Shown here: positions 1-64,000 of the stretch, piece after piece
Position numbering within the stretch: the first letter of the stretch is position 1
How the letters are laid out: each line of letters opens with the position of its first letter
Source of the DNA: an uncultured Desulfobacteraceae bacterium
GTDB lineage: Bacteria > Desulfobacterota > Desulfobacteria > Desulfobacterales > UBA5852
Assembly: GCA_913060875.1 (NCBI GenBank)
Contig: CAJXSL010000010.1
Coordinates: 62,001 to 126,000 of the forward strand
DNA: 64,000 nucleotides
Direction: 5' to 3'
Position numbers and translations under genes: made by a program
Notes under the pieces: model-generated
Told to the model about the DNA's origin: nothing
Database searches by the model: none
The model's input: the letters and a program-made list of their open reading frames with translations, nothing else

Positions 1-1741
1 TGACAACATTACGAAAATACGGTTTTTCAGCATTTTTGATGATGCGATTGGTTTGGGATACGAATTGGCCGTCAGGATGGTTGCGTAAATAGGCGATACC
101 AGCGTGGGCAATTTCCTCAGGTTCACCGCCCTGCAAGGCAACGATATTTTGATAGTCGCGATCATCGATAAGGGGAGGGATGGCCGCGCGTTTTTGCAGG
201 ATTGGATCCGCCCAGGCCGTATCAGCGTGGCGGGATAGAAAATTTCCGTAAAGCGCGTCGATTTCTTCATAACGTTTTTCAGCGTGGAGTTTCTCCGCGT
301 TGGCTTCGACAAGCTTGAAATCTCTTTGCACTATGCGTTTGCGAATAGAATCGATGTTTGTACGGGCCTGCTCCCGCATTTTATCATCGTCGATACGGGC
401 CATATAGCTTTCAAAAACACGAATTTGAGCCTCTAAAGAAGCCTTTTCGCGAGCCTCTGTAACCGTCCGAAGGTAATCTTCTTCGCGACGTTGCGCGCTG
501 AAGTAAAAATACCAGAAGATCGATCCTGTTATCAAAACAACACTCAGGGTTATGAGGGCGACTTTTGAATAGCGTTTAAGGTTTAGTTTCTTTTTCGGTA
601 GATCAACCTGCCATTTTTTCGATTGGCAGTAATCGATAATATGCTGGCGGGCCTTGTCCGGTGGCGTTCCAAAGCTGATCGCCTTGCGAAGTAGATGATG
701 ATAATGTTCTGTACAGATAACGTTCTGCTGGGCCGCAAGATCGATTTCATAATTGAGTCTTTTCAACATTGCGCGTGCGCGGCTCAAGTCGTAGGCGTAG
801 CGATTTTCATCTGTTTTAAAAAGGGATATACATTGTCCCGCCAGAACAGCACTGGCCGTAACAACGGCATCCTTTTGGGCGATTTTCCGGATAGCTTGCT
901 CTTTTTCAATAGATTTCGCCTGGAGTGCTTCTAATGTGGAACCCGGAAAAAGACCGAGAAAACTGTAGAGGGAATCCTGTTCGACAATTTTCAGGTTCTC
1001 ATTAATGAACTGCTCGACCGTACTGTCGATTTGGTAGCTGGTTTCGGTATCAACCTCGGCTTCCTTTTTAATCGGACAGCGAACACGGCGCAGGATGTCG
1101 CCCTGATCGATTGAATAGATGGCTGCGAGGTTTGAAATCTCATTTTGGGCCATGAAGCCTTTGCGGATCTGGATATTGATGTAGGCCTCAATCTCGGCCG
1201 AGCGTTCATCCTGCAGCTTTTTCAAAACGGCCTGGACATTATCGGAGGTAGTGCCAAATTGAGCGGCTATTTTGGAAACTGTTTTTTCATCCGGTTTTTC
1301 ATGAATCAAAAGCCGGCTGAGATGAATCGCCAACGGGGCGCCTTTTTTCTTGCGCCAGCGATCCGCGCGTCTTTGGACAATGGTCGGCTTTACCTTGTGA
1401 AATGTAGCCAGACGGTCAATGTCATCCTCATCCAAGTCGCCTTTACTGCCCAACAATTGAATATGCTTGTCAATCGCAATAAATTTGGCTTCCAGTTTTT
1501 TCTTGAGAAGATCGAGGGCTGCCCGAGCTTCCGAAGTTCTTAACTCGGAATCGCTCATGACCTTGCGGATTTCGGTGAGAAGACTGATATTTTGACGGGC
1601 CAGCGTGCCTTTTGTGGGATGATTGCGCAGGCGGCTCCATTCCGCCTGTTTACGTTTGATAGCGGCGGCGATAACTTGAGGATTGGATTCAGGTGGATTT
1701 ATTTTTAACTCAAGAAGCTGGTAAAAATTAACCCTGCTCAT
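1..1741 (-). CDS. J-like membrane protein of the Hsp70 operon (C-terminus outside window)
   Basis: Open from an ATG at 1741 to the left edge, giving 580 visible residues; the end lies outside the window. The N-terminus (about residues 5-65, NFYQLLEL... with RNHPTKG near 40) resembles the degenerate J-like domain that accompanies non-canonical bacterial Hsp70s; it carries HPT where a true J domain has HPD. A long charged, probably helical region follows. One hydrophobic segment sits at about residues 390-413 (VALITLSVVLITGSIFWYF), followed by a Glu/Lys/Arg-rich likely coiled coil. It is therefore probably a membrane-anchored partner of the Hsp70 encoded 150 bp upstream. I recognise no catalytic motif. 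The role is inferred from position and the N-terminal resemblance. Reading frame and start are well supported; the function is tentative. Confidence 0.8.
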   Translation of the reverse strand, partial: MSRVNFYQLLELKINPPESNPQVIAAAIKRKQAEWSRLRNHPTKGTLARQNISLLTEIRKVMSDSELRTSEARAALDLLKKKLEAKFIAIDKHIQLLGSKGDLDEDDIDRLATFHKVKPTIVQRRADRWRKKKGAPLAIHLSRLLIHEKPDEKTVSKIAAQFGTTSDNVQAVLKKLQDERSAEIEAYINIQIRKGFMAQNEISNLAAIYSIDQGDILRRVRCPIKKEAEVDTETSYQIDSTVEQFINENLKIVEQDSLYSFLGLFPGSTLEALQAKSIEKEQAIRKIAQKDAVVTASAVLAGQCISLFKTDENRYAYDLSRARAMLKRLNYEIDLAAQQNVICTEHYHHLLRKAISFGTPPDKARQHIIDYCQSKKWQVDLPKKKLNLKRYSKVALITLSVVLITGSIFWYFYFSAQRREEDYLRTVTEAREKASLEAQIRVFESYMARIDDDKMREQARTNIDSIRKRIVQRDFKLVEANAEKLHAEKRYEEIDALYGNFLSRHADTAWADPILQKRAAIPPLIDDRDYQNIVALQGGEPEEIAHAGIAYLRNHPDGQFVSQTNRIIKNAEKPYFRNVV

Positions 1742-1776
1742 GAATGCCTCTTTTATGGTTTAGGCCGTCAAATTAA

Positions 1777-1823
1777 GGAAAAAATGAACATGCGTTTCCC
1801 ATTATCACCACAGGAAACGCATG
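1777..1823 (-). terminator. Intrinsic terminator between the Hsp70 and J-like genes
   Basis: On the minus strand a perfect 11-bp stem (CATGCGTTTCC / GGAAACGCATG, 1823-1813 with 1799-1789) is followed at once by TTCATTTTTTCC. This is a classic hairpin plus U-tract. It sits inside the operon, between the Hsp70 stop and the J-like start, so it may lower expression of the downstream gene rather than end the operon. Confidence 0.7.
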
Positions 1824-1891
1824 AAGAAAACGTTGTGCTCACGCGGTGGCCCGTCATACGACGATTCACCACCAATAGTATCGGGCGTGCG

Positions 1892-3556
1892 TCAATGCAC
1901 CACAAGATGCTGCGCCCGCTCAATGGCTTCGGCCAATTCTTTGCCCTGGATGACGGAACTTGTTTCAATCTTGGCCACGACCTGTCGGTTTTCCGATGTT
2001 TCGATTGCCGTGATCTGAAGCCGCCCCTCACGGTTAAGGTTGAAGGTAATTTCGACCGGAGAATCCTCCGGAAGGCCTTCGGGCAGATCTAAAACGGCCG
2101 TGCCAATTTCAATGGAGTGTTCGACAGAAACGACTTTTTCGTTGGTTTCATTTTCCATGATACGGATGAGCACACGTTCTTGGTTGGCTTCAGGGGTATA
2201 AAAAGTCCGTTTGGTTTCGACGGGTACGACGGTGTTTTTCAAGATGAGATTGAAAACCCCTTCCTGATTATTGGGGCGCCGGGCGACAACGCCAAAGCTT
2301 TTGCTGGCCACATCACGGATTTTCATGGTTGATCGTTTGACGGCCGAGAGGGTGACACCCGTTTCTTCGGACATTTCCTTGGCGACTTCCTCCATGATTT
2401 GCTTGGGCGTCGTTTCAATAATGTCTTCTTCATCGTCAACGCTACGGTTCGTTTTTTCCGCGATTCGTTTAATAAGGCCGTCATTCAAAGATAATTTCCA
2501 CCCGTAAATGGCAGCACCTTTCGCAACCGCCTCATCCGGATCAAACATGCGCGGTTCCATTCCGAACTCCTGTCGGATGCGGTCCGGAATCTGGGGCATG
2601 CGGGTAGACCCGCCAACCATAATGATTTCGTCGAAATGCTCGTAGCCTTTGTTTTTGGCATCTTTTAGCATTTCATGCGTCAAGGCAATGGTTCGTTCCA
2701 GGAGGTCTTCGGTGATTTCCAGGAATTTATCGCGGCTCAATTCGACTTTCACGCGGTCACCGCCGTGGGTGATTGAGATGGGGGTTTTATCCCGCTGAGA
2801 AAGGATTTTTTTAGATTTTTCCGATGAAAGCTGCAGATCCTGCCATGTATCGGGGTCTTCCAGGATATCCTCTTCCGATTGTGTTTGACGTTGAAACTCC
2901 TGGACTAAAAAGGCGACGATGCGGTCGTCCCAATCCTTGCCGCCCAGATTATGGTCTCCGCCGGTACAAATGACGTCGATAGAGCTTTCCTGGATGTCGA
3001 TCATGGTGATATCAAACGTTCCGCCCCCAAGATCGTAAACTAAAACAACCCGGTTTTCCGTTTCCTGAACGGTTCCGTAGGCGATGGCCGCCGCGGTCGG
3101 CTCATTGATGATTTGCCGCACGTTGAAACCCGCTATTTCTCCAGCTTTGCGGGTCGCCTCCCGCTCGTTGATACCGAAGTAAGCCGGGCAGGTAATCACC
3201 ACATCCTGAACTTTTTCGCCGATGGTTTGTTCCGCGTCCTGGGCAACTTTGCGCAGAATATAACAGGAAATTTCCTCCGGCCGGTAGGTCTTGCCGTCAT
3301 ATTCATAAAGGAAATTGGCTTCCCCCATGGACCGCTTGATAAAACTAACCACTTCATTGGGATATAGTTTGGCACTTTCTTTGGCGACATCGCCAACAAC
3401 AATTTCACTGCCATCGAAGAAAACCACCGAAGGTGTTATCCGTTGATTTTCGGCATTGGGAATAATCACGGGTTTGCCATATTCATCAACATAGGCAATG
3501 GAAGAGTAGGTCGTGCCGAGATCGATACCAAAAATTTTGTTTATTGCATCACTCAT
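1892..3556 (-). CDS. Hsp70-family chaperone, short form without C-terminal lid
   Basis: A 554-residue DnaK-like ATPase. The nucleotide-binding domain shows phosphate loop 1 (IDLGTTYS, residues 11-18), DLGGGTFD in the middle, and the adenosine motif VGGSTRMPQIP. A beta-sandwich substrate-binding domain follows (about 400-525). The protein then ends, so the helical lid and acidic tail of a 630-640-residue housekeeping DnaK are missing. Its start overlaps the end of the GrpE-like gene by 8 bp, pointing to translational coupling. A membrane J-like gene follows. This set is best read as a specialised chaperone module rather than the main dnaK-dnaJ-grpE system. Client and trigger are unknown. Confidence 0.9.
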   Translation of the reverse strand: MSDAINKIFGIDLGTTYSSIAYVDEYGKPVIIPNAENQRITPSVVFFDGSEIVVGDVAKESAKLYPNEVVSFIKRSMGEANFLYEYDGKTYRPEEISCYILRKVAQDAEQTIGEKVQDVVITCPAYFGINEREATRKAGEIAGFNVRQIINEPTAAAIAYGTVQETENRVVLVYDLGGGTFDITMIDIQESSIDVICTGGDHNLGGKDWDDRIVAFLVQEFQRQTQSEEDILEDPDTWQDLQLSSEKSKKILSQRDKTPISITHGGDRVKVELSRDKFLEITEDLLERTIALTHEMLKDAKNKGYEHFDEIIMVGGSTRMPQIPDRIRQEFGMEPRMFDPDEAVAKGAAIYGWKLSLNDGLIKRIAEKTNRSVDDEEDIIETTPKQIMEEVAKEMSEETGVTLSAVKRSTMKIRDVASKSFGVVARRPNNQEGVFNLILKNTVVPVETKRTFYTPEANQERVLIRIMENETNEKVVSVEHSIEIGTAVLDLPEGLPEDSPVEITFNLNREGRLQITAIETSENRQVVAKIETSSVIQGKELAEAIERAQHLVVH

Positions 3557-4532
3557 CGATATTCCCCATCTCTACTGATTTTTTCTCATCCGTGTAGACA
3601 TAAACGGCAACCATTTCCTGTCGTATCACTTTGCCTTCCCATTCATATCCAGGCCGCAAACTCTTGGCAATGGTCTTGTCTTTTGAAATGTCATCAGTGG
3701 TTATTTTTTTTATGGCACGTTGTCGCGCAGGATCGAAGTCGCCCTCCCGATTCTTGTATGGTTTGACGCCCTGCCAGTAGAATATATCCTCCAGATCGGA
3801 AGGAATGGCTTCCAGATACCGGAACAGTTTCACCGGATCCCGCTGGGAGACTTCCAGAGACCTGAAATAAGCTAACCATTTACGAATGTCGTCGGCAACT
3901 TTAACCACGTCGAGAACAATCGATAATATATGTTTTTTAACGATGTCCTGTTTGTACTCCTGGAGTTCCTGATGCAGTTTGTCGATGATTTCATCTTTAT
4001 GGGCATCGTATTTAATCTTGCCTTGAAACTCATCGAGCAACTGCGTAAGCTGTGCCTGAACGGCATCAAACTGGGGCTGAAAATCGTGTGGAACAGCATC
4101 TTGGATGAGCGGGGCATCCGTTATTATTTCGGGCAGTGCTTCTGATTGAGGCGCGGTGGCAACCATGTCGTCTTCATCTGAAAATTCGTCATGGATGTCG
4201 GGAGCATCGATTCCATCGTCAATTGCGGCCTCCATATCGGCCTGCTCCAAAACGTCCGTGGGTGCTCCATCATCACCTTGATCGTCCTGCGGAACCGGCA
4301 ATTCGCCATTTCCCCCTTCGGATTGATCGCCATCGTCGAAAGGGGACGCCTTGAGTCCGACTTCCGCCAATTCGTCTTCGTCGAAAAGGGCGGGTAGGCC
4401 TGCGCCATCAGGCTCCGGTACATCTTCGGCAGGGGGGGCCTCCTGGCTGGACTCCGTATCCAGAGGTGTTTCCTCAGACGATAAATCGTCCAAGGGAATG
4501 CCAACTTCATATTCGTCCTTATCCTGATTCAT
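3549..4532 (-). CDS. GrpE-like nucleotide exchange factor with long acidic N-terminus
   Basis: 327 residues from the chosen ATG, which has GAGGA just upstream. The frame stays open to 4664, but that upstream ATG lies inside the predicted promoter and encodes an unlikely sequence. About 150 N-terminal residues are very rich in Asp, Glu and Pro and look disordered. A coiled-coil segment follows, then a recognisable GrpE core ending in SLRPGYEWEGKVIRQEMVAV, the GrpE beta-domain signature. GrpE proteins are usually near 200 residues, so the acidic extension is unusual. The gene is first in the operon with the Hsp70 and J-like genes. It presumably releases ADP from the adjacent Hsp70. Confidence 0.85.
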   Translation of the reverse strand: MNQDKDEYEVGIPLDDLSSEETPLDTESSQEAPPAEDVPEPDGAGLPALFDEDELAEVGLKASPFDDGDQSEGGNGELPVPQDDQGDDGAPTDVLEQADMEAAIDDGIDAPDIHDEFSDEDDMVATAPQSEALPEIITDAPLIQDAVPHDFQPQFDAVQAQLTQLLDEFQGKIKYDAHKDEIIDKLHQELQEYKQDIVKKHILSIVLDVVKVADDIRKWLAYFRSLEVSQRDPVKLFRYLEAIPSDLEDIFYWQGVKPYKNREGDFDPARQRAIKKITTDDISKDKTIAKSLRPGYEWEGKVIRQEMVAVYVYTDEKKSVEMGNIDE

Positions 4533-4646
4533 CATTTCCTCGCAAAAGATGAAAAGCAATACGGTTGTCGTGCGGCTTCCGGCTTTCAGGGTTAAGGCTA
4601 AAATCCATGTGCAGTCGTTCGAATAAACGCTATTTAAATCTTGTAA

Positions 4647-4675
4647 TTTAAAACCCACCAGCATCAGAAAGTCAA
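4647..4675 (-). promoter_or_regulatory. Candidate sigma70 promoter of the chaperone operon
   Basis: The minus strand has TTGACT (4675-4670), a 17-bp spacer and TTTAAA (4652-4647). Transcription would start near 4640, about 105 nt before the GrpE-like ATG. I see no CIRCE-like inverted repeat around it. Confidence 0.5.
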
Positions 4676-4723
4676 GGTTTTCATCCCAATATTGGGGGGA
4701 TATCGTTGTCGTATCCCGTAACT

Positions 4724-4768
4724 AAAAAGCCGCCAGTGGGTTGGAATCCCATCTGACGGCTTTCTTTT
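4724..4768. terminator. Bidirectional-looking intrinsic terminator
   Basis: An inverted repeat pairs AAAGCCG..CAGTGGG with CCCA.CTG.CGGCTTT around the loop TTGGAAT. A run of five T follows on the minus strand and TTTCTTTT on the plus strand. It lies just after the stop of the EF-G-like gene and would end that transcript before the chaperone operon promoter. Confidence 0.7.
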
Positions 4769-4801
4769 GGCGATGCGAACAAATTATCCTTTGGAATTAT
4801 T

Positions 4802-6877
4802 TCATTCTTCCGCCTTTTTGACTTCCTCGATCACTTTTTCGGCGATTTGGGCCGGCACTTCATCATAATGGGAAAACGCCATGCTATAGATGCCGCGCCC
4901 CCCTGTCATCGATCTCAGGTCGGGGGCATAGGTCTGGAATTCCGCCAAGGGAACCTGGGCTTTGATCTCCTGGTAGCGGCCGGCATTTTCCATTCCCAGG
5001 ACCCTGCCCCGGCGCCCGTTTAGATCGCCCATAATATCACCCATGTATTCGTCCGGGGTGGTCACGGTAACTTCCATTATAGGTTCCAAAAGGACCGGGG
5101 TGGCATCCGCAACGGCCTTTTTAAACGCCAGGGAGCCTGCCACCTTAAAGGCCATTTCAGACGAATCGACGGCATGAAAGGAGCCGAAATCAAGGGTTGC
5201 CCGGAAATCCACTGTTGGGAATCCGGCCAAAACCCCCTTTTTGGCGGATTCAACGATGCCCTTTTCAACGGCCGGAATGTACGTTTTGGGAATAACACCG
5301 CCGACGATGGCATCCACGAATTCGAATCCGGCGCCCCGCGGCAATGGCTCCATCTGGATCCAACAATCCCCGTACTGGCCATGGCCGCCGGTTTGTTTTT
5401 TGTGCTTGCCTTGAACGCGAACCTTCTTTTTGATGGTCTCCCGGTAGGGTATCTTGGGGATATTGAGGTTGACGTCCACTCCGAATTTGCGCTTCATTTT
5501 CTCGATCGTGGCCTCGATATGGACTTGGCCACGGCCGGACAACAGGATTTCATTGGTTTCAGAGTTGCGTTCCAACTTCAGCCCGGTGTCTTCCTCTATG
5601 ATTTTGTTCAAAGAGATATAGATTTTATCTTCATCGCCTTTGGCTTTGGATTCCAGGGCAAATGAGATCAGGGGCGGCAGCGGTTCTGCAAAGGCATATT
5701 TGACTTTGCCACTATCGTCACACAGGGTATCCCCGGTGGTGGATTCTTTCAGTTTGGCCACGGCCACAATGGCCCCCGGGCCAGCCCCTTGCGCCGGTTT
5801 CTGCTCCTTTCCGGCGATTGTCAGCAGTTGGTTGAAGCGTTCCTTGGTTTCTTTGGTGGCATTGTAGAAATTGCCGTCTGATCCAAGGGTACCGGATACG
5901 ACCCGAAAAATGGAAAGCCGTCCGGCATAGGGATCGGCAACGGTCTTGAAAATAAACGCGGAAAAGGGCGCTTCAGGATCCGGATCACGGCTGACTTCGT
6001 TGTCGCCGCTGAGGTCGGTGCCGGTTTTGGGGCCCCGATCGACGGGGGATGGGGCGGCACTGATCAACAAATCGACCAGATTGTCGACGCCGACATTACC
6101 CGTGGCTGATCCACAGGCCACCGGTACGAAAATGCGCTCGTTAACGCCTTTCCGCAGGGCGGCGAGCAATTCATCGTCGGTGATGGTCTCCCCTTCGAGA
6201 TAGCGTTCGATCAAAGCGTCGTCCGCTTCGGCAATGTTTTCGATCAGGTTTTCTTTCTCCGCTTCGACCAGGTCCTGCATGTCTTCCGGGATGTCTACCG
6301 TACTGGCTTTACCCTTATCATCATAGGTATAGGCCTTCATGCTGATGAGGTCGACGACGCCCTTGAAATCGCCTTCGGAACCGATCGGCAATTGGACCAT
6401 AATGGGCTTGGGATCGGACAGGGATTCGGCGACATCCTCAAAAGCCTTGGTAAAATCGGCGCGCTCTTTTTCCAACTTGTTGATGAAAATAATGGAGGGC
6501 AGGTTGAATTCGGCGGCAAAATCCCAGCCCTGTTCGGTCTGCACCCGGACACCGTCAATCGCATCGACGACAAACAGCGCCGCATCGACGGCCTGCATAC
6601 AGTTCTTGGTATCGGTAAAAAAATTCTGGTCCCCTGGGGTATCGATGATATTGATCGTATGTTTTTTCCATTCGAGCTGATGGACACCGCTACTGATGCT
6701 GCTTTGACGTTTCAGTTCTTCGGGCTCGAAATCCATGAGCGTATTGCCATCTTCAACACGACCAATGCGATTGGACAAGCCGGCTTTGTAGAGCATGACT
6801 TCAGCCAATGAGGTTTTTCCGGCGCCATTGTGCGACACAAAGGCAATAGTCCTAACTTGTTCTGCGTTAACAGCCAT
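4802..6877 (-). CDS. EF-G-like translational GTPase (EF-G2 type)
   Basis: 691 residues with the EF-G domain order: GTPase, beta-barrel, and the III-IV-V ribosome-contacting part. The P loop is HNGAGKT (16-22) and G3 is DTPG (79-82). Switch I has RQSSIS instead of the RGITI of canonical EF-G, which points to the EF-G2/EF-G-like paralogue group rather than the main fusA. The G4 motif reads NKLE (133-136) where NKxD is expected, an unusual Asp-to-Glu change in the guanine-specificity residue. It is a single-gene unit with its own downstream terminator. Whether it acts in translocation, recycling or another ribosome step cannot be told from sequence. Confidence 0.9.
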   Translation of the reverse strand: MAVNAEQVRTIAFVSHNGAGKTSLAEVMLYKAGLSNRIGRVEDGNTLMDFEPEELKRQSSISSGVHQLEWKKHTINIIDTPGDQNFFTDTKNCMQAVDAALFVVDAIDGVRVQTEQGWDFAAEFNLPSIIFINKLEKERADFTKAFEDVAESLSDPKPIMVQLPIGSEGDFKGVVDLISMKAYTYDDKGKASTVDIPEDMQDLVEAEKENLIENIAEADDALIERYLEGETITDDELLAALRKGVNERIFVPVACGSATGNVGVDNLVDLLISAAPSPVDRGPKTGTDLSGDNEVSRDPDPEAPFSAFIFKTVADPYAGRLSIFRVVSGTLGSDGNFYNATKETKERFNQLLTIAGKEQKPAQGAGPGAIVAVAKLKESTTGDTLCDDSGKVKYAFAEPLPPLISFALESKAKGDEDKIYISLNKIIEEDTGLKLERNSETNEILLSGRGQVHIEATIEKMKRKFGVDVNLNIPKIPYRETIKKKVRVQGKHKKQTGGHGQYGDCWIQMEPLPRGAGFEFVDAIVGGVIPKTYIPAVEKGIVESAKKGVLAGFPTVDFRATLDFGSFHAVDSSEMAFKVAGSLAFKKAVADATPVLLEPIMEVTVTTPDEYMGDIMGDLNGRRGRVLGMENAGRYQEIKAQVPLAEFQTYAPDLRSMTGGRGIYSMAFSHYDEVPAQIAEKVIEEVKKAEE

Positions 6878-6971
6878 TTATGCTCCTCTCTGCCATGTTT
6901 TGATAAACCATACCCCAAATGATACCAAATTTTGCTAAAGTCATTTCAACTACCTGTCCCTACTAAAAAAA

Positions 6972-7718
6972 TCAAGTGGAAAATTGCCGCAGGAAGGCAA
7001 GAAATTCCTGGTTGCCTTTGGGGCCCCGAATAGGGGAGGGGACGTCGCCCATGTATTGCAGCGGCAGTTTCTCGAAAAACTGACGCAAGGATGAGATGAC
7101 TTCCTGATGAAGACGGCTGTCCTTGACCACACCGCCCTTGCCGACTTGTCCCTTGCCCACTTCGAATTGGGGTTTGATCAGGGCAATGATACCGGCGTCA
7201 GCTTTCATTAATGGCAAAACTGCCGGCACGATCAGGCGCAGGGAAATGAAAGACACATCGATGGTGACATAATCCACCATCTCCGGCACCGTATCCCGAT
7301 TGATATGACGGGCATTGGTGCGCTCAATGGCAATGACGCGCTGGTCCTGCCGCAATTTCCAGGCCAGTTGGCCATAACCGACATCGACGGCATAAACTTT
7401 CCGGGCGCCATGTTGCAGCAGGCAGTCGGTGAACCCTCCTGTTGATGCGCCAATGTCCAGGCAAACCGTATCCTGAAGGTCAATCGGAAACGTCTCAAGG
7501 GCTTTCTCCAACTTGAGACCGCCACGGCTGACATAGGGGAAATCTTCCTCCTTGAGGGTGATGGCGGCGTGGGTTGATACGATCGTGGCAGGCTTGGCTG
7601 CCGGCATTCCATTGACAAGGACGGATCCCGCTCGGATGAGCGCACGCGCCCGTTCGCGGCTGGTTGCCAGATGCCGTGCGACCATGAGTTGATCGAGCCG
7701 TTGCTTATCCGGTTTCAT
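6972..7718 (-). CDS. tlyA: TlyA-family rRNA methyltransferase / hemolysin A homologue
   Basis: 248 residues. An S4 RNA-binding domain at 1-65 precedes an FtsJ-like Rossmann methyltransferase with SAM motif LDIGASTGGF (87-96) and the usual YVSRGGLKLE linker (62-71). TlyA enzymes 2'-O-methylate cytidines in rRNA. Length and architecture are normal. It follows dxs in the xseA-xseB-ispA-dxs-tlyA order common in Desulfobacterota. A family A repeat begins 5 bp upstream of the start codon, so the repeat forms its whole immediate 5' untranslated region, and no strong Shine-Dalgarno is visible. Confidence 0.92.
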   Translation of the reverse strand: MKPDKQRLDQLMVARHLATSRERARALIRAGSVLVNGMPAAKPATIVSTHAAITLKEEDFPYVSRGGLKLEKALETFPIDLQDTVCLDIGASTGGFTDCLLQHGARKVYAVDVGYGQLAWKLRQDQRVIAIERTNARHINRDTVPEMVDYVTIDVSFISLRLIVPAVLPLMKADAGIIALIKPQFEVGKGQVGKGGVVKDSRLHQEVISSLRQFFEKLPLQYMGDVPSPIRGPKGNQEFLAFLRQFST

Positions 7719-7722
7719 TGGT

Positions 7723-7868
7723 TAGTACCCATCTATAAACGGCATCTTTTGGTCCCGAGCGGCGTTTTCGCTCTTTTGAAATCCTCGAAATAGCCAACTA
7801 TTCCTGCGGTTTCAAAATCGCTCAGGCCTTGCCCGAAACCAAAATTTACCATTTCTGGACGGGCACTA
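7723..7868 (-). repeat. Family A MITE-like repeat, copy 1
   Basis: 146 bp, inverted relative to copies 2 and 3. Its ends are imperfect inverted repeats of about 30 bp (minus-strand left end close to TAGTGCCCGTCCAGAAATGG). The reverse complement matches copy 3 nearly base for base along its length. It fills the gap between tlyA and dxs. No open frame of its own. Confidence 0.8.
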
Positions 7869-7928
7869 GTTAAAGGACTGCCGTACGCTTGGAAGGGGAG
7901 GGTGGGAGAAAGGTCATGCAATAGACGA

Positions 7929-9818
7929 TCAGGACACAAGGCGCAGGGCGGCGGCGACAATGGCTTGGGCATCGACGCCGTAAAGACGGCGCAGGCGTTT
8001 CTGGGAACCATGCTCCACAAAGACATCCTTAATGCCAAGGCGTTTCAATTTAAAACCGCTGATGCCTGCGTCGTTAAGGGCTTCCAGAACCGCACTGCCA
8101 AAGCCGCCCGGCAGGGTGTTCTCTTCAACGGTAATCACGTTGGGAATGCGGGCCGCGTAATGGGCAATGGTTTCAACGTCCAGAGGTTTGACAAATCGGG
8201 CGTTGATGATCTTAGCCGTGATGCCGTGTGCTTCACTGAGAATGTGGCGAGCCTCCAGTGCTTCTTCAACCGTTCGACCAATCGCAACAATTAGTATTCG
8301 GGCTTCCTCACTGTTTTCATGGGCGATTTCGGCCTTACCTAAAGCCACAGGTGTAATGGATTCGTCAAGGGCAACGCCCGTGCCGATACCACGCGGATAG
8401 CGCAGGGCCACCGGTCCGGGGTGTTGGACGGCGGTCAGCAGCATACGCCGAAGTTCGTTTTCATCCCGTGGCGCCATGACGACCATGTTGGGAAGGCTGC
8501 GCAAATAGGACAAGTCGAAAAGACCGTGATGGGTGGCGCCGTCTTCACCGACAATCCCGCCGCGGTCCAGGGCAAAAACCACCGGCAGCGCTTCGATGCA
8601 GACATCATGAAGGATTTGATCGTAGGCTCTTTGCAGGAAGGTCGAGTAGATGGCGACCACGGGTTTGAGTCCCTCCGATGCAAGGCCGGCGGCAAATGTT
8701 ACCCCATGCTGCTCGGCAATGCCGACATCGAAGAACCGCTGGGGAAACTCCTCGGCAAACTGGGCCAGGCCGGTTCCTTCCGGCATGGCGGCCGTTACGG
8801 CAACGATGCGTTCATCCTCGCGGGCAAGCGTCACCATGGCGTCGCCGAAAACCTTCGTGTAGGTCGGGGGCGTGTCCTGCGCCGGCAGACATTCCCCTGT
8901 GGCAACCTCGAATTTTCCGCAGCCGTGAAAATAGACGGGATTCTTTTCGGCCGGGGTATAGCCTTTACCTTTTTTGGTGATCACATGAAGCAGCACAGGC
9001 TCTTCGAGCACTTTGATATTCTGTAATATGTTGATGAGGTGGTTCAATCGATGGCCGTTGATCGGCCCGAAATATTCAAAGTTAAAGGCTTCAAAGAGCA
9101 TACCCGGGGTGACAAAAGCTTTGAAGGATTCCTCTGATCGTTTGGCCAGTTGGTACATGTCATCGCCGATGCGGGGCAGCGATTTGAGAAAGTCACCAAA
9201 CTCCCGGCGCATTTCCTGCAAACGTTTGGCGGAAAACGTCCGGCTTAAAAAGGAGGAAAGGGCGCCGACATTGTGGGAAATGGACATTTCATTGTCATTG
9301 AGGATGACAATGAGATCTTTGTCCTTGTGGGTGTCGCCGGCCTGATTGAGGCCTTCATAGGCCAGGCCGGCCGTCATGGATCCATCCCCGATGACGGCAA
9401 TGACTTTGGAACGTTCGGCCTTGATTTGCTTGGCGGTGGTGATTCCCAGTGCGGCGGAAATGGAGGTGCTGCTGTGTCCGGTTGTAAAAGCGTCGTAGGG
9501 GCTTTCACTCATCCGGGTAAATCCGGATATGCCCCCATGCTGCCGGATGCTTCGAAACGCGTCGCGCCGGCCCGTCAGGAGTTTGTGGGCATAGGATTGG
9601 TGGCCCACATCCCAAATGATTTTGTCGCGGGGGACATCAAAGACGTAGTGGAGGGCAATGGTAAGCTCGACCGCCCCCAGACTCGGTGCCAGATGGCCGC
9701 CATTTTGGGCAACCACCTCGATAATGGTCTGACGAATTTCACGCGCCAGTCGATCCAGATCCGAACGGTCGATGCGTTTTAAATCGGCGGGGCTGTTAAT
9801 GGTTTCTAGTAAACCCAT
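7929..9818 (-). CDS. dxs: 1-deoxy-D-xylulose-5-phosphate synthase
   Basis: 629 residues, normal for Dxs. It condenses pyruvate and glyceraldehyde 3-phosphate with thiamine diphosphate, the first step of the MEP isoprenoid pathway. Visible motifs are the ThDP-binding GDG (144-146) with NDNEMSI (174-180), an N-terminal VGHQSYAHKLLTGR segment, the transketolase pyrimidine domain with DRGGIVGEDGATHHG, and the C-terminal domain. It lies downstream of ispA, so precursor and prenyl-chain synthesis are encoded together. Family A repeats occupy the gaps on both sides. Confidence 0.97.
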   Translation of the reverse strand: MGLLETINSPADLKRIDRSDLDRLAREIRQTIIEVVAQNGGHLAPSLGAVELTIALHYVFDVPRDKIIWDVGHQSYAHKLLTGRRDAFRSIRQHGGISGFTRMSESPYDAFTTGHSSTSISAALGITTAKQIKAERSKVIAVIGDGSMTAGLAYEGLNQAGDTHKDKDLIVILNDNEMSISHNVGALSSFLSRTFSAKRLQEMRREFGDFLKSLPRIGDDMYQLAKRSEESFKAFVTPGMLFEAFNFEYFGPINGHRLNHLINILQNIKVLEEPVLLHVITKKGKGYTPAEKNPVYFHGCGKFEVATGECLPAQDTPPTYTKVFGDAMVTLAREDERIVAVTAAMPEGTGLAQFAEEFPQRFFDVGIAEQHGVTFAAGLASEGLKPVVAIYSTFLQRAYDQILHDVCIEALPVVFALDRGGIVGEDGATHHGLFDLSYLRSLPNMVVMAPRDENELRRMLLTAVQHPGPVALRYPRGIGTGVALDESITPVALGKAEIAHENSEEARILIVAIGRTVEEALEARHILSEAHGITAKIINARFVKPLDVETIAHYAARIPNVITVEENTLPGGFGSAVLEALNDAGISGFKLKRLGIKDVFVEHGSQKRLRRLYGVDAQAIVAAALRLVS

Positions 9819-9856
9819 TATTCAGTCGGTCCTCATTCAAGGTATATGCAGCTATT

Positions 9857-10049
9857 TAGTGTCCGTCCATAAATGGTAGATTTTGGTTCCTGGCAAGGCC
9901 CGAGCGCGTTTTCCCACTTTGCGGGACTTCCCGCCTGATCGATTCCCAGCGGTGGGTGTCAACCGGAGGAATAGCCCGCTATTTCGAGGATTGAAAACGA
10001 GCGAGAACGCCGCCAGGGGCCGAAAGATGCCACTTATGGATGGACACTA
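9857..10049 (+). repeat. Family A MITE-like repeat, copy 2 (longer variant)
   Basis: 193 bp from TAGTGTCCGTCCATAAATGG to its inverted counterpart ending GGACACTA. Same orientation as copy 3, with about 47 bp extra inside that is itself partly palindromic. The right end is two bases from the ispA stop codon. Confidence 0.8.
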
Positions 10050-10050
10050 T

Positions 10051-10974
10051 TTAACGCTGGCGTTCGATGACATAGCGGGCAATTGCCCGCAAGGGATCGG
10101 ATTTGCTATCAAAAATATCAAGGCTGCGCAAGGCTTGATCAACAAGGTCGGCCGCTTTCCGTTTAGCGGCATCCAGGCCCAGCATAACGGGATAGGTGTT
10201 TTTCAAATGCAGGCGATCCGTTCCGGCGGCCTTGCCCATGATCCCCGGGTCGCCCTCTTCATTAAGGATGTCGTCCACCACCTGAAAGGCCAGGCCGATA
10301 CAGCGGCCATATTCGCTTAAGCGCAACGCTGTTGATTCTTCGGCCTTGCCGATCAGGGCACCGGTTTCAATGGACGCTGAGATCAGGGCGCCGGTTTTCA
10401 GGCGATGCAGGCGCTCAAGCTGATCGGGAACAAGGGCACGGCCCTCCGCACGGATATCCTGCATCTGGCCCTCGATCATGCCGTCGGGGCCGGCGGCACG
10501 GGCGATCATGGCAATCACTTCAAGCCACTGTCGCTGTTGGCGGGGCGGCTGCTGAAGGGCATGGGCCGACAGCACTTGAAAAGCGGCCGTCAGAAGGGCA
10601 TCGCCAGCCAGAATGGCGGTGGCTTCACCAAACGCTTTATGGCATGTGGGCTGGCCGCGCCGCAAGTCATCATCGTCCATGGCAGGCAAGTCGTCATGGA
10701 TGAGGGAATAGGTGTGGATCATTTCAATGGCACAGCCTGCCGGCAGGGCCTCTTCCTCAAGCCCTCCTGCGGCCTGGGCGGCAGCCATGCAAAGAATCGG
10801 ACGCAAGCGCTTACCGCCGGCTTTGACCGAATAGAGCATGGCCTCGGCAAGTTCCGTGCCGCTGCGCTCCCCGGTGTTGAGCATTTTTTCCAGGGCCTGA
10901 TCGATCCGGTCGCGACGGACGGCAAGATATAAAGCTAGGTCAAAAGCGTTCTTGGTTGGTTCGGGGGACGGCAT
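10051..10974 (-). CDS. ispA: Short-chain polyprenyl diphosphate synthase (farnesyl/geranyl type)
   Basis: 307 residues. It elongates allylic diphosphates with isopentenyl diphosphate. The first Asp-rich motif is DDLPAMD (94-100), the DDxxxxD form of bacterial IspA. The second reads DDILN (234-238), with Asn where DDxxD is usual. KAGGKRLRP near 52-60 is the normal IPP-binding segment. It sits between xseB and dxs in one minus-strand operon. The stop codon lies against the end of family A copy 2, so the extreme C-terminus (VIERQR) may have been shaped by that insertion. Product chain length is not certain from sequence. Confidence 0.93.
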   Translation of the reverse strand: MPSPEPTKNAFDLALYLAVRRDRIDQALEKMLNTGERSGTELAEAMLYSVKAGGKRLRPILCMAAAQAAGGLEEEALPAGCAIEMIHTYSLIHDDLPAMDDDDLRRGQPTCHKAFGEATAILAGDALLTAAFQVLSAHALQQPPRQQRQWLEVIAMIARAAGPDGMIEGQMQDIRAEGRALVPDQLERLHRLKTGALISASIETGALIGKAEESTALRLSEYGRCIGLAFQVVDDILNEEGDPGIMGKAAGTDRLHLKNTYPVMLGLDAAKRKAADLVDQALRSLDIFDSKSDPLRAIARYVIERQR

Positions 10975-11019
10975 GCTGGTATGGTTTCTTTGGGGATATC
11001 CGGGGATTTTTTCGTAACG

Positions 11020-11268
11020 TTATTGTCCGTCAGGATTCTCGTCAGCGTCGATTTCAAAAGGGGATTCATTTTCGGAATCCACTGTCTCAGCGATCAATTG
11101 GGTGACTTTTTTTTCAGTCGCATCCAGCATGGCGCTGCACTGACGGGACAGGTTCATACCTTCGTCGAATTTTTTCAATGCTTTTTCCAGAGGCAAATCG
11201 CCGGTTTCCAACGCATCGACAATTTTTTCCAGTGCCTCCAGTGATTGCTCAAAGGTTCTTTTAGCCAT
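11020..11268 (-). CDS. xseB: Exodeoxyribonuclease VII small subunit
   Basis: 82 residues from an ATG that overlaps the xseA stop by 8 bp. The frame is open further upstream, but this start gives the standard small-subunit N-terminus (TFEQSLEALEKIVDALE). The first 60 residues form the usual two-helix core with GDLPLEKALKKFDEGM; the tail is acidic. XseB binds XseA to form the exonuclease that degrades single-stranded DNA from both ends. The overlap implies coupled translation. Confidence 0.93.
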   Translation of the reverse strand: MAKRTFEQSLEALEKIVDALETGDLPLEKALKKFDEGMNLSRQCSAMLDATEKKVTQLIAETVDSENESPFEIDADENPDGQ

Positions 11269-12613
11269 GTTCTTGCTTCCCTTCAACCCGGCAAAACAGG
11301 GTGCCGGCAGAAAGTTGGATTTCGACCTGCTCATTGACACGAACCTGTCGGGCGGATTTAACCACCTGTCCGGCAGGAACGGTTCGGGTGATACTGAAGC
11401 CTCTTTCAAGCACGTTTAAGGGGTTCAGGGTCACGAGCCGAAGTTTTAATTCATGATGTTGGTTTTCGAAATCATTTGTTAATTTATTTATTGTTATCTT
11501 TAGTTTATATTCCAACTGCTCAAGTTTTTGTTTAGATAAATCAATACGGCTGCGCAAGGGGATACGGTTGAGGCGAGTGCGTAACTGCTTCAGGGCGACA
11601 TGTCTTTTTTCGATATAATAGTGCCAGGTTCGATGCAGCCGGTGCTCGATGTCATCCAATTTGAGGCGCATTTCCTGAATCTGGCGTCGGGGGTCGCGCA
11701 GCCGTCCGGATAAACGCCCCAGAACGTTTCGGTGGTAGCTGATTTCGGCCGCCATTTGACGCGCAAGGCGTAATGTCACGGTATGACACCGTTGTTCCAG
11801 AAGGTGTTTTTCCGGCACGACGATTTCGGCGGCCGCCGATGGTGTGGGGGCGCGCATGTCCGCCACAAAGTCGGCGATGGTAACATCGGTTTCATGACCC
11901 ACGGCTGAAATAATGGGGACCTCGGAAGCAAAAATGGCCCGGGCCACGGGTTCCGAGTTGAAGGGGTGCAGATCCTCGAGAGAACCGCCGCCGCGTGCCA
12001 AAATACCGACTTCGGCGTCTTCCTGGCGGTTTAGGATCGCCAGGGCCCTGATGATTTCGCCCTCGGCTTTGTCGCCCTGAACGAGCGCCGGAATGACCGT
12101 TATGGGCATATTGGGAAACCGGCGTTGGATGATCTGGATCGTGTCATGCACCACGGCGCCTGTTGGCGAGGTGATGATGTGCACTTTGCGGGGCAGTAAG
12201 GGCATCTTTTTTTTGTAGATATCGTCAAACAAGCCCTCGCTGGCCAATGTTTTTTTGAGTTGGTCATAAGCCAGTTGCAGGGCGCCGACCCCTTTGGGGT
12301 CCAAATGTTCGAAGATGACCTGATAGGTTCCCCGGGGTTCATAAACGGAAACGCGCCCTAGCCCAACGACGGACAGTCCGTTTTCAAGTCGGAATTTAAG
12401 TCGTTGGGCTTGCCCCTTGAACACCACGGCGCTGATTTGGGCGGCCGTATCCTTGAGCGTAAAATAGTGATGACCGGAAGTCGGCCGGCTAAGGTTCGAC
12501 AATTCACCGGCAATCCAGACCAGGGGAAATTCCTGCTCGATGATGGTTTTTATCCGGCGGGTCAGCTCGGATACGGTGTAAACAGGGGGAGTTTGATTCA
12601 AAGGTGCAACCAA
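11261..12613 (-). CDS. xseA: Exodeoxyribonuclease VII large subunit
   Basis: 450 residues, normal for XseA. An N-terminal OB-fold (about 10-110: YTVSELTRRIKTIIE, then LSRPTSGHHYFTLKD) precedes the catalytic domain with ITSPTGAVVHD and GILARGGGSLEDLHPFNSE, ending in a long helical region and a C-terminal GFSITR segment. With XseB it forms the DNA exonuclease. It heads the conserved xseA-xseB-ispA-dxs-tlyA series, and xseB overlaps its end. Confidence 0.96.
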   Translation of the reverse strand: MVAPLNQTPPVYTVSELTRRIKTIIEQEFPLVWIAGELSNLSRPTSGHHYFTLKDTAAQISAVVFKGQAQRLKFRLENGLSVVGLGRVSVYEPRGTYQVIFEHLDPKGVGALQLAYDQLKKTLASEGLFDDIYKKKMPLLPRKVHIITSPTGAVVHDTIQIIQRRFPNMPITVIPALVQGDKAEGEIIRALAILNRQEDAEVGILARGGGSLEDLHPFNSEPVARAIFASEVPIISAVGHETDVTIADFVADMRAPTPSAAAEIVVPEKHLLEQRCHTVTLRLARQMAAEISYHRNVLGRLSGRLRDPRRQIQEMRLKLDDIEHRLHRTWHYYIEKRHVALKQLRTRLNRIPLRSRIDLSKQKLEQLEYKLKITINKLTNDFENQHHELKLRLVTLNPLNVLERGFSITRTVPAGQVVKSARQVRVNEQVEIQLSAGTLFCRVEGKQEHG

Positions 12614-12655
12614 GGCGATTTAATCCATAACGTCTGATAAGATATATTATGTAAA

Positions 12656-12973
12656 CTATTTGGAGTTGATTTTAGAAACCGGCGGCGGCTGAGCAAAAAG
12701 GCTGTCCGCTTCAATGTATTTACTCAAATGCTCGCGTATGGCCGGCAGCATGTAAATGTCGCCACAGGGCATTTTCCCCAGAAACTCTGACAGGATCTGG
12801 ATCCTTCTATGCAGGCTTTTGTGCTTGTCGATCAGAAAAAGCGATTTGCCTTTGACTTTGCACAAACCACTGACCGCGTTCACACCGGTGGCGCGAAAAT
12901 TTTGCTCCGTGACTTCCACTTCAAGCTTTTCCGCCAGATCTTTTAGCTCCTGGTACAAACGATCGGCTTTCAT
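12656..12973 (-). CDS. Conserved-looking small protein of unknown function
   Basis: 105 residues from the ATG at 12973, which has GGAG about 10 nt upstream; an in-frame ATG at 12994 is possible but less well placed. Soluble, no signal or membrane segment. The sequence (KADRLYQELKDLAEKLEVEVTEQNF, then GLCKVKGKSLFLIDKHKSLHRRIQILSEFL) suggests a small alpha/beta protein. It precedes xseA by about 40 bp and may be the first gene of that operon. I do not recognise the family. Confidence 0.75.
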   Translation of the reverse strand: MKADRLYQELKDLAEKLEVEVTEQNFRATGVNAVSGLCKVKGKSLFLIDKHKSLHRRIQILSEFLGKMPCGDIYMLPAIREHLSKYIEADSLFAQPPPVSKINSK

Positions 12974-13012
12974 ATGAACGAAACTCCATATCAACGATGG
13001 CCAAGCTTGTGG

Positions 13013-13176
13013 GACGGTTTCGTAAAAAGTTCGAGATCAAGGCGTGCGAATCCGGAGGAATACCGCTGTCGCGGGTGCCGCAGGCAGCGTACCTATCGTA
13101 CGCCGCAGTGACGAGGAATGAAGCGTAACGCCGATCTTTAGTCCCCCCAGGGAATAGGACTTTTTACGAAGCCGTC
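13013..13176 (+). repeat. Family B palindromic repeat, copy 1
   Basis: 164 bp bounded by GACGGTTTCGTAAAAAG and CTTTTTACGAAGCCGTC. The core contains CGTACG-type stems and CCGCAGTGACGAGG. It is about 90% identical by eye to the reverse complement of copy 3 at 51264. AAGCTT flanks it on both sides. Confidence 0.8.
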
Positions 13177-13222
13177 AAGCTTAGGCTTGATCAAAGCATG
13201 GTTTATCATTTTGGTTTCGCAA

Positions 13223-13250
13223 TTGAAATCCATGCCGGATGTATTATAAT
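13223..13250 (+). promoter_or_regulatory. Candidate sigma70 promoter for the BI-1 gene
   Basis: TTGAAA (13223-13228), a 16-bp spacer and a perfect TATAAT (13245-13250), about 58 nt from the predicted start site to the ATG. AAGGAGGA lies 5-10 nt before the ATG. Confidence 0.65.
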
Positions 13251-13315
13251 GATGATTCGACAAAAACAACTTTGAACATGATTCTTGCCGTTCCCATTAT
13301 GTCAAGGAGGATTGA

Positions 13316-14044
13316 ATGCAGCGTTCCGTAACCATGCCGAATCAGGAAGCCATCACCCAGGTTAATTCATTTGTCCGTAGTGTCTATCTCTGGATGACAC
13401 TGGGATTGGCGATTACCGGTATAACGGCCTATATGTTTGCCAACACGCCTTCGCTTCTGGGGTTGCTCTTTCGGGCCACTCCCGAGGGTGGTGCTTCGCC
13501 CAGCATGATGTTCTACATCATCATGTTCTCCCCACTGGCGTTAGTGTTTCTGCTCAGCGCCCGCATACAAAAGATGCAGGCGACGACGGCCACTTTCCTT
13601 TTTATACTATATGCCGCTTTGATGGGGGCATCTCTAAGCCTGATATTTCTTATCTATTCAGGTAGTTCAATCGCCCAAGTTTTTTTCATCTGCTCGGGCA
13701 CTTTCCTGGCTTGCAGCATCTACGGCTGGACAACTAAGAAGGATCTTACCTCGGTGGGAAGCTTCATGATGATGGGCCTGATCGGCATTATCGTTGCCAG
13801 CATCGTCAATATTTTCCTAAATAGCCCGATGGTCCACATGGTCATCAGCTATATCGGCGTGCTGATTTTCGTCGGTTTGACGGCCTATGACACGCAGAAG
13901 CTGAAAAGCATGGCACTGGCGCAGCCGGCTGATCTCGATGCCGCGACCCTGCGAAAAGGCACCATATTGGGCGCCTTAACCCTCTATCTTGACTTTATCA
14001 ACCTGTTCCTGTTTCTGCTCAGAATCTTTGGAAATCGCGAATAA
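13316..14044 (+). CDS. Bax inhibitor-1 / YccA-YbhL family membrane protein
   Basis: 242 residues, almost all hydrophobic, with seven probable transmembrane helices. Typical family features are an N-terminal VRSVYLWMTLGLAITGITAY, the YDTQKLK motif before the last loop, and a final LYLDFINLFLFLLRIFG helix. Family members are inner-membrane proteins; some conduct calcium or modulate FtsH proteolysis, and the role here is unknown. A good Shine-Dalgarno, a strong upstream promoter and an intrinsic terminator mark it as a single-gene unit, opposite in direction to its neighbours. Confidence 0.92.
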   Translation: MQRSVTMPNQEAITQVNSFVRSVYLWMTLGLAITGITAYMFANTPSLLGLLFRATPEGGASPSMMFYIIMFSPLALVFLLSARIQKMQATTATFLFILYAALMGASLSLIFLIYSGSSIAQVFFICSGTFLACSIYGWTTKKDLTSVGSFMMMGLIGIIVASIVNIFLNSPMVHMVISYIGVLIFVGLTAYDTQKLKSMALAQPADLDAATLRKGTILGALTLYLDFINLFLFLLRIFGNRE

Positions 14045-14072
14045 TTAAGGTTTTTGAAAAACGATCATCCCT

Positions 14073-14118
14073 CCCCTGCTCCAATAATAAGTGACCGGAG
14101 CAGGGGATTATTTTTTCT
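14073..14118 (+). terminator. Intrinsic terminator of the BI-1 gene
   Basis: A perfect 10-bp GC-rich stem (CCCCTGCTCC / GGAGCAGGGG) with a 14-nt loop is followed by ATTATTTTTTCT, 29 bp after the stop codon. Confidence 0.85.
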
Positions 14119-14140
14119 GTTCATGGGATATTTTGGCGTG

Positions 14141-14256
14141 TTTGTAAAAGGTTACGATCAAGGCGTGCAAGTTTGGAGACGCGAGGCGTACAGCAGGTAC
14201 GCCGCAGTGACGAGAAGAGACGCGCAACGCTAATATCGGGCATTTTACGAAGCCGT
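14141..14256 (+). repeat. Family B palindromic repeat, copy 2 (diverged)
   Basis: About 116 bp from TTTGTAAAAG to CATTTTACGAAGCCG, with the family core GATCAAGGCGTGC, paired GGCGTAC/GTACGCC and CGCAGTGACGAG. Shorter and more diverged than copies 1 and 3. Confidence 0.65.
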
Positions 14257-14260
14257 TATC

Positions 14261-14406
14261 TAGTGTTCGTCCAGAGATGGTAGATTTTGGTTCCGAGCAA
14301 GGTCTGAGCGATTTGGAAACCGCAGGAATAGTGGACTATTTCGAGGATTTCAAAAGAGCGAAAACGCCGCTCGGGGCCAAAAGATGCCATTTATGGATGG
14401 ACACTA
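14261..14406 (+). repeat. Family A MITE-like repeat, copy 3
   Basis: 146 bp with terminal inverted repeats: TAGTGTTCGTCCAGAGATGG at the left, and a right end whose reverse complement starts TAGTGTCCATCCATAAATGG. The right end falls one base before the glmM stop codon. Confidence 0.82.
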
Positions 14407-14407
14407 T

Positions 14408-15763
14408 CTAAGTACCGATGGCGTCGGCGATGGCAATCGCAATATCGTTTGCACAGTTTGCCGCCATTTCCTCAGTGGGCCCCTCCACCATCACCCGGCA
14501 CATGGGCTGGGTTCCGGAATAACGGACCAGCACCCTTCCCCGATCACCCAGATTCTGTTCCGCTTTATGGATGGCATCCTTGACCGGAGCGAGTGTCCTT
14601 AGATCCGGCTTTTCATTGACCGGGACGTTGACCAGGGTTTGAGGATAGACCGTCATGAATTTGGCCATATCGGACAAAGGGCGTTCCTCTTCCTGCATGG
14701 CCTCGACAAGCTTCAAAGCGCTCAGGAGCCCATCCCCCGTTGTGTGGTAGGCCCTGTAGATGATATGGCCGGAATCCTCACCGCCCAGCGCAGCCTCTAA
14801 ATCCGTCAGTTTTTCCATGACGTAACGGTCGCCCACATCACTGGCGGCGTGACGAATACCGATGGACTGCAGGGCCTCCTTGAGACCGATATTGCTCATC
14901 ACCGTCGACACCAGCACGTCGTTCCAGAGCTGCCCCCGGCGGTGCAGAAAGCGGGCGCCGATGGCCAGGAGCTGATCCCCGCTTATGATGGAGCCGGATT
15001 CGTCCACGGCGATGAGGCGGTCGCCGTCGCCGTCGAACGCCAAGCCAAGATCGGCATCACTTTCAAGCACGCTGCGTCGCAAATCTTCAGGATGTTCGGA
15101 ACCGCACTGATGGTTGATATTGGTTCCGTTGGGTTCGTTATGCAATACGGTCAAATCGGCGCCCAAGGAATCGAACAGGCTGGGCGCCACGGCGGAAGCC
15201 GCACCATTGGAGCAATCCAAAACGATTTTCATGCCATCGAGACTGAAATCCGATGGTAGCGAACGGAGCAGAAACGCCAGGTAGTTTTTCCGGGATCCCT
15301 TCATGGTCTGAATGGCGCCCACCTGATTTCCCAAAGCTTCCTTCAAGGAATCCGAGGCGTCTTCCCGGATGAGCGTTTCGATCTGAGTCTCTTCGCGATC
15401 GGAAAGCTTAACGCCATCCTGGTTGAAAAGTTTGATCCCGTTATCTTCGTAAGGGTTGTGAGACGCCGAAATAACAACGCCGGCGGCGGCGCCGTGATGG
15501 CGGGTCAAAAAAGCGATACCAGGCGTCGGAATAATGCGCGCCAGCAGGACATTGGTACCCGAGGAGCAGATGCCGGCCGCCACGGCGGACTCCAGCATAT
15601 TCCCCGACCGGCGGGTATCTCGCCCAATGATAATGGGCGGCCCGCCATTGGCATCACCAAATATGATCCCGATGGCGCGACCTATGCGCACCGCCATGTC
15701 CGCGGTCAAAGGATATTGGTTGGCCCTGCCCCTGATACCGTCTGTACCGAAGAATTCGCCCAT
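14408..15763 (-). CDS. glmM: Phosphoglucosamine mutase
   Basis: 451 residues, normal for GlmM. It converts glucosamine 6-phosphate to glucosamine 1-phosphate for UDP-GlcNAc, peptidoglycan and polysaccharide synthesis. The alpha-D-phosphohexomutase motifs are present: FGTDGIRG at the N-terminus, the phosphoserine loop SASHNP (99-104, Ser101 catalytic), metal loop DGDGDR, sugar loop GGEDSGH, and C-terminal RYSGTQPMCRVMVEG. The specificity loop fits GlmM rather than a phosphomannomutase. A GlmU-like hexapeptide protein is encoded next to it. Confidence 0.95.
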   Translation of the reverse strand: MGEFFGTDGIRGRANQYPLTADMAVRIGRAIGIIFGDANGGPPIIIGRDTRRSGNMLESAVAAGICSSGTNVLLARIIPTPGIAFLTRHHGAAAGVVISASHNPYEDNGIKLFNQDGVKLSDREETQIETLIREDASDSLKEALGNQVGAIQTMKGSRKNYLAFLLRSLPSDFSLDGMKIVLDCSNGAASAVAPSLFDSLGADLTVLHNEPNGTNINHQCGSEHPEDLRRSVLESDADLGLAFDGDGDRLIAVDESGSIISGDQLLAIGARFLHRRGQLWNDVLVSTVMSNIGLKEALQSIGIRHAASDVGDRYVMEKLTDLEAALGGEDSGHIIYRAYHTTGDGLLSALKLVEAMQEEERPLSDMAKFMTVYPQTLVNVPVNEKPDLRTLAPVKDAIHKAEQNLGDRGRVLVRYSGTQPMCRVMVEGPTEEMAANCANDIAIAIADAIGT

Positions 15764-15796
15764 GGTGGTTAGCCTTTGTTCAAAGGGTCTATGGTA

Positions 15797-16020
15797 AGGT
15801 TTAGAAAGGGTTCGAGGGTTCGAGGATTCAAAGGGTCAAGGGTTCCAAGGTTTTTTTCCCAAGTGGGAAGTCAGCTGCTATTCTGTAAATCATTTTTTTC
15901 TCGAATCCTCGGCCCCCTGAGCTCTTCATTTATATCCACAGATGTCGCCGAGGAACGCCGATTAAGACTCAGAAATGTTTGGTTTTCCCTTGGACCCTCG
16001 ACGCCTTGAATCCTCCTCCC
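15797..16020. repeat. Low-complexity intergenic repeat (GGTTCGAGG type)
   Basis: Direct iterations such as GGGTTCGAGGGTTCGAGGATTC and GGGTCAAGGGTTCCAAGG near 15810-15852 face partial reverse complements (CCTTGGACCCTCGACG, CCTTGAATCCTCC) near 15990-16018. A similar stretch occurs at 47829-47865. No gene. Confidence 0.55.
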
Positions 16021-16028
16021 CTTAATTT

Positions 16029-17177
16029 TTATGTAGATACCTCATCGACAATACTCTGGAGCCATTGGCTTCCAGTCTGACGGACTTCGTCCGGTAATGC
16101 CTTTATCGTATCGATGTAAGGTTTTTGTGATGATTGATCCAAATTAAGGCCTTGTAGAAACTGATCCCGCAGTTTCAGCTTACCCAAATCAATGGAATCG
16201 TTTTGAAATTTATTCTCCAGGTCGCCGTAGAGGGTCGCTTGTTCCTGAGTGCCAAGATTCTCGGTGTAATGAATCAGTCTCTTGAAACGTTCTTTGATTC
16301 CCAGATCCAGAATGTTCAGCAAGCCCTTCCACAGTTCTTCCGGGAATCTATCGGAAATGAATACCCGGCGCACGTGGCGATACCACTCTCTGAGGGCCAA
16401 GAGATTGCCAATATAGATGAGGTTGTTTTTGAGAATCCGGTTCGATATCCCAATAGAGCCGGGTTTGTAAGGGATGCTGCCCCCCTTCCCTGCCCCGCCG
16501 AAAATTAGATGATCCGGCTTCAGTTGATCCTTGCGAACGATCGTGCCGGCGGCGCTGACCGTACCGTAGGCAATCCGGCAAGGTCCCACGAGCCCCCCCT
16601 GCCCTCCCAGGAAAATGGGACGCTGGCTCAGCATGACCCCTTTGGGCACGTCGCCCAACAGTGAGGGCGTCGCCTTGTCCTGATTAGGGGTAAAATTAAA
16701 ATGAATGAAGGAACTGCCCACCTCGCTGTGGTTCTTACGGGACGTGCCGCCGGCCATCAGGCAATCGCAGAAATTGATCAGACTGCCCAACGTTACAAAA
16801 GGCAACAAAATCGTCTGCTTCAGACCGACACAGTGGGCCGTGCTGGCCTGCTCCTCCAGGATGGTCCCTTCCCGTACGTGGGATCCTGACCCCAGGGAAG
16901 CCTTTTCTAGGAAAACAGCGTTTTTGAAATAACCGCTTTTCAATTCCACATCTGGACCGACATAGCAATTCTCGATGGTGACCGGTCCTTCGGTGCCGAT
17001 GCGGGCATTGGCGGCGATAAAGGTTTCTTCTCCGTTCAGACGGCATCCAGAATGAATCCACACGCCGCGAGAAGCGATGCGTTTGGGATTAATCTCGCCA
17101 TCTAATTCAACGGATTGAGGACATGGCATGTTTACACCGCGAGAAATTAGCGGGTCAGCTTTTCCAAATGCTTGCAT
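16029..17177 (-). CDS. Left-handed beta-helix (hexapeptide) protein, GlmU acetyltransferase-like
   Basis: 382 residues from the ATG at 17177, chosen because GGAG lies 6-7 nt upstream; the frame is open 13 codons further. About residues 25-225 are imperfect hexapeptide repeats (for example RIGTEGPVTIENCYVGPDVEL) like the C-terminal left-handed beta-helix of GlmU and other sugar-nucleotide acyltransferases. There is no nucleotidyltransferase domain. Residues 250-380 are helical and of unknown function. With glmM downstream, a role in UDP-GlcNAc metabolism or sugar modification is plausible, but substrate and even catalysis are unproven. Confidence 0.8.
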   Translation of the reverse strand: MQAFGKADPLISRGVNMPCPQSVELDGEINPKRIASRGVWIHSGCRLNGEETFIAANARIGTEGPVTIENCYVGPDVELKSGYFKNAVFLEKASLGSGSHVREGTILEEQASTAHCVGLKQTILLPFVTLGSLINFCDCLMAGGTSRKNHSEVGSSFIHFNFTPNQDKATPSLLGDVPKGVMLSQRPIFLGGQGGLVGPCRIAYGTVSAAGTIVRKDQLKPDHLIFGGAGKGGSIPYKPGSIGISNRILKNNLIYIGNLLALREWYRHVRRVFISDRFPEELWKGLLNILDLGIKERFKRLIHYTENLGTQEQATLYGDLENKFQNDSIDLGKLKLRDQFLQGLNLDQSSQKPYIDTIKALPDEVRQTGSQWLQSIVDEVST

Positions 17178-17222
17178 AAACACTCCAGATACCTGTTGTA
17201 TGAATACTTGGGGCAACCCAGT

Positions 17223-18851
17223 TCAGTGTTGTTCATCAGCTGTTTTAAATGTGTAGATAACAGTTGCTCCTTTGCGAGCAGGGAGTTTATGATATAGGTC
17301 ATACCGTTTCAATTCAGGGATGGTGGCCGTCTTGTTTAAATTGACTGCCAAAACGATTGCATCTGCTTGATATCTCATGGCCCGCTTTTCAATGGCGCCT
17401 ATCTGCCCATTTGCCAGGTAGGTCGATACCGCTCCGGCCGCCTGGCTCATTGGCAGGTAAGGATCCGAACTTTGGCAATAAAGCCAATGACGGGGATCAG
17501 AAAATAGAATTTTAGCCGTTGCCAGTTTTGCATCGCTTTTGATGAATTGAACGACTTCCAATTGATCACTGTCGTTTTGTGTAACGGCCTGCAAACTTTT
17601 TACACCGGCCGGTGCAATGACAAGGAGGGCAAGAGCAATCTGCATTGCCCGCGCAAATCGAATACTCCCCAGCCATTCCCAAATGAGCGTTAGGCCGTGA
17701 CCCACCCATGGATAGAGGAGGATTGCCGGCGTAAACAAAAAACGCCCTTGTATGAAATCCCTTACCATATAAGCATAAAGGATGAGCGCCATATAGATAA
17801 CCCATATCAGAAGAATAAAAGATTTTTCAGCTGCTATGGTTTTGTTCTGACGGGAAAAGTAGCGGCGAACGACAATAATCAACGGTATAATGAAAACAAT
17901 GAAAACCTGTTTGACAAAATACTCCAGAACCCCGATCAAATAGATCAAGGGCATCCAATGCCGAACAATTGCTGGGAGGGATTTTGAATAGGGAGAGAAT
18001 GGCGGTTGGTCTTCAATCGTTTTGAAAAAGCGGTAGATTTCCTGATAATTCTCAAATGCCGTAAACGTCCGGATTCTGTGGATTTCATCCGTGAACTGCC
18101 ACAGCCGGTTTTGCGTCAGTAATTGAGAACTGAAAAGAGTGGTAAGCAATACCAGCAAAACTAGGGGAAATCCAATCCAGAGGGCCAAGGATTGACGGAG
18201 AAAACGTTTCTCCGGTGCGTCTTTTGTCATCATACCCTTCAGGGAAAGGTAAAAGATCGGTGCCATTAGCAAAACAACACCCTCGACACGAAAAAGAAAT
18301 GAGCTTCCAGCCAGTATCAGGGCCCCGAAAATAAATTGGATGCTTTTAGATGCCAATCCTTTCAGGAAAAAATGGACCGTAGCTAAGGCCAGCAATAGAA
18401 ATACAGGATCTCTCAGAACACTGGGTATTTGTTCGTTTGCTTCGGGCGTCAAGGCAAAGCACAGTGTCGCCCAGAAAGCCGCATTGCGGTTGAATAAGAT
18501 GCGGGTGATACCAAAGAGGGGAATCGTGGCGATTACCATAGCGGCAATATTGACTATTCGCGCAGCCGTGATCCAATCCGGAACAAGCCATTGAATGGAT
18601 GCCAGCAACATTGGATATGCAAACATCGGGTAAAGCTTTAGTGCTGCGATAACATTACCGGAGGCAATTTTTTGTGCCGCAGCAATGTAAAGAACGCCAT
18701 CCGGGTTGATGACATGATCAAATCCGAAGACGAAGAGCTTAATCGCCAGGGAGAGCATCATGATGCCGGCAAGCATAATACGATCATTAAATACGATGCG
18801 TTGTTCGCTTTGGGGGGCGATCATTTGGGTAACGATTGAATCATCAGGCAT
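17223..18851 (-). CDS. Multi-pass membrane glycosyltransferase, GT-C / PMT-like
   Basis: 542 residues with roughly 11-12 hydrophobic helices. The first external loop has INPDGVLY after the first helix, the acidic position typical of GT-C enzymes (GT39/ArnT-like) that use polyprenyl-phosphate sugars. A large soluble part follows at the C-terminus. It lies at the downstream end of the polysaccharide locus, 13 bp after the WbpM-like gene. It probably adds a sugar on the periplasmic side. A polymerase or ligase role cannot be excluded, as no Wzy or WaaL was otherwise recognised. Confidence 0.75.
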   Translation of the reverse strand: MPDDSIVTQMIAPQSEQRIVFNDRIMLAGIMMLSLAIKLFVFGFDHVINPDGVLYIAAAQKIASGNVIAALKLYPMFAYPMLLASIQWLVPDWITAARIVNIAAMVIATIPLFGITRILFNRNAAFWATLCFALTPEANEQIPSVLRDPVFLLLALATVHFFLKGLASKSIQFIFGALILAGSSFLFRVEGVVLLMAPIFYLSLKGMMTKDAPEKRFLRQSLALWIGFPLVLLVLLTTLFSSQLLTQNRLWQFTDEIHRIRTFTAFENYQEIYRFFKTIEDQPPFSPYSKSLPAIVRHWMPLIYLIGVLEYFVKQVFIVFIIPLIIVVRRYFSRQNKTIAAEKSFILLIWVIYMALILYAYMVRDFIQGRFLFTPAILLYPWVGHGLTLIWEWLGSIRFARAMQIALALLVIAPAGVKSLQAVTQNDSDQLEVVQFIKSDAKLATAKILFSDPRHWLYCQSSDPYLPMSQAAGAVSTYLANGQIGAIEKRAMRYQADAIVLAVNLNKTATIPELKRYDLYHKLPARKGATVIYTFKTADEQH

Positions 18852-18863
18852 GTAATTTTCCGT

Positions 18864-20810
18864 TTAAACCACAGATTTTGGCGGTGCAGAAGGTGTTTTA
18901 TGTTTTCCAATTCCGACATCCTGCGGCTGGTAGTCCGGAAGTGTCTGCAACAAGGTTTTGCGAATACCATCGCCATCCTGGCAATGGGCCTGTTCCTCCA
19001 AGAGATGAATGTTTTTTTTCAATTCAATCAGGTCACAAGCGGTTCCTTCCAGGACAAGAATTTTTTTATGCGGTGTCGGTACGATCCCCTCTCCTTCCGT
19101 GATCAACTCCTCGTAAAGCTTTTCACCCGGTCGGAGGCCGATATATTCAATTTTGATATCCACGTCCGGTTCAAAGCCTGATAAACGGATTAGATCGTGA
19201 GCCATGTCGTCAATTTTGATAGGTGTCCCCATATCCAGAAGATAAATTTCGTTTCCATTTCCCATTGCCCCGGCTTGAAGAATAAGCTGACAGGCTTCCG
19301 GAATGGTCATGAAGAATCGCGTCACATCTTTATGGGTGACGGTTACAGGTCCACCTTGGGCAATCTGGTTTTTAAATAACGGGATTACGCTGCCGACACT
19401 TCCAAACACATTCCCAAAGCGTACGATCATGAAACGCGTTTTGCTATTGGACTGTCCGCGTTGACATTGAACCAACATTTCGGCGATACGTTTGCTTGCG
19501 CCCATAATATTGGTCGGGCGAACGGCTTTATCGGTTGAAACAAATACAAATCGCTCGGCAGCATACTCACTGGATGCAGCGATAACTCTGGACGTACCGA
19601 TGATATTGTTTTCCACGGCCCGCCAGGGTTGTAATTCAAGCATTGGGACATGTTTGTAGGCCGCGGCATGAAAAACGGTTTGGGGGTGTAACCTTTTGAA
19701 TGTCTGCCGAAGAAGGTTCTCATCAAGGATATCCCCTAAGACAGGATGGTAAGAAATCTCTGGATGAAGGCGTTTGAGTTCCAACTCAATTTCATAAAGA
19801 GGGCTTTCCGCTCTCTCATACAGAATTATTGTTTCGGGTTTGAACCGCGCAATTTGGCGACACAGCTCGGAGCCGATGGATCCCCCGGCTCCCGTTACTA
19901 AAACGATTCCATTTTTTAGATAGGCGCCAATACGATCTTCCTCAAGATGGACGGCTTCCCTTCCGATCAAATCCCGATAAGCCACTTCACGAATGGAATT
20001 GACCGTCACGTTTCCATCGATGAGTTCGCCATAACCGGGAATGGTTTTAAACGGGATGCCGATGGTTTTACATTTTTCAACCACCCTGCGCATTTGGGTC
20101 GAATTTGCGGACGGTATCGCAATAAGCACTTCTTCAGCGTTGGCGCTCTTGCGGATGGTTGGTAGATCATTGATATAGCCTAAGACAGGAACACCATGAA
20201 TTTTTTTTCCGGCTTTCACGGGATTGTCATCTAAAAATCCGACCGTGTGATATTTGAGGCTTGCATTATCGCGAATTTCGCGCAGGATTTTTTCGCCGGC
20301 GGTTCCGGCACCAATAATGAGTAAATTTTTGGCATTGGGCAACTTTTTACGAATGGGGCGCAAAAGGTCGATGATAGACAGCGTTCCCCCCGTCTCGATT
20401 CTGGCCCTGTAATCGTAAAAAAATCTGACGCATAAACGAAAACCGCCAATAAGCATGATCGTAAGGCCCCAATCAATGAGGTAGACCGAGCGGGAAAATC
20501 CTCTGAAGCGCGTCATGAAAAGGATGATGGCAACGATCAGCAGGGTCGCCACTGTGGAGGCCTTGATAACGTTGAACATGTCGGCAATGCTTGTGAAGCG
20601 CCACATGCCTCGGTAAAGGTCAAAGATATAGAACAGACTCAATTTGATCAGCAGAACGATTGGAAAAAACTGTAAAGACAGTCGGAAAAATATGGGTTGA
20701 ATATTAAAGTCAAAGCGCAGCAGATGGGCGCTAAAAAAGGAGATGGACAAAAGCACCACATCCAGAACCAGAATGATAACAAAATTTCGGTAAAGGTGAA
20801 TAATGGCCAT
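18864..20810 (-). CDS. WbpM/CapD-like membrane UDP-GlcNAc 4,6-dehydratase
   Basis: 648 residues. Four N-terminal transmembrane helices (1-130) precede a first Rossmann-like domain (LLIIGAGTAGEKI, about 163-175) and a catalytic SDR domain with GAGGSIG (307-313), STDKA (425-429) and NIMGASK (434-440). Met replaces the usual catalytic Tyr, as in the Ser-Met-Lys triad known for WbpM. The expected reaction converts UDP-GlcNAc to the 4-keto-6-deoxy sugar that feeds QuiNAc, FucNAc or bacillosamine synthesis. The WecA-like transferase and an SDR reductase/epimerase are encoded just upstream in the same operon. Confidence 0.92.
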   Translation of the reverse strand: MAIIHLYRNFVIILVLDVVLLSISFFSAHLLRFDFNIQPIFFRLSLQFFPIVLLIKLSLFYIFDLYRGMWRFTSIADMFNVIKASTVATLLIVAIILFMTRFRGFSRSVYLIDWGLTIMLIGGFRLCVRFFYDYRARIETGGTLSIIDLLRPIRKKLPNAKNLLIIGAGTAGEKILREIRDNASLKYHTVGFLDDNPVKAGKKIHGVPVLGYINDLPTIRKSANAEEVLIAIPSANSTQMRRVVEKCKTIGIPFKTIPGYGELIDGNVTVNSIREVAYRDLIGREAVHLEEDRIGAYLKNGIVLVTGAGGSIGSELCRQIARFKPETIILYERAESPLYEIELELKRLHPEISYHPVLGDILDENLLRQTFKRLHPQTVFHAAAYKHVPMLELQPWRAVENNIIGTSRVIAASSEYAAERFVFVSTDKAVRPTNIMGASKRIAEMLVQCQRGQSNSKTRFMIVRFGNVFGSVGSVIPLFKNQIAQGGPVTVTHKDVTRFFMTIPEACQLILQAGAMGNGNEIYLLDMGTPIKIDDMAHDLIRLSGFEPDVDIKIEYIGLRPGEKLYEELITEGEGIVPTPHKKILVLEGTACDLIELKKNIHLLEEQAHCQDGDGIRKTLLQTLPDYQPQDVGIGKHKTPSAPPKSVV

Positions 20811-20854
20811 TTAGGGGATTATCTCAGTCTTGGTGTTCACAGCGAGCTTTCGGG

Positions 20855-21841
20855 TCAGGGATTCACGTGACGGCGTATCCTATAGGTTAAAAGCGTAAAA
20901 CCAATAAAGTAGACCGATAGTGCTGCCATAATCGTCTTTACGCCATAGGGCGACAGCAACAACACACTGATGCCGATGACCAGTTGAATGATGCCGTAGC
21001 CGGCCGAAACGATCCAATGCCGACAACCGAGTTCATTGGCAAGAATTTGATAGAGATGTCGGCGATGAGGCGCCAGCAAACTATCGCCGTCCTTTATTCG
21101 AATGACCATGGTCGTAAGCTCATCAGCATAGAAGAGAAAAAGAAAGGATGCCGTGCAGATGAAATCCAAAGCATTCCGAGTGGTGACAACAATTATGCTG
21201 GCATACAGGAATCCTAACAGGATGCTGGCGACATCGCCCATAAAGACGCTAGCTTTCGGGATGTTGAAAGGGAGAAAACCCATTACGCTGCCCACGATAA
21301 AACCGATGAGCAACAGATAATTATAGTCATAACCGGCTGTACCAAAATAGTACCAGCATAAACCATAAGCTACAATGGCTGTGATCCCGGCGATCCCGTC
21401 GATGCCGTCCATAAAATTGTAAAAATTGGCCGTTCCAACGATAAACACACACCCGGCTAAGGGAACAAGAAAAAAGATATCAAAAACTGCAAAACGATTT
21501 TCATATGTAAACAGGATGATGCCGGCCGCTCCTAAAAACTGGATCATCAATCGCTTTTTGGGGCTGATATCCATTCGGTCGCTGAGAAGACCTAAAATCG
21601 ATATGGCAGCGATGATGAGCATAAAGGCTATATTTACACCTGACCAGATACATCCGGCAATAAAGCTGACCAAAATCCCGATACCACCACCTTTAGGTGT
21701 CGGGACATGATGGGAACTCCTTTTACCGGGTTTGTCCATCAGTCCCGAGCGATCCCCGATGTGTTTGACCGAATAGGCTCCTGCAGCGCCAAACAAGAGG
21801 GCCACGATTACCATTGAGACGTAATGGTTTGAAAATTCCAT
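20855..21841 (-). CDS. WecA/WbpL-family polyprenyl-phosphate sugar-1-phosphate transferase
   Basis: 328 residues with about 10 transmembrane helices. Signature loops are HHVPTPKGGGIG, FYNFMDGIDGIAG (Mg binding), VFMGDVASILLG and the late His-rich loop APHRRHLYQ. These enzymes load a HexNAc-1-phosphate onto undecaprenyl phosphate and so start O-antigen or capsule repeat synthesis. The neighbouring SDR and WbpM-like genes suggest the substrate is UDP-QuiNAc or UDP-FucNAc, as for WbpL, rather than UDP-GlcNAc. Confidence 0.9.
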   Translation of the reverse strand: MEFSNHYVSMVIVALLFGAAGAYSVKHIGDRSGLMDKPGKRSSHHVPTPKGGGIGILVSFIAGCIWSGVNIAFMLIIAAISILGLLSDRMDISPKKRLMIQFLGAAGIILFTYENRFAVFDIFFLVPLAGCVFIVGTANFYNFMDGIDGIAGITAIVAYGLCWYYFGTAGYDYNYLLLIGFIVGSVMGFLPFNIPKASVFMGDVASILLGFLYASIIVVTTRNALDFICTASFLFLFYADELTTMVIRIKDGDSLLAPHRRHLYQILANELGCRHWIVSAGYGIIQLVIGISVLLLSPYGVKTIMAALSVYFIGFTLLTYRIRRHVNP

Positions 21842-21847
21842 AACTAT

Positions 21848-22825
21848 TTATCGGCCAATGGCCTTCTGCCACCCTTGATTTAATGAATAGCGGGGTTGAA
21901 AACCCAGTTCATTTTTAAATTTATAACCGCTGACAGCAACATCTTCGACCAGCTTGTCCAGAAATCTTGAGAACGAAATCGGATTCGCGCCGAATAAGTG
22001 AAGGATTTTATCGGTAGGCTTCGACAGATAACGAATGGGCTGCTCGGGGAAATAAATCGTGGGCGGTTTGCGTCCAAGTGCAAAAGAAATCGATTGAACA
22101 ATGTCATTAAATGTATGGATGCAGCCATCCGTCAAATTAAAAGTTACCCCATTTGCCCTTGGATGCGAGGCAGCCAAAAGAGCGCCACGTATGAGATCGT
22201 CAATGTAAATTAGAGTGCGGCGATTTTCTCCTTTTCCCACAGGCCAGAAACAACGATATTTTAATGCGCGAACCAAATGTTTATAGTTCCCCTGAAGACG
22301 AGGACCATAGACAGCCGCCATGCGCAGGACCACCGCCGAGGAGCGCCTTTTTTTGCGCAGAATATCCCAGAGGGCTTCTTCGGATTCGACCTTCGTGAGT
22401 GCATACAACGTTTGAGGTCTTAATGGTGATTTCTCCGAAACAGTTTCGTTATTCCGACACGGGCCGTAAACATTGATGGTGCTGAAATGAACCAGCCTTT
22501 CGACGCCGCAGTCGTATGCGGTTTGGGCTACATTCTCAGTACCTCGGACATTGACTTGATGATATTGGGTTTTAAGGTCGGCAGATGGGTTGTTGACATG
22601 TAGTTTGGCGGCCAGATGAAATACAACATCGGCGTCGGCGAAAGCGTGTCGCATCAATTTGGTATCACCGCAAATATCAGCCTGAATGGTTCGGACACCT
22701 TTGTTGAAAAGCCCTTTTTCGGGCAGGCGGCGAGAAATTGTACGGACCTGATGGCCGTTTGACACGAGATGTTGGACGAGCTGCGGACCGATCATACCCG
22801 TAGCCCCGGTGACAACGACACGCAT
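21848..22825 (-). CDS. NAD-dependent epimerase/reductase (SDR), WbpV-like
   Basis: 325 residues of an extended SDR. NAD motif GATGMIGPQ is at the N-terminus, with a Ser/Thr and a YALTK (YxxxK) catalytic pair near the middle. Six bases separate it from the WecA-like gene. By analogy with blocks where a WbpV-like reductase sits beside WbpL and WbpM, it probably reduces the 4-keto-6-deoxy product of the WbpM-like enzyme. A C4-epimerase acting on UDP-GlcNAc is the alternative. Confidence 0.85.
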   Translation of the reverse strand: MRVVVTGATGMIGPQLVQHLVSNGHQVRTISRRLPEKGLFNKGVRTIQADICGDTKLMRHAFADADVVFHLAAKLHVNNPSADLKTQYHQVNVRGTENVAQTAYDCGVERLVHFSTINVYGPCRNNETVSEKSPLRPQTLYALTKVESEEALWDILRKKRRSSAVVLRMAAVYGPRLQGNYKHLVRALKYRCFWPVGKGENRRTLIYIDDLIRGALLAASHPRANGVTFNLTDGCIHTFNDIVQSISFALGRKPPTIYFPEQPIRYLSKPTDKILHLFGANPISFSRFLDKLVEDVAVSGYKFKNELGFQPRYSLNQGWQKAIGR

Positions 22826-22830
22826 GAAAA

Positions 22831-23598
22831 CTATCCTTTAAAGCGGGGTCTCAAAGCGAAGTCTCTAAACCCCTTCGATGCAAAAAAACGCAGCATGCTC
22901 TTAAGATGCCAGCGCATATATTGGAGATTGCGATGGCTATCGTAACGTGCATCGTGCACTGCTTGGACATCTCTAAACAAAAATACAGGAAAACCTGCGC
23001 GTTTGAAACGCGCGCACAAATCGACGTCTTCATAATACAGGAAATAGCCTTCGTCGAAACCATTTACGGCCTCATAACATTTCCTGGAAAAGAGCATGAA
23101 CATCCCGCCAATCCAATCCGGTTCTATATCTCCGGCGGAGACGGGATAGTCAAGGCCAGAGATGCCAACAAGGGCCTTTTTGATAATAGTGAAAGGCGTT
23201 GGAAAACGACGGGCATTATTTTCAAGTTTCCCCTCCGGGTTTACAATCTGGGGAGCGACCACACCATCGCCATGATTTTTAAGGTATCGCGTCAACCGGT
23301 CGAAGGGATTCCCCAGAAGCCGAATGTCCGGGTTCAGAATACAAAAATAGTGCCCCCGGGATTGGCGGAAAGCAAAATTATGATTGGCGCCAAATCCCTT
23401 CGGGCTGGCATTGCGAATGATGGTCATCGGGTGGCAGTAGTCGCTCGCATTGAAAGCAAGTGATTCGTTCGTATTGACCGTCAGAAGGATTTCAGCGGGC
23501 AATTCCTTTCCAATAGCCGCAATGTCTTCAAGCAGGTGTTGAGCTATTGAGGCTTGGTTGTGAAGGACAATCGAGATTGAAATAAGATCAGGTGTCAT
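22831..23598 (-). CDS. Family 2 glycosyltransferase (WbbL/rhamnosyltransferase-like)
   Basis: 255 residues of GT-A fold. ISIVLHNQASI opens the domain, CILNPDIRLLG carries the metal/nucleotide acidic motif, and YFLYYEDVDLCARFKRAG is the acceptor-side ED motif common in WbbL-like rhamnosyltransferases. Cytoplasmic, no membrane segments. It overlaps nothing and lies 5 bp before the SDR gene. The sugar transferred is unknown. Confidence 0.87.
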   Translation of the reverse strand: MTPDLISISIVLHNQASIAQHLLEDIAAIGKELPAEILLTVNTNESLAFNASDYCHPMTIIRNASPKGFGANHNFAFRQSRGHYFCILNPDIRLLGNPFDRLTRYLKNHGDGVVAPQIVNPEGKLENNARRFPTPFTIIKKALVGISGLDYPVSAGDIEPDWIGGMFMLFSRKCYEAVNGFDEGYFLYYEDVDLCARFKRAGFPVFLFRDVQAVHDARYDSHRNLQYMRWHLKSMLRFFASKGFRDFALRPRFKG

Positions 23599-23616
23599 CG
23601 CATCGGTTACTGGGAA

Positions 23617-24684
23617 TCAGGATTTTATATTCGATGGAAGCGGGCCAAAAATACCCGATTGGGGGGCAATTCTTATGATGAAGTTTTCCGCTTTGCGCAG
23701 CCAGTACTCAATGCTCAACCCTTTCAAATGTTCGAACAAATGCGTTGCCGCATACATGCATAGAAGTAATAGGGATGTCTGCAAAAAACAGTCCACCACA
23801 TTATTATTTGTCAGCACAAGCCGAAAATTCATTCGAAGTCCCAAGACCACCACGAACTGTTGCATGAAATACAGGCTTAAAGGGTATTGACCGAAGCGCA
23901 GCATAATGGAAAATGGGAACCTGTGCAGCCGCAATCGGTTCTCGAAAAACAAACTGGAGCAAAGAAGAATAAATATACAGGCCTGAGATGCCGCAATACC
24001 GACCAGGTTCGTGCTCAAGTTAATGATGCGCTCGGCATTCAGGTAGAAGGTTAAAAGATATACCACGCTGCCTGATAACAACAGGAGCGTTAACCACGCA
24101 AGGTTGTACCGACTCAACCCCCATTTGGCGATCGCATAACCACCAACAAAATAAATGCCGTTTGGCCATATCGGGAACAGACCCTGGTCGGGACGGATAT
24201 TGGGGAAAAAGTGCCAAACCAGCAGCAGGGCAAGCAGCGCGATTAAGTTCTGGCCGCTATAGCCGATATAGCCGAGCAAGCCGGCGATAGCGTAACATGC
24301 TCCGATCAGTTGGAATATATCCCAATCGATTTTGAGACTACCGTGACTGACGACATCGACGCACCATGCCATTGTGAAGAGGATGCAACCGTGAATGACC
24401 ATTCTAAATGGCCATCGGTATTTTTTTTCGTGTAAGACCAAGGCCATACCCGATACGGCGATAAATAAGGGCCTCGTATAATAAGCTCCGATAACAAAAA
24501 GTTGGTGCCCCACGGCCGTCGAATGCAAACCAAATGGAACAGTCTGATGCGGCAGGGTCATCATGATAATAGCCAGGCCCCTCAGGAAATCCAATGATTT
24601 GATCCTGCCCCTGGGGATAAAACGATGCCAGTTTTGGCGCATCGCAATCAATCGTGTATTATTTGATAAGTTGTGTCGCGTCAT
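23617..24684 (-). CDS. Membrane acyltransferase-like protein (DUF1624 / HGSNAT-related)
   Basis: 355 residues with about 9-10 transmembrane helices. The first helix begins RIKSLDFLRGLAIIMMTLPHQ, the SLDxLRGLAI signature with a following His seen in DUF1624 and heparan-glucosaminide N-acetyltransferase-like proteins. It probably transfers an acyl group across the membrane onto the glycan made by this locus. Substrate unknown. An internal ATG (residue 15) could also serve as start. Confidence 0.78.
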   Translation of the reverse strand: MTRHNLSNNTRLIAMRQNWHRFIPRGRIKSLDFLRGLAIIMMTLPHQTVPFGLHSTAVGHQLFVIGAYYTRPLFIAVSGMALVLHEKKYRWPFRMVIHGCILFTMAWCVDVVSHGSLKIDWDIFQLIGACYAIAGLLGYIGYSGQNLIALLALLLVWHFFPNIRPDQGLFPIWPNGIYFVGGYAIAKWGLSRYNLAWLTLLLLSGSVVYLLTFYLNAERIINLSTNLVGIAASQACIFILLCSSLFFENRLRLHRFPFSIMLRFGQYPLSLYFMQQFVVVLGLRMNFRLVLTNNNVVDCFLQTSLLLLCMYAATHLFEHLKGLSIEYWLRKAENFIIRIAPQSGIFGPLPSNIKS

Positions 24685-24696
24685 TAGGGAGTCGTT

Positions 24697-25725
24697 TTAC
24701 GCATTGATTTCAGGCGCCTGACGGCGGATGTGTTTTCGGCTGATAAGATTTTCGGGTGTTATCAGAGAGCTAAGGTAAGCCGTATCAACCCGCCTTGTCG
24801 CTTGAATTATTCTTCTCTTCTTTAGCATTTTGAGGGACCCTGCCAGTGCATCCCTTTTGGCTTTTAGATATGTTCGCGCATGCCCCCTTGCAAAAAAAAA
24901 GGCCATGGCGGCAAGATTGTAGATGACATGCATTGGCAGCATCTTGATCAGAAGGGATAAAGGAAGATTTTTGATAAAGACCCATTCGAGATTGCGATGA
25001 CCATAATAGACTGATGTTTCGGAATCATGGCCAATCGTACTGCTGGCTTTATGGTAAACAACGGCTTCGGGGACAAAAAGGCATCTATAGCCACGCGACT
25101 GCAATCGGAAACTAAGATCGACGTCCTCGTTGATCAGGAAAAAGTCTTTATCAAAACAGCCAACTTCCCTTAGGGCCTCGGTACGGTAGATGGCCGCTCC
25201 GGCACAGGCGCCGAAAATCCACTCGACATTGTTATATCGGCGTGCAGATTCCTTGCGTCCTCTCAGCTTTCCTGCACCGGCTGTCGTATAGGCGTCCCCT
25301 ACCCTGTCAATGAGTCCGGGGTCGTCGAAATACAGCATTTTGGATGCGGCCATTCCGGCCAACGGATTTTCGTCCAAGGCTGCAATCAAACTCGAGATCC
25401 AATTCCGGGAGGGGACGGCGTCATTATTCAACAGCAGTGTATACGGCGTGCCAACATTTTCGATGGCGACATTATTGGCGTGAGCGAATCCGGCATTCCA
25501 TCCCAGGGGCAGGATGTCAATATAGGGGAAATGGCGTTTGATATAATCAACCGACCCATCATGCGAGCCATTATCGACAATCATGGTGTGAAAGGCAGGC
25601 TCCGTTTGGAGCCTCAACGCATGCAGAGTGTCAGACAGAAGTGCTCGCCCGTTCCAGTTGACAATCACTACCGTAGCGCGGGATTCAGGTTGTCTGTTTG
25701 CGGCTATTGGCATGATATAACCCAT
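24697..25725 (-). CDS. Family 2 glycosyltransferase
   Basis: 342 residues. The GT-A core shows TVVIVNWNGRALL, LLLNNDAVPS and FFLINEDVDLSFRLQSRGY, a WbbL-like arrangement. A hydrophobic segment near 250-275 may tether it to the membrane. Its 5' end overlaps the upstream SDR gene by 22 bp (or 10 bp if the fifth-codon Met is used), so coupled translation is likely. Donor sugar unknown. Confidence 0.87.
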   Translation of the reverse strand: MGYIMPIAANRQPESRATVVIVNWNGRALLSDTLHALRLQTEPAFHTMIVDNGSHDGSVDYIKRHFPYIDILPLGWNAGFAHANNVAIENVGTPYTLLLNNDAVPSRNWISSLIAALDENPLAGMAASKMLYFDDPGLIDRVGDAYTTAGAGKLRGRKESARRYNNVEWIFGACAGAAIYRTEALREVGCFDKDFFLINEDVDLSFRLQSRGYRCLFVPEAVVYHKASSTIGHDSETSVYYGHRNLEWVFIKNLPLSLLIKMLPMHVIYNLAAMAFFFARGHARTYLKAKRDALAGSLKMLKKRRIIQATRRVDTAYLSSLITPENLISRKHIRRQAPEINA

Positions 25726-26654
25726 TGCCAGGTTCTCTGGATCCCCTCTTCAAGACTTATGGCGGGATGCCAGTCAAGAAGCCGGCGGGCTTTAGAAATA
25801 TCAAGATAGTTGGCCGGCACATCCAATTTCCTGCCCGGTAAATAACGAAGGCGTGGTTTTATGCCGGTAACCTTTTCCATGACAGCCAGGATGTCCAAAA
25901 GGGTATAGGCCTTCCCGCCAGCAATATTCAAGACTTCACCGGAAAGTTCCGTGTTTGCGGCTTTGATAACAGCCGATACCAGATCACTGATATGAAAATA
26001 GTCGCGGGCAACCGATCCATCGCCCCATATCTCGATCACGCCTTTTTCCCTAAGCTTTCCCAGAAAAACAGGAATAGCGCCCTGGGTGCTGTCCAACCGC
26101 TGGCGTTCACCGTAGGGATTGCCAAAACGCAAAACAATATAAGGCAGTTGATGCAGATGGGAGAACAGCGCCAGGTATTTTTCGATCGCAAGCTTGGTAA
26201 TACCATAGCCGCAAATGGGGTCCGTAGGATGGGTTTCCGCGATGGGCAAAGATTGCGGAATTCCATATACCGTACCCCCTGACGAGGCAAAAATAATTTT
26301 TTTGATACCATGATTCAATGCGGTTTCAATTAACCCGAGCGTTGAAACAAGATTTGTTTCGACATCGTAGACAGGGTTTTGATTTGAGGACGCGGGTAGA
26401 GTTGTTGCCGCGAAATGGAAAATTAAATCTTTTCCCCGGACAGCGCCTTCTACATCGCTGGGATTGCAGAGATCGCCCTGAATGATATCGATGGCCTCAA
26501 GGCAATCATTTAGATTGTCCAGGGCAACATTTGGCCGGTCGAATACGGTAACCGCATGCCCTTCTCTCACCAAAGCATCAACAACATGTGAGCCAATGAA
26601 CCCTGCTCCACCAAATACGACGCATTGCCTGTTACGCACAATCATTTTCTCCAC
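25704..26654 (-). CDS. NAD-dependent nucleotide-sugar epimerase (SDR)
   Basis: 316 residues. GGAGFIGSHVVDAL at the N-terminus binds NAD(P); YGITKLAIEKY holds the YxxxK pair and RFGNPYGERQR matches UDP-glucose/UDP-GlcNAc 4-epimerase-like proteins. Complete extended-SDR length. It starts one base after the end of the next gene upstream (a GT4) and overlaps the following GT2. Likely makes a nucleotide sugar for this locus; the exact substrate cannot be fixed. Confidence 0.88.
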   Translation of the reverse strand: MEKMIVRNRQCVVFGGAGFIGSHVVDALVREGHAVTVFDRPNVALDNLNDCLEAIDIIQGDLCNPSDVEGAVRGKDLIFHFAATTLPASSNQNPVYDVETNLVSTLGLIETALNHGIKKIIFASSGGTVYGIPQSLPIAETHPTDPICGYGITKLAIEKYLALFSHLHQLPYIVLRFGNPYGERQRLDSTQGAIPVFLGKLREKGVIEIWGDGSVARDYFHISDLVSAVIKAANTELSGEVLNIAGGKAYTLLDILAVMEKVTGIKPRLRYLPGRKLDVPANYLDISKARRLLDWHPAISLEEGIQRTWQWVISCQ

Positions 26655-28007
26655 TCACCGACCTACGATATCACGATATTCTTCTTCCAATAAATCGCCA
26701 AATTGGTCGATGAACATGGGCGTATATCGGTTTTGCCTTAATTTTGGTATGAGTTCCGGTGTCTTTACAAGCGATTCCAAAATTGACGATAGTTTTTGAT
26801 CGTCATCTGGTGGAATCAAGAACCCGTTGACCCCGTCAGATACGACTTCATTCATGCCCCCCAGATCGGTTGCGATAACCGGAAGTTTCGCCGCTTGGGC
26901 CTGGAGAAGGATAAGCGGTGTGTTTTCATACCACAGGGAGGGCAGCACCAACACATCAAACGCATTCAGTATCTTCCCGATTTGGTCGCTTGGGAACGTT
27001 CCCTTGAATTCAATGCGCGGGTCATCGGAACAAAGATGATCCAACATGCGGACATACTCGGGAAACTGCTGGCGGTTTCCGTATAAGCTGAGATGGATTC
27101 TCATTGATGGTGGTAGGGATCGAATAGCTTTTATGGGGATATGCGCCCCTTTATGATGGTTCAGCGTTCCGATAAAGCCAACTTTTAAAACATCATGGGC
27201 CGTTTGGGGGGAACGCGGTACGGTATTTAGCGGTTGAATGCCAAAAGGCATTATTTTTAACTTTTTGGAAAGAATTCCATTATCGACAAGCATATTATGC
27301 ATGAATCGGTTGGTGACAAAAATACGCTTCGCATTGTTGGCTTGTCTCAGAATATAGCTTGGCCTTCCGACAAGGGCATTTAGATCAGCCAATGGTCCTA
27401 CGCGGAGCCTTGGTTGCCATGATGACAACCGTAAAATTCCCCGAATTAAGCAAGCGGGCATGGCATTTACAATGCGGCTAACCGCAGGCTTTGATGCCCT
27501 GTTGGCAAGGTGCTTAACACAATTGGCCATCATCCTTTGCGGGCCGGAGCACAAACGATTATTAGGCAGCAAAAGTTGCGTTGTTGGGCATATGAGCCAG
27601 AAATCAGTTACCGTAATGATATAGGGTATTCCCAATTCGGTACAAATTTGAAGGACTCCGGCGGAAAGTCGCTGGAGATGAAATACGTGCACCAAATCAG
27701 GGGCGATTTTTTTGAGAAGGTTTTTAAACCACTCTTTAACGATATTATTATCGTGTTCGGCCTCCATTACCGTTTGGTCGGGCAATGGATGAAAACTGGA
27801 CGATCGATACCGGTAAACGGGCAGATCGTCATAAATGTATTCATCGAAAGCAAAATCCGGATTCACGGGCTGTTCGGAGGGATGCCCCGTCACAATGTGC
27901 ACGCTATGCCCTCGGCGCCTCATTTGCGAACAGGTCATATAGGTCAGCAGTTCGGTTCCGGCCCCGTATTCGGGATAAAACTGGTGGGTAGTGTAAAGAA
28001 TTTTCAT
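26655..28007 (-). CDS. Family 4 glycosyltransferase
   Basis: 450 residues with two Rossmann-like GT-B domains. The N-terminal domain opens ILYTTHQFYPEYGAGTE; the C-terminal donor domain has VGFIGTLNHHKG and SLWYENTPLILLQAQAAKLPVIATD, corresponding to the usual E-x7-E region (the second Glu appears replaced by Gln). It is packed between a GT2 and an SDR gene with gaps of a few bases. Retaining transferase of unknown sugar. Confidence 0.88.
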   Translation of the reverse strand: MKILYTTHQFYPEYGAGTELLTYMTCSQMRRRGHSVHIVTGHPSEQPVNPDFAFDEYIYDDLPVYRYRSSSFHPLPDQTVMEAEHDNNIVKEWFKNLLKKIAPDLVHVFHLQRLSAGVLQICTELGIPYIITVTDFWLICPTTQLLLPNNRLCSGPQRMMANCVKHLANRASKPAVSRIVNAMPACLIRGILRLSSWQPRLRVGPLADLNALVGRPSYILRQANNAKRIFVTNRFMHNMLVDNGILSKKLKIMPFGIQPLNTVPRSPQTAHDVLKVGFIGTLNHHKGAHIPIKAIRSLPPSMRIHLSLYGNRQQFPEYVRMLDHLCSDDPRIEFKGTFPSDQIGKILNAFDVLVLPSLWYENTPLILLQAQAAKLPVIATDLGGMNEVVSDGVNGFLIPPDDDQKLSSILESLVKTPELIPKLRQNRYTPMFIDQFGDLLEEEYRDIVGR

Positions 28008-28011
28008 CGTT

Positions 28012-28866
28012 TCAGTAAGCGCGCGACCAAAAAGGACCCAACCCGCGAACTTTTCTTAAAGCGTCAAGAAGGATACGGGCGTTTTTTTCACCCATTGTCC
28101 GCCACATCATCAAGCGAATGACAGCGCCAACCCATAATTTGACCCCAAGGAGACTATGCTTCGGCAAACCATTTCGCATCTGGGCTCTCTTGATTTCTTT
28201 TAAACAAATCAGATTGTTTTGGGGTACTGTGCTGATGCCTCCAAGTGGTGTTCGGCATACCGGGTTGGGCCAGTGCTCGGGCTGGCTATTCTGAAATATA
28301 CGAAGGAGCAGTTCATAGTCGGCTGCGATCGTGTAGGTATCGTCAAATAATCCAACATCATCAAAGACACTACGGCGGTGCATCATCCCCTGATGCGGAA
28401 GACACATCGTTTTGTAAAAAAGCGACCTTAATTCCTGCCACGGTGTTCCAACCGGATAGAGCGTTTCTCCTTCGGAATTGACGATATGATTGATACCATA
28501 AACCACTTTTGTTTTGGGATTTCGCGTTGTTAAAAAACCGGAATAGTTTTTCAATACATTTTTATCGGTAAAGCAGTCGTCAGCCCCCAAAAAACAAATC
28601 CATTCACCTCGCGCGTGGGGTAAAGCCCTGTTCCAAGCATCATATATACCGTTGTCGGGACAGGATACAAAATACGTTATGTTTTCGCGATAAGCATCTA
28701 TGATGGTGGGCGTCCCGTCATTCGATCCACCGTCCTGGATAAGAATTTCACTGGCTGCGAACTGCTGTGCTAAAATACTGTTTAAACATTGTTGTATGGA
28801 TTTTTCCGCATTAAAAGTGGCGATAATAATGCTGAAAAATGGGGTTTTAGATTGATCCGTTTCCAT
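28012..28866 (-). CDS. Family 2 glycosyltransferase
   Basis: 284 residues. FFSIIIATFNAEKSIQQCLNSI, IQDGGSNDGT and CFLGADDCF are the GT-A nucleotide-sugar motifs, with an acidic ADD metal site. A late TIAADYELLLR segment matches the common GT2 acceptor region. It overlaps the stop of the acyltransferase gene by one base. Cytoplasmic. Confidence 0.88.
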   Translation of the reverse strand: METDQSKTPFFSIIIATFNAEKSIQQCLNSILAQQFAASEILIQDGGSNDGTPTIIDAYRENITYFVSCPDNGIYDAWNRALPHARGEWICFLGADDCFTDKNVLKNYSGFLTTRNPKTKVVYGINHIVNSEGETLYPVGTPWQELRSLFYKTMCLPHQGMMHRRSVFDDVGLFDDTYTIAADYELLLRIFQNSQPEHWPNPVCRTPLGGISTVPQNNLICLKEIKRAQMRNGLPKHSLLGVKLWVGAVIRLMMWRTMGEKNARILLDALRKVRGLGPFWSRAY

Positions 28867-29954
28867 CAGTGAATGATCGCTGCCTGGCGTTTACTAAAGG
28901 GGGCGGTTTTGTGTTTTGAAAAATAGCGTGTGATGGGTTTTTCAATGCAAAGGTAAGCGATATGGCCGGTCGCTATACAGAACAGCAAGGATAATACGAC
29001 GAGTAAATCAATGGGAATGCTGGATAGCAGGCCCATTTGCATGAGTTTGCCGATAACCATCAATGCAAACGTATGATACAAATAAAGTGAGTATGAACTA
29101 TCCCCCAGCGCGACGAGAAAATGTGGTGTTTTAAAACCCTTTGCCTTTTCTAAATTCACGATACCGGCAACCAGACATGCCGCGGGCAGCCCCCAATCAA
29201 CAACTCTGGTATAGCCGCTTTTGCCATATATGATCGTGGCCAGAAATCCCAAACATCCGATACAGATAAGCCCCACTGAAAAAAGACTTCCAAATCGATA
29301 CCGCGATACATATGCTGTACCGATAAGACAACCCAATAGGAATTCGATTAAAATGGGATTGGTGAATAACCGGTAGGGAGAATTGGGCGCTATGCCGTAC
29401 AAAAATCCACACAGGATGCATATTGAAAAAATTATGGAAATCGACGGTAGAAACAATCCCTTTTTAAACATTAAAAAGAAGGCAAAAAGAAGGTAGAAAT
29501 ACATTTCGTAGGAAAGCGTCCAGCCTTGTGCCACCAGCGGCATCATTTCTTGAGAGGTTGGATTAACAGAGGGAATGAAGAAGTAGGATCGAATTGTAAA
29601 AGTTAAATCAAATACACTTTGCTGAAGCGTGAATGGAAGGCAAATCAACAGCAGCATTATGGATGAATAAAACCAATACATCGGCACAATACGGATAAGG
29701 CGGCGCTTGAAAAAATGCATCGACGCTGACGGCTGGCCATATTTCTGCTGAGAGACAACCGTCATGATAAAGCCGCTGATGACGAAAAAAATATCGACCC
29801 CCGATGAACCAAAATGCCGGAAATGAAAAAATTGATTTAGCACGGATTGTTCCGCACTGAACTTTTCCGCCATTCCCAAAACATGTAAAAGTACAACAAG
29901 GCCTGCGGCAATGGCCCTTAGACCTTGGATGGAATTTATTTTATTTGGACCCAT
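28866..29954 (-). CDS. Acyltransferase 3 family membrane protein (OafA-like)
   Basis: 362 residues with about 10 transmembrane helices. N-terminal SIQGLRAIAAGLVVLLHV gives the conserved R and H, and SSGVDIFFVISGFIMTVV is the family hallmark. Such proteins O-acetylate or otherwise acylate surface polysaccharides at the inner membrane. It is the second acyltransferase-like protein of the locus. The AT-rich half of the locus begins just upstream. Confidence 0.9.
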   Translation of the reverse strand: MGPNKINSIQGLRAIAAGLVVLLHVLGMAEKFSAEQSVLNQFFHFRHFGSSGVDIFFVISGFIMTVVSQQKYGQPSASMHFFKRRLIRIVPMYWFYSSIMLLLICLPFTLQQSVFDLTFTIRSYFFIPSVNPTSQEMMPLVAQGWTLSYEMYFYLLFAFFLMFKKGLFLPSISIIFSICILCGFLYGIAPNSPYRLFTNPILIEFLLGCLIGTAYVSRYRFGSLFSVGLICIGCLGFLATIIYGKSGYTRVVDWGLPAACLVAGIVNLEKAKGFKTPHFLVALGDSSYSLYLYHTFALMVIGKLMQMGLLSSIPIDLLVVLSLLFCIATGHIAYLCIEKPITRYFSKHKTAPFSKRQAAIIH

Positions 29955-30030
29955 TTAAAATGGTTTGGCTTTCTATAGGTGATTTCCTATTCATGATACT
30001 AATTTAATAAGAATTTAAGTAATTTATAAT

Positions 30031-30729
30031 CTATGCGGTTGCATAGATTTCTTTAATGTAGTTGAAAATGTCAAATTCAAGTTGGTTTTCAGCGATGAAT
30101 TTTTCTTTTAATTCATCAGAAAGCGTCTCTTTTCTTGGGGATATATTGTAGGTAGGGACCTTGACCGTCCCTCTGCCAAGTTTTTCAGCCAGCCGATCGA
30201 TACTGGTTTGGAAGTCTTCAGACAGGCAAATATAAACAAATTTATTTTGGATGATGTCACGATAGTTGGCATGATTTATTTCGTTGGGTAAGAAGGAAAG
30301 CAGGTAGGATTTTGGCGAATCCTGAAAATAGTGTTCGATCGTATAGTCTGGATCCGCAGCTTTCAGCAACTTTCCATTGCGATACGCATTTTTCCCAAGT
30401 TTTTTCAAATAGAAATAATTGGACAAATGAATCTCAAGCGGGTTTCGCATAACGGAAATGAATTGATCAACTTCAGGATAATATTCGCCGGTGCCATTGC
30501 CCCGGGTATGATTGAAGTGTCCATGAATGCATATGTTGGGTCGCATTTTCTTTTGTATCAAACCTTTTCTCAAAGGATGCAACCTTGGGCGTTTGTCCTT
30601 TTTTTCATCGTGATAGTGCAGGAGAAGTTTCCGGCCGAACCATTTTCGTAAAACAACATGAAAGCTAGCCCCTGCACATTTTGGGATATGGATTGAAATG
30701 AGCGGCAACTTAGGGTCATATTGCTTCAA
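30031..30729 (-). CDS. Sulfotransferase-like protein (Sulfotransfer_2 type)
   Basis: 232 residues. SIHIPKCAGASFHVVLRKWFG near residue 13 corresponds to the PAPS 5'-phosphosulfate loop (P-K-C/T-A-G), and VMRNPLEIHLSNYF near 90 to the 3'-phosphate site. This pattern is seen in carbohydrate sulfotransferases of the heparan 2-O type. Soluble. One of four sulfotransferase-like genes here, so it probably sulfates a glycan or lipid made by this locus. No PAPS-synthesis gene is in the window. Confidence 0.78.
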   Translation of the reverse strand: MKQYDPKLPLISIHIPKCAGASFHVVLRKWFGRKLLLHYHDEKKDKRPRLHPLRKGLIQKKMRPNICIHGHFNHTRGNGTGEYYPEVDQFISVMRNPLEIHLSNYFYLKKLGKNAYRNGKLLKAADPDYTIEHYFQDSPKSYLLSFLPNEINHANYRDIIQNKFVYICLSEDFQTSIDRLAEKLGRGTVKVPTYNISPRKETLSDELKEKFIAENQLEFDIFNYIKEIYATA

Positions 30730-30755
30730 GGGATCTCCTTTGATTGGTATGGTGG

Positions 30756-31745
30756 TTATGTTTTAGCGCTAGTTTTATATAAATGGCGCAGATTTTGGAA
30801 ATTTTCCTTGAGCATCGTCAATTCAAAATTCGTGTAAAAGATTCCAAAAAGTATGCGGTAGATATCCTGAAAACTACGACCGTCAAGCGAAACGTCCAAT
30901 TCATCCAAGCTTTTTAACAATGATGCCATCTTATACCCCATGGCATCCAAGCGTTCCTCGCCAATCCACTTTATATAGCACCGGCACCAACTTCTCCGGA
31001 CCGGATTGTTGAGAACCTTTTTCCATTTGCTTAACGAATGCTGGTCTAATTGGGTTTCTTTATTGGGTCCGGTTTGGTCCCCCATATGGCCGCTCAAGAA
31101 CGGATTTGATTTCAAATTAATGGAAAAGTCGCCGACATCAATTTCCAAATACTCGAAGAGGCGATTCATTTCTTTGGCAGGGTTGTTTAACAGATCCTCG
31201 TATTGCATCGTTATGGACGAATCGGCGAATTCGTTCTGATAATGTATTAAATTCTCCAGTCCTTTGTATAGATCAACGTTGAAGAAATATAAACTCCATA
31301 CATTTTCCGGTTCAGTCATCAGCATTGAAGAAACAACGGACAAGGGATTCCTGAAAAGATAAATAAATTTTGCATCGGGAAACGTATGATGAATTTTATC
31401 GATCACAAGGTGATATCGAGGTGTCTTGTCAAGAAAGTACCTGGCGGCTTTTTTTTCATTAAGACAAATTTGCGTATACATGGAACGATAAAATGATTCA
31501 ATTTTTTGATAGATATCATAATACCCGCCAGGTAAATGCTGGTATAAGTCCGTTAGCGCCAATGATGTATTACGGCGGCCATACTCGGAAAAAGAACCAT
31601 GATTGTCCACCAGATCATAGAGGGGCAACAAGACCCATGGTTCTGAAACTGTGTGAATGAGCTGATGGTTGCCCAAAATTCTTTGAAGGAGTGTTGATCC
31701 CGATCTTGGGAGTGAAAAAATAAAGATTGGTTTAATGCTGATCAT
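30756..31745 (-). CDS. Sulfotransferase (Sulfotransfer_1/3 type)
   Basis: 329 residues. FIFSLPRSGSTLLQRILG (residues 8-25) is the PAPS-binding loop, and KFIYLFRNPLSVVSSML near 130 the 3'-phosphate motif (R-N-P...S). HTVSEPW follows as in tyrosylprotein/carbohydrate sulfotransferases. Cytoplasmic, no membrane helix seen. It lies 26 bp from the next sulfotransferase gene in the same direction. Acceptor unknown. Confidence 0.85.
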   Translation of the reverse strand: MISIKPIFIFSLPRSGSTLLQRILGNHQLIHTVSEPWVLLPLYDLVDNHGSFSEYGRRNTSLALTDLYQHLPGGYYDIYQKIESFYRSMYTQICLNEKKAARYFLDKTPRYHLVIDKIHHTFPDAKFIYLFRNPLSVVSSMLMTEPENVWSLYFFNVDLYKGLENLIHYQNEFADSSITMQYEDLLNNPAKEMNRLFEYLEIDVGDFSINLKSNPFLSGHMGDQTGPNKETQLDQHSLSKWKKVLNNPVRRSWCRCYIKWIGEERLDAMGYKMASLLKSLDELDVSLDGRSFQDIYRILFGIFYTNFELTMLKENFQNLRHLYKTSAKT

Positions 31746-31768
31746 GGATTGCGATTGTACAGTCGTTT

Positions 31769-32704
31769 TCAGTTCAGGTTTATCGCGTCTTTTAACGGTT
31801 TTAGATATTTATAAATATGGTATTTCTTAGATAAGTAGAAAGCTTTGCTTTTTATATCCAATCTTCTGAATTTTCGGTTTGCCTTGGCAATTTCAGCATC
31901 AATTAAAAGATCTTGGCAGAATTCAAATGATTCCGCCTTCCATATATCTGTAAGGTATTTATCTGTAACCGTGCAATGCAAGCCTGATCCATCATGTCCG
32001 ATATTTTGAACTAATGATTTTCTTGGATATACCGTAAATTGATGCGTCAGGACTTGACGGTATATCGCTTTAACGTCCAAGGCGTCAATTTTACCCTCTG
32101 CGTCCAAGATCAGCATTAGCAAGGCATCATCGCCAATATTTCTTTTAATAAATTGAACTGCTTTTCGAGTTTGAAATAACTGATGCAATTCAGTCGTTTC
32201 GATATATTCAATCTTATCATACCGGTTCTTCCAAATGCCAAAACCCCAGGCATTAAACCGCGGAAGAAAATAGACATCAGGTTTACCCAATTTTTTAGTA
32301 TTTAGCGGTGGTGAATACCCGGAAATACTGAAGATAGATTCATTTCCTTCAAAATAATTTAAGGCAGTATTCATAAATGAAAGAAATGATTCTGAAACAA
32401 CGATGTCATCTTCCAAAAAAATGAATTTGCCAAAGTTTTCAGAAAGAAACTTCTGCCCCGTCCTATTATTGTAAACCCGATTGTTTCCTTCTCTGGCATG
32501 GATATGGATTTTTTTAAAGCCGCTTATGGATTCAAGATAAGTTCTTACCCGTTCAACTTTTAATTCATCTCCTGGTTTTGGCCCGTCAGAAAAAATAAAA
32601 AGCTCACTGTGCTTGGCAAAAGAGCAATTTTTAAGCGCATTCACAGTCTGCTTTAGGTGCTCAATTCGCGTATAAGTGGAAAGGCCGATCGGTGCAAGTT
32701 TCAA
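31769..32704 (-). CDS. Glycosyltransferase (GT-A fold, GNT-I/GT2-like)
   Basis: 311 residues. The opening PIGLSTYTRIEHLKQTVNAL and FIFLEDDIVVSESFLSFMN (an LEDD metal motif) resemble bacterial GT2-like or GNT-I-like transferases. NAWGFGIWKNRYDKI and a late Lys-rich helical tail follow. No membrane segment. It lies in the AT-rich half between a sulfotransferase and an FkbM methyltransferase. The exact family is less certain than for the other transferases. Confidence 0.75.
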   Translation of the reverse strand: MKLAPIGLSTYTRIEHLKQTVNALKNCSFAKHSELFIFSDGPKPGDELKVERVRTYLESISGFKKIHIHAREGNNRVYNNRTGQKFLSENFGKFIFLEDDIVVSESFLSFMNTALNYFEGNESIFSISGYSPPLNTKKLGKPDVYFLPRFNAWGFGIWKNRYDKIEYIETTELHQLFQTRKAVQFIKRNIGDDALLMLILDAEGKIDALDVKAIYRQVLTHQFTVYPRKSLVQNIGHDGSGLHCTVTDKYLTDIWKAESFEFCQDLLIDAEIAKANRKFRRLDIKSKAFYLSKKYHIYKYLKPLKDAINLN

Positions 32705-32747
32705 GTTAGTGCCTTATTTTCTCGAATTAATTTGAATTGAAATACCA

Positions 32748-33842
32748 CTAGATTGCATAGAGTATGATTTCTTGTCCGATAATCGTGTAGTAGTCCAAAT
32801 AGAATTTATAGCCTGAATTAATTGACTTGATAAGTTTTGGAATTTCAACCAAGTCATCATTTTTATGATATACCGAAATTGCCAGCTTTGGTTTAGACTT
32901 GTATATGGTTTCCGATGCACCTTTTAGAGCAGGGATTTCAGCCCCTTCAATATCCATTTTTATAAAGTCAATTTTTTCTATTTTTTTTTGTTCTACTAAA
33001 TCATCAATAGAGAGGGTTTCCGTCTTGCCGGGAAATTGGTCATAATCGCCGACTTTGCTCGAGGGCCCTTTGTCAATATAGCTAATTTTCTTTCCGCTTT
33101 CAGACCAGATAGGCTTATTGATAATTTCGATATTTTCTTTATAGCGGTTGTTCAAGGCTAAATTTTTTTCCATAATTGCAATGTTCGAAGGCACAAATTC
33201 AAATGAATAAATTTTACGCGATCCCATAGCCGCAAAATACAATGCAGAGTCTCCCCAACAACCTCCGGCATCTATTACGACATCTCCAGGCACAACTTTG
33301 ACGGCATCTTTATATCGATACTGTTGTAATAGAAAGGTGGTTGCTATTCCATTGGGAACAAAAAATAGTGACAGATCGAAACCTTCATTTTTTAAGTCGT
33401 ATAAAGACAAATACCCATCGCGAAAATTTACAGGAATTCTATCTTTTTTAATGTACGCCTCAGTTTTTTTTCGAAGTGCCCAAAATTTGCTATTATTAAG
33501 CTTAAGCTTGATTTTGTTGGACCCTAATATGTTATATGACAACAACTCAATCAAGCATTTTTTACTATCATCATCTTCCAACTGGTCATATATTTTCTCG
33601 AATAAATTTACATTATTCCAGAAATAATTCTCTAGTAAAAAACTCAATCTAATTTTTCGATGGAATTTTGATAATATGTTATTTATCGATTTTTCGATAC
33701 ATAATTGGATTTTTTGCCCCCAAGTTTTCTTGCCAATTTCAAAATCGAAATTGTTATCCAATGTATTGGTTAAATTATCAAGAATTGCATCAAGTAGTAA
33801 TTTGTGAAAATTTTCCATATACTTATGGCATTCCTGTTCCAT
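32748..33842 (-). CDS. FkbM-family SAM-dependent methyltransferase
   Basis: 364 residues. The second half holds the Rossmann methyltransferase: VPGDVVIDAGGCWGDSALYFA (motif I), YSFEFVPSNIAIMEKNL, and IDFIKMDIEGAEIPALKGA, the FkbM hallmark DIEG. The first ~160 residues are helical and lack a recognised domain. FkbM enzymes O-methylate sugars and natural products; here a glycan hydroxyl is the likely target. Confidence 0.87.
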   Translation of the reverse strand: MEQECHKYMENFHKLLLDAILDNLTNTLDNNFDFEIGKKTWGQKIQLCIEKSINNILSKFHRKIRLSFLLENYFWNNVNLFEKIYDQLEDDDSKKCLIELLSYNILGSNKIKLKLNNSKFWALRKKTEAYIKKDRIPVNFRDGYLSLYDLKNEGFDLSLFFVPNGIATTFLLQQYRYKDAVKVVPGDVVIDAGGCWGDSALYFAAMGSRKIYSFEFVPSNIAIMEKNLALNNRYKENIEIINKPIWSESGKKISYIDKGPSSKVGDYDQFPGKTETLSIDDLVEQKKIEKIDFIKMDIEGAEIPALKGASETIYKSKPKLAISVYHKNDDLVEIPKLIKSINSGYKFYLDYYTIIGQEIILYAI

Positions 33843-33890
33843 ATAAAGCGCAAATTATTATGAGATAAAATAAAAATACATATTTCAGAA

Positions 33891-34886
33891 TTATTTATAT
33901 TCAATTTCATTGATGATATTTTTATATCGAAGCATCTTTTTATTCTCATTATTTTTAAATCGTGAAGTTTTATATTTAATTAGATAATTATAAACATAAT
34001 ATAATAATACATTTATGATTCTTATAGATTTGATTTGTCTGTATTCTAATTGATAACCCAGGATTTTTAATAAGTCCGAGGCAACTGATTCAAAAGTATG
34101 AATCTGATTTTTATTCAAGTTTTTAAGATATTTTTTACTGTTAGTGGATATGATTGGTTTAGATAAATTTTTCCAGAATTCTGATCTTTTAGAATGGTCT
34201 TGTATTTTATCGTTTTTATAAAATTCAAGCATGGATGATTCAAAATCAATACCGATAAAATCAGATAAATTTCCAATGACGGTATAAGGATCCCTGATTA
34301 AATCTTCATAGTATACAGTAATCGAACCTTTTCGAAACAATGGATCTGAAATGTATTGTAAACATTTTATCTGATCGTTTCGCCACCTTTTGGCTGCAAA
34401 ATAAATGTGGTTTTCATGGAGTCTTCCCTTGAGCATTGACGCCGCGACATCTCTCCCATCCCTTACGAGATAAATAAACAGGGCATCTGGCATATGAGTT
34501 TTAATTTCATATCCATAATCAAACAGGTTGGGTTCTTTACTGAGCCAATACTTTGCCGATTGATTTTGGGCATAAAGTTCATTGATGGACCGGAACATTT
34601 CCCAAACTGAAGGCTCTCGCATCTCCATTTTGATTTGGTCAATAGTGAAATTGATATCCCAATTAGAGGGATGTGCATCGATTAATCGGATAGCATCAGA
34701 AATTAGTTCCTTACAGTTGTCTCCATCTGTATTACATTGGTATTTATATCGATTTTTGGCTAAGACATTAATAATTCCCGAAGCCGGCGGAGAGGCAATT
34801 TCTGAATGAGAAGAAAGAATCGCTCGTAAAAGATTTGTGCCTGATCTTTCGGTTGAAAACAATAAAATTGGTTTGATTGAGTTCAT
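33891..34886 (-). CDS. Sulfotransferase
   Basis: 331 residues from the ATG at 34886, which follows GGGAC and places the PAPS loop at the usual distance; the frame is open 11 codons further. LLFSTERSGTNLLRAILSSH is the 5' PAPS loop and FIYLVRDGRDVAASMLKG the 3'-phosphate motif, both well conserved. HSKRSEFWK and a basic C-terminus follow. The low GC and Asn/Lys/Ile-rich codon use match its AT-rich surroundings. Glycan or lipid acceptor unknown. Confidence 0.85.
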   Translation of the reverse strand: MNSIKPILLFSTERSGTNLLRAILSSHSEIASPPASGIINVLAKNRYKYQCNTDGDNCKELISDAIRLIDAHPSNWDINFTIDQIKMEMREPSVWEMFRSINELYAQNQSAKYWLSKEPNLFDYGYEIKTHMPDALFIYLVRDGRDVAASMLKGRLHENHIYFAAKRWRNDQIKCLQYISDPLFRKGSITVYYEDLIRDPYTVIGNLSDFIGIDFESSMLEFYKNDKIQDHSKRSEFWKNLSKPIISTNSKKYLKNLNKNQIHTFESVASDLLKILGYQLEYRQIKSIRIINVLLYYVYNYLIKYKTSRFKNNENKKMLRYKNIINEIEYK

Positions 34887-34937
34887 TTTTTTGTCCCGAT
34901 CTAACTGTAAAAAGCACAATTCATATTCTATAATTGA

Positions 34938-36371
34938 TTATTTTCGGTTAAGAGACGAATTGAAAATAGAGATAAATTCACGGCAATTATTGCTTTGAAA
35001 TATAAATGAGAAAAATGAATAAAAAATAATACCGGAGAGTACTAGAATTATGGACACAATGATATTACTAAAATCCAACAATTTAACAGATTTAATAAAG
35101 TAGACAACAACGGCCATGCAGAGACTGCAAAAAAGAATCCTGTAAAAATTTTTTAAATAATCCATAATCGAAAGGTCGACAAGTTTTCCTGCAAAATAAA
35201 AAGAAGGATAAAAATTAATGATCCGAGCAATTATCAAGCCATATAACAAACCAATGATTTCTCCGAAGTATGCCCCTACGACAACACATAAGAGAACATT
35301 AAAGCGACAAAATACCGTTACTTTAAATTGCAGCTTTGTTTTTCCAAATGATAGGTATAGCGGTTGATTTAAAATCGCTACAGTTCCGAGCAAAAAGCTA
35401 ATAGATAAATAGGATAGATATAGCGCCATTTGATTCCACTTATCACCTAGCAATGCCAGTATCAAAACATCGGAAACAATGCTTAATCCAATCATCATTG
35501 GAAATGTAATAAATGAAACGAGGCGAACAGATTTGAGATGGATATTTTTGATATAAGCTTTATCATTAATCTTCTCAGCATAGTCTGCAAAGAACACACG
35601 ATTTGCGACTGTATTCAGAAATTGCATGGGCATAGAAGCAATGGTAAATCCATATTTGTATGCGCCTAAGGGAGATGGACCAAAGTATTTTCCGATAATA
35701 AATTTGTCAGCATTTTTCGTAAAATAATTAAATGTTTTAGAAAATATTATAAATTTGCTGTAGTCCCATATGATAAAAAACGATTTTTTATCTAAAATAA
35801 TATTAGGTGACCAGTTTGTATACTTAAAAGCCAGATACGTTCTTAATGCAGAAGCGCATAATACATTAAAGGCTAAAGACCATACACCACCGCCACATAC
35901 TGCAATTATTATAGCAATTAAGAAACCAAATGAAGTCGATAGTATCTCAATTTTAGAAATTTTATCAAAAAGTTTTTTTTTCTGTAATATTGCTATTGGC
36001 GTAACGGATAACCCATTTAAAATAAATAGAACTGATATGGCTTTTGCAACGATTATAACTTCGCTTGAATTAAAATATGCTGCAATTAATTCGGATGATA
36101 TAAATAATAGAAGCGAAAATAAAAGGCCAACTATGACATTTATCCATAGGGCTGTTGAGTGAAACACATGGTCGGCATTCTTGTAGTAGACAATAGCAGC
36201 CCCAGTTCCAAATTCGACAAAGATCGATGCAAAATCAGAGAAAATTGCAACGATTGCAAAAATCCCAAAATCATGTGGACTAAGTAGCCTGCCAAGGGCA
36301 ATAAAACAGATTAAGGTAATTATTTTACTTCCGATTCCCCCTACAGCGCTATGTGCGAAATGTTTAATCAA
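34938..36371 (-). CDS. Wzx-like polysaccharide flippase (MOP superfamily)
   Basis: 477 residues with 12-14 transmembrane helices. The N-terminus (GGIGSKIITLICFIALGRLLSPHDFGIFAIV) is typical of WzxC/RfbX-type oligosaccharide-lipid flippases. It would move undecaprenyl-linked repeat units to the periplasm, implying Wzy-dependent assembly. No Wzy or Wzz was recognised in the window. It is AT-rich, as flippase genes of variable surface loci often are. Confidence 0.9.
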   Translation of the reverse strand: MIKHFAHSAVGGIGSKIITLICFIALGRLLSPHDFGIFAIVAIFSDFASIFVEFGTGAAIVYYKNADHVFHSTALWINVIVGLLFSLLLFISSELIAAYFNSSEVIIVAKAISVLFILNGLSVTPIAILQKKKLFDKISKIEILSTSFGFLIAIIIAVCGGGVWSLAFNVLCASALRTYLAFKYTNWSPNIILDKKSFFIIWDYSKFIIFSKTFNYFTKNADKFIIGKYFGPSPLGAYKYGFTIASMPMQFLNTVANRVFFADYAEKINDKAYIKNIHLKSVRLVSFITFPMMIGLSIVSDVLILALLGDKWNQMALYLSYLSISFLLGTVAILNQPLYLSFGKTKLQFKVTVFCRFNVLLCVVVGAYFGEIIGLLYGLIIARIINFYPSFYFAGKLVDLSIMDYLKNFYRILFCSLCMAVVVYFIKSVKLLDFSNIIVSIILVLSGIIFYSFFSFIFQSNNCREFISIFNSSLNRK

Positions 36372-36572
36372 TGGAATGAAAGAAACCGCTTACCTTCAAA
36401 GCAATTTTGGGTCTTTAGATCTGCCATCCGAACAATTCCATTTGAAATATAATGGTGAGTAATTGCCACAGATAGAAACCGTAAGATCATTATCGCATAA
36501 ATTTCTCAAATTAAAATGGAGATCCATCAGAGGTGATATCAGTGTCGACCTATCGGGGGAAGGCGGTCATGT

Positions 36573-37697
36573 CTATATTCTCTTCTTGGTGAAGGATTCT
36601 ATTAACGTGCATATTCTTTCAACCTCAATAAGTTCCAAATTGCCATAGATCGGGAGTGCTAATATTTGCCTGGAGACTTTCTCAGCTACAGGAAGGTTTT
36701 CTGGCCGAGCGCTTGGTAAATTGCGATAGGCTGGAATTTGACTTATTAATGGGAAAAAATACCTTCGGGTATAAATATCATTTTCTCTTAAATATTTGTA
36801 TAATTCGTCCCTTAAATTTTTTCCATTAAGATCTTCAACGCGTATGGGAAAATATGAATAATTATGTTTTACACCCTCGCAATCATAAAAAAATTTAATT
36901 CCCTTCAAATTTTCTAAAAAAGAACGATATGCTTCAGCAACAGTTTTCCGTTTGTCGACTTCATTTTGGAACTTATCAAGTTGTAATATTCCAAATGCAG
37001 AAAGCAACTCATTCAATTTAGCATTAATGCCTGTCCCAACGATGGTCGTTTCGTTTGCAAATCCAAAGTTCTTTAAGTAGTCGATTCTTTTTTTAAGATT
37101 TGGATCACTATGGACAATAGCACCACCTTCAACGGAATTAAAAACTTTGGTGGCGTGAAAACTCAAAATTGACATATCGCCCAAATTGGCAATTGGTTCA
37201 TCATTAATTTTTACGCCAAAGGCATGGGCCGCATCATAAATGACCTTTAATCCGTAAACATCTGCAATTTCTTGAATTGATGATGTATCGCATGGATAAC
37301 CATATACATGCACCGGCAAGATAGCAGAGGTTTTATTTGTTATTAGAGCTTCAATTTTAGTTGGATCAATGTTGAAATTTTCTGAGTCGATGTCACAAAA
37401 AACAGGTTGAATATCATTCCAGTAAATTGAATGCGTGGTTGCAACAAATGAAAAGGGAGTGGTAATGATCTCACCCGTCAGACGAAGAGCCTTTATTCCG
37501 ATAATGAGCGCTAAGGTACCATTGCAAAAAAGGCTGCATTGTTTTGCACCTAAATATTTTTGGATCCTATTTTCAAATTCTGAATGGAATGGTCCATTAT
37601 TCGTGAGTTGCCCGCTATCCCAAATTTTTTTCAAAAATTTTTGATATTCATTTAGATCTGGTAAAGCAGGAGATGTTACAAATATTTTCTTTCCCAT
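36573..37697 (-). CDS. DegT/DnrJ/EryC1 sugar aminotransferase
   Basis: 374 residues of fold-type I PLP enzyme. FCNGTLALIIGI binds the cofactor phosphate, DAAHAFGVK carries the Asp that contacts the pyridine, and SFHATKVFNSVEGG places the catalytic Lys at 184. Such enzymes aminate 3- or 4-keto nucleotide sugars (VioA/FdtB-like). The 200 bp between it and wzx holds no convincing gene. Product sugar unknown. Confidence 0.9.
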   Translation of the reverse strand: MGKKIFVTSPALPDLNEYQKFLKKIWDSGQLTNNGPFHSEFENRIQKYLGAKQCSLFCNGTLALIIGIKALRLTGEIITTPFSFVATTHSIYWNDIQPVFCDIDSENFNIDPTKIEALITNKTSAILPVHVYGYPCDTSSIQEIADVYGLKVIYDAAHAFGVKINDEPIANLGDMSILSFHATKVFNSVEGGAIVHSDPNLKKRIDYLKNFGFANETTIVGTGINAKLNELLSAFGILQLDKFQNEVDKRKTVAEAYRSFLENLKGIKFFYDCEGVKHNYSYFPIRVEDLNGKNLRDELYKYLRENDIYTRRYFFPLISQIPAYRNLPSARPENLPVAEKVSRQILALPIYGNLELIEVERICTLIESFTKKRI

Positions 37698-37811
37698 AAC
37701 AAAATAATATCCCCTTAGGATGAAGTGCTAAGATAAATAGTGGTATTCAAGGAAGAAATTGAACAAAATACAAATAAACAGATTGAGGTGCTTTAGGATG
37801 GTTGGTCCGCT

Positions 37812-38813
37812 CTATGAATATAATAGGTCATTCATAGATTCATATGCACGAATGAATTTTATACGCTCACTATCTGTTATTTTTATATTTTTTTGGGGTG
37901 TAAATTCAGGGAATTTTGCTGACGGCCAGCTAAATTTATATCCTAAATCATTATATTTCTCTATAATGCATTCGTAAATTTTTTCCGGTGAATTGCAAAC
38001 TTCGTCATAAGAAAATATTATCTTTCTATTATCGGGCAACGTTTTCAGTCCCTCATTTATTGCTTTTTTTAAGCAGAAAACCTGGGCTGCAATCTGTTCA
38101 TAGATGGTAAAATTTTTAATCATTGGGTACTCTTTGGGCTTAAGGGACCACCAGTGGAATATGCTATCCGTATACTTCTTTCTGGCGAAATAAAGAGATT
38201 GCATGTTGAATAATGGATCTCTATCGACTGCAACAAATATTGTTTTTGGTAAAGCACTTGCAAAAAAATCTAAGTTATTTTGAAGCAAAATTCCCTTGCA
38301 AATAAATGGCTTGGAAAACACACTTTCAATCGATGCAAAACCAGATATAATACCTTTAACATTGACAGAGGAGAGATTGTTTATTTCAATAAATCCATCA
38401 TCCTGTTTCGGCATAAAATTTCGAAAAAAATATTGAAATTCATTCGTCGCTAAGGCACCTTTACTCGTTCCCAGATTCGAGATAAAATTCACTTTACTTT
38501 GTAAATCTTCAAACTGGTCTTGATAGTCACAGGCAGGATCAAATAGAATTCTTTGAATTAAAGCTCCTATGTAAGGCAAGTATGCAAATCTATTTATAAG
38601 ATTGGTTGGGTAGGAAAACCCCCCAACAGATGACAGAATTTGCAAAAGAAGCGTCGTTCCACTTCTGGGAACACCAATAATGAGTGTAACAGGCCATGTG
38701 GTTTCTGTGAACTTTTCCTGAATTTGCGATTGTAGTGGAATAAGCAATTCACTAAGATCATTTAAAATTCTATCTAATTCAGGATTACTTCTGAAAGGTT
38801 TGGATTTTTGCAT
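37812..38813 (-). CDS. Sulfotransferase-like protein
   Basis: 333 residues. LIIGVPRSGTTLLLQILSS (about 43-61) is a clear PAPS loop. The 3'-phosphate region (FVAVDRDPLFNMQSLYF) is recognisable but departs from the usual R-x-P/x-S spacing, so activity is less sure than for the two better-conserved copies. Soluble, AT-rich. Encoded 28 bp after a DegT-like gene. Confidence 0.78.
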   Translation of the reverse strand: MQKSKPFRSNPELDRILNDLSELLIPLQSQIQEKFTETTWPVTLIIGVPRSGTTLLLQILSSVGGFSYPTNLINRFAYLPYIGALIQRILFDPACDYQDQFEDLQSKVNFISNLGTSKGALATNEFQYFFRNFMPKQDDGFIEINNLSSVNVKGIISGFASIESVFSKPFICKGILLQNNLDFFASALPKTIFVAVDRDPLFNMQSLYFARKKYTDSIFHWWSLKPKEYPMIKNFTIYEQIAAQVFCLKKAINEGLKTLPDNRKIIFSYDEVCNSPEKIYECIIEKYNDLGYKFSWPSAKFPEFTPQKNIKITDSERIKFIRAYESMNDLLYS

Positions 38814-38840
38814 AAGTTATATTTCAACTGCGCTTTTGTA

Positions 38841-39806
38841 TTATAAAATATTGAAAATTTCTTTAACAATGCGTTTCATATCGCGTAGATCATAACGATG
38901 ATCGATTGGAATTGGCAATAACTTCTTTGAAATTTCAATGCCATTTGATTTTTTTGGGACCCAATTTTCAATGCCCTTCCAATAAACCGGTATGAAAATA
39001 TTTTTTCTCAGTAAGTTTTCCCTCAATTTTGTAGCCATTTGTGGATTAAGAAATAATGGGTATATCATTGGGGTGCAATTGCTATTGAGTTTTAATGAAT
39101 TCAGGCATTCGAATTTATGTAATAGATACTTATAGTTTGTCGAGCGTTGTTTTCGAGCTTTTTCATAATCAACAGTTTGTAATATATTGTAGGTAATATT
39201 AGACATAGACTTCATGCCTTCTTTGGAAAATCTTTCTTCATTTTTTTGATAAATCTTAAATCCAGCCTTGGCGCCTGAATCAATACGAAGCAATAAGTGT
39301 AAACACTCCCTTGAGGAAGTTGATTGGTTCAAACGCAACTGCTTATAGCCATCTTCTAACCCAACAAGTATCCCGCCATCCGGAACACCGAAAAACTTTC
39401 TTGGCGAATAAAACGCCAATACTTCATTGTTTGTCTTGCAAAAAAAAGACTGTGTCAAATCCCAAATAATATTTTTTTTGTATTTAGAATAGTGTTCTAA
39501 AAGTTCATCATTAACGCCAAAATAATTAACAATTAGTATTTTCTCATCGGAATCATTTAATTCCCTAAAATTTAAAACTGGCTTTAACTGGCTATCTACT
39601 TCATAGAAAGAAATTTCAATATTCAGTTTGTTAATAACAGAAAATAGAGAGCTGCAAATATAAGATGGAAACCATATTTTTTTTATATTAATTGCTTCGC
39701 AAATATATTCAAAGCAAGACCTTCCTGAATTAAGAAAAATTCCTTTATGATAAATAGGGAATTTCTTCTCTAGATGAAAATTAAAATATCCGCCAATATC
39801 TTTCAT
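38841..39806 (-). CDS. PLP-dependent aminotransferase-like protein (DegT-related, divergent)
   Basis: 321 residues, shorter than typical DegT enzymes (about 370-390). LNSGRSCFEYI resembles the cofactor-phosphate loop, IIWDLTQSFF supplies the Asp, and FYSPRKFFGVPDGG gives a likely Schiff-base Lys137. Its start overlaps the WbqC-like stop by 4 bp (ATGA), so the two are probably co-translated; WbqC and DegT genes are often neighbours in O-antigen loci. Substrate unknown. Confidence 0.8.
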   Translation of the reverse strand: MKDIGGYFNFHLEKKFPIYHKGIFLNSGRSCFEYICEAINIKKIWFPSYICSSLFSVINKLNIEISFYEVDSQLKPVLNFRELNDSDEKILIVNYFGVNDELLEHYSKYKKNIIWDLTQSFFCKTNNEVLAFYSPRKFFGVPDGGILVGLEDGYKQLRLNQSTSSRECLHLLLRIDSGAKAGFKIYQKNEERFSKEGMKSMSNITYNILQTVDYEKARKQRSTNYKYLLHKFECLNSLKLNSNCTPMIYPLFLNPQMATKLRENLLRKNIFIPVYWKGIENWVPKKSNGIEISKKLLPIPIDHRYDLRDMKRIVKEIFNIL

Positions 39807-40492
39807 GATAGCTTATATTTAGTTAGCATATCCGATATTTCATTTTTCGAATTAAACATCAGCAAATCAATTATTGATAAATTTGGTATGAAAATTTCGG
39901 AAAATTGTCTATAGATTACAGGCATTGGTTCAATGAATGACAATTGAATCTTGTTTAGATTAAAATGCTTGTGTGAATATAGAAATTTACCACCGACAGG
40001 ATTGTAATAATGTGTCGCATTGAGTTTTTTACATATTTCAATAACTTTATTTTCACCGCTTAATGAGTTGTCTTTTTCAATTTCGCTTGAAAAAAATATT
40101 TTTGTGTTCAAGTTTAAATATTCAATTAATATTTTGATTGAAAAAAATAAAAATTTAGAAATGAATATTTCATCTATATCAAAAGCATTTTTTATTAACT
40201 GATAAGCGGAATCGAAATATGGAGCTTTACGATAATTTTGCTCGATTGTTTTTAGTATTTTATTTTTTCGTTTGCCGACTTTAACATCGCATATTAGACG
40301 ATTTGAACTTGCACCAAATACATCTAATGTAATTAAGTGTTTTTTATTGTTAACAAGTATATAATTTCGATTAATCCACCCCTGTTTTATATATGTGACA
40401 TCATCATAAACTACAAAACTATCCACCACCGATATCAATTGCCAGTACCCAATGTATGGGAAAAAATATGGCTGCATTATCGCAAGCTTCAT
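39803..40492 (-). CDS. WbqC-like family protein
   Basis: 229 residues. The opening MKLAIMQPYFFPYIGYWQL with YDDVTYIKQGWINRNYI a little later is diagnostic of the WbqC family, found in O-antigen and capsule loci and often called a glycine or amino-acid transfer protein on weak evidence. It is the first gene of the continuous AT-rich series. Biochemical role unproven. Confidence 0.88.
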   Translation of the reverse strand: MKLAIMQPYFFPYIGYWQLISVVDSFVVYDDVTYIKQGWINRNYILVNNKKHLITLDVFGASSNRLICDVKVGKRKNKILKTIEQNYRKAPYFDSAYQLIKNAFDIDEIFISKFLFFSIKILIEYLNLNTKIFFSSEIEKDNSLSGENKVIEICKKLNATHYYNPVGGKFLYSHKHFNLNKIQLSFIEPMPVIYRQFSEIFIPNLSIIDLLMFNSKNEISDMLTKYKLS

Positions 40493-40833
40493 AAATATTT
40501 TTCTATAAAAACGATAATAATAATGTGTTACGGATTATTAAAATTTGTAAATTCGAAACTGCATAAGAAAGCCGAGAAGGTAAGTTTTAAAACCTTTTCA
40601 TCTTGAAAGATTATATTATGTTAGATGATATGGAATGAATCTGGAAGGAAAAATGAAAAGAGAGTTTCTAATTCAATCAAAAACCACAATTAAATTTTGA
40701 TGATAAAAATACAATATGAAAGGGCACCTGACATTTAAATCGAATATTGGTGGTGCCCTTTCATATTAAAATTGATTGGAAATTTAACAGAAATACAAGG
40801 TTTTCCTACTTAAATTTACAAAACAACATAGTA
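40493..40833. other. AT-rich intergenic region upstream of the WbqC-like gene
   Basis: 341 bp, very AT-rich. It contains the terminator hairpin described separately and probably the promoter of the wbqC-like series, though I cannot single out convincing -35/-10 boxes. A 14-codon frame with a good Shine-Dalgarno (ATG near 40653, plus) is the only other thing seen, and I do not regard it as a gene. Confidence 0.4.
40701..40767 (-). terminator. Intrinsic terminator downstream of the FN3 protein gene
   Basis: A perfect 16-bp inverted repeat (AATATGAAAGGGCACC at 40713-40728 with GGTGCCCTTTCATATT at 40752-40767) is followed on the minus strand by GTATTTTTATC. It lies 67 bp after the stop of the minus-strand gene. 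Confidence 0.65.
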
Positions 40834-42108
40834 TCAATTAATTTTGAAGGTTAAACGATCGTCCGCAGACGCCTTCGCCTCCGAGCCTGCATTCTTGACC
40901 GCCACTCGCAGTTGGAAGGTTCCCTTAAGCCCTATGGTATTCCAGCTCACACCCGATGAGGTGGACCAGTCACGAAGCGTGTTCCATTTCCCGTAAGAAA
41001 TACCTGCCCGTTTTCGATACATAAATTTATATTCGTAACTGCCGGTTCCACCGGATGCATTCGCGCTTAGCCAAACACTCGTACCGGCAGTAATGGGGCT
41101 CGTTCGATTCGTGTTAAGGTTCACGGAATCCGGCCGATTTTTCTGAACGGTCAGTGACATGGTATCGGTGGCGATCCATCCACTTGTATCGAAAGGATTA
41201 CGCGCATTGACTTTGAATTGGCATTTCCCAGTGGTGTCCAGACTATCCCAGTTGTATGATGATGTCCCACTCCAGTCGCTTATGAGCTTCCATTGTGTCC
41301 ACCGTTTACCCCAAACAGTATTTTTCTGATAGCGATATCGAAAACGATATTCAGTGTTGGCTCCACCACCTTCCACGGTAGCTTGGAGCACAACAGTTTG
41401 CCCCTCGGCAACTGGACTGGCAATGTTTGCATCGATGGCCACCGCCTGAACCGGGCTGGTGCTGGAGCCGGATCCGGTATCGCCACTGTTTGTATTGGAC
41501 ACAATGCAATTCGCACTGACGGTTTGAAAAGCGCCGCTTTGGTCCTCTATCCTGGCAGAAATGGTGTGAGCACCATTGGTAAGGGATGTCGTGTCGAACG
41601 GGACTCCCAAATCATACGGCGCATAATTTTCCGTATTGTGCGTCGCACCATCAATGGAGAAGACAACTTGAGAAACATAATCTTCAGGATCAAGAAAAAT
41701 ATATACGTTCCCGGAAATGGTTTGCTCGCTGAGTTTGACCGCATTGGACCGATCCGAATTCGTGCTGAGCAATAACTGATAGTCTTCCGTGGCAGGCTCA
41801 GAGGAAGTCGCATTGGCCGAAACTTCGTATGAATAACCGCTTTCATTTCCAGACGTATCCGATGCCGTTATAGCGAAATAATAAGTCGTTCCCTCCGTCA
41901 AATTTTCAACCGTGTATGATGTCGTATTTCCGGCCGGAATCGGGGGGCCGTAGTCACGCGATTGGGTGCCATAATAAACGTTGTAGCTTGATATGTCCGG
42001 TTCGGAATTCGCCTGCCATCGCAATGTAACAGAAGCGGCAAAGCCAATTGTCGGAACGATGAGAAAGATTAATACGACCATGAATTTGGCCAAATGACGT
42101 ATCTGCAT
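40834..42108 (-). CDS. Secreted fibronectin type III / Ig-like repeat protein
   Basis: 424 residues. A clear signal peptide (1-25, cleaved near GFAA) is followed by a fibronectin type III domain (about 26-102: WQANSEPDISSYNVYYG, TTYYFAITASD), an Ig-like domain with a typical DGAHTISARIEDQSG strand pair, a Gly/Ser linker near 205-220, and two homologous modules (about 222-313 and 322-424) sharing SPV/SPI..G..V.L.A, YRFRYRYQK/YEYKFMYRK and DWSGTSSYNWD/DWSTSSGVSWN. No catalytic residues seen. It probably binds surface glycan or protein outside the cell. It separates the AT-rich glycan block from a higher-GC aminotransferase gene. Confidence 0.87.
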   Translation of the reverse strand: MQIRHLAKFMVVLIFLIVPTIGFAASVTLRWQANSEPDISSYNVYYGTQSRDYGPPIPAGNTTSYTVENLTEGTTYYFAITASDTSGNESGYSYEVSANATSSEPATEDYQLLLSTNSDRSNAVKLSEQTISGNVYIFLDPEDYVSQVVFSIDGATHNTENYAPYDLGVPFDTTSLTNGAHTISARIEDQSGAFQTVSANCIVSNTNSGDTGSGSSTSPVQAVAIDANIASPVAEGQTVVLQATVEGGGANTEYRFRYRYQKNTVWGKRWTQWKLISDWSGTSSYNWDSLDTTGKCQFKVNARNPFDTSGWIATDTMSLTVQKNRPDSVNLNTNRTSPITAGTSVWLSANASGGTGSYEYKFMYRKRAGISYGKWNTLRDWSTSSGVSWNTIGLKGTFQLRVAVKNAGSEAKASADDRLTFKIN

Positions 42109-42323
42109 AATTGATATCCTACCTACTATTCGTTATTTGTGACGCTTTTGATATTATCCGTCAGTTGAAACAATCAATCAAGTTTCTTGCAGGAGTTATG
42201 CCATTGTACGATTAAAATTGGCCCTTGAATTCATTGTATAAATTGTACTTGGAAAAGCGGCGTTGATAGAAAATGCGTATGATTTTTGTTACATTTGCAT
42301 TTTATTGTACCAAAACATTCAGT

Positions 42324-43490
42324 TCAACCTGCGTCAAGCAGAACATCCGCTATTTTGCCCTGATCTTGGGGGGCAATGTAAGGATGCATGGGCAGACTGA
42401 AAATTCGCTTGGCGCAGGATTCGCTGTCAGGGAAATCCCCTTTTCGATATCCTAAAGGTTTGAATACGTCCTGCAAATGCAATGGTTTCGGGTAGTAGAT
42501 GGCGGTTGGTATATTTTTTTGGCGCAAGGCGTTTCTCAGCAAATCCCTGTGAGTTTCGCTCTCCGCCAGCAGGGAGTATTGAGCCCAGGCGCTCCGCGCT
42601 CCAACCGGCACTTTCGGAAGCTTTAAGTTAGCGATCCCGCCCAGCAAATCTTCATAGCGATTGGCCGCATCGTTTCGTAAATTGGTCTCTTCCGGGAAAA
42701 TGGCGAATTTGGAAAGGAGTACCGCTGCCTGGATGGTGTCCATCCTCCCGTTGATGCCCACCCGGATGTTGTCGTACTGATGGTCGCCCATACCATGAAT
42801 GTGGAGCGATCGAAGCGTTTTTGCCAATTTTTCATCGTTGGTGAAGCACATGCCGCCGTCGCCATAACACCCCAATGGTTTGGCCGGATAAAACGAGGTG
42901 CAGGCGACATTCGCGAGAGAGCTGGCCATATGACCGTTCTGTTCCGCCCCGAATGACTGGGCGGCATCCTCGATAACCTTAAGTCCATATTTTTGGGCAA
43001 TGGCATTTATGGCAGGATAATCAGCCGGTATTCCAAAAAGATCCACGGCGATGACCGCCTTCGCTTCTAAAGTCTCTCGCGGATCCATGGATCGGTAGAC
43101 AGGGTGGGTGCGATCATTATTGACGATGTCTTGGATAACCGCTTCGAGCCTACGGGGATCGATATTGAAACTGCTTTCATCGATGTCGACAAACACCGGC
43201 GTGGCCCCCAAAAGGCTGATAACTTCGGCCGTGGCAAAGAAGGAAAACGGAGTGGTGAAAACAGCATCGCCAGGTCCTATTTCATATGCCATGAGCGCCA
43301 TTAATAGGGCATCGGTCCCGGATGCGCAGGCCAAGGTATGGTTCACACCGACGTAATCCCCTAATCGCTTCTCCAATTCAGCAATCTCCGGCCCCAGCAC
43401 ATAGTGGCCATGATCCAGCACATTGAGAATGCGGCGCTCAAGATCAGGCCGAATGCGTTTTTGTTGGGCAGCTAAGTCAATGAATTGCAT
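42324..43490 (-). CDS. DegT/DnrJ/EryC1 aminotransferase (WbpE/WlbC-like)
   Basis: 388 residues. ASGTDALLMAL contacts the cofactor phosphate, EDAAQSFGAEQNG supplies the pyridine Asp, and SFYPAKPLGCYGDGG holds the catalytic Lys204. The N-terminal FIDLAAQQKRIRPDLERRI is typical of WbpE-like enzymes that aminate UDP-3-keto-GlcNAc(A). Unlike the DegT gene at 36.6 kb it has balanced base composition, suggesting a different origin. It is separated from the rest by 215 bp. Confidence 0.9.
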   Translation of the reverse strand: MQFIDLAAQQKRIRPDLERRILNVLDHGHYVLGPEIAELEKRLGDYVGVNHTLACASGTDALLMALMAYEIGPGDAVFTTPFSFFATAEVISLLGATPVFVDIDESSFNIDPRRLEAVIQDIVNNDRTHPVYRSMDPRETLEAKAVIAVDLFGIPADYPAINAIAQKYGLKVIEDAAQSFGAEQNGHMASSLANVACTSFYPAKPLGCYGDGGMCFTNDEKLAKTLRSLHIHGMGDHQYDNIRVGINGRMDTIQAAVLLSKFAIFPEETNLRNDAANRYEDLLGGIANLKLPKVPVGARSAWAQYSLLAESETHRDLLRNALRQKNIPTAIYYPKPLHLQDVFKPLGYRKGDFPDSESCAKRIFSLPMHPYIAPQDQGKIADVLLDAG

Positions 43491-43834
43491 TGAAAACCCT
43501 TTTTTCGTTAAGTTGGTTTAGATAGTTTAGTTCGTTGAGTTTGTTGGGAGAAAGCGATTAAACACCGCGATCATAAAAAAGCGTAAAGCTTTTTAAAAAG
43601 AGCCAAGCTCAAAGTGTCAAGCTGAAAGGTCGACACTTCACGTCCACATCGAAATACCGAACGCGACCGGGGTGGCAGGCATTTTCATGAATGATTAAAC
43701 CGACACCCGCCGGTGGCTTCGCTGAAAGAGAGAACCAGAAAAAGGCTAGCTCCAAGGCCGCGTTTGAATTTCCAATTTAGGTTTCTGGGTTTAATGAAGT
43801 TCCTTTGAGCTTTCAGCTTTGGGCTTATTTATAC
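43491..43834. other. Intergenic region with one arm of an inverted repeat pair
   Basis: 344 bp between the DegT-like and regulator genes. The middle (43594-43723) is a dispersed repeat described separately. No gene seen. Confidence 0.5.
43594..43723 (-). repeat. Inverted repeat pair, arm 1
   Basis: About 130 bp whose reverse complement matches 45785-45912 at roughly 80% by eye. Shared blocks include GGTTTAATCAT, GGTATTTCGATGT and CTTTCAGCTTGAC.CTTTGAG. The two arms enclose the regulator, the HhH protein and a small gene. Confidence 0.75.
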
Positions 43835-44413
43835 CTATAGGGTTTTTATTTTTTCTTCCGCGATGCCACTTGCAATCAACTGACTGGCAAGATCAGCGGC
43901 GGCGTGATCTTGTGTGATAATCACGACATCAAATGCCATTTTTAGCAGTTCACCAAGATCGATAACCCGATGGCCGAAGAAGGGTTTGCCATTGGTATCG
44001 AAATCGCCCACGGCGACAAATTCCAGATCAAACTCCTGTAACGACAGGTAGGCAATTTCGGATAAATCCCCAACACCGAAAAATGCTATTTTGTTGTAAC
44101 CCCTCTCGTCGAGTGATTGGAAAAGCTGGCGCGTTTTTTGGCGCACATCCCGATAAAAGCGATAGGAATGCTGTAAATAAGCATAGGTCAGGCGTGTTTT
44201 TTCCGCCATGCCCGTGGGCGTTAGAATGTAGCGCATCCTGTTTTTAGGCAGGTGGGTTATTTTGAAATATCCCTTTTTGGTCAGCCGGCGGATAAAGGAA
44301 TTCACCAGGCCTAACGATACATCAAGAGATTGGGCGATATCCCTCTGACTGGGGGAATCCGGACGATCGATCGCCTCCAGGATTTTCAGCGTGCGCATCT
44401 CTTGGGTATTCAT
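43835..44413 (-). CDS. Winged-helix (MarR-type, EPS-associated) regulator with C-terminal Rossmann-like domain
   Basis: 192 residues from the ATG at 44413. The frame is open to 44548, but the extra residues look non-coding; no strong Shine-Dalgarno is seen for either start. Residues 5-90 form a winged helix (SQRDIAQSLDVSLGLVNSFIRRLTKKGYFK, ILTPTGMAEKTRLT) matching the MarR-like EPS-associated regulator family. Residues 110-192 look like a nucleotide-binding Rossmann unit (KIAFFGVGDLSEIAYL, FVAVGDFD). It may couple a metabolite or cofactor signal to transcription of the polysaccharide locus that lies next to it. Confidence 0.8.
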   Translation of the reverse strand: MNTQEMRTLKILEAIDRPDSPSQRDIAQSLDVSLGLVNSFIRRLTKKGYFKITHLPKNRMRYILTPTGMAEKTRLTYAYLQHSYRFYRDVRQKTRQLFQSLDERGYNKIAFFGVGDLSEIAYLSLQEFDLEFVAVGDFDTNGKPFFGHRVIDLGELLKMAFDVVIITQDHAAADLASQLIASGIAEEKIKTL

Positions 44414-44744
44414 GATTGACGTAGAAGGATTGTGAAGGGGTTTCTGCGATATAGCTCCGCCGGGTGGATTACCATTCCGTGAATAATGGTCCAGCGAAAC
44501 AAAGAAATGAAATTGGAAAATGGCACCCGAAACAGAGCTTTTCGGCAAAGGGCACGTTCAGCAATTGAACGCAGGCGTATTGCTCACAATTTGATAAGAA
44601 AGTCAAGATGTTTCCGAAGGGCTTGTGATCATGCGGGCAGGTGGTGAAACGATAGCACTTAAAGCGCGACTAAAAGTATTTTTCATAATCAATGGGGATT
44701 TGCATAATCCGTGTTGCAAATCCCCATCGTATGTTATTGGGGGG
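44414..44744. other. Upstream region of the regulator with short inverted repeats
   Basis: 331 bp. It contains ACCATT-8 nt-AATGGT (44471-44490) and GTTCA-5 nt-TGAAC (44556-44570), either of which could be an operator for the regulator, and the 13-bp hairpin at 44692-44727. No gene seen. Confidence 0.35.
44692..44727. terminator. Strong hairpin after the HhH gene
   Basis: A perfect 13-bp stem (ATGGGGATTTGCA / TGCAAATCCCCAT, 10-nt loop) lies 18 bp past the HhH protein stop. The following minus-strand sequence TGATTATGAAAAATAC lacks a clean U-tract, so it could be a weak terminator or a protein site. Confidence 0.45.
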
Positions 44745-45023
44745 CTACTTTGGGCCCACAGTTAACCGATCCTTGTTCAGTTCCAGAATTTTGTCGCCGA
44801 CCCCTTTGACATTGACGAGATCATCGACGGTTTTAAAGGGCCCGTTGGCTTCGCGGTATTCCACGATACGCTGCGCGGTTTTGGGACCGACTTTATTCAG
44901 ATCGGTCAGTTCTTCTGCTGAGGCCGTGTTGATGTTGATCTTGTCCGTGGCGGCCATTGCCGCCGGTGCTGCTGCCATTGCCGTAAAACACACCAGTAAC
45001 AATACGATCCATACTTTCCGCAT
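44745..45023 (-). CDS. Secreted helix-hairpin-helix protein, ComEA-like
   Basis: 92 residues from the ATG at 45023, which has AGGAGG four bases upstream; the open frame extends further without support. A signal peptide (about 1-24, ending AAMAA) precedes a ComEA-type helix-hairpin-helix domain: KININTASAEELTDLNKVGPKTAQRIVEYR followed by the second hairpin VNVKGVGDKILEL. Small exported HhH proteins bind DNA non-specifically, as in DNA uptake. No other competence gene is nearby, so function is inferred from the fold only. Confidence 0.9.
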   Translation of the reverse strand: MRKVWIVLLLVCFTAMAAAPAAMAATDKININTASAEELTDLNKVGPKTAQRIVEYREANGPFKTVDDLVNVKGVGDKILELNKDRLTVGPK

Positions 45024-45528
45024 ACGTCCTCCTATTGATTGGGAGTTGATAATTGCCATGATTTCAGGATCAAAAACACCATGGCGTAAAGAACTGGCCG
45101 TTTTAGTTCCCAAAATGTGTGCCAAACCATTCGAATCATGCGATTCGAATGATTGACGGATGCTCGGCACCTCTGATTTGTGGGCATAACGCCTTGTATT
45201 GTTACATTATTTTTGTGAGAGTACCTGACAGAAAAAATGACCGGGTTTCAGGCCGCATCGGTCACAGTCCACGGAGGACGATGCGTTTTTCCGGAGATTA
45301 TGCCCTGTTTCATGTGAGCGATGCCCACGATGCTGTGCAAATTGATGGTTGTTGACATGGGGCGGGAAATCTGGCCAATAGGCCAGTGCCTATCGACGGT
45401 GAATACGGGTCGGGGGCTTTACGAATTGAAGGAATGTCAATAGACCGAATTCCGGGTCAACTCCGGTCCTGGCTTCACACGCATGGAACCACCGGAACCT
45501 ATGGAACAACAACAAGGAGAATGCATTG
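45024..45528. other. Divergent intergenic region
   Basis: 505 bp between two divergent small genes. It contains a perfect 9-bp inverted repeat (45129-45150) and TTGACA at 45352-45357 without a good -10 box. I searched for a riboswitch or tRNA pattern and saw none, and no convincing gene. Confidence 0.4.
45129..45150. promoter_or_regulatory. Perfect palindrome, possible operator
   Basis: ATTCGAATC-ATGC-GATTCGAAT, nine base pairs without mismatch around four bases, about 105 bp upstream of the HhH gene. Shape and position fit a dimeric regulator site; which protein binds is unknown. Confidence 0.35.
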
Positions 45529-45762
45529 ATGGGAAATGAAGGCGACACGGTCCGGGTCAACGTGACCATTGATATCGAGGGCGAAGTACTGCAAACCATC
45601 GTTCGGACAGCTAAGGAAATTGTGGGGCGAAATGAAAAAGGGCATTACCGGATCGATACGGCGGATCTGCTGGAGGATCTGATAACGCGATTTGTCGCTG
45701 AAAAAGGATTTCGGGATTACGTTGCGGACAGCGGAAATTACGGTTTTCTCGACCAATCCTAA
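45529..45762 (+). CDS. Small protein of unknown function
   Basis: 77 residues. The ATG at 45529 is preceded by AAGGAGA at a good distance, which decides against the TTG one codon earlier. Acidic, soluble, with an N-terminal beta-like stretch (DTVRVNVTIDIEGEVLQTIV) and a helical remainder (IDTADLLEDLITRFVAEKGFRDYV). I do not recognise the family. It lies alone, inside the inverted repeat pair, transcribed away from the HhH gene. Confidence 0.65.
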   Translation: MGNEGDTVRVNVTIDIEGEVLQTIVRTAKEIVGRNEKGHYRIDTADLLEDLITRFVAEKGFRDYVADSGNYGFLDQS

Positions 45763-45784
45763 AGGCTCATGCCGGATCGGCTCG

Positions 45785-45912
45785 AAGTCGCCGCCTGGTG
45801 GCCGGTTTAATCATCCTTGAAAAGAGCGCCTGCCGCACGGTTCGCGTTTGGTATTTCGATGTCGACGCGAAGCGTCGCTCCTTTCAGCTTGACGCTTTGA
45901 GCTTGACCCTTT
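45785..45912 (+). repeat. Inverted repeat pair, arm 2
   Basis: Counterpart in opposite orientation of the element at 43594-43723; see that entry for shared blocks. It fills the gap between the small gene and the tyrA stop. Confidence 0.75.
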
Positions 45913-45935
45913 TTTCATAAGCGCTTGGCCCTTAT

Positions 45936-46658
45936 TCACAAGAGCTTTGCATTGATCCGCCCCATGGCGGCCATGAAATCTTCACGGATTTGGCGGGCAA
46001 AGGGATTGAACCGGTGCATGTCCTGGAACAGTTGCCAGGTGTCGTGCTCCACGACTTCCAGCGTGTAGGTCAGGCGGCGATACCCTTCCGTATCGATGCG
46101 GAGCCGATCGGCGCCGAATTCCGCCAGCGATCGACCGATAAAATGGGTCAAAGAAAGACTGATGGCGATCTGGCGGTCGTGCTCTTCAGGGGATGATTCA
46201 ATGACGTCCAGTCCCCTCCCCCGCAGGTAGAGGCGTATTTTTCGGTAGATGACCTCCGGTGTGGTGACATTGCAGAGGACGATTTTGCGATCCTGAAGCG
46301 AATCGGCGGCACTGTCCGGGCCGAACATGGGGTGGGTCCCCAGGATGCCGACATGATCCGGCAGACGTTGCTGCATCCACTCCAGCGGGTATTTTTTGAC
46401 GGAACATACGTCGATGACCACGGCATCATGGGCAAGCATGGGCGCGATTTTTTCCAGCGCAGGACGCATGGCGCTGATGGGCACGCACAAGATCACATAG
46501 GGCTGGGCGCAGACCTCTTCCAGAGTGGCTTTGGAGGCCCCCACAGCTTCAATCGCGGCCGCCGGCTGGCTGTTCGAATAGACCAGGACCCTGCAATCCT
46601 CGGCCAAATAGCGCGCTGTCAGGGCGCCAAATCGCCCGAATCCGATAATACCGATCAT
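45936..46658 (-). CDS. tyrA: Prephenate/arogenate dehydrogenase family protein
   Basis: 240 residues, short for TyrA but containing the NAD domain (IGIIGFGRFGALTARYL, residues 3-19), the catalytic-region LGTHPMFGPDSA with its His, and a truncated helical dimerisation part. There is no ACT or chorismate mutase domain. TyrA oxidatively decarboxylates prephenate (or arogenate) towards tyrosine. It overlaps the upstream aminotransferase gene by 4 bp. Placement as last gene of an aro operon with a Tyr-rich leader fits a tyrosine role. Confidence 0.88.
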   Translation of the reverse strand: MIGIIGFGRFGALTARYLAEDCRVLVYSNSQPAAAIEAVGASKATLEEVCAQPYVILCVPISAMRPALEKIAPMLAHDAVVIDVCSVKKYPLEWMQQRLPDHVGILGTHPMFGPDSAADSLQDRKIVLCNVTTPEVIYRKIRLYLRGRGLDVIESSPEEHDRQIAISLSLTHFIGRSLAEFGADRLRIDTEGYRRLTYTLEVVEHDTWQLFQDMHRFNPFARQIREDFMAAMGRINAKLL

Positions 46659-47785
46659 AAAATGTCCTTCATTCTCTGAAAGCCTTTGGACAACCGTCCG
46701 GTGCTGGTGGCAAAAGAAATCCGGATATGGCCGGGCGCTCCGAAAAACGTCCCGGGCACGACGGCCACATCGGCTTTTTCCAGCAGATAGCGGGCCAGGG
46801 CCTGGTCGTCGCCGAAACGCTTCTGGTGTCGGCTGATGGCGGGAAACAGATAAAAGGCGCCCTCCGGGGCGATTAAGTCAAACAGCCCCCTACTTGCTTC
46901 CACAGCCAAATCCCGCCGTTTTTCAAACTGCCGGCGCCTCTGGGTCAACCTTTCCGCAGGCACTCGGGTGGCCGACAGGGCGCCATGCTGGGCAAACGAG
47001 CAGATGTTGCCGGTCAAATGACTCTGGATGGTCGTCAGACGCGCAATCATTTCATTCGGTGCCACTACATACCCGATGCGAAAGCCCGTCATGGCATAGG
47101 TCTTGGAAAAACTGCGTGCCATGATCAACTGCGGCCTGATTTCAGGAAAGGCGAACGGGCTGACGAAAACACTGTCCCCATAGACGAACGCGGCATAGGC
47201 CTCGTCGGAAATCAGCCAGAGATCGTTCTGTCGACAAATGGCGATGATCTCCTCGATGGAATTTCTGTCGTATACCGCTCCGGTGGGGTTGTTGGGCGAA
47301 TTGATCAGGATGGCCACGGTTCGTCCGGTCACGGCCTGGGCCATGGCATCGGTGTCGAGTTGGTGCTGCACGGTATCGACCATTACCGGCACACCACCCG
47401 CCAGTCTCACCTGATGCTGAAAACTGACCCAGCAGGGATTGGGTATGATCACCTCCTGGCCGGGATCGCAGATGGCCTGAAAGATTTCGAACAGTCCCTG
47501 TTTGGCGCCGTTCGTGATGAGGACATTCCGGGGGCCGTAGCCTTCGAAGTCAGCCGCCAGAGCGTCTTTCAATGCCGGCAGGCCGGCCACCGGTCCGTAA
47601 CGGGTGTGCCCGGCTTCCAATGCCTGGTGGGTGGCATCCATCACCTCGCCATCGACGCCGAAATCCGGTTCCCCCACGGCAAGGTCGATGATATCCCGGC
47701 CCTGGGCACGGAGTTGCTGGATCAGCGTGGTAAAGGCAACGGTTCCGGATGAGACAATATGATTAAACTTATCGGATAGATACAT
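46655..47785 (-). CDS. Class I PLP aminotransferase (aspartate/aromatic type)
   Basis: 376 residues of fold-type I. SPNNPTG (163-169), SDEAYAAFVYG and SFSKTYAMTGFRIGYV with catalytic Lys228 are the class I motifs. Members act on aspartate, aromatic amino acids or prephenate. Being translationally coupled to tyrA (4-bp overlap), it most likely transaminates 4-hydroxyphenylpyruvate, phenylpyruvate or prephenate; a general aspartate aminotransferase role is also possible. Confidence 0.9.
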   Translation of the reverse strand: MYLSDKFNHIVSSGTVAFTTLIQQLRAQGRDIIDLAVGEPDFGVDGEVMDATHQALEAGHTRYGPVAGLPALKDALAADFEGYGPRNVLITNGAKQGLFEIFQAICDPGQEVIIPNPCWVSFQHQVRLAGGVPVMVDTVQHQLDTDAMAQAVTGRTVAILINSPNNPTGAVYDRNSIEEIIAICRQNDLWLISDEAYAAFVYGDSVFVSPFAFPEIRPQLIMARSFSKTYAMTGFRIGYVVAPNEMIARLTTIQSHLTGNICSFAQHGALSATRVPAERLTQRRRQFEKRRDLAVEASRGLFDLIAPEGAFYLFPAISRHQKRFGDDQALARYLLEKADVAVVPGTFFGAPGHIRISFATSTGRLSKGFQRMKDIL

Positions 47786-47828
47786 ATTATAATTAAAAGT
47801 TATTATTTATAATAAATCGGCGTTTTGG

Positions 47829-47865
47829 GATTCAAGGGTTCAAGGATTCCGGGTTTCAGGGGGCC
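47829..47865. repeat. Short GGTTCAAGG-type repeat
   Basis: GGGATTCAAGGGTTCAAGGATTCC and GGGTTTCAGGGGG in the 97-bp gap between aroC and the aminotransferase gene; same style as the repeat at 15.8 kb. Confidence 0.45.
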
Positions 47866-47882
47866 AAGTGAAAACCCAAACC

Positions 47883-48962
47883 TCACCCCCTCATCTTTTG
47901 CCGTAAAACAAAATCGCCAATAACCAGGGCGGCCATGCTTTCGACAATCGGAACCGCCCTGGGCACTACGCAGGGATCATGCCGTCCCTTGGCTTCCAGT
48001 ACAGCGGGGGCACCGCTGAAGTCCACGGTTTCCTGGGGCCGTTTGATGGTGGCCGGCGGTTTAAAGGCGACCCGGAAGAGGATCGGCGCGCCGCTGCTGA
48101 TGCCTCCCAGGGTTCCGCCGCTGTTATTCTTTGAAGGCACCAGGTCGTCGCCCTTTTGCTTAAACGGATCGTTGTGAACCGACCCCCGCATGCGGGTTCC
48201 GGCAAATCCGGATCCGATTTCAAACCCTTTGGTGGCCGGAATGGACATCATGGCCTGAGCCAGTTTGGCTTCCAGTTTGTCGAAGACAGGTTCCCCAAGC
48301 CCCACCGGGACGTTACGGCAAACACAGCTGACAATGCCCCCGATGGAGTCGCCTTCTTCCTTGAGTCGGAGGATCAGCTTTTCCATTTCATGGGCGCTAT
48401 GGTCATTCGGGCAACGCACGGTGAATTGGTCCACCTTGTCACGGGCAATGGTTTTGACATCCACCGTGTCATTTTCGACCGACCCCACCGCACTCACCCA
48501 GGCCACGATATCGATCCCAAACTGGTCGCGCAGGAATTTATCGGCAATGGCGCCTGCGGCCACCCGCCCGATGGTCTCCCGGGCGCTGGATCTTCCCCCG
48601 CCGCTGCTGGCCCGGATGCCGTATTTTCGCTGGTAGGTGAAGTCGGCGTGCGAAGGCCTTGGGATGTCCTGCATGGACTTGTAGTCACTCGGTATCTGGT
48701 CTTTGTTGGCCACCAGCAAACCGATGGGGGTGCCTAGCGTCAACCCGTTTTCCACACCGGACAGGATCGTCACCCGATCCGCTTCCTGCCGGTCCGTGGT
48801 CAGCCGACTCTGGCCGGGACGGCGCCGGTCCAACTGGGGTTGGATATCCTTTATGGTGAGGGCCAAACGGGGCGGCACCCCATCGAGGATAGCGCCGACC
48901 CCCTTGCAATGGGATTCGCCGAAAGTGGTGACCCTTAAAAGGGTGCCGAAAGTACTGGACAT
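47883..48962 (-). CDS. aroC: Chorismate synthase
   Basis: 359 residues, normal length. It converts EPSP to chorismate with reduced FMN. Motifs: [17 protein letters not shown] (signature 1), [22 protein letters not shown] (signature 3), and [16 protein letters not shown]. Located after aroA in the aromatic operon, separated by a CACGAAG-type repeat element of about 120 bp. Confidence 0.97.
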
Positions 48963-48993
48963 ACGCTGGCTCCTTTAATCATCAAAAAATCAT

Positions 48994-49112
48994 TCACCAC
49001 GAAGAACACGAAGGGCACGAAGGTACACCGGCTTACGCCGGTGAAAACCCATAAATTGGTTATTATATTATTTTCTTCGTTTTCTTCGTTTTCTTCGTGT
49101 CCTTCGTGGTGA
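48994..49112. repeat. CACGAAG-type inverted repeat element
   Basis: About 119 bp between aroA and aroC. The left end TCACCACGAAGAACACGAAG and the right end CTTCGTGTCCTTCGTGGTGA are inverted copies, with extra TTTCTTCG iterations on the right. Inside is a perfect hairpin CACCGGC-TTAC-GCCGGTG. It could form a large RNA hairpin within the operon transcript. Confidence 0.75.
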
Positions 49113-49133
49113 TATAGGTTTTGTTCTTAATCG

Positions 49134-50402
49134 CTATCTGAAAAGCGATGCATACACCTCCCAGAACGATGGAAAGGATTTTTCCACACAAGCCGGGTTG
49201 CGAATACGCGTTCCCGGCGCCCGCAAACCGGCCACGGCAAAGCTCATAGCGATCCGGTGATCATTATAGGTTTCGATTTCCGCTGCTCGGGGTTGTCCTC
49301 CCACGATGCTGAGATCGTCCCCGGTGCTTCTGGTTTCAATCCCCATGGCCTTGAGTTCCTGCATGACGGCATCCAGGCGGTCGCATTCCTTGGCCCTGAG
49401 ATGGGCCACATTGCTAATGCGGGTCGTCCCCTCGGCAAAGGCCGCGACGACAGCCATGGTCGGCACCATGTCGGGCATATCCGCCATATCCGCTTCGATG
49501 GCCCTTAATCGTCCTCCCGAAACGGATATCCCGTCAGGACGAATGCTTACGTCGCACCCCATTTTTTCAAAAAGGGACAGAATAGCTACGTCACCCTGCA
49601 GGGAATGGCCGCTGATCCCCATAACCTTGATGGTCTTCCCGGTAATGGCACCGGCGGCCCAGAAATAGGACGCATTGGAAACGTCGGATTCCACGTCATA
49701 GGCCCCGGGCCGGTAGGTTTGTTCACCAGGAACATCAAAATGGTCATAACCTTTGCGTTTCAGGGTCACACCAAATCGGTGCATGATATCGACGGTCAGA
49801 TCCACATAGGGTCTGGACACCGGTCCTTTCAGGACATCGATTTGCAAACCCTCGCGCGTGAGCGGTGCCATCAACAGCAGCGACGACAGGAACTGGCTGC
49901 TGATCGAGCAGTCGATGCCCAGTGAGCCGCCTTTGACGGCGCCCCCGTTGATGACGAGCGGGGGACACCCGTTTCGATTCACGGATTGTACCGGAACGCC
50001 GATCTGGGTCAGGCTGTCGATCAGGGCCTGCACCGGGCGCTCCTGCATGCGGGAGGTCCCGGTCAGGGTATAGGCCCCTTCTCCAAGAGCGGCGATGGAT
50101 ATCAGCAGACGCATGGATGTGCCGGAATTGCCAAGGAAAACGGGTTGCTCACAAGGTCGGAATCGGCCGCCGAGGCCCTGGACCTTAATACATGCAGGCC
50201 GGACATCCATCAAAACGCCCATTTGCTGCAACGCCTTCATGGTCAATTGGGTGTCTTCGCTTTCCAATGCGTTGGATATGGTGGACGGCCCATTGCCCAG
50301 CGCGGCGGCAATCAGCACCCGATGGGTGTAACTTTTTGATCCCGGTATCCTGACGGCCGTATCGGTTATCGGCTGTGAAGGCACTGTGAATATGGGAGAC
50401 AA
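49134..50402 (-). CDS. aroA: 3-phosphoshikimate 1-carboxyvinyltransferase (EPSP synthase)
   Basis: 422 residues. Starts with TTG at 50402, supported by a perfect GGAGG eight to nine bases upstream; no in-frame ATG is better placed. PGSKSYTHR (20-28) and LGNSGTSMRLL (90-100) bind phosphoenolpyruvate/shikimate phosphate, and NDHRIAMSF lies near the C-terminus. It catalyses EPSP formation from shikimate 3-phosphate. First structural gene after the attenuation leader at 50.42-50.59 kb, so its transcription should respond to charged tRNA-Tyr and perhaps tRNA-Trp. Confidence 0.96.
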   Translation of the reverse strand: MSPIFTVPSQPITDTAVRIPGSKSYTHRVLIAAALGNGPSTISNALESEDTQLTMKALQQMGVLMDVRPACIKVQGLGGRFRPCEQPVFLGNSGTSMRLLISIAALGEGAYTLTGTSRMQERPVQALIDSLTQIGVPVQSVNRNGCPPLVINGGAVKGGSLGIDCSISSQFLSSLLLMAPLTREGLQIDVLKGPVSRPYVDLTVDIMHRFGVTLKRKGYDHFDVPGEQTYRPGAYDVESDVSNASYFWAAGAITGKTIKVMGISGHSLQGDVAILSLFEKMGCDVSIRPDGISVSGGRLRAIEADMADMPDMVPTMAVVAAFAEGTTRISNVAHLRAKECDRLDAVMQELKAMGIETRSTGDDLSIVGGQPRAAEIETYNDHRIAMSFAVAGLRAPGTRIRNPACVEKSFPSFWEVYASLFR

Positions 50403-50420
50403 AATATTTTCCTCCTGCAG

Positions 50421-50460
50421 AATAAAAAAGCCGCGGGCATTTTCGATTGCCCACGGCTTT
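50421..50460 (-). terminator. Attenuator terminator upstream of aroA
   Basis: A 12-bp stem (AAGCCGTGGGCA / TGCCCGCGGCTT, one G-U pair, 8-nt loop ATCGAAAA) is followed by TTTTTTATT. It ends 19 bp before the aroA start codon and 24 bp after the leader-peptide stop, so it must be read through for aroA expression. Confidence 0.88.
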
Positions 50461-50483
50461 GCATTTTTCCAGCGAAATTAAAT

Positions 50484-50555
50484 TCAGCGCAACCACGGAC
50501 GGGGACGGATTTCCGGCCAGGCATAATAATAGTAGCTGTCCACACGTCGCGTCAT
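50484..50555 (-). CDS. Tyr-rich leader peptide of the aro operon
   Basis: A 23-residue frame: MTRRVDS, then four consecutive Tyr (TAC TAT TAT TAT at 50534-50523, residues 8-11), then AWPEI, RPRP, and WLR before TGA. Two Trp codons are at residues 13 and 21; there is no Phe. A purine-rich AGAGAGAAG lies about eight bases upstream of the ATG. It starts about 35 nt after the predicted transcription start and ends 24 nt before an intrinsic terminator. Four Tyr in a row in so short a peptide is the hallmark of an attenuator control region. Confidence 0.85.
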   Translation of the reverse strand: MTRRVDSYYYYAWPEIRPRPWLR

Positions 50556-50596
50556 TCTTGTTTCTTCTCTCTTCAGTGGTTGGGTGCGCCTCAATT

Positions 50597-50625
50597 TCAG
50601 TAGATAATCACTTGAAATTTGTCAA
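50597..50625 (-). promoter_or_regulatory. Candidate promoter of the aro leader
   Basis: Perfect TTGACA (50625-50620), a 17-bp spacer and TACTGA (50602-50597), a weak -10. It lies just downstream of the stop codon of the VOC-protein gene and would start transcription near 50590, in front of the attenuator. Confidence 0.55.
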
Positions 50626-50630
50626 GACAT

Positions 50631-51236
50631 TTATTCTGCTTCAGGCGGCGCACAGTTGCTTTCATCCAGCAGAACCCGGCCTTCTCCCGGGTATACGGCG
50701 TGATTAGAGGCAAACGTCGGTGGGCCGGGATCAGGCCACCGCCCCGACTGAGGGTCACTGCCCTCACGTGCCAGGGGGGACGGATCTTTGTCCGCCATGC
50801 AGGGGCTGATCCTGAGATCGACCGTGTCCACCGGCCAACTGAACTCAATGGGGATATTGTTGGGGTCAAAGGTATAGATGGAATGGATAAAACCGTGATC
50901 GATCACTTCCGAAACCCATTGTTCCGCCGCTTCCAGACAATGTTTCAAATGCCACAGATCCTCCTTGCGAGCCACTTCGAAGGAAATATGATCGAATGCG
51001 AAAGCACCCCGGACCGGCACCCCATGATCTTTCTCAGGCAAAGGCTCGACACCGGGCCATTCGAAAAAAGCGATCATGTCGTGGGCCGATATTTCAAAAA
51101 AATAGTGCCGGTACCCCGGTCGCCCCAAACCGGCCACCAACCGCATGCCCAGCAGGTCGCGCCAGAAAGCGATTGTGGCATCGATGTCGCCGGTGGCCAT
51201 GGCCAGGTGATTGATGCCGGTGAAGTTGATTTTCAT
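50631..51236 (-). CDS. VOC-fold (glyoxalase/dioxygenase superfamily) protein
   Basis: 201 residues. The first 130 form two beta-alpha-beta-beta-beta modules: GINHLAMATGDIDATIAFWRDLLGMRLV, HYFFEI, FDHISFEV, and SIYTFDPNNIPIEFSWP. His (HLAM), Glu (FFEI), His (DHISF) and Glu (IEF) sit where glyoxalase-type proteins bind a metal. The last 60 residues are Pro/Asp-rich and probably disordered. Enzymatic reaction unknown; lactoylglutathione lyase, methylmalonyl-CoA epimerase or dioxygenase-like roles are all possible. Confidence 0.85.
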   Translation of the reverse strand: MKINFTGINHLAMATGDIDATIAFWRDLLGMRLVAGLGRPGYRHYFFEISAHDMIAFFEWPGVEPLPEKDHGVPVRGAFAFDHISFEVARKEDLWHLKHCLEAAEQWVSEVIDHGFIHSIYTFDPNNIPIEFSWPVDTVDLRISPCMADKDPSPLAREGSDPQSGRWPDPGPPTFASNHAVYPGEGRVLLDESNCAPPEAE

Positions 51237-51263
51237 ACGCGGGCTACTCCTAATCCGAATATT

Positions 51264-51428
51264 GACGGTTTCGTAAAAAGTCCGATTCCCCTGAGGGGGA
51301 CTAAAGATCGGCGTTACGCGTATCCCTCGTCACTGCGGCGTACGATAAGTACGCTGCCTGCAACACCCGCGACAGCGGTATTCCTCGGGATTCGCAAGCC
51401 TTGATCTCGAACCTTTTACGAAACCGTC
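51264..51428 (-). repeat. Family B palindromic repeat, copy 3
   Basis: 165 bp, opposite in orientation to copy 1 and about 90% identical to its reverse complement. Ends GACGGTTTCGTAAAAAG and CCTTTTACGAAACCGTC. A further partial end (CTTTTTACGAGACC) follows at 51439. Confidence 0.82.
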
Positions 51429-51502
51429 CCAAATTAAACTTTTTACGAGACCATCAATATTACATGCATTGTTCGGGCTGAACGGTGACGGGTATTACGG
51501 TC

Positions 51503-52738
51503 CTACTTTGAGCGCGAACCGGGCTCCGGAACCGTGGCTTTATAAATGACGGCCTCGCCTGTCAATCGGTAGCCACCGGCGGCGGCCGGTACTAAAACGC
51601 TGTCGCCCTTCTGGAGCATCAGGGTGTCAGCTTCGTTTCCTGTTTTCAAAGTGGCGCGTCCCTTCATCAGCAACAGAATCTCGACATTGCGCTGCTCTGG
51701 CGATGCATGGGACTTTCCGGCGGCGACCGTCACCTTCGACAAACAAAATTCTTTTGCCGGAGTGATATAACGGGCCTCGGTCGGCGATACGGCTTGCGCG
51801 GTCATAACGCCGGGATCACGGGGTTCAAACAAGAGCACCCGCATCAGTTCCGCCTGATCGATGTGCTTCGGCGTCAAGCCGCCCCGGAGCACATTGTCGG
51901 AATTGGCCATCAACTCGATCCCTACGCCGTCAAGATAAGCATGGAGTTGACCGGCCGGCAAATACATGGCCTGGCCGGGTGCCAGGCATACCAGGTTCAG
52001 GATAACAGGGGCCAGGATACCGATATCTCCCGGATAAGCCTTCTGCAGCTTGATCAACCAGGAGGATATCGGGTCCTGCGGGCGGTTGCTTTCCGCCCGG
52101 GCAATCGCCTCGCTAATGGCCCTTTCTTTTTCCGTCGTCGGCATGTTTAGCATGGTCTCAAATAACAACCGCAGCGCCTCATTCGGAGAAAGGGCTTGCA
52201 GAGAAGCCAAAATTTTCGCGAAGGTTCCAGGGCAGAACTGTCCCAATTGCCGTTGGAGGTCGTCGATCGTACGGAATCCATTGACCCCCCAGAATTCGGT
52301 CAGGGCGCAAATGACCTCCGGTTTATGGTTGGCGTCGCGATAATTGCGGTGGGGTGCATCCAGTGGTATGCCGGCCTGATTTTCCCGATCAAACCCCCTG
52401 CGGGCCTGAACGCGGTTGGGATGGGCCTGGATCGAAAGGGGTTCGGCAGCCGCAAGGACTTTGAAGAGGAAGGGCAGCTGACGATCAAACCGGCGGGAGA
52501 CGCTTTTCCCCAAAATTTCTTCCGGGAACCGGTCGATCAATGATTTCAAAGACGCCGAATGGTCACCATCAACGATCATTGATGGTGATTTGGGATGGGC
52601 GCCCATCCACATTTCAGCCTCGGGTTTGCTTGTCGGATGCGTCCTGCCGGTGAGGTCGGCAATGGCCGTTCGCGACCCCCAGGCATAATGCTGCACAGGA
52701 TTGTTAAGGCGTTGTACGTTTTCGGCGCCAATGGTCAT
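51503..52738 (-). CDS. manA: Mannose-6-phosphate isomerase, class I
   Basis: 411 residues from the ATG at 52738, chosen because the protein then begins as ManA does (LNNPVQHYAWGS); the frame is open 32 codons further. Zinc ligands are visible in SIQAHPNRVQA (Gln, His) and HKPEVICAL (Glu), with the later His region YLPAGQLHAYLDGVGIELMANSDN and its Arg-containing continuation. It interconverts mannose 6-phosphate and fructose 6-phosphate, supplying GDP-mannose-type precursors, possibly for the nearby polysaccharide locus. It is divergent from the kinase gene. Confidence 0.94.
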   Translation of the reverse strand: MTIGAENVQRLNNPVQHYAWGSRTAIADLTGRTHPTSKPEAEMWMGAHPKSPSMIVDGDHSASLKSLIDRFPEEILGKSVSRRFDRQLPFLFKVLAAAEPLSIQAHPNRVQARRGFDRENQAGIPLDAPHRNYRDANHKPEVICALTEFWGVNGFRTIDDLQRQLGQFCPGTFAKILASLQALSPNEALRLLFETMLNMPTTEKERAISEAIARAESNRPQDPISSWLIKLQKAYPGDIGILAPVILNLVCLAPGQAMYLPAGQLHAYLDGVGIELMANSDNVLRGGLTPKHIDQAELMRVLLFEPRDPGVMTAQAVSPTEARYITPAKEFCLSKVTVAAGKSHASPEQRNVEILLLMKGRATLKTGNEADTLMLQKGDSVLVPAAAGGYRLTGEAVIYKATVPEPGSRSK

Positions 52739-52843
52739 AAGCGTTCTTTCTCTGGTAAAAGGGCGTAAAATATGTCCTGTAAATCCCCGCGGTGGTAATT
52801 TGGAAATTGGTATTGAAGGAACCATAAAACTCATGCCATAATT

Positions 52844-54382
52844 ATGTCAAATAACAGACAACCTCAATGGAAGGTTCCTATCCATATTTCATTTCGCCAG
52901 GTAATGAGCATCGTCCGATTGCCCGCCAAAAACGGCCTGTTCCAGGCCGTCATGCTGACATTGACCTTCAGTATCGGTGCTTGTCTGATCGGCCCGTTAG
53001 GTGTCGATCAGCATGATCCGCTTTCGTTATGGCTGATCAAGCTCGTCCAGACCAATTTGCCTTCTGCCGAGAGAATCAATCCTCTTGAAATTCGTTCAAC
53101 CCCCACGCCTGTTGCCGTCCTCGAATGGGGTTTTTGTCTTCTGGCCGGCATTATGGCGGTGCTCATCTCAAAACGGCTGAAGCTGCGATGGTGTTTAACA
53201 GCTGCGGGAACACTGGCCGTGTTCGTCATGGGGATCACGCTGTTCACCTGGCGTAACTGGGGTTTTCTCATCTCAAGCGGCGTGCCCCTTCTTGGCATTG
53301 GTTTTGGTTTGTGGACCGTTTTCATTTTGAGACGGCCGATTACCGTCAGGGGACCGGAACCCCTCAATAACAATCCAATCGATGGGCATGAACATTATGA
53401 CGTTGATCCGATGGCTAAACCGCCGGGATCTGCAGAGGCCTTGCAAACAAACGGGGATTTTTTCAACCCGTCTGCATGCCTAGACGCTGCTCCGGAAGAT
53501 GAAAGCGAATCCGGCTTTATTAACGGGAGGGTCATCGGGCGATACGAAATTATCCGTTCCATTGGCAAAGGCGCCATGGGAGAGGTCTTTTTAGGACGAG
53601 ACCCCCATATCAACCGCCTGACCGCTGTCAAAACGGTGCGTTTCGAGGACAGCTTTGCCGAAGATGATATCGAACAGATCAAAGGTAAGTTTTTCCGGGA
53701 GGCGGAAAGCGCTGGGACCCTTTCGCATCCGCATATCGTTACCATCTATGACGCCGGAGAGAACGGGGACTGCGCCTATATCGCCATGGAATTCCTGGAA
53801 GGGTCGACGTTGCTGCGCTTTGCCCGGCGCCAGCGTCTCCTGCCGCTCCGGCGAATTATCCGGTATATGGCCCAGGTCGCTGAGGGGCTGGATTATGCCC
53901 ACCGTCAGGGCATCACCCATCGGGATATCAAGCCCGCCAACATCATGCTGGTCCAAAACGGAAAGATCAAGATCACGGATTTCGGTATCGCCCACATTGC
54001 TACGTCCTCCCAAACCCAGACCGGCGTTGTCAAAGGCACGCCCTATTACATGTCGCCGGAACAATTCTCCGGTCAAAAGGTGGATGGCCGTTCCGATATT
54101 TTTTCTCTGGGCACCACCATGTTTCAGCTTCTGACCGGCACCCTGCCCTTCTATGCCGAAAGCCCCGCCCTCCTGATGAATCAGATCATGAATTTTCCCC
54201 ATCCCAACCCCCGCGCAATCAATCCACGCGTGTTACCGGCCATGGTGAAAATCGTCGACAAAGCCCTGGAGAAGGACCGTGCCAACCGTTACCAAAGCGC
54301 CAAAAGCCTGGCCCGGGATTTGCGTCGGTTGGATCAGCGGATCAAAACAGCGCTCCAAAAAGACCGTACCGCCAATCTTTAA
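52844..54382 (+). CDS. Membrane-anchored Ser/Thr protein kinase (Hanks type)
   Basis: 512 residues. Four hydrophobic segments (about 33-53, 88-108, 115-136, 140-162) precede a linker and a kinase domain from about 234. Key residues are the Gly loop IGKGAMGEVFLG (240-251), ATP-binding Lys263, HRDIKPANIM with Asp361, DFG at 379-381, and GTPYYMSPEQ in the activation segment. The kinase thus follows the membrane part, which resembles the tail of a CHASE2-type sensor without its large external domain. PP2C phosphatase and FHA genes follow in the same direction: writer, eraser and reader of phosphothreonine. Confidence 0.93.
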   Translation: MSNNRQPQWKVPIHISFRQVMSIVRLPAKNGLFQAVMLTLTFSIGACLIGPLGVDQHDPLSLWLIKLVQTNLPSAERINPLEIRSTPTPVAVLEWGFCLLAGIMAVLISKRLKLRWCLTAAGTLAVFVMGITLFTWRNWGFLISSGVPLLGIGFGLWTVFILRRPITVRGPEPLNNNPIDGHEHYDVDPMAKPPGSAEALQTNGDFFNPSACLDAAPEDESESGFINGRVIGRYEIIRSIGKGAMGEVFLGRDPHINRLTAVKTVRFEDSFAEDDIEQIKGKFFREAESAGTLSHPHIVTIYDAGENGDCAYIAMEFLEGSTLLRFARRQRLLPLRRIIRYMAQVAEGLDYAHRQGITHRDIKPANIMLVQNGKIKITDFGIAHIATSSQTQTGVVKGTPYYMSPEQFSGQKVDGRSDIFSLGTTMFQLLTGTLPFYAESPALLMNQIMNFPHPNPRAINPRVLPAMVKIVDKALEKDRANRYQSAKSLARDLRRLDQRIKTALQKDRTANL

Positions 54383-54559
54383 ACAAGCGGAATTTCGTCG
54401 TTTAGGCCCATGGATGCGTCATATCGGCCCATACCTTGACTTGCCAATGTTATCTGCTATAGTTTTCCTGTTAATTGCTACCGAAACCGTTTGAGATTAT
54501 TATAAAATCATCAGGATAAAAGCTGTCTTTCAGAAAACGTTGCATCCCGTGGGCCGAGC

Positions 54560-55390
54560 ATGATCGATATCGCTGCAGCCGGACTTTCCGACATCGGACG
54601 GAAACGCCCTTCCAATCAGGACCGTTATATAGTGGACGATCGTCACCGACTTTATGTGGTGGCCGATGGCATGGGGGGGCATCAGGCCGGTGAAGTGGCG
54701 TCACAGTTGGTCACCGATTCCCTCCGACAATATTTTTCGTCAGCCGGTACCGTTTCCCCAAATCCGGATACGCCGCCGCTGAAGGATCCCTCCCTGTCGC
54801 CCGAGGCCAATCGCATGCGTGAAGCCATAGAATATGCCAACCAGCAGGTGTATCAAGCGGCAGCCAATGATAAGCGCTGCCAGGGCATGGGATCAACCCT
54901 GGCCGCCGTTCAATTTGCGAACAATACGTTCATTGCGGCCAATGTCGGCGACAGTCCTATCTACCTGGTCCATGAGCAATCGATTGAAACGATTTCCGTC
55001 GCCCACACTTTCCTGGCCGAGCGACCGGATCTCCAGACGGATGCAGCCAATGTATTCAGCACGGAACTGCAACACCTGCTAACGCGAGGGATGGGTGTCG
55101 AGGACACGGTGCAGCCCGATATCTGTGAATCCCCCTGGTACGGTGGCGATCGTTTGGTGATTTGTTCCGATGGTTTGAGCGGGAAAGTCGCTCCCGAAGA
55201 AATTCTTACCATGGTTTCTTCCAATAGCGTTAACAGCGCCTGTCAACTGTTGGTGGAAAAGGCCAATCAAAGAGGCGGTGACGATAATATCACCGTCATT
55301 GTCATGCATGTTCGCAAACAGAACAAGTTGCTCCAGCGGATAAACCAGTGGATCGGTCGTTTTATCGGCGGCGGCTTATCCGAGGGGTGA
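54560..55390 (+). CDS. PP2C-family Ser/Thr phosphatase (PrpC/Stp-like)
   Basis: 276 residues. SDIGRKRPSNQDRY, VADGMGGHQAGEVAS (metal Asp36), MGSTLAAV, NVGDSPIYLV, ICSDGLSG and GGDDNITVIV are the ordered PP2C motifs with all the metal-binding Asp residues. It removes phosphate from Ser/Thr targets and very likely reverses the upstream kinase. Soluble; a basic/hydrophobic C-terminal tail (about 250-276) might contact the membrane. Confidence 0.94.
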   Translation: MIDIAAAGLSDIGRKRPSNQDRYIVDDRHRLYVVADGMGGHQAGEVASQLVTDSLRQYFSSAGTVSPNPDTPPLKDPSLSPEANRMREAIEYANQQVYQAAANDKRCQGMGSTLAAVQFANNTFIAANVGDSPIYLVHEQSIETISVAHTFLAERPDLQTDAANVFSTELQHLLTRGMGVEDTVQPDICESPWYGGDRLVICSDGLSGKVAPEEILTMVSSNSVNSACQLLVEKANQRGGDDNITVIVMHVRKQNKLLQRINQWIGRFIGGGLSEG

Positions 55391-55420
55391 CAACCGAAAT
55401 AACATCAAGAGGGAAACAAT

Positions 55421-56131
55421 ATGCCAACCATCAGCCTGAGGTTTAAAAACAACACCATCGGAACCTATGATCTGCAGCCGGGGCAATCCCTGACCATCGG
55501 ACGCCTTGACGATAACGACATCATCATTGAGAACCTGGCCGTTTCGGGTCGGCATGCTAAAATTGATACGGTTGGCGAGGGCTATCTGCTGACAGATCTG
55601 CAGAGCAAGAACGGGTGTTTCGTCAACGAAAAACTGGTGGCATCCCACTGGCTCAATCATGGGGATAAAGTGAGCATCGGCAAACATATCCTGGAATTCG
55701 CCTTTAAATCCGGTGAGCCCCGCCCGCCTGCGCCAGCAACGGACCAGCGGGATCAGACCATGGTAATGGATACCGGCGATTACCGCGACATGCTGTCTAA
55801 ATGCGGTGCTGCCGATCGGCTGGCGTCAGCGGTCGGCAAACCGGTGGGGGTTTTGTCCTATCTTGCCGGCGGCGAGGGCGAATTCGAGCTGACACGCAAA
55901 CTGGTTAAAATCGGAAAAGACGCCAACAGCGATATACGCGTCAGCGGCCTGACCATAGGCCAAACCGCCGCCACCATCAGCAAACGACCCAATGGCTATG
56001 TCCTGAGTTATGTCGCCGGGCTTTCCAAACCCAAGGTGAACGGGAAAGCGGTTAAACAATCCGTGGCGTTGAACGAATTTGACGTCATTGAGATTGGCGC
56101 GCTTAAGCTGCAGTTTTTCACCAAAGAATGA
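55421..56131 (+). CDS. FHA-domain protein (one typical, one degenerate FHA)
   Basis: 236 residues. Residues 5-90 are a clear FHA domain: TIGRLDDNDI, AVSGRHAKI and DLQSKNGCFVN carry the Arg, Ser-x-x-His and Asn residues that bind phosphothreonine. Residues 140-235 look like a second FHA fold (KIGKDANSDIRVSG, VNGKAV) lacking the Ser/Arg-His pair, so it probably does not bind phosphate. It sits 30 bp after the PP2C gene and is likely a kinase substrate or reader. Its stop codon overlaps the first base pairs of a family B repeat. Confidence 0.9.
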   Translation: MPTISLRFKNNTIGTYDLQPGQSLTIGRLDDNDIIIENLAVSGRHAKIDTVGEGYLLTDLQSKNGCFVNEKLVASHWLNHGDKVSIGKHILEFAFKSGEPRPPAPATDQRDQTMVMDTGDYRDMLSKCGAADRLASAVGKPVGVLSYLAGGEGEFELTRKLVKIGKDANSDIRVSGLTIGQTAATISKRPNGYVLSYVAGLSKPKVNGKAVKQSVALNEFDVIEIGALKLQFFTKE

Positions 56132-56252
56132 CGGTTTCGTAAAGAGGCCAATCTCGGCGTTGCGCGGCACCATTCGTTGCTGCGGCGTATAATCATACGC
56201 CTCGCGCCTCATGCCTTGCGCGCCTTGACCTTGGCCTCCTTACGAAACCGTC
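56130..56252 (-). repeat. Family B palindromic repeat, copy 4
   Basis: 123 bp from GACGGTTTCGTAAAG to CTTACGAAACCGTC, with CAATCTCGGCGTTGCGCGG and paired GCGTAT/ATACGC in the core. It starts within the stop codon of the FHA gene. Confidence 0.75.
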
Positions 56253-56260
56253 CGGGAGGT

Positions 56261-56382
56261 GCATGGCAAGGGGCAATCTCGGCGTTGCGCGGCACCATTC
56301 GTTGCTGCGGCGCAGAATCATACGCCTCGCGCCTCACGGCTTGCGCACCTTGAGCGTGCCCTCTTTCGCAACCGCTTGCCAA
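56261..56382 (-). repeat. Family B palindromic repeat, copy 5 (tandem to copy 4)
   Basis: Shares about 88 bp with copy 4 at a period of 125 bp and only a few differences (for example CAATCTCGGCGTTGCGCGG in both). Its ends differ: GCATGGCAAGGGG at the left and CGCAACCGCTTGCC at the right. It ends 10 bp before the glycosyltransferase start. Confidence 0.75.
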
Positions 56383-56392
56383 GGTTGTCGGC

Positions 56393-57805
56393 GTGAAAAT
56401 CGCATTTCTCCATTATCATCTCAAGCCCGGCGGGGTCACGACCGTTCTTCGGCATCAGGTTCTGGCACTCCAACAGGATAACGAACTGCTGGTTATCAGT
56501 GGTGAACCGGGGCCGGTCGATTTTCCGTGTGACGTCGCCCACGTCCCTGGGATCGGTTATCACGCCCATAAAAAAGCGCAACCGGAAATCGACGCCATTG
56601 TCGCTCGGATTGCCCGTCGGATTCACCGCCAATTCAACGGTCCCTGCGACCTTATCCATATCCACAATCCCCTGCTGGCCAAAAATGTTTTTTTTCTCGA
56701 CATTATCAATGGATTGCAGCAACTCGGCTTTAGGCTTTTCCTTCAAGTGCACGATTTTGCCGAAGACGGTCGGCCAAACGCGTATTTTCGGGACCAGGCC
56801 TATCCCAGGGACTGTCATTATGGCGTGATCAACTCCCGGGATTATCATATCCTTATCCATTCCGGGCTTTCAACCGATGGTGTGCACTATCTGCCCAATT
56901 GCGTTTTCCCTCTCGAAACCAGGCCGGTGTCCCCATCGGAACATTATCTTTTGTATCCCGTACGGGCCATCCGTCGCAAAAATATTGGGGAGGCGCTTTT
57001 AATTTCCCACTTCCTGCCCCAAGATTGGGCTGTCTTCATTACCCAGCCTCCCAACAGTCCGGCGGATTTCCCCAGCTACAATCAGTGGAAATCCTATGCC
57101 GCCGCACACCGTTTAGCGATTGGCTTCGAAATGGGAACCTACCGACCATTTCCTGAACTGGTGGCTGGCGCCCGTCAGGTCCTGACCACCAGTATTACCG
57201 AAGGGTTTGGCTTTGTGTTTCTGGAGCCCTGGACTGCCGGCAAGCCGTTGACAGGGCGGCTACTGCCTGAGATCTGCCGTGATTTTACCGATGAAGGGAT
57301 TCATCTGGACCACTTGTATGCCGAAATGGTGCTGCCCGTTGATTGGATCGGACGTGAAAAAATCATGGATCGGTTTGACGATCGTCTTGAAATCAACCAA
57401 CGGGCATATGGCCCCAACTGGCCGGCGAATTGGACTGCCAACTGCCTGCGCATCCTGAACGCGCGTCAAACCATTGATTTTGGAATGCTGGACGAACCAT
57501 TGCAGATGGAAATTCTCGATATGCTCCGGGATCAGCCGGCCCGGAAAGAGGCAATGTTGCGCTTGAACCCCTTTCTGGAATCCGTTTCTTCAGTGGCGAC
57601 ACCGAACGATCTTGTCAACGCCAATCGGGAACGTGTCTTGTCGCTGTATCACCCGAACCGTTACCGCAAACACTTGCAAGACATCTATACCCGCATATTG
57701 GGCAACCCGGTTCATCAAGCCATTGACCGCAAATCGTTGTTATCGGGCTTCCTGTCGTTTGAAAATTTCAGCCTGCTGAAATGGAATCCTCCTGATGATG
57801 GATGA
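56393..57805 (+). CDS. Family 4 glycosyltransferase-like protein
   Basis: 470 residues. The N-terminus KIAFLHYHLKPGGVTTVLRHQV is the GT4 acceptor-domain opening with its Gly-Gly loop. The C-terminal donor half has TTSITEGFGFVFLEPWTAGKPLTGR, matching the E-x7-E donor motif (EGFGFVFLE). It may act on a lipid or small sugar; a trehalose- or sucrose-type synthase is conceivable. The GTG start at 56391 or the frame start given are not well separated, and no clear Shine-Dalgarno survives because the repeat lies directly upstream. The next gene (HAD) may be coupled to it. Confidence 0.82.
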   Translation: MKIAFLHYHLKPGGVTTVLRHQVLALQQDNELLVISGEPGPVDFPCDVAHVPGIGYHAHKKAQPEIDAIVARIARRIHRQFNGPCDLIHIHNPLLAKNVFFLDIINGLQQLGFRLFLQVHDFAEDGRPNAYFRDQAYPRDCHYGVINSRDYHILIHSGLSTDGVHYLPNCVFPLETRPVSPSEHYLLYPVRAIRRKNIGEALLISHFLPQDWAVFITQPPNSPADFPSYNQWKSYAAAHRLAIGFEMGTYRPFPELVAGARQVLTTSITEGFGFVFLEPWTAGKPLTGRLLPEICRDFTDEGIHLDHLYAEMVLPVDWIGREKIMDRFDDRLEINQRAYGPNWPANWTANCLRILNARQTIDFGMLDEPLQMEILDMLRDQPARKEAMLRLNPFLESVSSVATPNDLVNANRERVLSLYHPNRYRKHLQDIYTRILGNPVHQAIDRKSLLSGFLSFENFSLLKWNPPDDG

Positions 57806-57875
57806 CCGGCATTTAAAAAACCGGATTCGTTACGTTGCACCCATACCGACCGGCTGTACTCCCGGAGGGCGGCTT

Positions 57876-58640
57876 ATGCGCCCCATCCGGGCCATCATTT
57901 TCGATATCTACGGCACTCTTTTCATCAGCCGCTCCGGTGATATTGGAACGGCCGAGGCAATGGCGCACAAGACCGCCAGGATTAGGGATGTATGTCGACG
58001 ATACGGCGTGGATGAACCACCCGAGCGGATAACGCAGCGATTGTTTAAGGGCATCCGAACGGCCCATGAAAGAAGGCGGGCGTCGGGTATCACCCACCCC
58101 GAAATTGAAATCGATCTCATCTGGAAAAAGGTGTTGGGCTGGAAGGATAACCACCGAATCCGCAAATTTGCATTGGAATACGAATGGACTGTCAATCCGT
58201 GCTATCCCATGCCCGGCCTCGATGAAACCCTGCGCGTGCTAAGGCGCCGCGGTCTGACCATGGGGCTTATATCCAACGCCCAATTTTTCACCCCCCTGCT
58301 TTTCCGGCTGTTTTTGGGCGCTTCCCCGGAAGAGCTTGGATTTACTCCTGATTTGATTGTATATTCCTACCAGTACGGACAAGCCAAACCAGCGAATAAG
58401 CTTTTCGCAAAGTGCCGTGAGGGACTCAGGGCGCAAGGGCTGTTCCCGGTGAACATCGTCTATATAGGTAACGATATGCAAAACGATATCCTGCCGGCAT
58501 CCAAGCTTGGCTGGCAAACCGTCCTTTTTGCAGGGGATCAGCGGTCCCTGCGCCTGCGGGAGGATTGTGCCGACTGTCGCCGCACCCGCCCCGACCTTGT
58601 CATAACCGACCTGAGAGAGCTCTTGGACTGGATTTTGTAA
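57876..58640 (+). CDS. HAD-superfamily hydrolase
   Basis: 254 residues from the ATG at 57876, chosen for the upstream GGAGGG at 7 nt. An in-frame ATG at 57795 overlaps the glycosyltransferase by 11 bp and cannot be excluded. Motif I is FDIYGTLF (DxYGT, as in haloacid dehalogenase-like members), motif II LISNAQ, the Lys is in GQAKPANKLF, and motif III/IV is IGNDMQNDI. Cap-type helices lie between. Probably a phosphatase; paired with the glycosyltransferase it could remove phosphate from a sugar-phosphate product. Confidence 0.87.
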   Translation: MRPIRAIIFDIYGTLFISRSGDIGTAEAMAHKTARIRDVCRRYGVDEPPERITQRLFKGIRTAHERRRASGITHPEIEIDLIWKKVLGWKDNHRIRKFALEYEWTVNPCYPMPGLDETLRVLRRRGLTMGLISNAQFFTPLLFRLFLGASPEELGFTPDLIVYSYQYGQAKPANKLFAKCREGLRAQGLFPVNIVYIGNDMQNDILPASKLGWQTVLFAGDQRSLRLREDCADCRRTRPDLVITDLRELLDWIL

Positions 58641-58997
58641 GCTGGAACGCGGCGGTATCGTTCATTGGGTGAACATGCCGCCGCCGGACGGTGTGAATCC
58701 CATTATGAACCGGCATGGGATGAATTACGGCAGCTTACCGCAACAGTATTTACTTGCAAAACGTTCCAAGTGAGATATAATTTTAAATTGATACGGCTAA
58801 TTATAAACAGCAACCGCGATTGAAAAATGCAGGACGTCCGAATTGGATCCATAACGCAAACCTCAGAAGGATGGCTACTCCCTCCCCCGACTTCGCCCGA
58901 AGTCCTGTCAATGTGTCTTTCCCGGTGCCGGTGGCCGGAATTTGACCTATGGGCGAATTCGCGGGCCGCACTCCAACCATTACCTATTAAACTATAA
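58641..58997. other. Intergenic region, no gene seen
   Basis: 357 bp. Near 58649-58686 an imperfect hairpin GCGGCGG...CCGCCGC lacks a U-tract. The remainder is AT-rich in the middle and may hold the promoter of the CNNM/CorC gene, but I cannot place boxes with confidence. Confidence 0.35.
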
Positions 58998-60215
58998 ATG
59001 TACGACCAAATTGCTTTTCTGATCATTTTACTGTTTTTGTCCGGCTTTTTTTCCTCAGCGGAGACCGCCCTTTTTTCCATCAGCCAAACCAAGGCGCGCC
59101 ATCTTGCCAAAAGCAGCGGGCGCACCGCCGAACTGATCTGCGAGATGAAAGAGGATCCGCACCGCCTGCTGACCACTATCCTGATCGGCAATAACGTGGT
59201 CAATGTTGGCGCTGCCGCTTTGGCCACGTCCCTCACCATTGGCGTTTTTCCCGACTATGCGGTGGGCATCGCCACGGGAGTGATGACCTTTCTGATCCTC
59301 GTTTTCGGGGAAGTATTTCCCAAATCAATCGCGACCCGGAACAATATCCTCATTGCCAGAATGGCCATCTATCCCATTTATTGGCTTTCAATCTTATTCT
59401 ATCCAATCCTGCTCTTTCTGAATTTCATTCCCTACCTGACCGGCAAGATCAAGAAGTCACCCAAGGTTACCGAAGAAGAATTGATGACCATCGTGGAAGC
59501 TGTCGAAGAAGAAGGCCAAATCAAAGAAGAGGAAAAAGAACTGATCCACAACATCTTTGAATTCGACGACACCAATGCCTCCGAGATCATGACCCCCCGG
59601 GGGGATATGTTTGTCATCGAAGCGGACGAACCATTGGACCTGCGTGCCATCCTTGCTTCGGGCTACACACGGATTCCCGTCATCGAGGGGGACATCGATC
59701 ATGTCATCGGCATTGTCAATCTCAAGGACCTCTATTCCCATTCGGTAACGTCTGAGGGCCCCGTCGATGTGCGCCAGATCATGCGGTCGCCCTATTTTGT
59801 CCCGGAACATAAAAAACTGGACAAGTTGCTCCAGCAGTTCAAGAAACGCCGCAATCACTTGGCGGTCGTCGTCGATGAACACGGGGGGGTATCCGGCCTG
59901 ATTACCCTCGAAGATGCCCTCGAAGAGATTGTCGGTGATATTTCCGATGAGACGGACAAAGAAGAACAGCACATTATCAGCACCAAACCCAAGGAATGGG
60001 CGGTGCTAGGCAAATCCGACATTGACGAAATCAATCAGGAAATCCCGATTGATATCCCGGACTCCAAGGAATACGACACCTTTACCGGTTATGTGCTGTA
60101 CAAGATAGGACGCATCCCTCAGGAAAATGAAGAAATTCTCCTGGATGGTTTCCGCATCACCGTCAAGGAAATCGACGGCGTGCGGATCACAAAATATATT
60201 GTTCGCCAAATGTGA
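58998..60215 (+). CDS. CNNM/CorC-HlyC family membrane protein (DUF21-CBS-CorC_HlyC)
   Basis: 405 residues. The DUF21 domain (1-190) has three to four transmembrane helices with SGFFSSAETALFSI. A CBS pair follows (about 195-320: EIMTPRGDMFVIEADEPL and HLAVVVDEHGGVSGLITLEDALEEIVGDI), then the CorC_HlyC FAD-like domain to the end. Family members are magnesium or divalent-cation exporters, with CBS domains sensing ATP/Mg. Not a hemolysin in the toxin sense. Confidence 0.93.
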   Translation: MYDQIAFLIILLFLSGFFSSAETALFSISQTKARHLAKSSGRTAELICEMKEDPHRLLTTILIGNNVVNVGAAALATSLTIGVFPDYAVGIATGVMTFLILVFGEVFPKSIATRNNILIARMAIYPIYWLSILFYPILLFLNFIPYLTGKIKKSPKVTEEELMTIVEAVEEEGQIKEEEKELIHNIFEFDDTNASEIMTPRGDMFVIEADEPLDLRAILASGYTRIPVIEGDIDHVIGIVNLKDLYSHSVTSEGPVDVRQIMRSPYFVPEHKKLDKLLQQFKKRRNHLAVVVDEHGGVSGLITLEDALEEIVGDISDETDKEEQHIISTKPKEWAVLGKSDIDEINQEIPIDIPDSKEYDTFTGYVLYKIGRIPQENEEILLDGFRITVKEIDGVRITKYIVRQM

Positions 60216-60293
60216 TTCGGCGAATCGAATCACATCGAATCTTCGCCGGGGTGGTTATTCATAACGATACGGCGATTGGATATCGAACGGCCG

Positions 60294-60857
60294 CTACTCT
60301 TTGACCCGTTCCACATACTGGCCTGTCCGTGTATCGATCCTGACCTTTTCCCCCTCTTCCACAAACGGCGGTACTTGAAGAACGTACCCGGTCTCAAGTG
60401 TTGCGGGCTTGGTATCCCCCGAAGCCGTATCGCCTTTCACCCAGGGGTCGGCCTTCGTAATGCGCAAATCCATAAAAATCGGCAGGGTCAGGCCGATCGG
60501 GCTGCCATTGAACAGCAAAACGCTGCAAACCGTGTTTTCCTTGATAAGTTCACGGGCATCACCGACCTGTTCGGCGGAAAGGAATTCCTGATCGTAGGTG
60601 GCGGTATTCATGAAGCAGTAATTTTCACCATCCTGATAGAGGTACTCCATCTCAACCTCTTCCAGGCTGGCCGGCTGAATCTTGTCTCCGGAACGCCAGG
60701 TTTTATCAAACTGAACGCCGGTCACCATATTCTTCAGTTTGCATTTATATAGCGCCTGGCCCTTGCCGGGCTTGACGAACTCAAACTGGGTAATGACATA
60801 GGGCTCACCGTCAATCTCGATCTTCAAACCTTTTTTCAGTGATCCGGCTTCTATCAT
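60294..60857 (-). CDS. efp: Elongation factor P
   Basis: 187 residues from the ATG at 60857, which has GGAGGAG just upstream; the frame is open 9 codons more. Three OB/KOW-like domains, as usual. The tip loop is VKPGKGQALYKCKL with Lys32 at the position lysylated in E. coli EF-P, so modification by an EpmA-type enzyme is possible. EF-P relieves ribosome stalling at polyproline. Its stop faces the CNNM/CorC gene stop across 78 bp. Confidence 0.96.
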   Translation of the reverse strand: MIEAGSLKKGLKIEIDGEPYVITQFEFVKPGKGQALYKCKLKNMVTGVQFDKTWRSGDKIQPASLEEVEMEYLYQDGENYCFMNTATYDQEFLSAEQVGDARELIKENTVCSVLLFNGSPIGLTLPIFMDLRITKADPWVKGDTASGDTKPATLETGYVLQVPPFVEEGEKVRIDTRTGQYVERVKE

Positions 60858-60943
60858 ATTGGCTCCTCCATTGGTAAAACCCATCTACAGGTTGTTTTAG
60901 CGCATTGGATTGAATCCATCACCACGATTGAACGGGTACTGAA

Positions 60944-61783
60944 TCAACCGTTGTTCATCGATGTTTGGCCCGCATCAAAACCGTCGGCCATATCGTAGGC
61001 AGCCCTCTGGGCTTCCATCACGAACCGACGGACGCGTTCCAAATCTTTTGCAAACCGAATCGGACGCCCCTGATCATCTGCACGGTTGGTGCAGGTACAG
61101 CTGTCCACGCCGACCGGATTCACAGCTTGCACACCGTCATAAACATTCTCCGGTGAAAGACCACCCGCCAGAATCACGGGTATTTGTGCATATTCCGCAA
61201 GCTCCCGGGCGGTTTGCCATCGGCATGTCTGACCGGTAATCCCCACAAAGCCATTGACCGGTTGAGACGTTAAAGCCGCACCGGCTGACAAAACCGTATC
61301 GGTCAGAAAAAGATCACTCACCGGTTGAAACAATTCGGCCAAGGCAATGGTCGGTATTGCCATATGTTCACCAGGCCGGCCAATGGGGATGGACCGCATG
61401 ATCATCAATTCTGGATACCGTGACCGGACTTCCTGCTGCAGGCTTATCAGGCGTTGGCACAGGGCCTTCCCATCCATTTCAAAAGTGAGCATTTCGCAAA
61501 AATGAACGATGTCAGGCCGATAATAATCCAGGGTGCGGAATACGGTTGCAGGATCGTTGTAAAGCGGAATCAGGGAGCTTTTTTTCCCAATTCCCTGAAT
61601 CGCCCGCACCGTCTCACGGATGATCGGCAGTCGCCAGTCCTTCTCCGAAAGAATAACGCTCCCGATATGGTCGACCCCTATTTCGCCAAGGGGTTCCACT
61701 TCTCCGGGGGTCTGAATTTCATAAATCTGGGTGATCAAAGATCTTGACCGCTCCTTACGCGTCCACGCCGTCGGCAGGTTCAT
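60944..61783 (-). CDS. TrpF-like (phosphoribosylanthranilate isomerase family) protein
   Basis: 279 residues, longer than the usual 200-230 of TrpF. A TIM-barrel is indicated by VDHIGSVILSE near the start, VNGFVGITGQTCRWQTARELA, IPVILAGGLSPENVYDGVQAVNPVGVDSCTCTN and RFAKDLERVRRFV. The last part matches the C-terminal phosphate-binding region of TrpF, but the usual VSSGVE is replaced by CTCTN and an N-terminal Cys motif is not seen. It stands apart from any trp gene. A related isomerase or barrel enzyme is as likely as true TrpF. Its 5' end overlaps the upstream region of guaA on the other strand. Confidence 0.75.
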   Translation of the reverse strand: MNLPTAWTRKERSRSLITQIYEIQTPGEVEPLGEIGVDHIGSVILSEKDWRLPIIRETVRAIQGIGKKSSLIPLYNDPATVFRTLDYYRPDIVHFCEMLTFEMDGKALCQRLISLQQEVRSRYPELMIMRSIPIGRPGEHMAIPTIALAELFQPVSDLFLTDTVLSAGAALTSQPVNGFVGITGQTCRWQTARELAEYAQIPVILAGGLSPENVYDGVQAVNPVGVDSCTCTNRADDQGRPIRFAKDLERVRRFVMEAQRAAYDMADGFDAGQTSMNNG

Positions 61784-61931
61784 TCAGGCGGGGTTTATAG
61801 CCCTTCACAGCCCTACAATTCAGTTGACTTTTGGTGCGCTGTCTAACATATTCAGCTTGTTTTCGCAAACGGGTCGAAACGTTTTCCATAATCCCCGGGC
61901 GCTGCATGCCTGCGCTTATATTGAGGTGGCT

Positions 61932-63461
61932 ATGATCCTTATCATTGACTTTGGTTCCCAGTTCAATCAACTCATTGCCCGACGGGTAAGAGAGTGTCGG
62001 GTATACTGCCAGATTGTCCCCCCGACCATTTCCTGCAAACAGGTCCAGGCCTTGAAACCGGAAGGTATTATCCTGTCAGGGGGACCCTCCAGCATTTACG
62101 AAACCAACAGCCCCAAGGTTGATCCGGACATATTGAATTTGGGCGTTCCCGTCCTGGGCATTTGCTACGGCATGCAGTACATGGTGCATGCGCTTGGGGG
62201 CGAGGTTGCCCGCTCAACCAAGAGAGAATATGGTTTTGCCGAATTCCGGGTCAAAAAAGACGACGGCATTTTCAAGGGTGTCGACCAAGACACCACCTGC
62301 TGGATGAGCCATGGTGATTCAATTACCAAGCTGCCGTCTGGGTTTCGTATAACCGGTTCGACGGAAAATACGCGTATCGCCGCCGCCAGCCATACCCGCC
62401 GCAAATTGTTTGGGCTTCAGTTTCATCCGGAGGTTGAGCACACCCCTCGCGGCAAAAAAATGATCCGTAATTTTTTAACCGACATCTGTGGTTGCCGCAT
62501 GTCCTGGACCATGAAATCCTTTGCCAACCAGGCCATCGAAGACATTCGGTCTCAAGTCGGGAAGAAAAAAGTGATCCTGGGCCTTAGCGGCGGGGTCGAT
62601 TCTTCGGTGGCAGCCCTCCTGATCCACCGGGCCATCGATAAAAATCTGACCTGTATTTTTGTCGACAACGGCCTTCTGCGGAAAAACGAAGCGGAGAAAC
62701 TTAAAGAAGTTTTCAAGCAGAATCTGCATATCAATGTCCGTTTTGTTAAGGCTTCGGGCCGGTTTCTCAAAGCACTGAAAGATGTCCAGGATCCGGAACG
62801 CAAACGCAAAATCATTGGCAAAATTTTCATGGACGTATTCGAGGCTGAGGCCAAAAAGATCAAAGATGCCGAGTTTCTGGCCCAGGGGACCCTATATCCT
62901 GACATCATCGAATCCCAGAGTGCCTTCGGAGGCCCCACGTCCGTCATCAAGTCCCACCACAATGTCGGGGGGCTGCCGAAAAAAATGAAGCTCAAGCTGG
63001 TCGAGCCTTTGAAATACCTTTTTAAGGATGAAGTTCGCAAATTGGGGAAAACATTAGGCCTTCCTGAAGAGATGAATTGGCGACAGCCTTTTCCGGGGCC
63101 AGGATTGGCCATCCGTATCATCGGCGCGGTTACGGCGAAACGGTTAAAAATTCTACGGGAAGCGGATGATCTCCTGATGGCCGAAATAAAATCGGCGGGT
63201 TATTACAAAAAACTCTGGCAGTCTTTTGCGGTTTTGCTGCCCCTGAAAAGTGTTGGCGTCATGGGGGATATGCGAACCTATGAAAATATCCTTGCCATCC
63301 GTGCGGTTACCAGCAAAGACGCCATGACGGCGGACTGGGCCCGCCTGCCGCATCAATTGCTCAACCGAATTTCCAACCGCATCATCAATGAAGTCAAGGG
63401 TGTCAATCGTGTCGTCTATGACATCAGCTCCAAACCTCCGGGAACCATTGAGTGGGAATAA
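61932..63461 (+). CDS. guaA: GMP synthase (glutamine-hydrolysing)
   Basis: 509 residues from the ATG at 61932 (GAGGTG upstream). The frame extends 67 codons further, but those do not look like GuaA. The class I amidotransferase domain (1-190) has GICYGMQYM with Cys78 and the later QFHPEVEHT His/Glu. The ATP-pyrophosphatase has the P loop GLSGGVDSSVAALL (about 218-231), and the dimerisation domain ends in the usual PPGTIEWE. It makes GMP from XMP. The downstream membrane protein gene starts 6 bp after the stop. Confidence 0.97.
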   Translation: MILIIDFGSQFNQLIARRVRECRVYCQIVPPTISCKQVQALKPEGIILSGGPSSIYETNSPKVDPDILNLGVPVLGICYGMQYMVHALGGEVARSTKREYGFAEFRVKKDDGIFKGVDQDTTCWMSHGDSITKLPSGFRITGSTENTRIAAASHTRRKLFGLQFHPEVEHTPRGKKMIRNFLTDICGCRMSWTMKSFANQAIEDIRSQVGKKKVILGLSGGVDSSVAALLIHRAIDKNLTCIFVDNGLLRKNEAEKLKEVFKQNLHINVRFVKASGRFLKALKDVQDPERKRKIIGKIFMDVFEAEAKKIKDAEFLAQGTLYPDIIESQSAFGGPTSVIKSHHNVGGLPKKMKLKLVEPLKYLFKDEVRKLGKTLGLPEEMNWRQPFPGPGLAIRIIGAVTAKRLKILREADDLLMAEIKSAGYYKKLWQSFAVLLPLKSVGVMGDMRTYENILAIRAVTSKDAMTADWARLPHQLLNRISNRIINEVKGVNRVVYDISSKPPGTIEWE

Positions 63462-63466
63462 ACGCT

Positions 63467-64000
63467 ATGAATGACAAAGACACTGACAGTTTCCGCCTGG
63501 GTACTTTTGAAGAAAGTAGGGAAGTGCCTGTGGAAGAAGACCGTGAACTCGTCGACCTTCAAATACGGAAATTGCAGCGACGCTTCCGTTGGTTTCTTCT
63601 CATTGTTCTTCTGGCGGTCGGGGGGCTGTTCAGCGTTGGATATCTGGACTTGAAAAACCGATTTTCCATGCAACAGACAACCGGTACAAGGGAGATCGAA
63701 AATATCGCCGCTGTCTTTGAAGATCGTCTCGATGAATTCCAAAAACGGTTGGATGAGCTGGAAGCTTCACTGGGCAAAAAAATGGCGGCTATGGATCAAA
63801 AAACGGTCGTTTGGCAAAAAGATCTGGCCGGTCTGCGCCAGACTGTGGAAAAAATTGACTTGAGCGGTGCCGTAAAGAAAGAGCAGAAGGCCGTTCTCCA
63901 ATCCGTTCGCAAAGAAATCGAACCGATGGAACAGAACATCCAGGCCCTAAAATCCAACCTGACGGATTTGGAGAAAAAAATCACTGCCCAAATGGCCCCT
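63467..64000 (+). CDS. Single-pass membrane coiled-coil protein (C-terminus outside window)
   Basis: 178 residues visible, cut by the right edge. The ATG at 63467 lies six bases after guaA stops. An acidic cytoplasmic N-terminus (about 1-36, FRLGTFEESREVPVEED) precedes one transmembrane helix (about 45-62, WFLLIVLLAVGGLFSVGY). The rest is a long heptad-like Lys/Glu/Leu coiled coil. No enzymatic motif. It may be a membrane-tethered structural or division-related protein, but the visible part gives no specific function. Confidence 0.75.
   Translation, partial: MNDKDTDSFRLGTFEESREVPVEEDRELVDLQIRKLQRRFRWFLLIVLLAVGGLFSVGYLDLKNRFSMQQTTGTREIENIAAVFEDRLDEFQKRLDELEASLGKKMAAMDQKTVVWQKDLAGLRQTVEKIDLSGAVKKEQKAVLQSVRKEIEPMEQNIQALKSNLTDLEKKITAQMAP

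Follow-up and report, generated by a model that had tools for sequence, protein, structure and literature searches.

Classical leader-peptide attenuation is taught from the trp, his, phe, leu, ilv and thr operons, whereas the response to tyrosine is usually ascribed to TyrR or to T-boxes. In Escherichia coli, pheL-pheA and pheM-pheST use Phe codons to control a gene of the Phe branch, and trpL-type leaders use Trp codons to control the trp operon. The pheL attenuator is summarised in PMC11802643, and the same source describes the Corynebacterium glutamicum leader peptide AroR, with the codons Phe-Tyr-Phe, which is reported to respond to Phe, Tyr being without effect (Neshat et al. 2014, via PMC11802643). 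Around its Table 7, PMC1173090 gives a putative attenuator ahead of the Desulfovibrio vulgaris aroA'-aroB'-aroQ/pheA-aroF-tyrA-trp supraoperon; this attenuator was taken from a predicted-structure database, and that part of the paper mentions neither a leader peptide nor a codon run. In Acholeplasma, the uORFC-13-1 motif has been proposed as a uORF attenuator on aroF, the first shikimate gene (PMC8632094). A survey from 2005 placed tyrosine under T-boxes and phenylalanine under attenuators (PMC1262725).

In this report, we describe a locus in a 64,000-nucleotide stretch of DNA from an uncultured Desulfobacteraceae bacterium (the window) where, judged from the sequence, a ribosome-mediated transcription attenuator with Tyr control codons very probably governs an aroA-aroC-aminotransferase-tyrA operon. 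The locus shares with pheL-pheA and pheM-pheST an aromatic codon run and a biosynthetic target, and is predicted to use the same kind of terminator/antiterminator switch, but differs from them in its codons and in the pathway branch that it serves; it follows the same logic as the trpL type, of which the window genome has its own Trp version, but is distinct from it in both codons and operon. Like C. glutamicum aroR-aroF, it places an aromatic-codon leader peptide before a shikimate-pathway operon, with ribosome-mediated attenuation as the probable mechanism here, whereas that system concerns a DAHP synthase gene in another phylum and has three codons instead of a run of four Tyr codons (PMC11802643). 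The D. vulgaris supraoperon, as given around Table 7, is a further likeness, a predicted attenuator before a tyrA-bearing aromatic operon in a deltaproteobacterium (PMC1173090). The Acholeplasma motif resembles our locus as a proposed attenuator of a shikimate gene but has Phe codon(s) and a different RNA, and belongs to the Mollicutes (PMC8632094). The Tyr-specific T-boxes of Firmicutes resemble the predicted behaviour of our locus in monitoring how far tRNA-Tyr is charged and in using termination to control Tyr genes; however, their RNA binds the tRNA directly, without a leader peptide.

RESULTS

Organization of the leader region and its operon

A first-pass annotation of the window had placed a promoter, a Tyr-rich leader, an intrinsic terminator and the aroA Shine-Dalgarno one after another on the minus strand, and our analysis confirmed this order (TTGACA, leader ORF, terminator, Shine-Dalgarno), with coordinates identical or close to those first assigned. 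Upstream lies a VOC (glyoxalase-like) gene on the same strand, ending at 50631. The -35 element TTGACA (50620..50625, minus strand) matches the consensus perfectly; the best -10 candidate available, TACTGA (50602-50597), is weak, and a consensus scan did not score the region as a promoter. Because no good -10 follows the perfect -35, the leader promoter is only half-consensus; its -35 is conserved in the congener MAG130. A Shine-Dalgarno-like GAGAGAAG (50564..50571) precedes the leader peptide gene, MTRRVDSYYYYAWPEIRPRPWLR*, which runs for 23 codons from an ATG at 50555 to a TGA at 50484 (50484..50555) and contains a run of four Tyr control codons (codons 8-11, 50523..50534) and two Trp codons. 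Trp codon 13 (50517..50519), a possible second control codon, keeps its position in MAG130; Trp codon 21 (50495-50493) lies inside the predicted antiterminator 5' arm. This arm (segment 2, GUCCGUGGUUGC) was assigned by computed folding to 50489..50500. Segment 3 (50449..50462), its 3' partner, overlaps the terminator 5' arm, and the equivalent helix of a related leader family, described below, covaries. The terminator hairpin (50427..50460, about -20 kcal/mol) has 13 bp, eight of them G-C, followed by TTTTTTATT, and its T-run extends to 50421; the aroA Shine-Dalgarno AGGAGG occupies 50411..50416. Since the T-run and the aroA start lie 18 nt apart, too close for a promoter to fit, transcription of aroA must cross the terminator. 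The tract TAYTAYTAYTAY (TAY x4) has a single occurrence in the 64-kb window, against 0.03 expected in shuffles, and a YYYY run within a short, Shine-Dalgarno-led ORF followed by a terminator likewise occurs once, versus 0 in 60 dinucleotide-shuffled windows.

All four downstream genes lie on the minus strand. They are aroA, encoding 3-phosphoshikimate 1-carboxyvinyltransferase (49134..50402; TIGR01356, 453 bits; PF00275), with a TTG start at 50402; aroC, encoding chorismate synthase (47883..48962; TIGR00033, 475 bits); a class I/II aminotransferase gene (46655..47785; PF00155), likely of the aromatic/aspartate type and assigned above the subfamily level; and tyrA, encoding prephenate dehydrogenase (45936..46658), which is clear by Pfam (PF02153) and scores 136 bits against NF006409, under the NCBIfam equivalog cut-off of 310. 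A search of the aroA-aroC gap on the window strand found no terminator-like site, and the four genes are probably co-transcribed.

Conservation of the locus in congeners

The nearest relative with sequence is the congener MAG130 (L003 = G003; L003 and L083 have identical upstream sequence, are one genome and were counted once), whose aroA is 73% identical to that of the window. MAG130 retains the gene order around aroA, the promoter stretch TGTCTTGACAAATTTCA.G.GATTAT.TAC (also written CTTGACAAATTTCA.G.GATTAT.TAC), a leader of likewise exactly 23 codons (MATQRNRYFYCIWLGIPPGSWCR) and a terminator stem, AAAGCCGTGGG, that matches the window's. Residues common to the two leaders are mainly aromatic (Y8, Y10, W13 and W21). 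Where the window has YYYY, MAG130 reads Y-F-Y-C, then I-W; thus, the YYYY run is specific to the window genome, and what is conserved is the frame, with Y8 and Y10, and an aromatic, mostly Tyr, character. At the corresponding position in two other congeners (G001 and G004), after the VOC gene and ahead of aroE-aroA, there is a terminator and the aromatic leader is absent; the G002 contig ends too near this site and was placed outside the comparison. At the congener loci L123 (about 1990-2030) and L124 (about 520-555), a terminator and a TTGACA lie between the VOC gene and aroE, again without an aromatic leader.

When the 450 nt ahead of aroA were scanned in relatives, no convincing Tyr-rich leader turned up outside the window genome, because in most relatives aroA is inside a longer operon. 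With aroA internal in most Desulfobacterales, the regulatory region sits at the operon head, and a search at operon heads instead of aroA revealed a leader family.

Four aromatic leaders in the window genome

Besides the YYYY leader before aroA-aroC-aminotransferase-tyrA, the window genome carries three others. At L159, the leader ..GEFFGRFFFGFRSVHPAS (EFFGRFFF), with a codon run of Phe only, precedes a second DAHP synthase gene and pheA (prephenate dehydratase with a chorismate mutase region); at L161 (G000:C20), ..KQWWWWHLT stands before trpE-trpG; and at L121, MQSLADKYYFYFGFYFYFAGLPAVP (YYFYFGFYFYF) stands before DAHP synthase-aroB, just after aroE. MAG130 holds counterparts of all four. 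This match between codons and end product in four leaders gives strong support to ribosome-mediated attenuation and is the strongest single argument for tyrosine sensing by the window leader.

Some details of the sister loci may be added. The L159 leader (G000:C6, about 392-493) is accompanied by two successive terminator-like hairpins, and counterparts of this Phe leader occur in MAG130 (L158) and, by sequence, also on the minus strand of L040. Both L161 and L160 (G003) have a WWWW leader with terminators before trpEG.

An aromatic leader family in Desulfobacterales

The leaders at operon heads, for example MVHNRSGRYYFYYWYFFNTGLPGVR, MPGRHFQFNFWFFNYYYYYFYGKGLPGE and MTRFTTGRYFYFYCFFSKGLPGAR, are each followed by a GCCGTGGG...CCCACGGC terminator, and nearly all of them have the RNA segment GGUCUGCCC at the leader end, where it could base-pair with GGGCAGACC of the terminator 5' arm. 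In an alignment of 31 leaders (model R1) that left out those of the window and MAG130, the antiterminator was formed in 91.8% of cells, against 25-50% when slid by 1-3 columns, and four of its nine pairs were changed on both sides; the terminator was paired in 96.7% of cells, 21 of which were changed on both sides. Within this alignment, and by slide and covariation controls that ignore kinship among the sequences, the antiterminator and terminator helices both covary. Segment 2 is read L-P (LPG) in Desulfobacterales and V-C-P, in a different frame, in Syntrophales; its retention despite two reading frames indicates that the RNA is conserved and not the peptide.

A covariance model of the 31 leaders matched 153 of 194 Desulfobacterales genomes, which included 113 of the 122 good-quality ones and represented 101 of 120 genera; in a phylum sample it matched 133 of 297 genomes. 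Weak phylum-level matches (E 1e-4 to 1e-2) are not taken as family members. All of the best 30 loci in the order have an aromatic-run leader, as does the great majority of 29 new phylum loci, and the next gene in those best 30, if on the contig, nearly always encodes ADTH synthase, DAHP synthase or chorismate mutase-prephenate dehydratase. Most leaders mix F, Y and often W. With duplicate alternative reading frames excluded, Trp codons are present in only one of 11 leaders before chorismate mutase-prephenate dehydratase and in all 15 before type I-beta DAHP synthase. At L121 and in many other members (e.g. L007, L049 and L070), a second terminator hairpin, GGCCGTGG...CCACGGCC, comes right after the first, so that two terminators in series are common in the family. 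L186 (1429 and 1623) and L192 (699 and 934) each have a tandem pair of aromatic leaders before a single ADTH synthase gene.

The window leader has an F/Y/W run (YYYY..W) before an aromatic-pathway operon, as in the family. The family model scores it at 26.4 bits (E 0.0026 in 150 kb, a rough calibration, and with the terminator giving part of the score) and scores the MAG130 leader at 33.5 bits. The C-terminal GLPG/VCP segment encoding GGUCUGCCC is absent from the window leader, which ends in PRPWLR and has a different segment 2; kinship with the family is therefore suggested by sequence and not more firmly indicated. The genome's other leader at L121 has GGUCUGCC.

Folding of the leader RNA

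The whole window leader is more stable than shuffles (z -2.8), with the terminator supplying most of the difference. The computed antiterminator, 50500-50489 with 50462-50449, overlaps the helix first drawn by hand (50496-50488 with 50462-50452); measured against dinucleotide shuffles the computed helix has no extra stability (z about +0.3), and a claim for it from folding energy was dropped because the shuffles do equally well. In MAG130, the antiterminator z reaches -2.2, for one stall position, and the window's pairing does not match that of MAG130 at every position. The anti-antiterminator proposed at 50589-50576 was set aside because MAG130 showed no 5' partner for it.

We then simulated a ribosome on the leader by hiding the RNA from about 15 nt before to 10 nt after the A site and folding the remainder up to segment 3. 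With one of Tyr codons 8-11 or Trp 13 in the A site, segments 2 and 3 pair at -14 to -19 kcal/mol, and this pairing is lost once the ribosome is beyond about codon 17-18, which means that full translation of the leader favours the terminator. The suggestion that the Trp codons add a second input thus applies to Trp 13, where a stalled ribosome leaves the arm free, and not to Trp 21, which is inside segment 2, so that stalling there should not antiterminate. The aroA Shine-Dalgarno is outside the alternative helices. For the window itself, we infer the antiterminator step from the family.

DISCUSSION

Our data suggest a model whereby transcription would begin near 50590, the predicted start site, with immediate translation of the leader peptide. 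Given an ample supply of charged tRNA-Tyr, the ribosome would reach the stop codon and cover segment 2, leaving segments 3 and 4 to form a terminator immediately ahead of aroA. In a shortage of charged tRNA-Tyr, the ribosome would stall at codons 8-11, segment 2 would be free to pair with segment 3, no terminator would form and aroA-aroC-aminotransferase-tyrA would be transcribed. Ribosome stalling and the response to Tyr are predictions of this model. The Tyr attenuator that the first-pass annotation had read from the letters is supported by the conservation in MAG130, by the sister leaders and by the covarying helices of the family.

A less likely but real possibility is that the leader answers to aromatic amino acids in general, or to two inputs. 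In that case all of Tyr, Phe and Trp would matter in this lineage, the YYYY run would be a chance drift of a mixed run and Trp 13 would be a second input. This reading draws on the Y-F-Y-C-I-W of the MAG130 leader and its two retained Trp positions, on the mixture of F, Y and often W in most family leaders, on the dependence of all three amino acids on aroA and aroC, and on the masking result that a ribosome at W13 keeps the antiterminator arm free; Tyr codons nevertheless dominate the window leader, tyrA is in the operon, and Phe and Trp are served by separate leaders elsewhere in the genome.

That the hairpin merely terminates the VOC gene, and that the Tyr-rich ORF is spurious, is improbable. 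A perfect and conserved -35 stands between the VOC gene and the leader, the gap from the T-run to aroA leaves no space for a promoter, the frame and aromatic positions are retained in MAG130, and sister leaders are present in the same genome; these observations outweigh the location of the VOC gene on the same strand, ending at 50631, and the leaderless terminators that follow it in G001 and G004. Leaders that act through translation, Rho-dependent termination or a function of the peptide do exist, as tnaC and peTrpL illustrate (PMC7298713), and the window antiterminator is not strong. For this locus, however, such an action in place of intrinsic-terminator attenuation is improbable, given a textbook terminator, an aroA Shine-Dalgarno that takes no part in the alternative helices and a family segment 2 kept across frames (LPG versus VCP), pointing to RNA over peptide function.

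The window leader is best seen as belonging to a Desulfobacterales family of aromatic (Phe/Tyr/Trp) attenuators, within which it is tuned to Tyr. It is likely that in Desulfobacterales, and probably in other Desulfobacterota, the whole aromatic pathway is under an undescribed Phe+Tyr+Trp attenuator family, and that where operons are split the codon run is re-tuned to each product, giving a true Tyr attenuator here alongside others for Phe, for Trp and for Phe/Tyr. Comparison with Rfam yielded nothing above threshold, either for the window stretch or for seven relatives, nor a T-box match in the window stretch even at E up to 5, and the aromatic leader family is not in Rfam. In the open-access papers that our literature search covered, we found neither a Tyr-run leader nor the Desulfobacterales family described; the main surveys of proteobacterial attenuators are among the subscription papers outside that scope. 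To this extent, the view that Tyr-run leaders are undescribed stands, qualified by the Tyr codon within the Phe-Tyr-Phe of C. glutamicum AroR.

The mechanism is known, and the Tyr-run leader is a variant of it; of broader significance are the aromatic leader family and the four-way division in one genome. At the window locus, tyrosine appears as the sensed amino acid of leader-peptide attenuation, and one genome seems to split aromatic control among four leaders through codon choice alone. Across the family the codon mix tracks operon content, and this natural series makes the summing of several tRNA signals by one leader directly testable; the family also gives regulation for a group of sulfate reducers for which we found little described.

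A few leaders stand ahead of other kinds of gene. In G119 (L198), the leader MVDYQPDRCFFWYYLGGDRSAWGMP is ahead of a shikimate kinase gene. Phe-rich leaders occur in G084 before a phenylacetate-CoA ligase gene (L200) and before a gene for a Liv-type ABC binding protein (L201), and these two and a third, L202 (G077), have a common ending, FFFKKSxH or FFTKSTH, suggesting from sequence that attenuation may extend to aromatic salvage or uptake.
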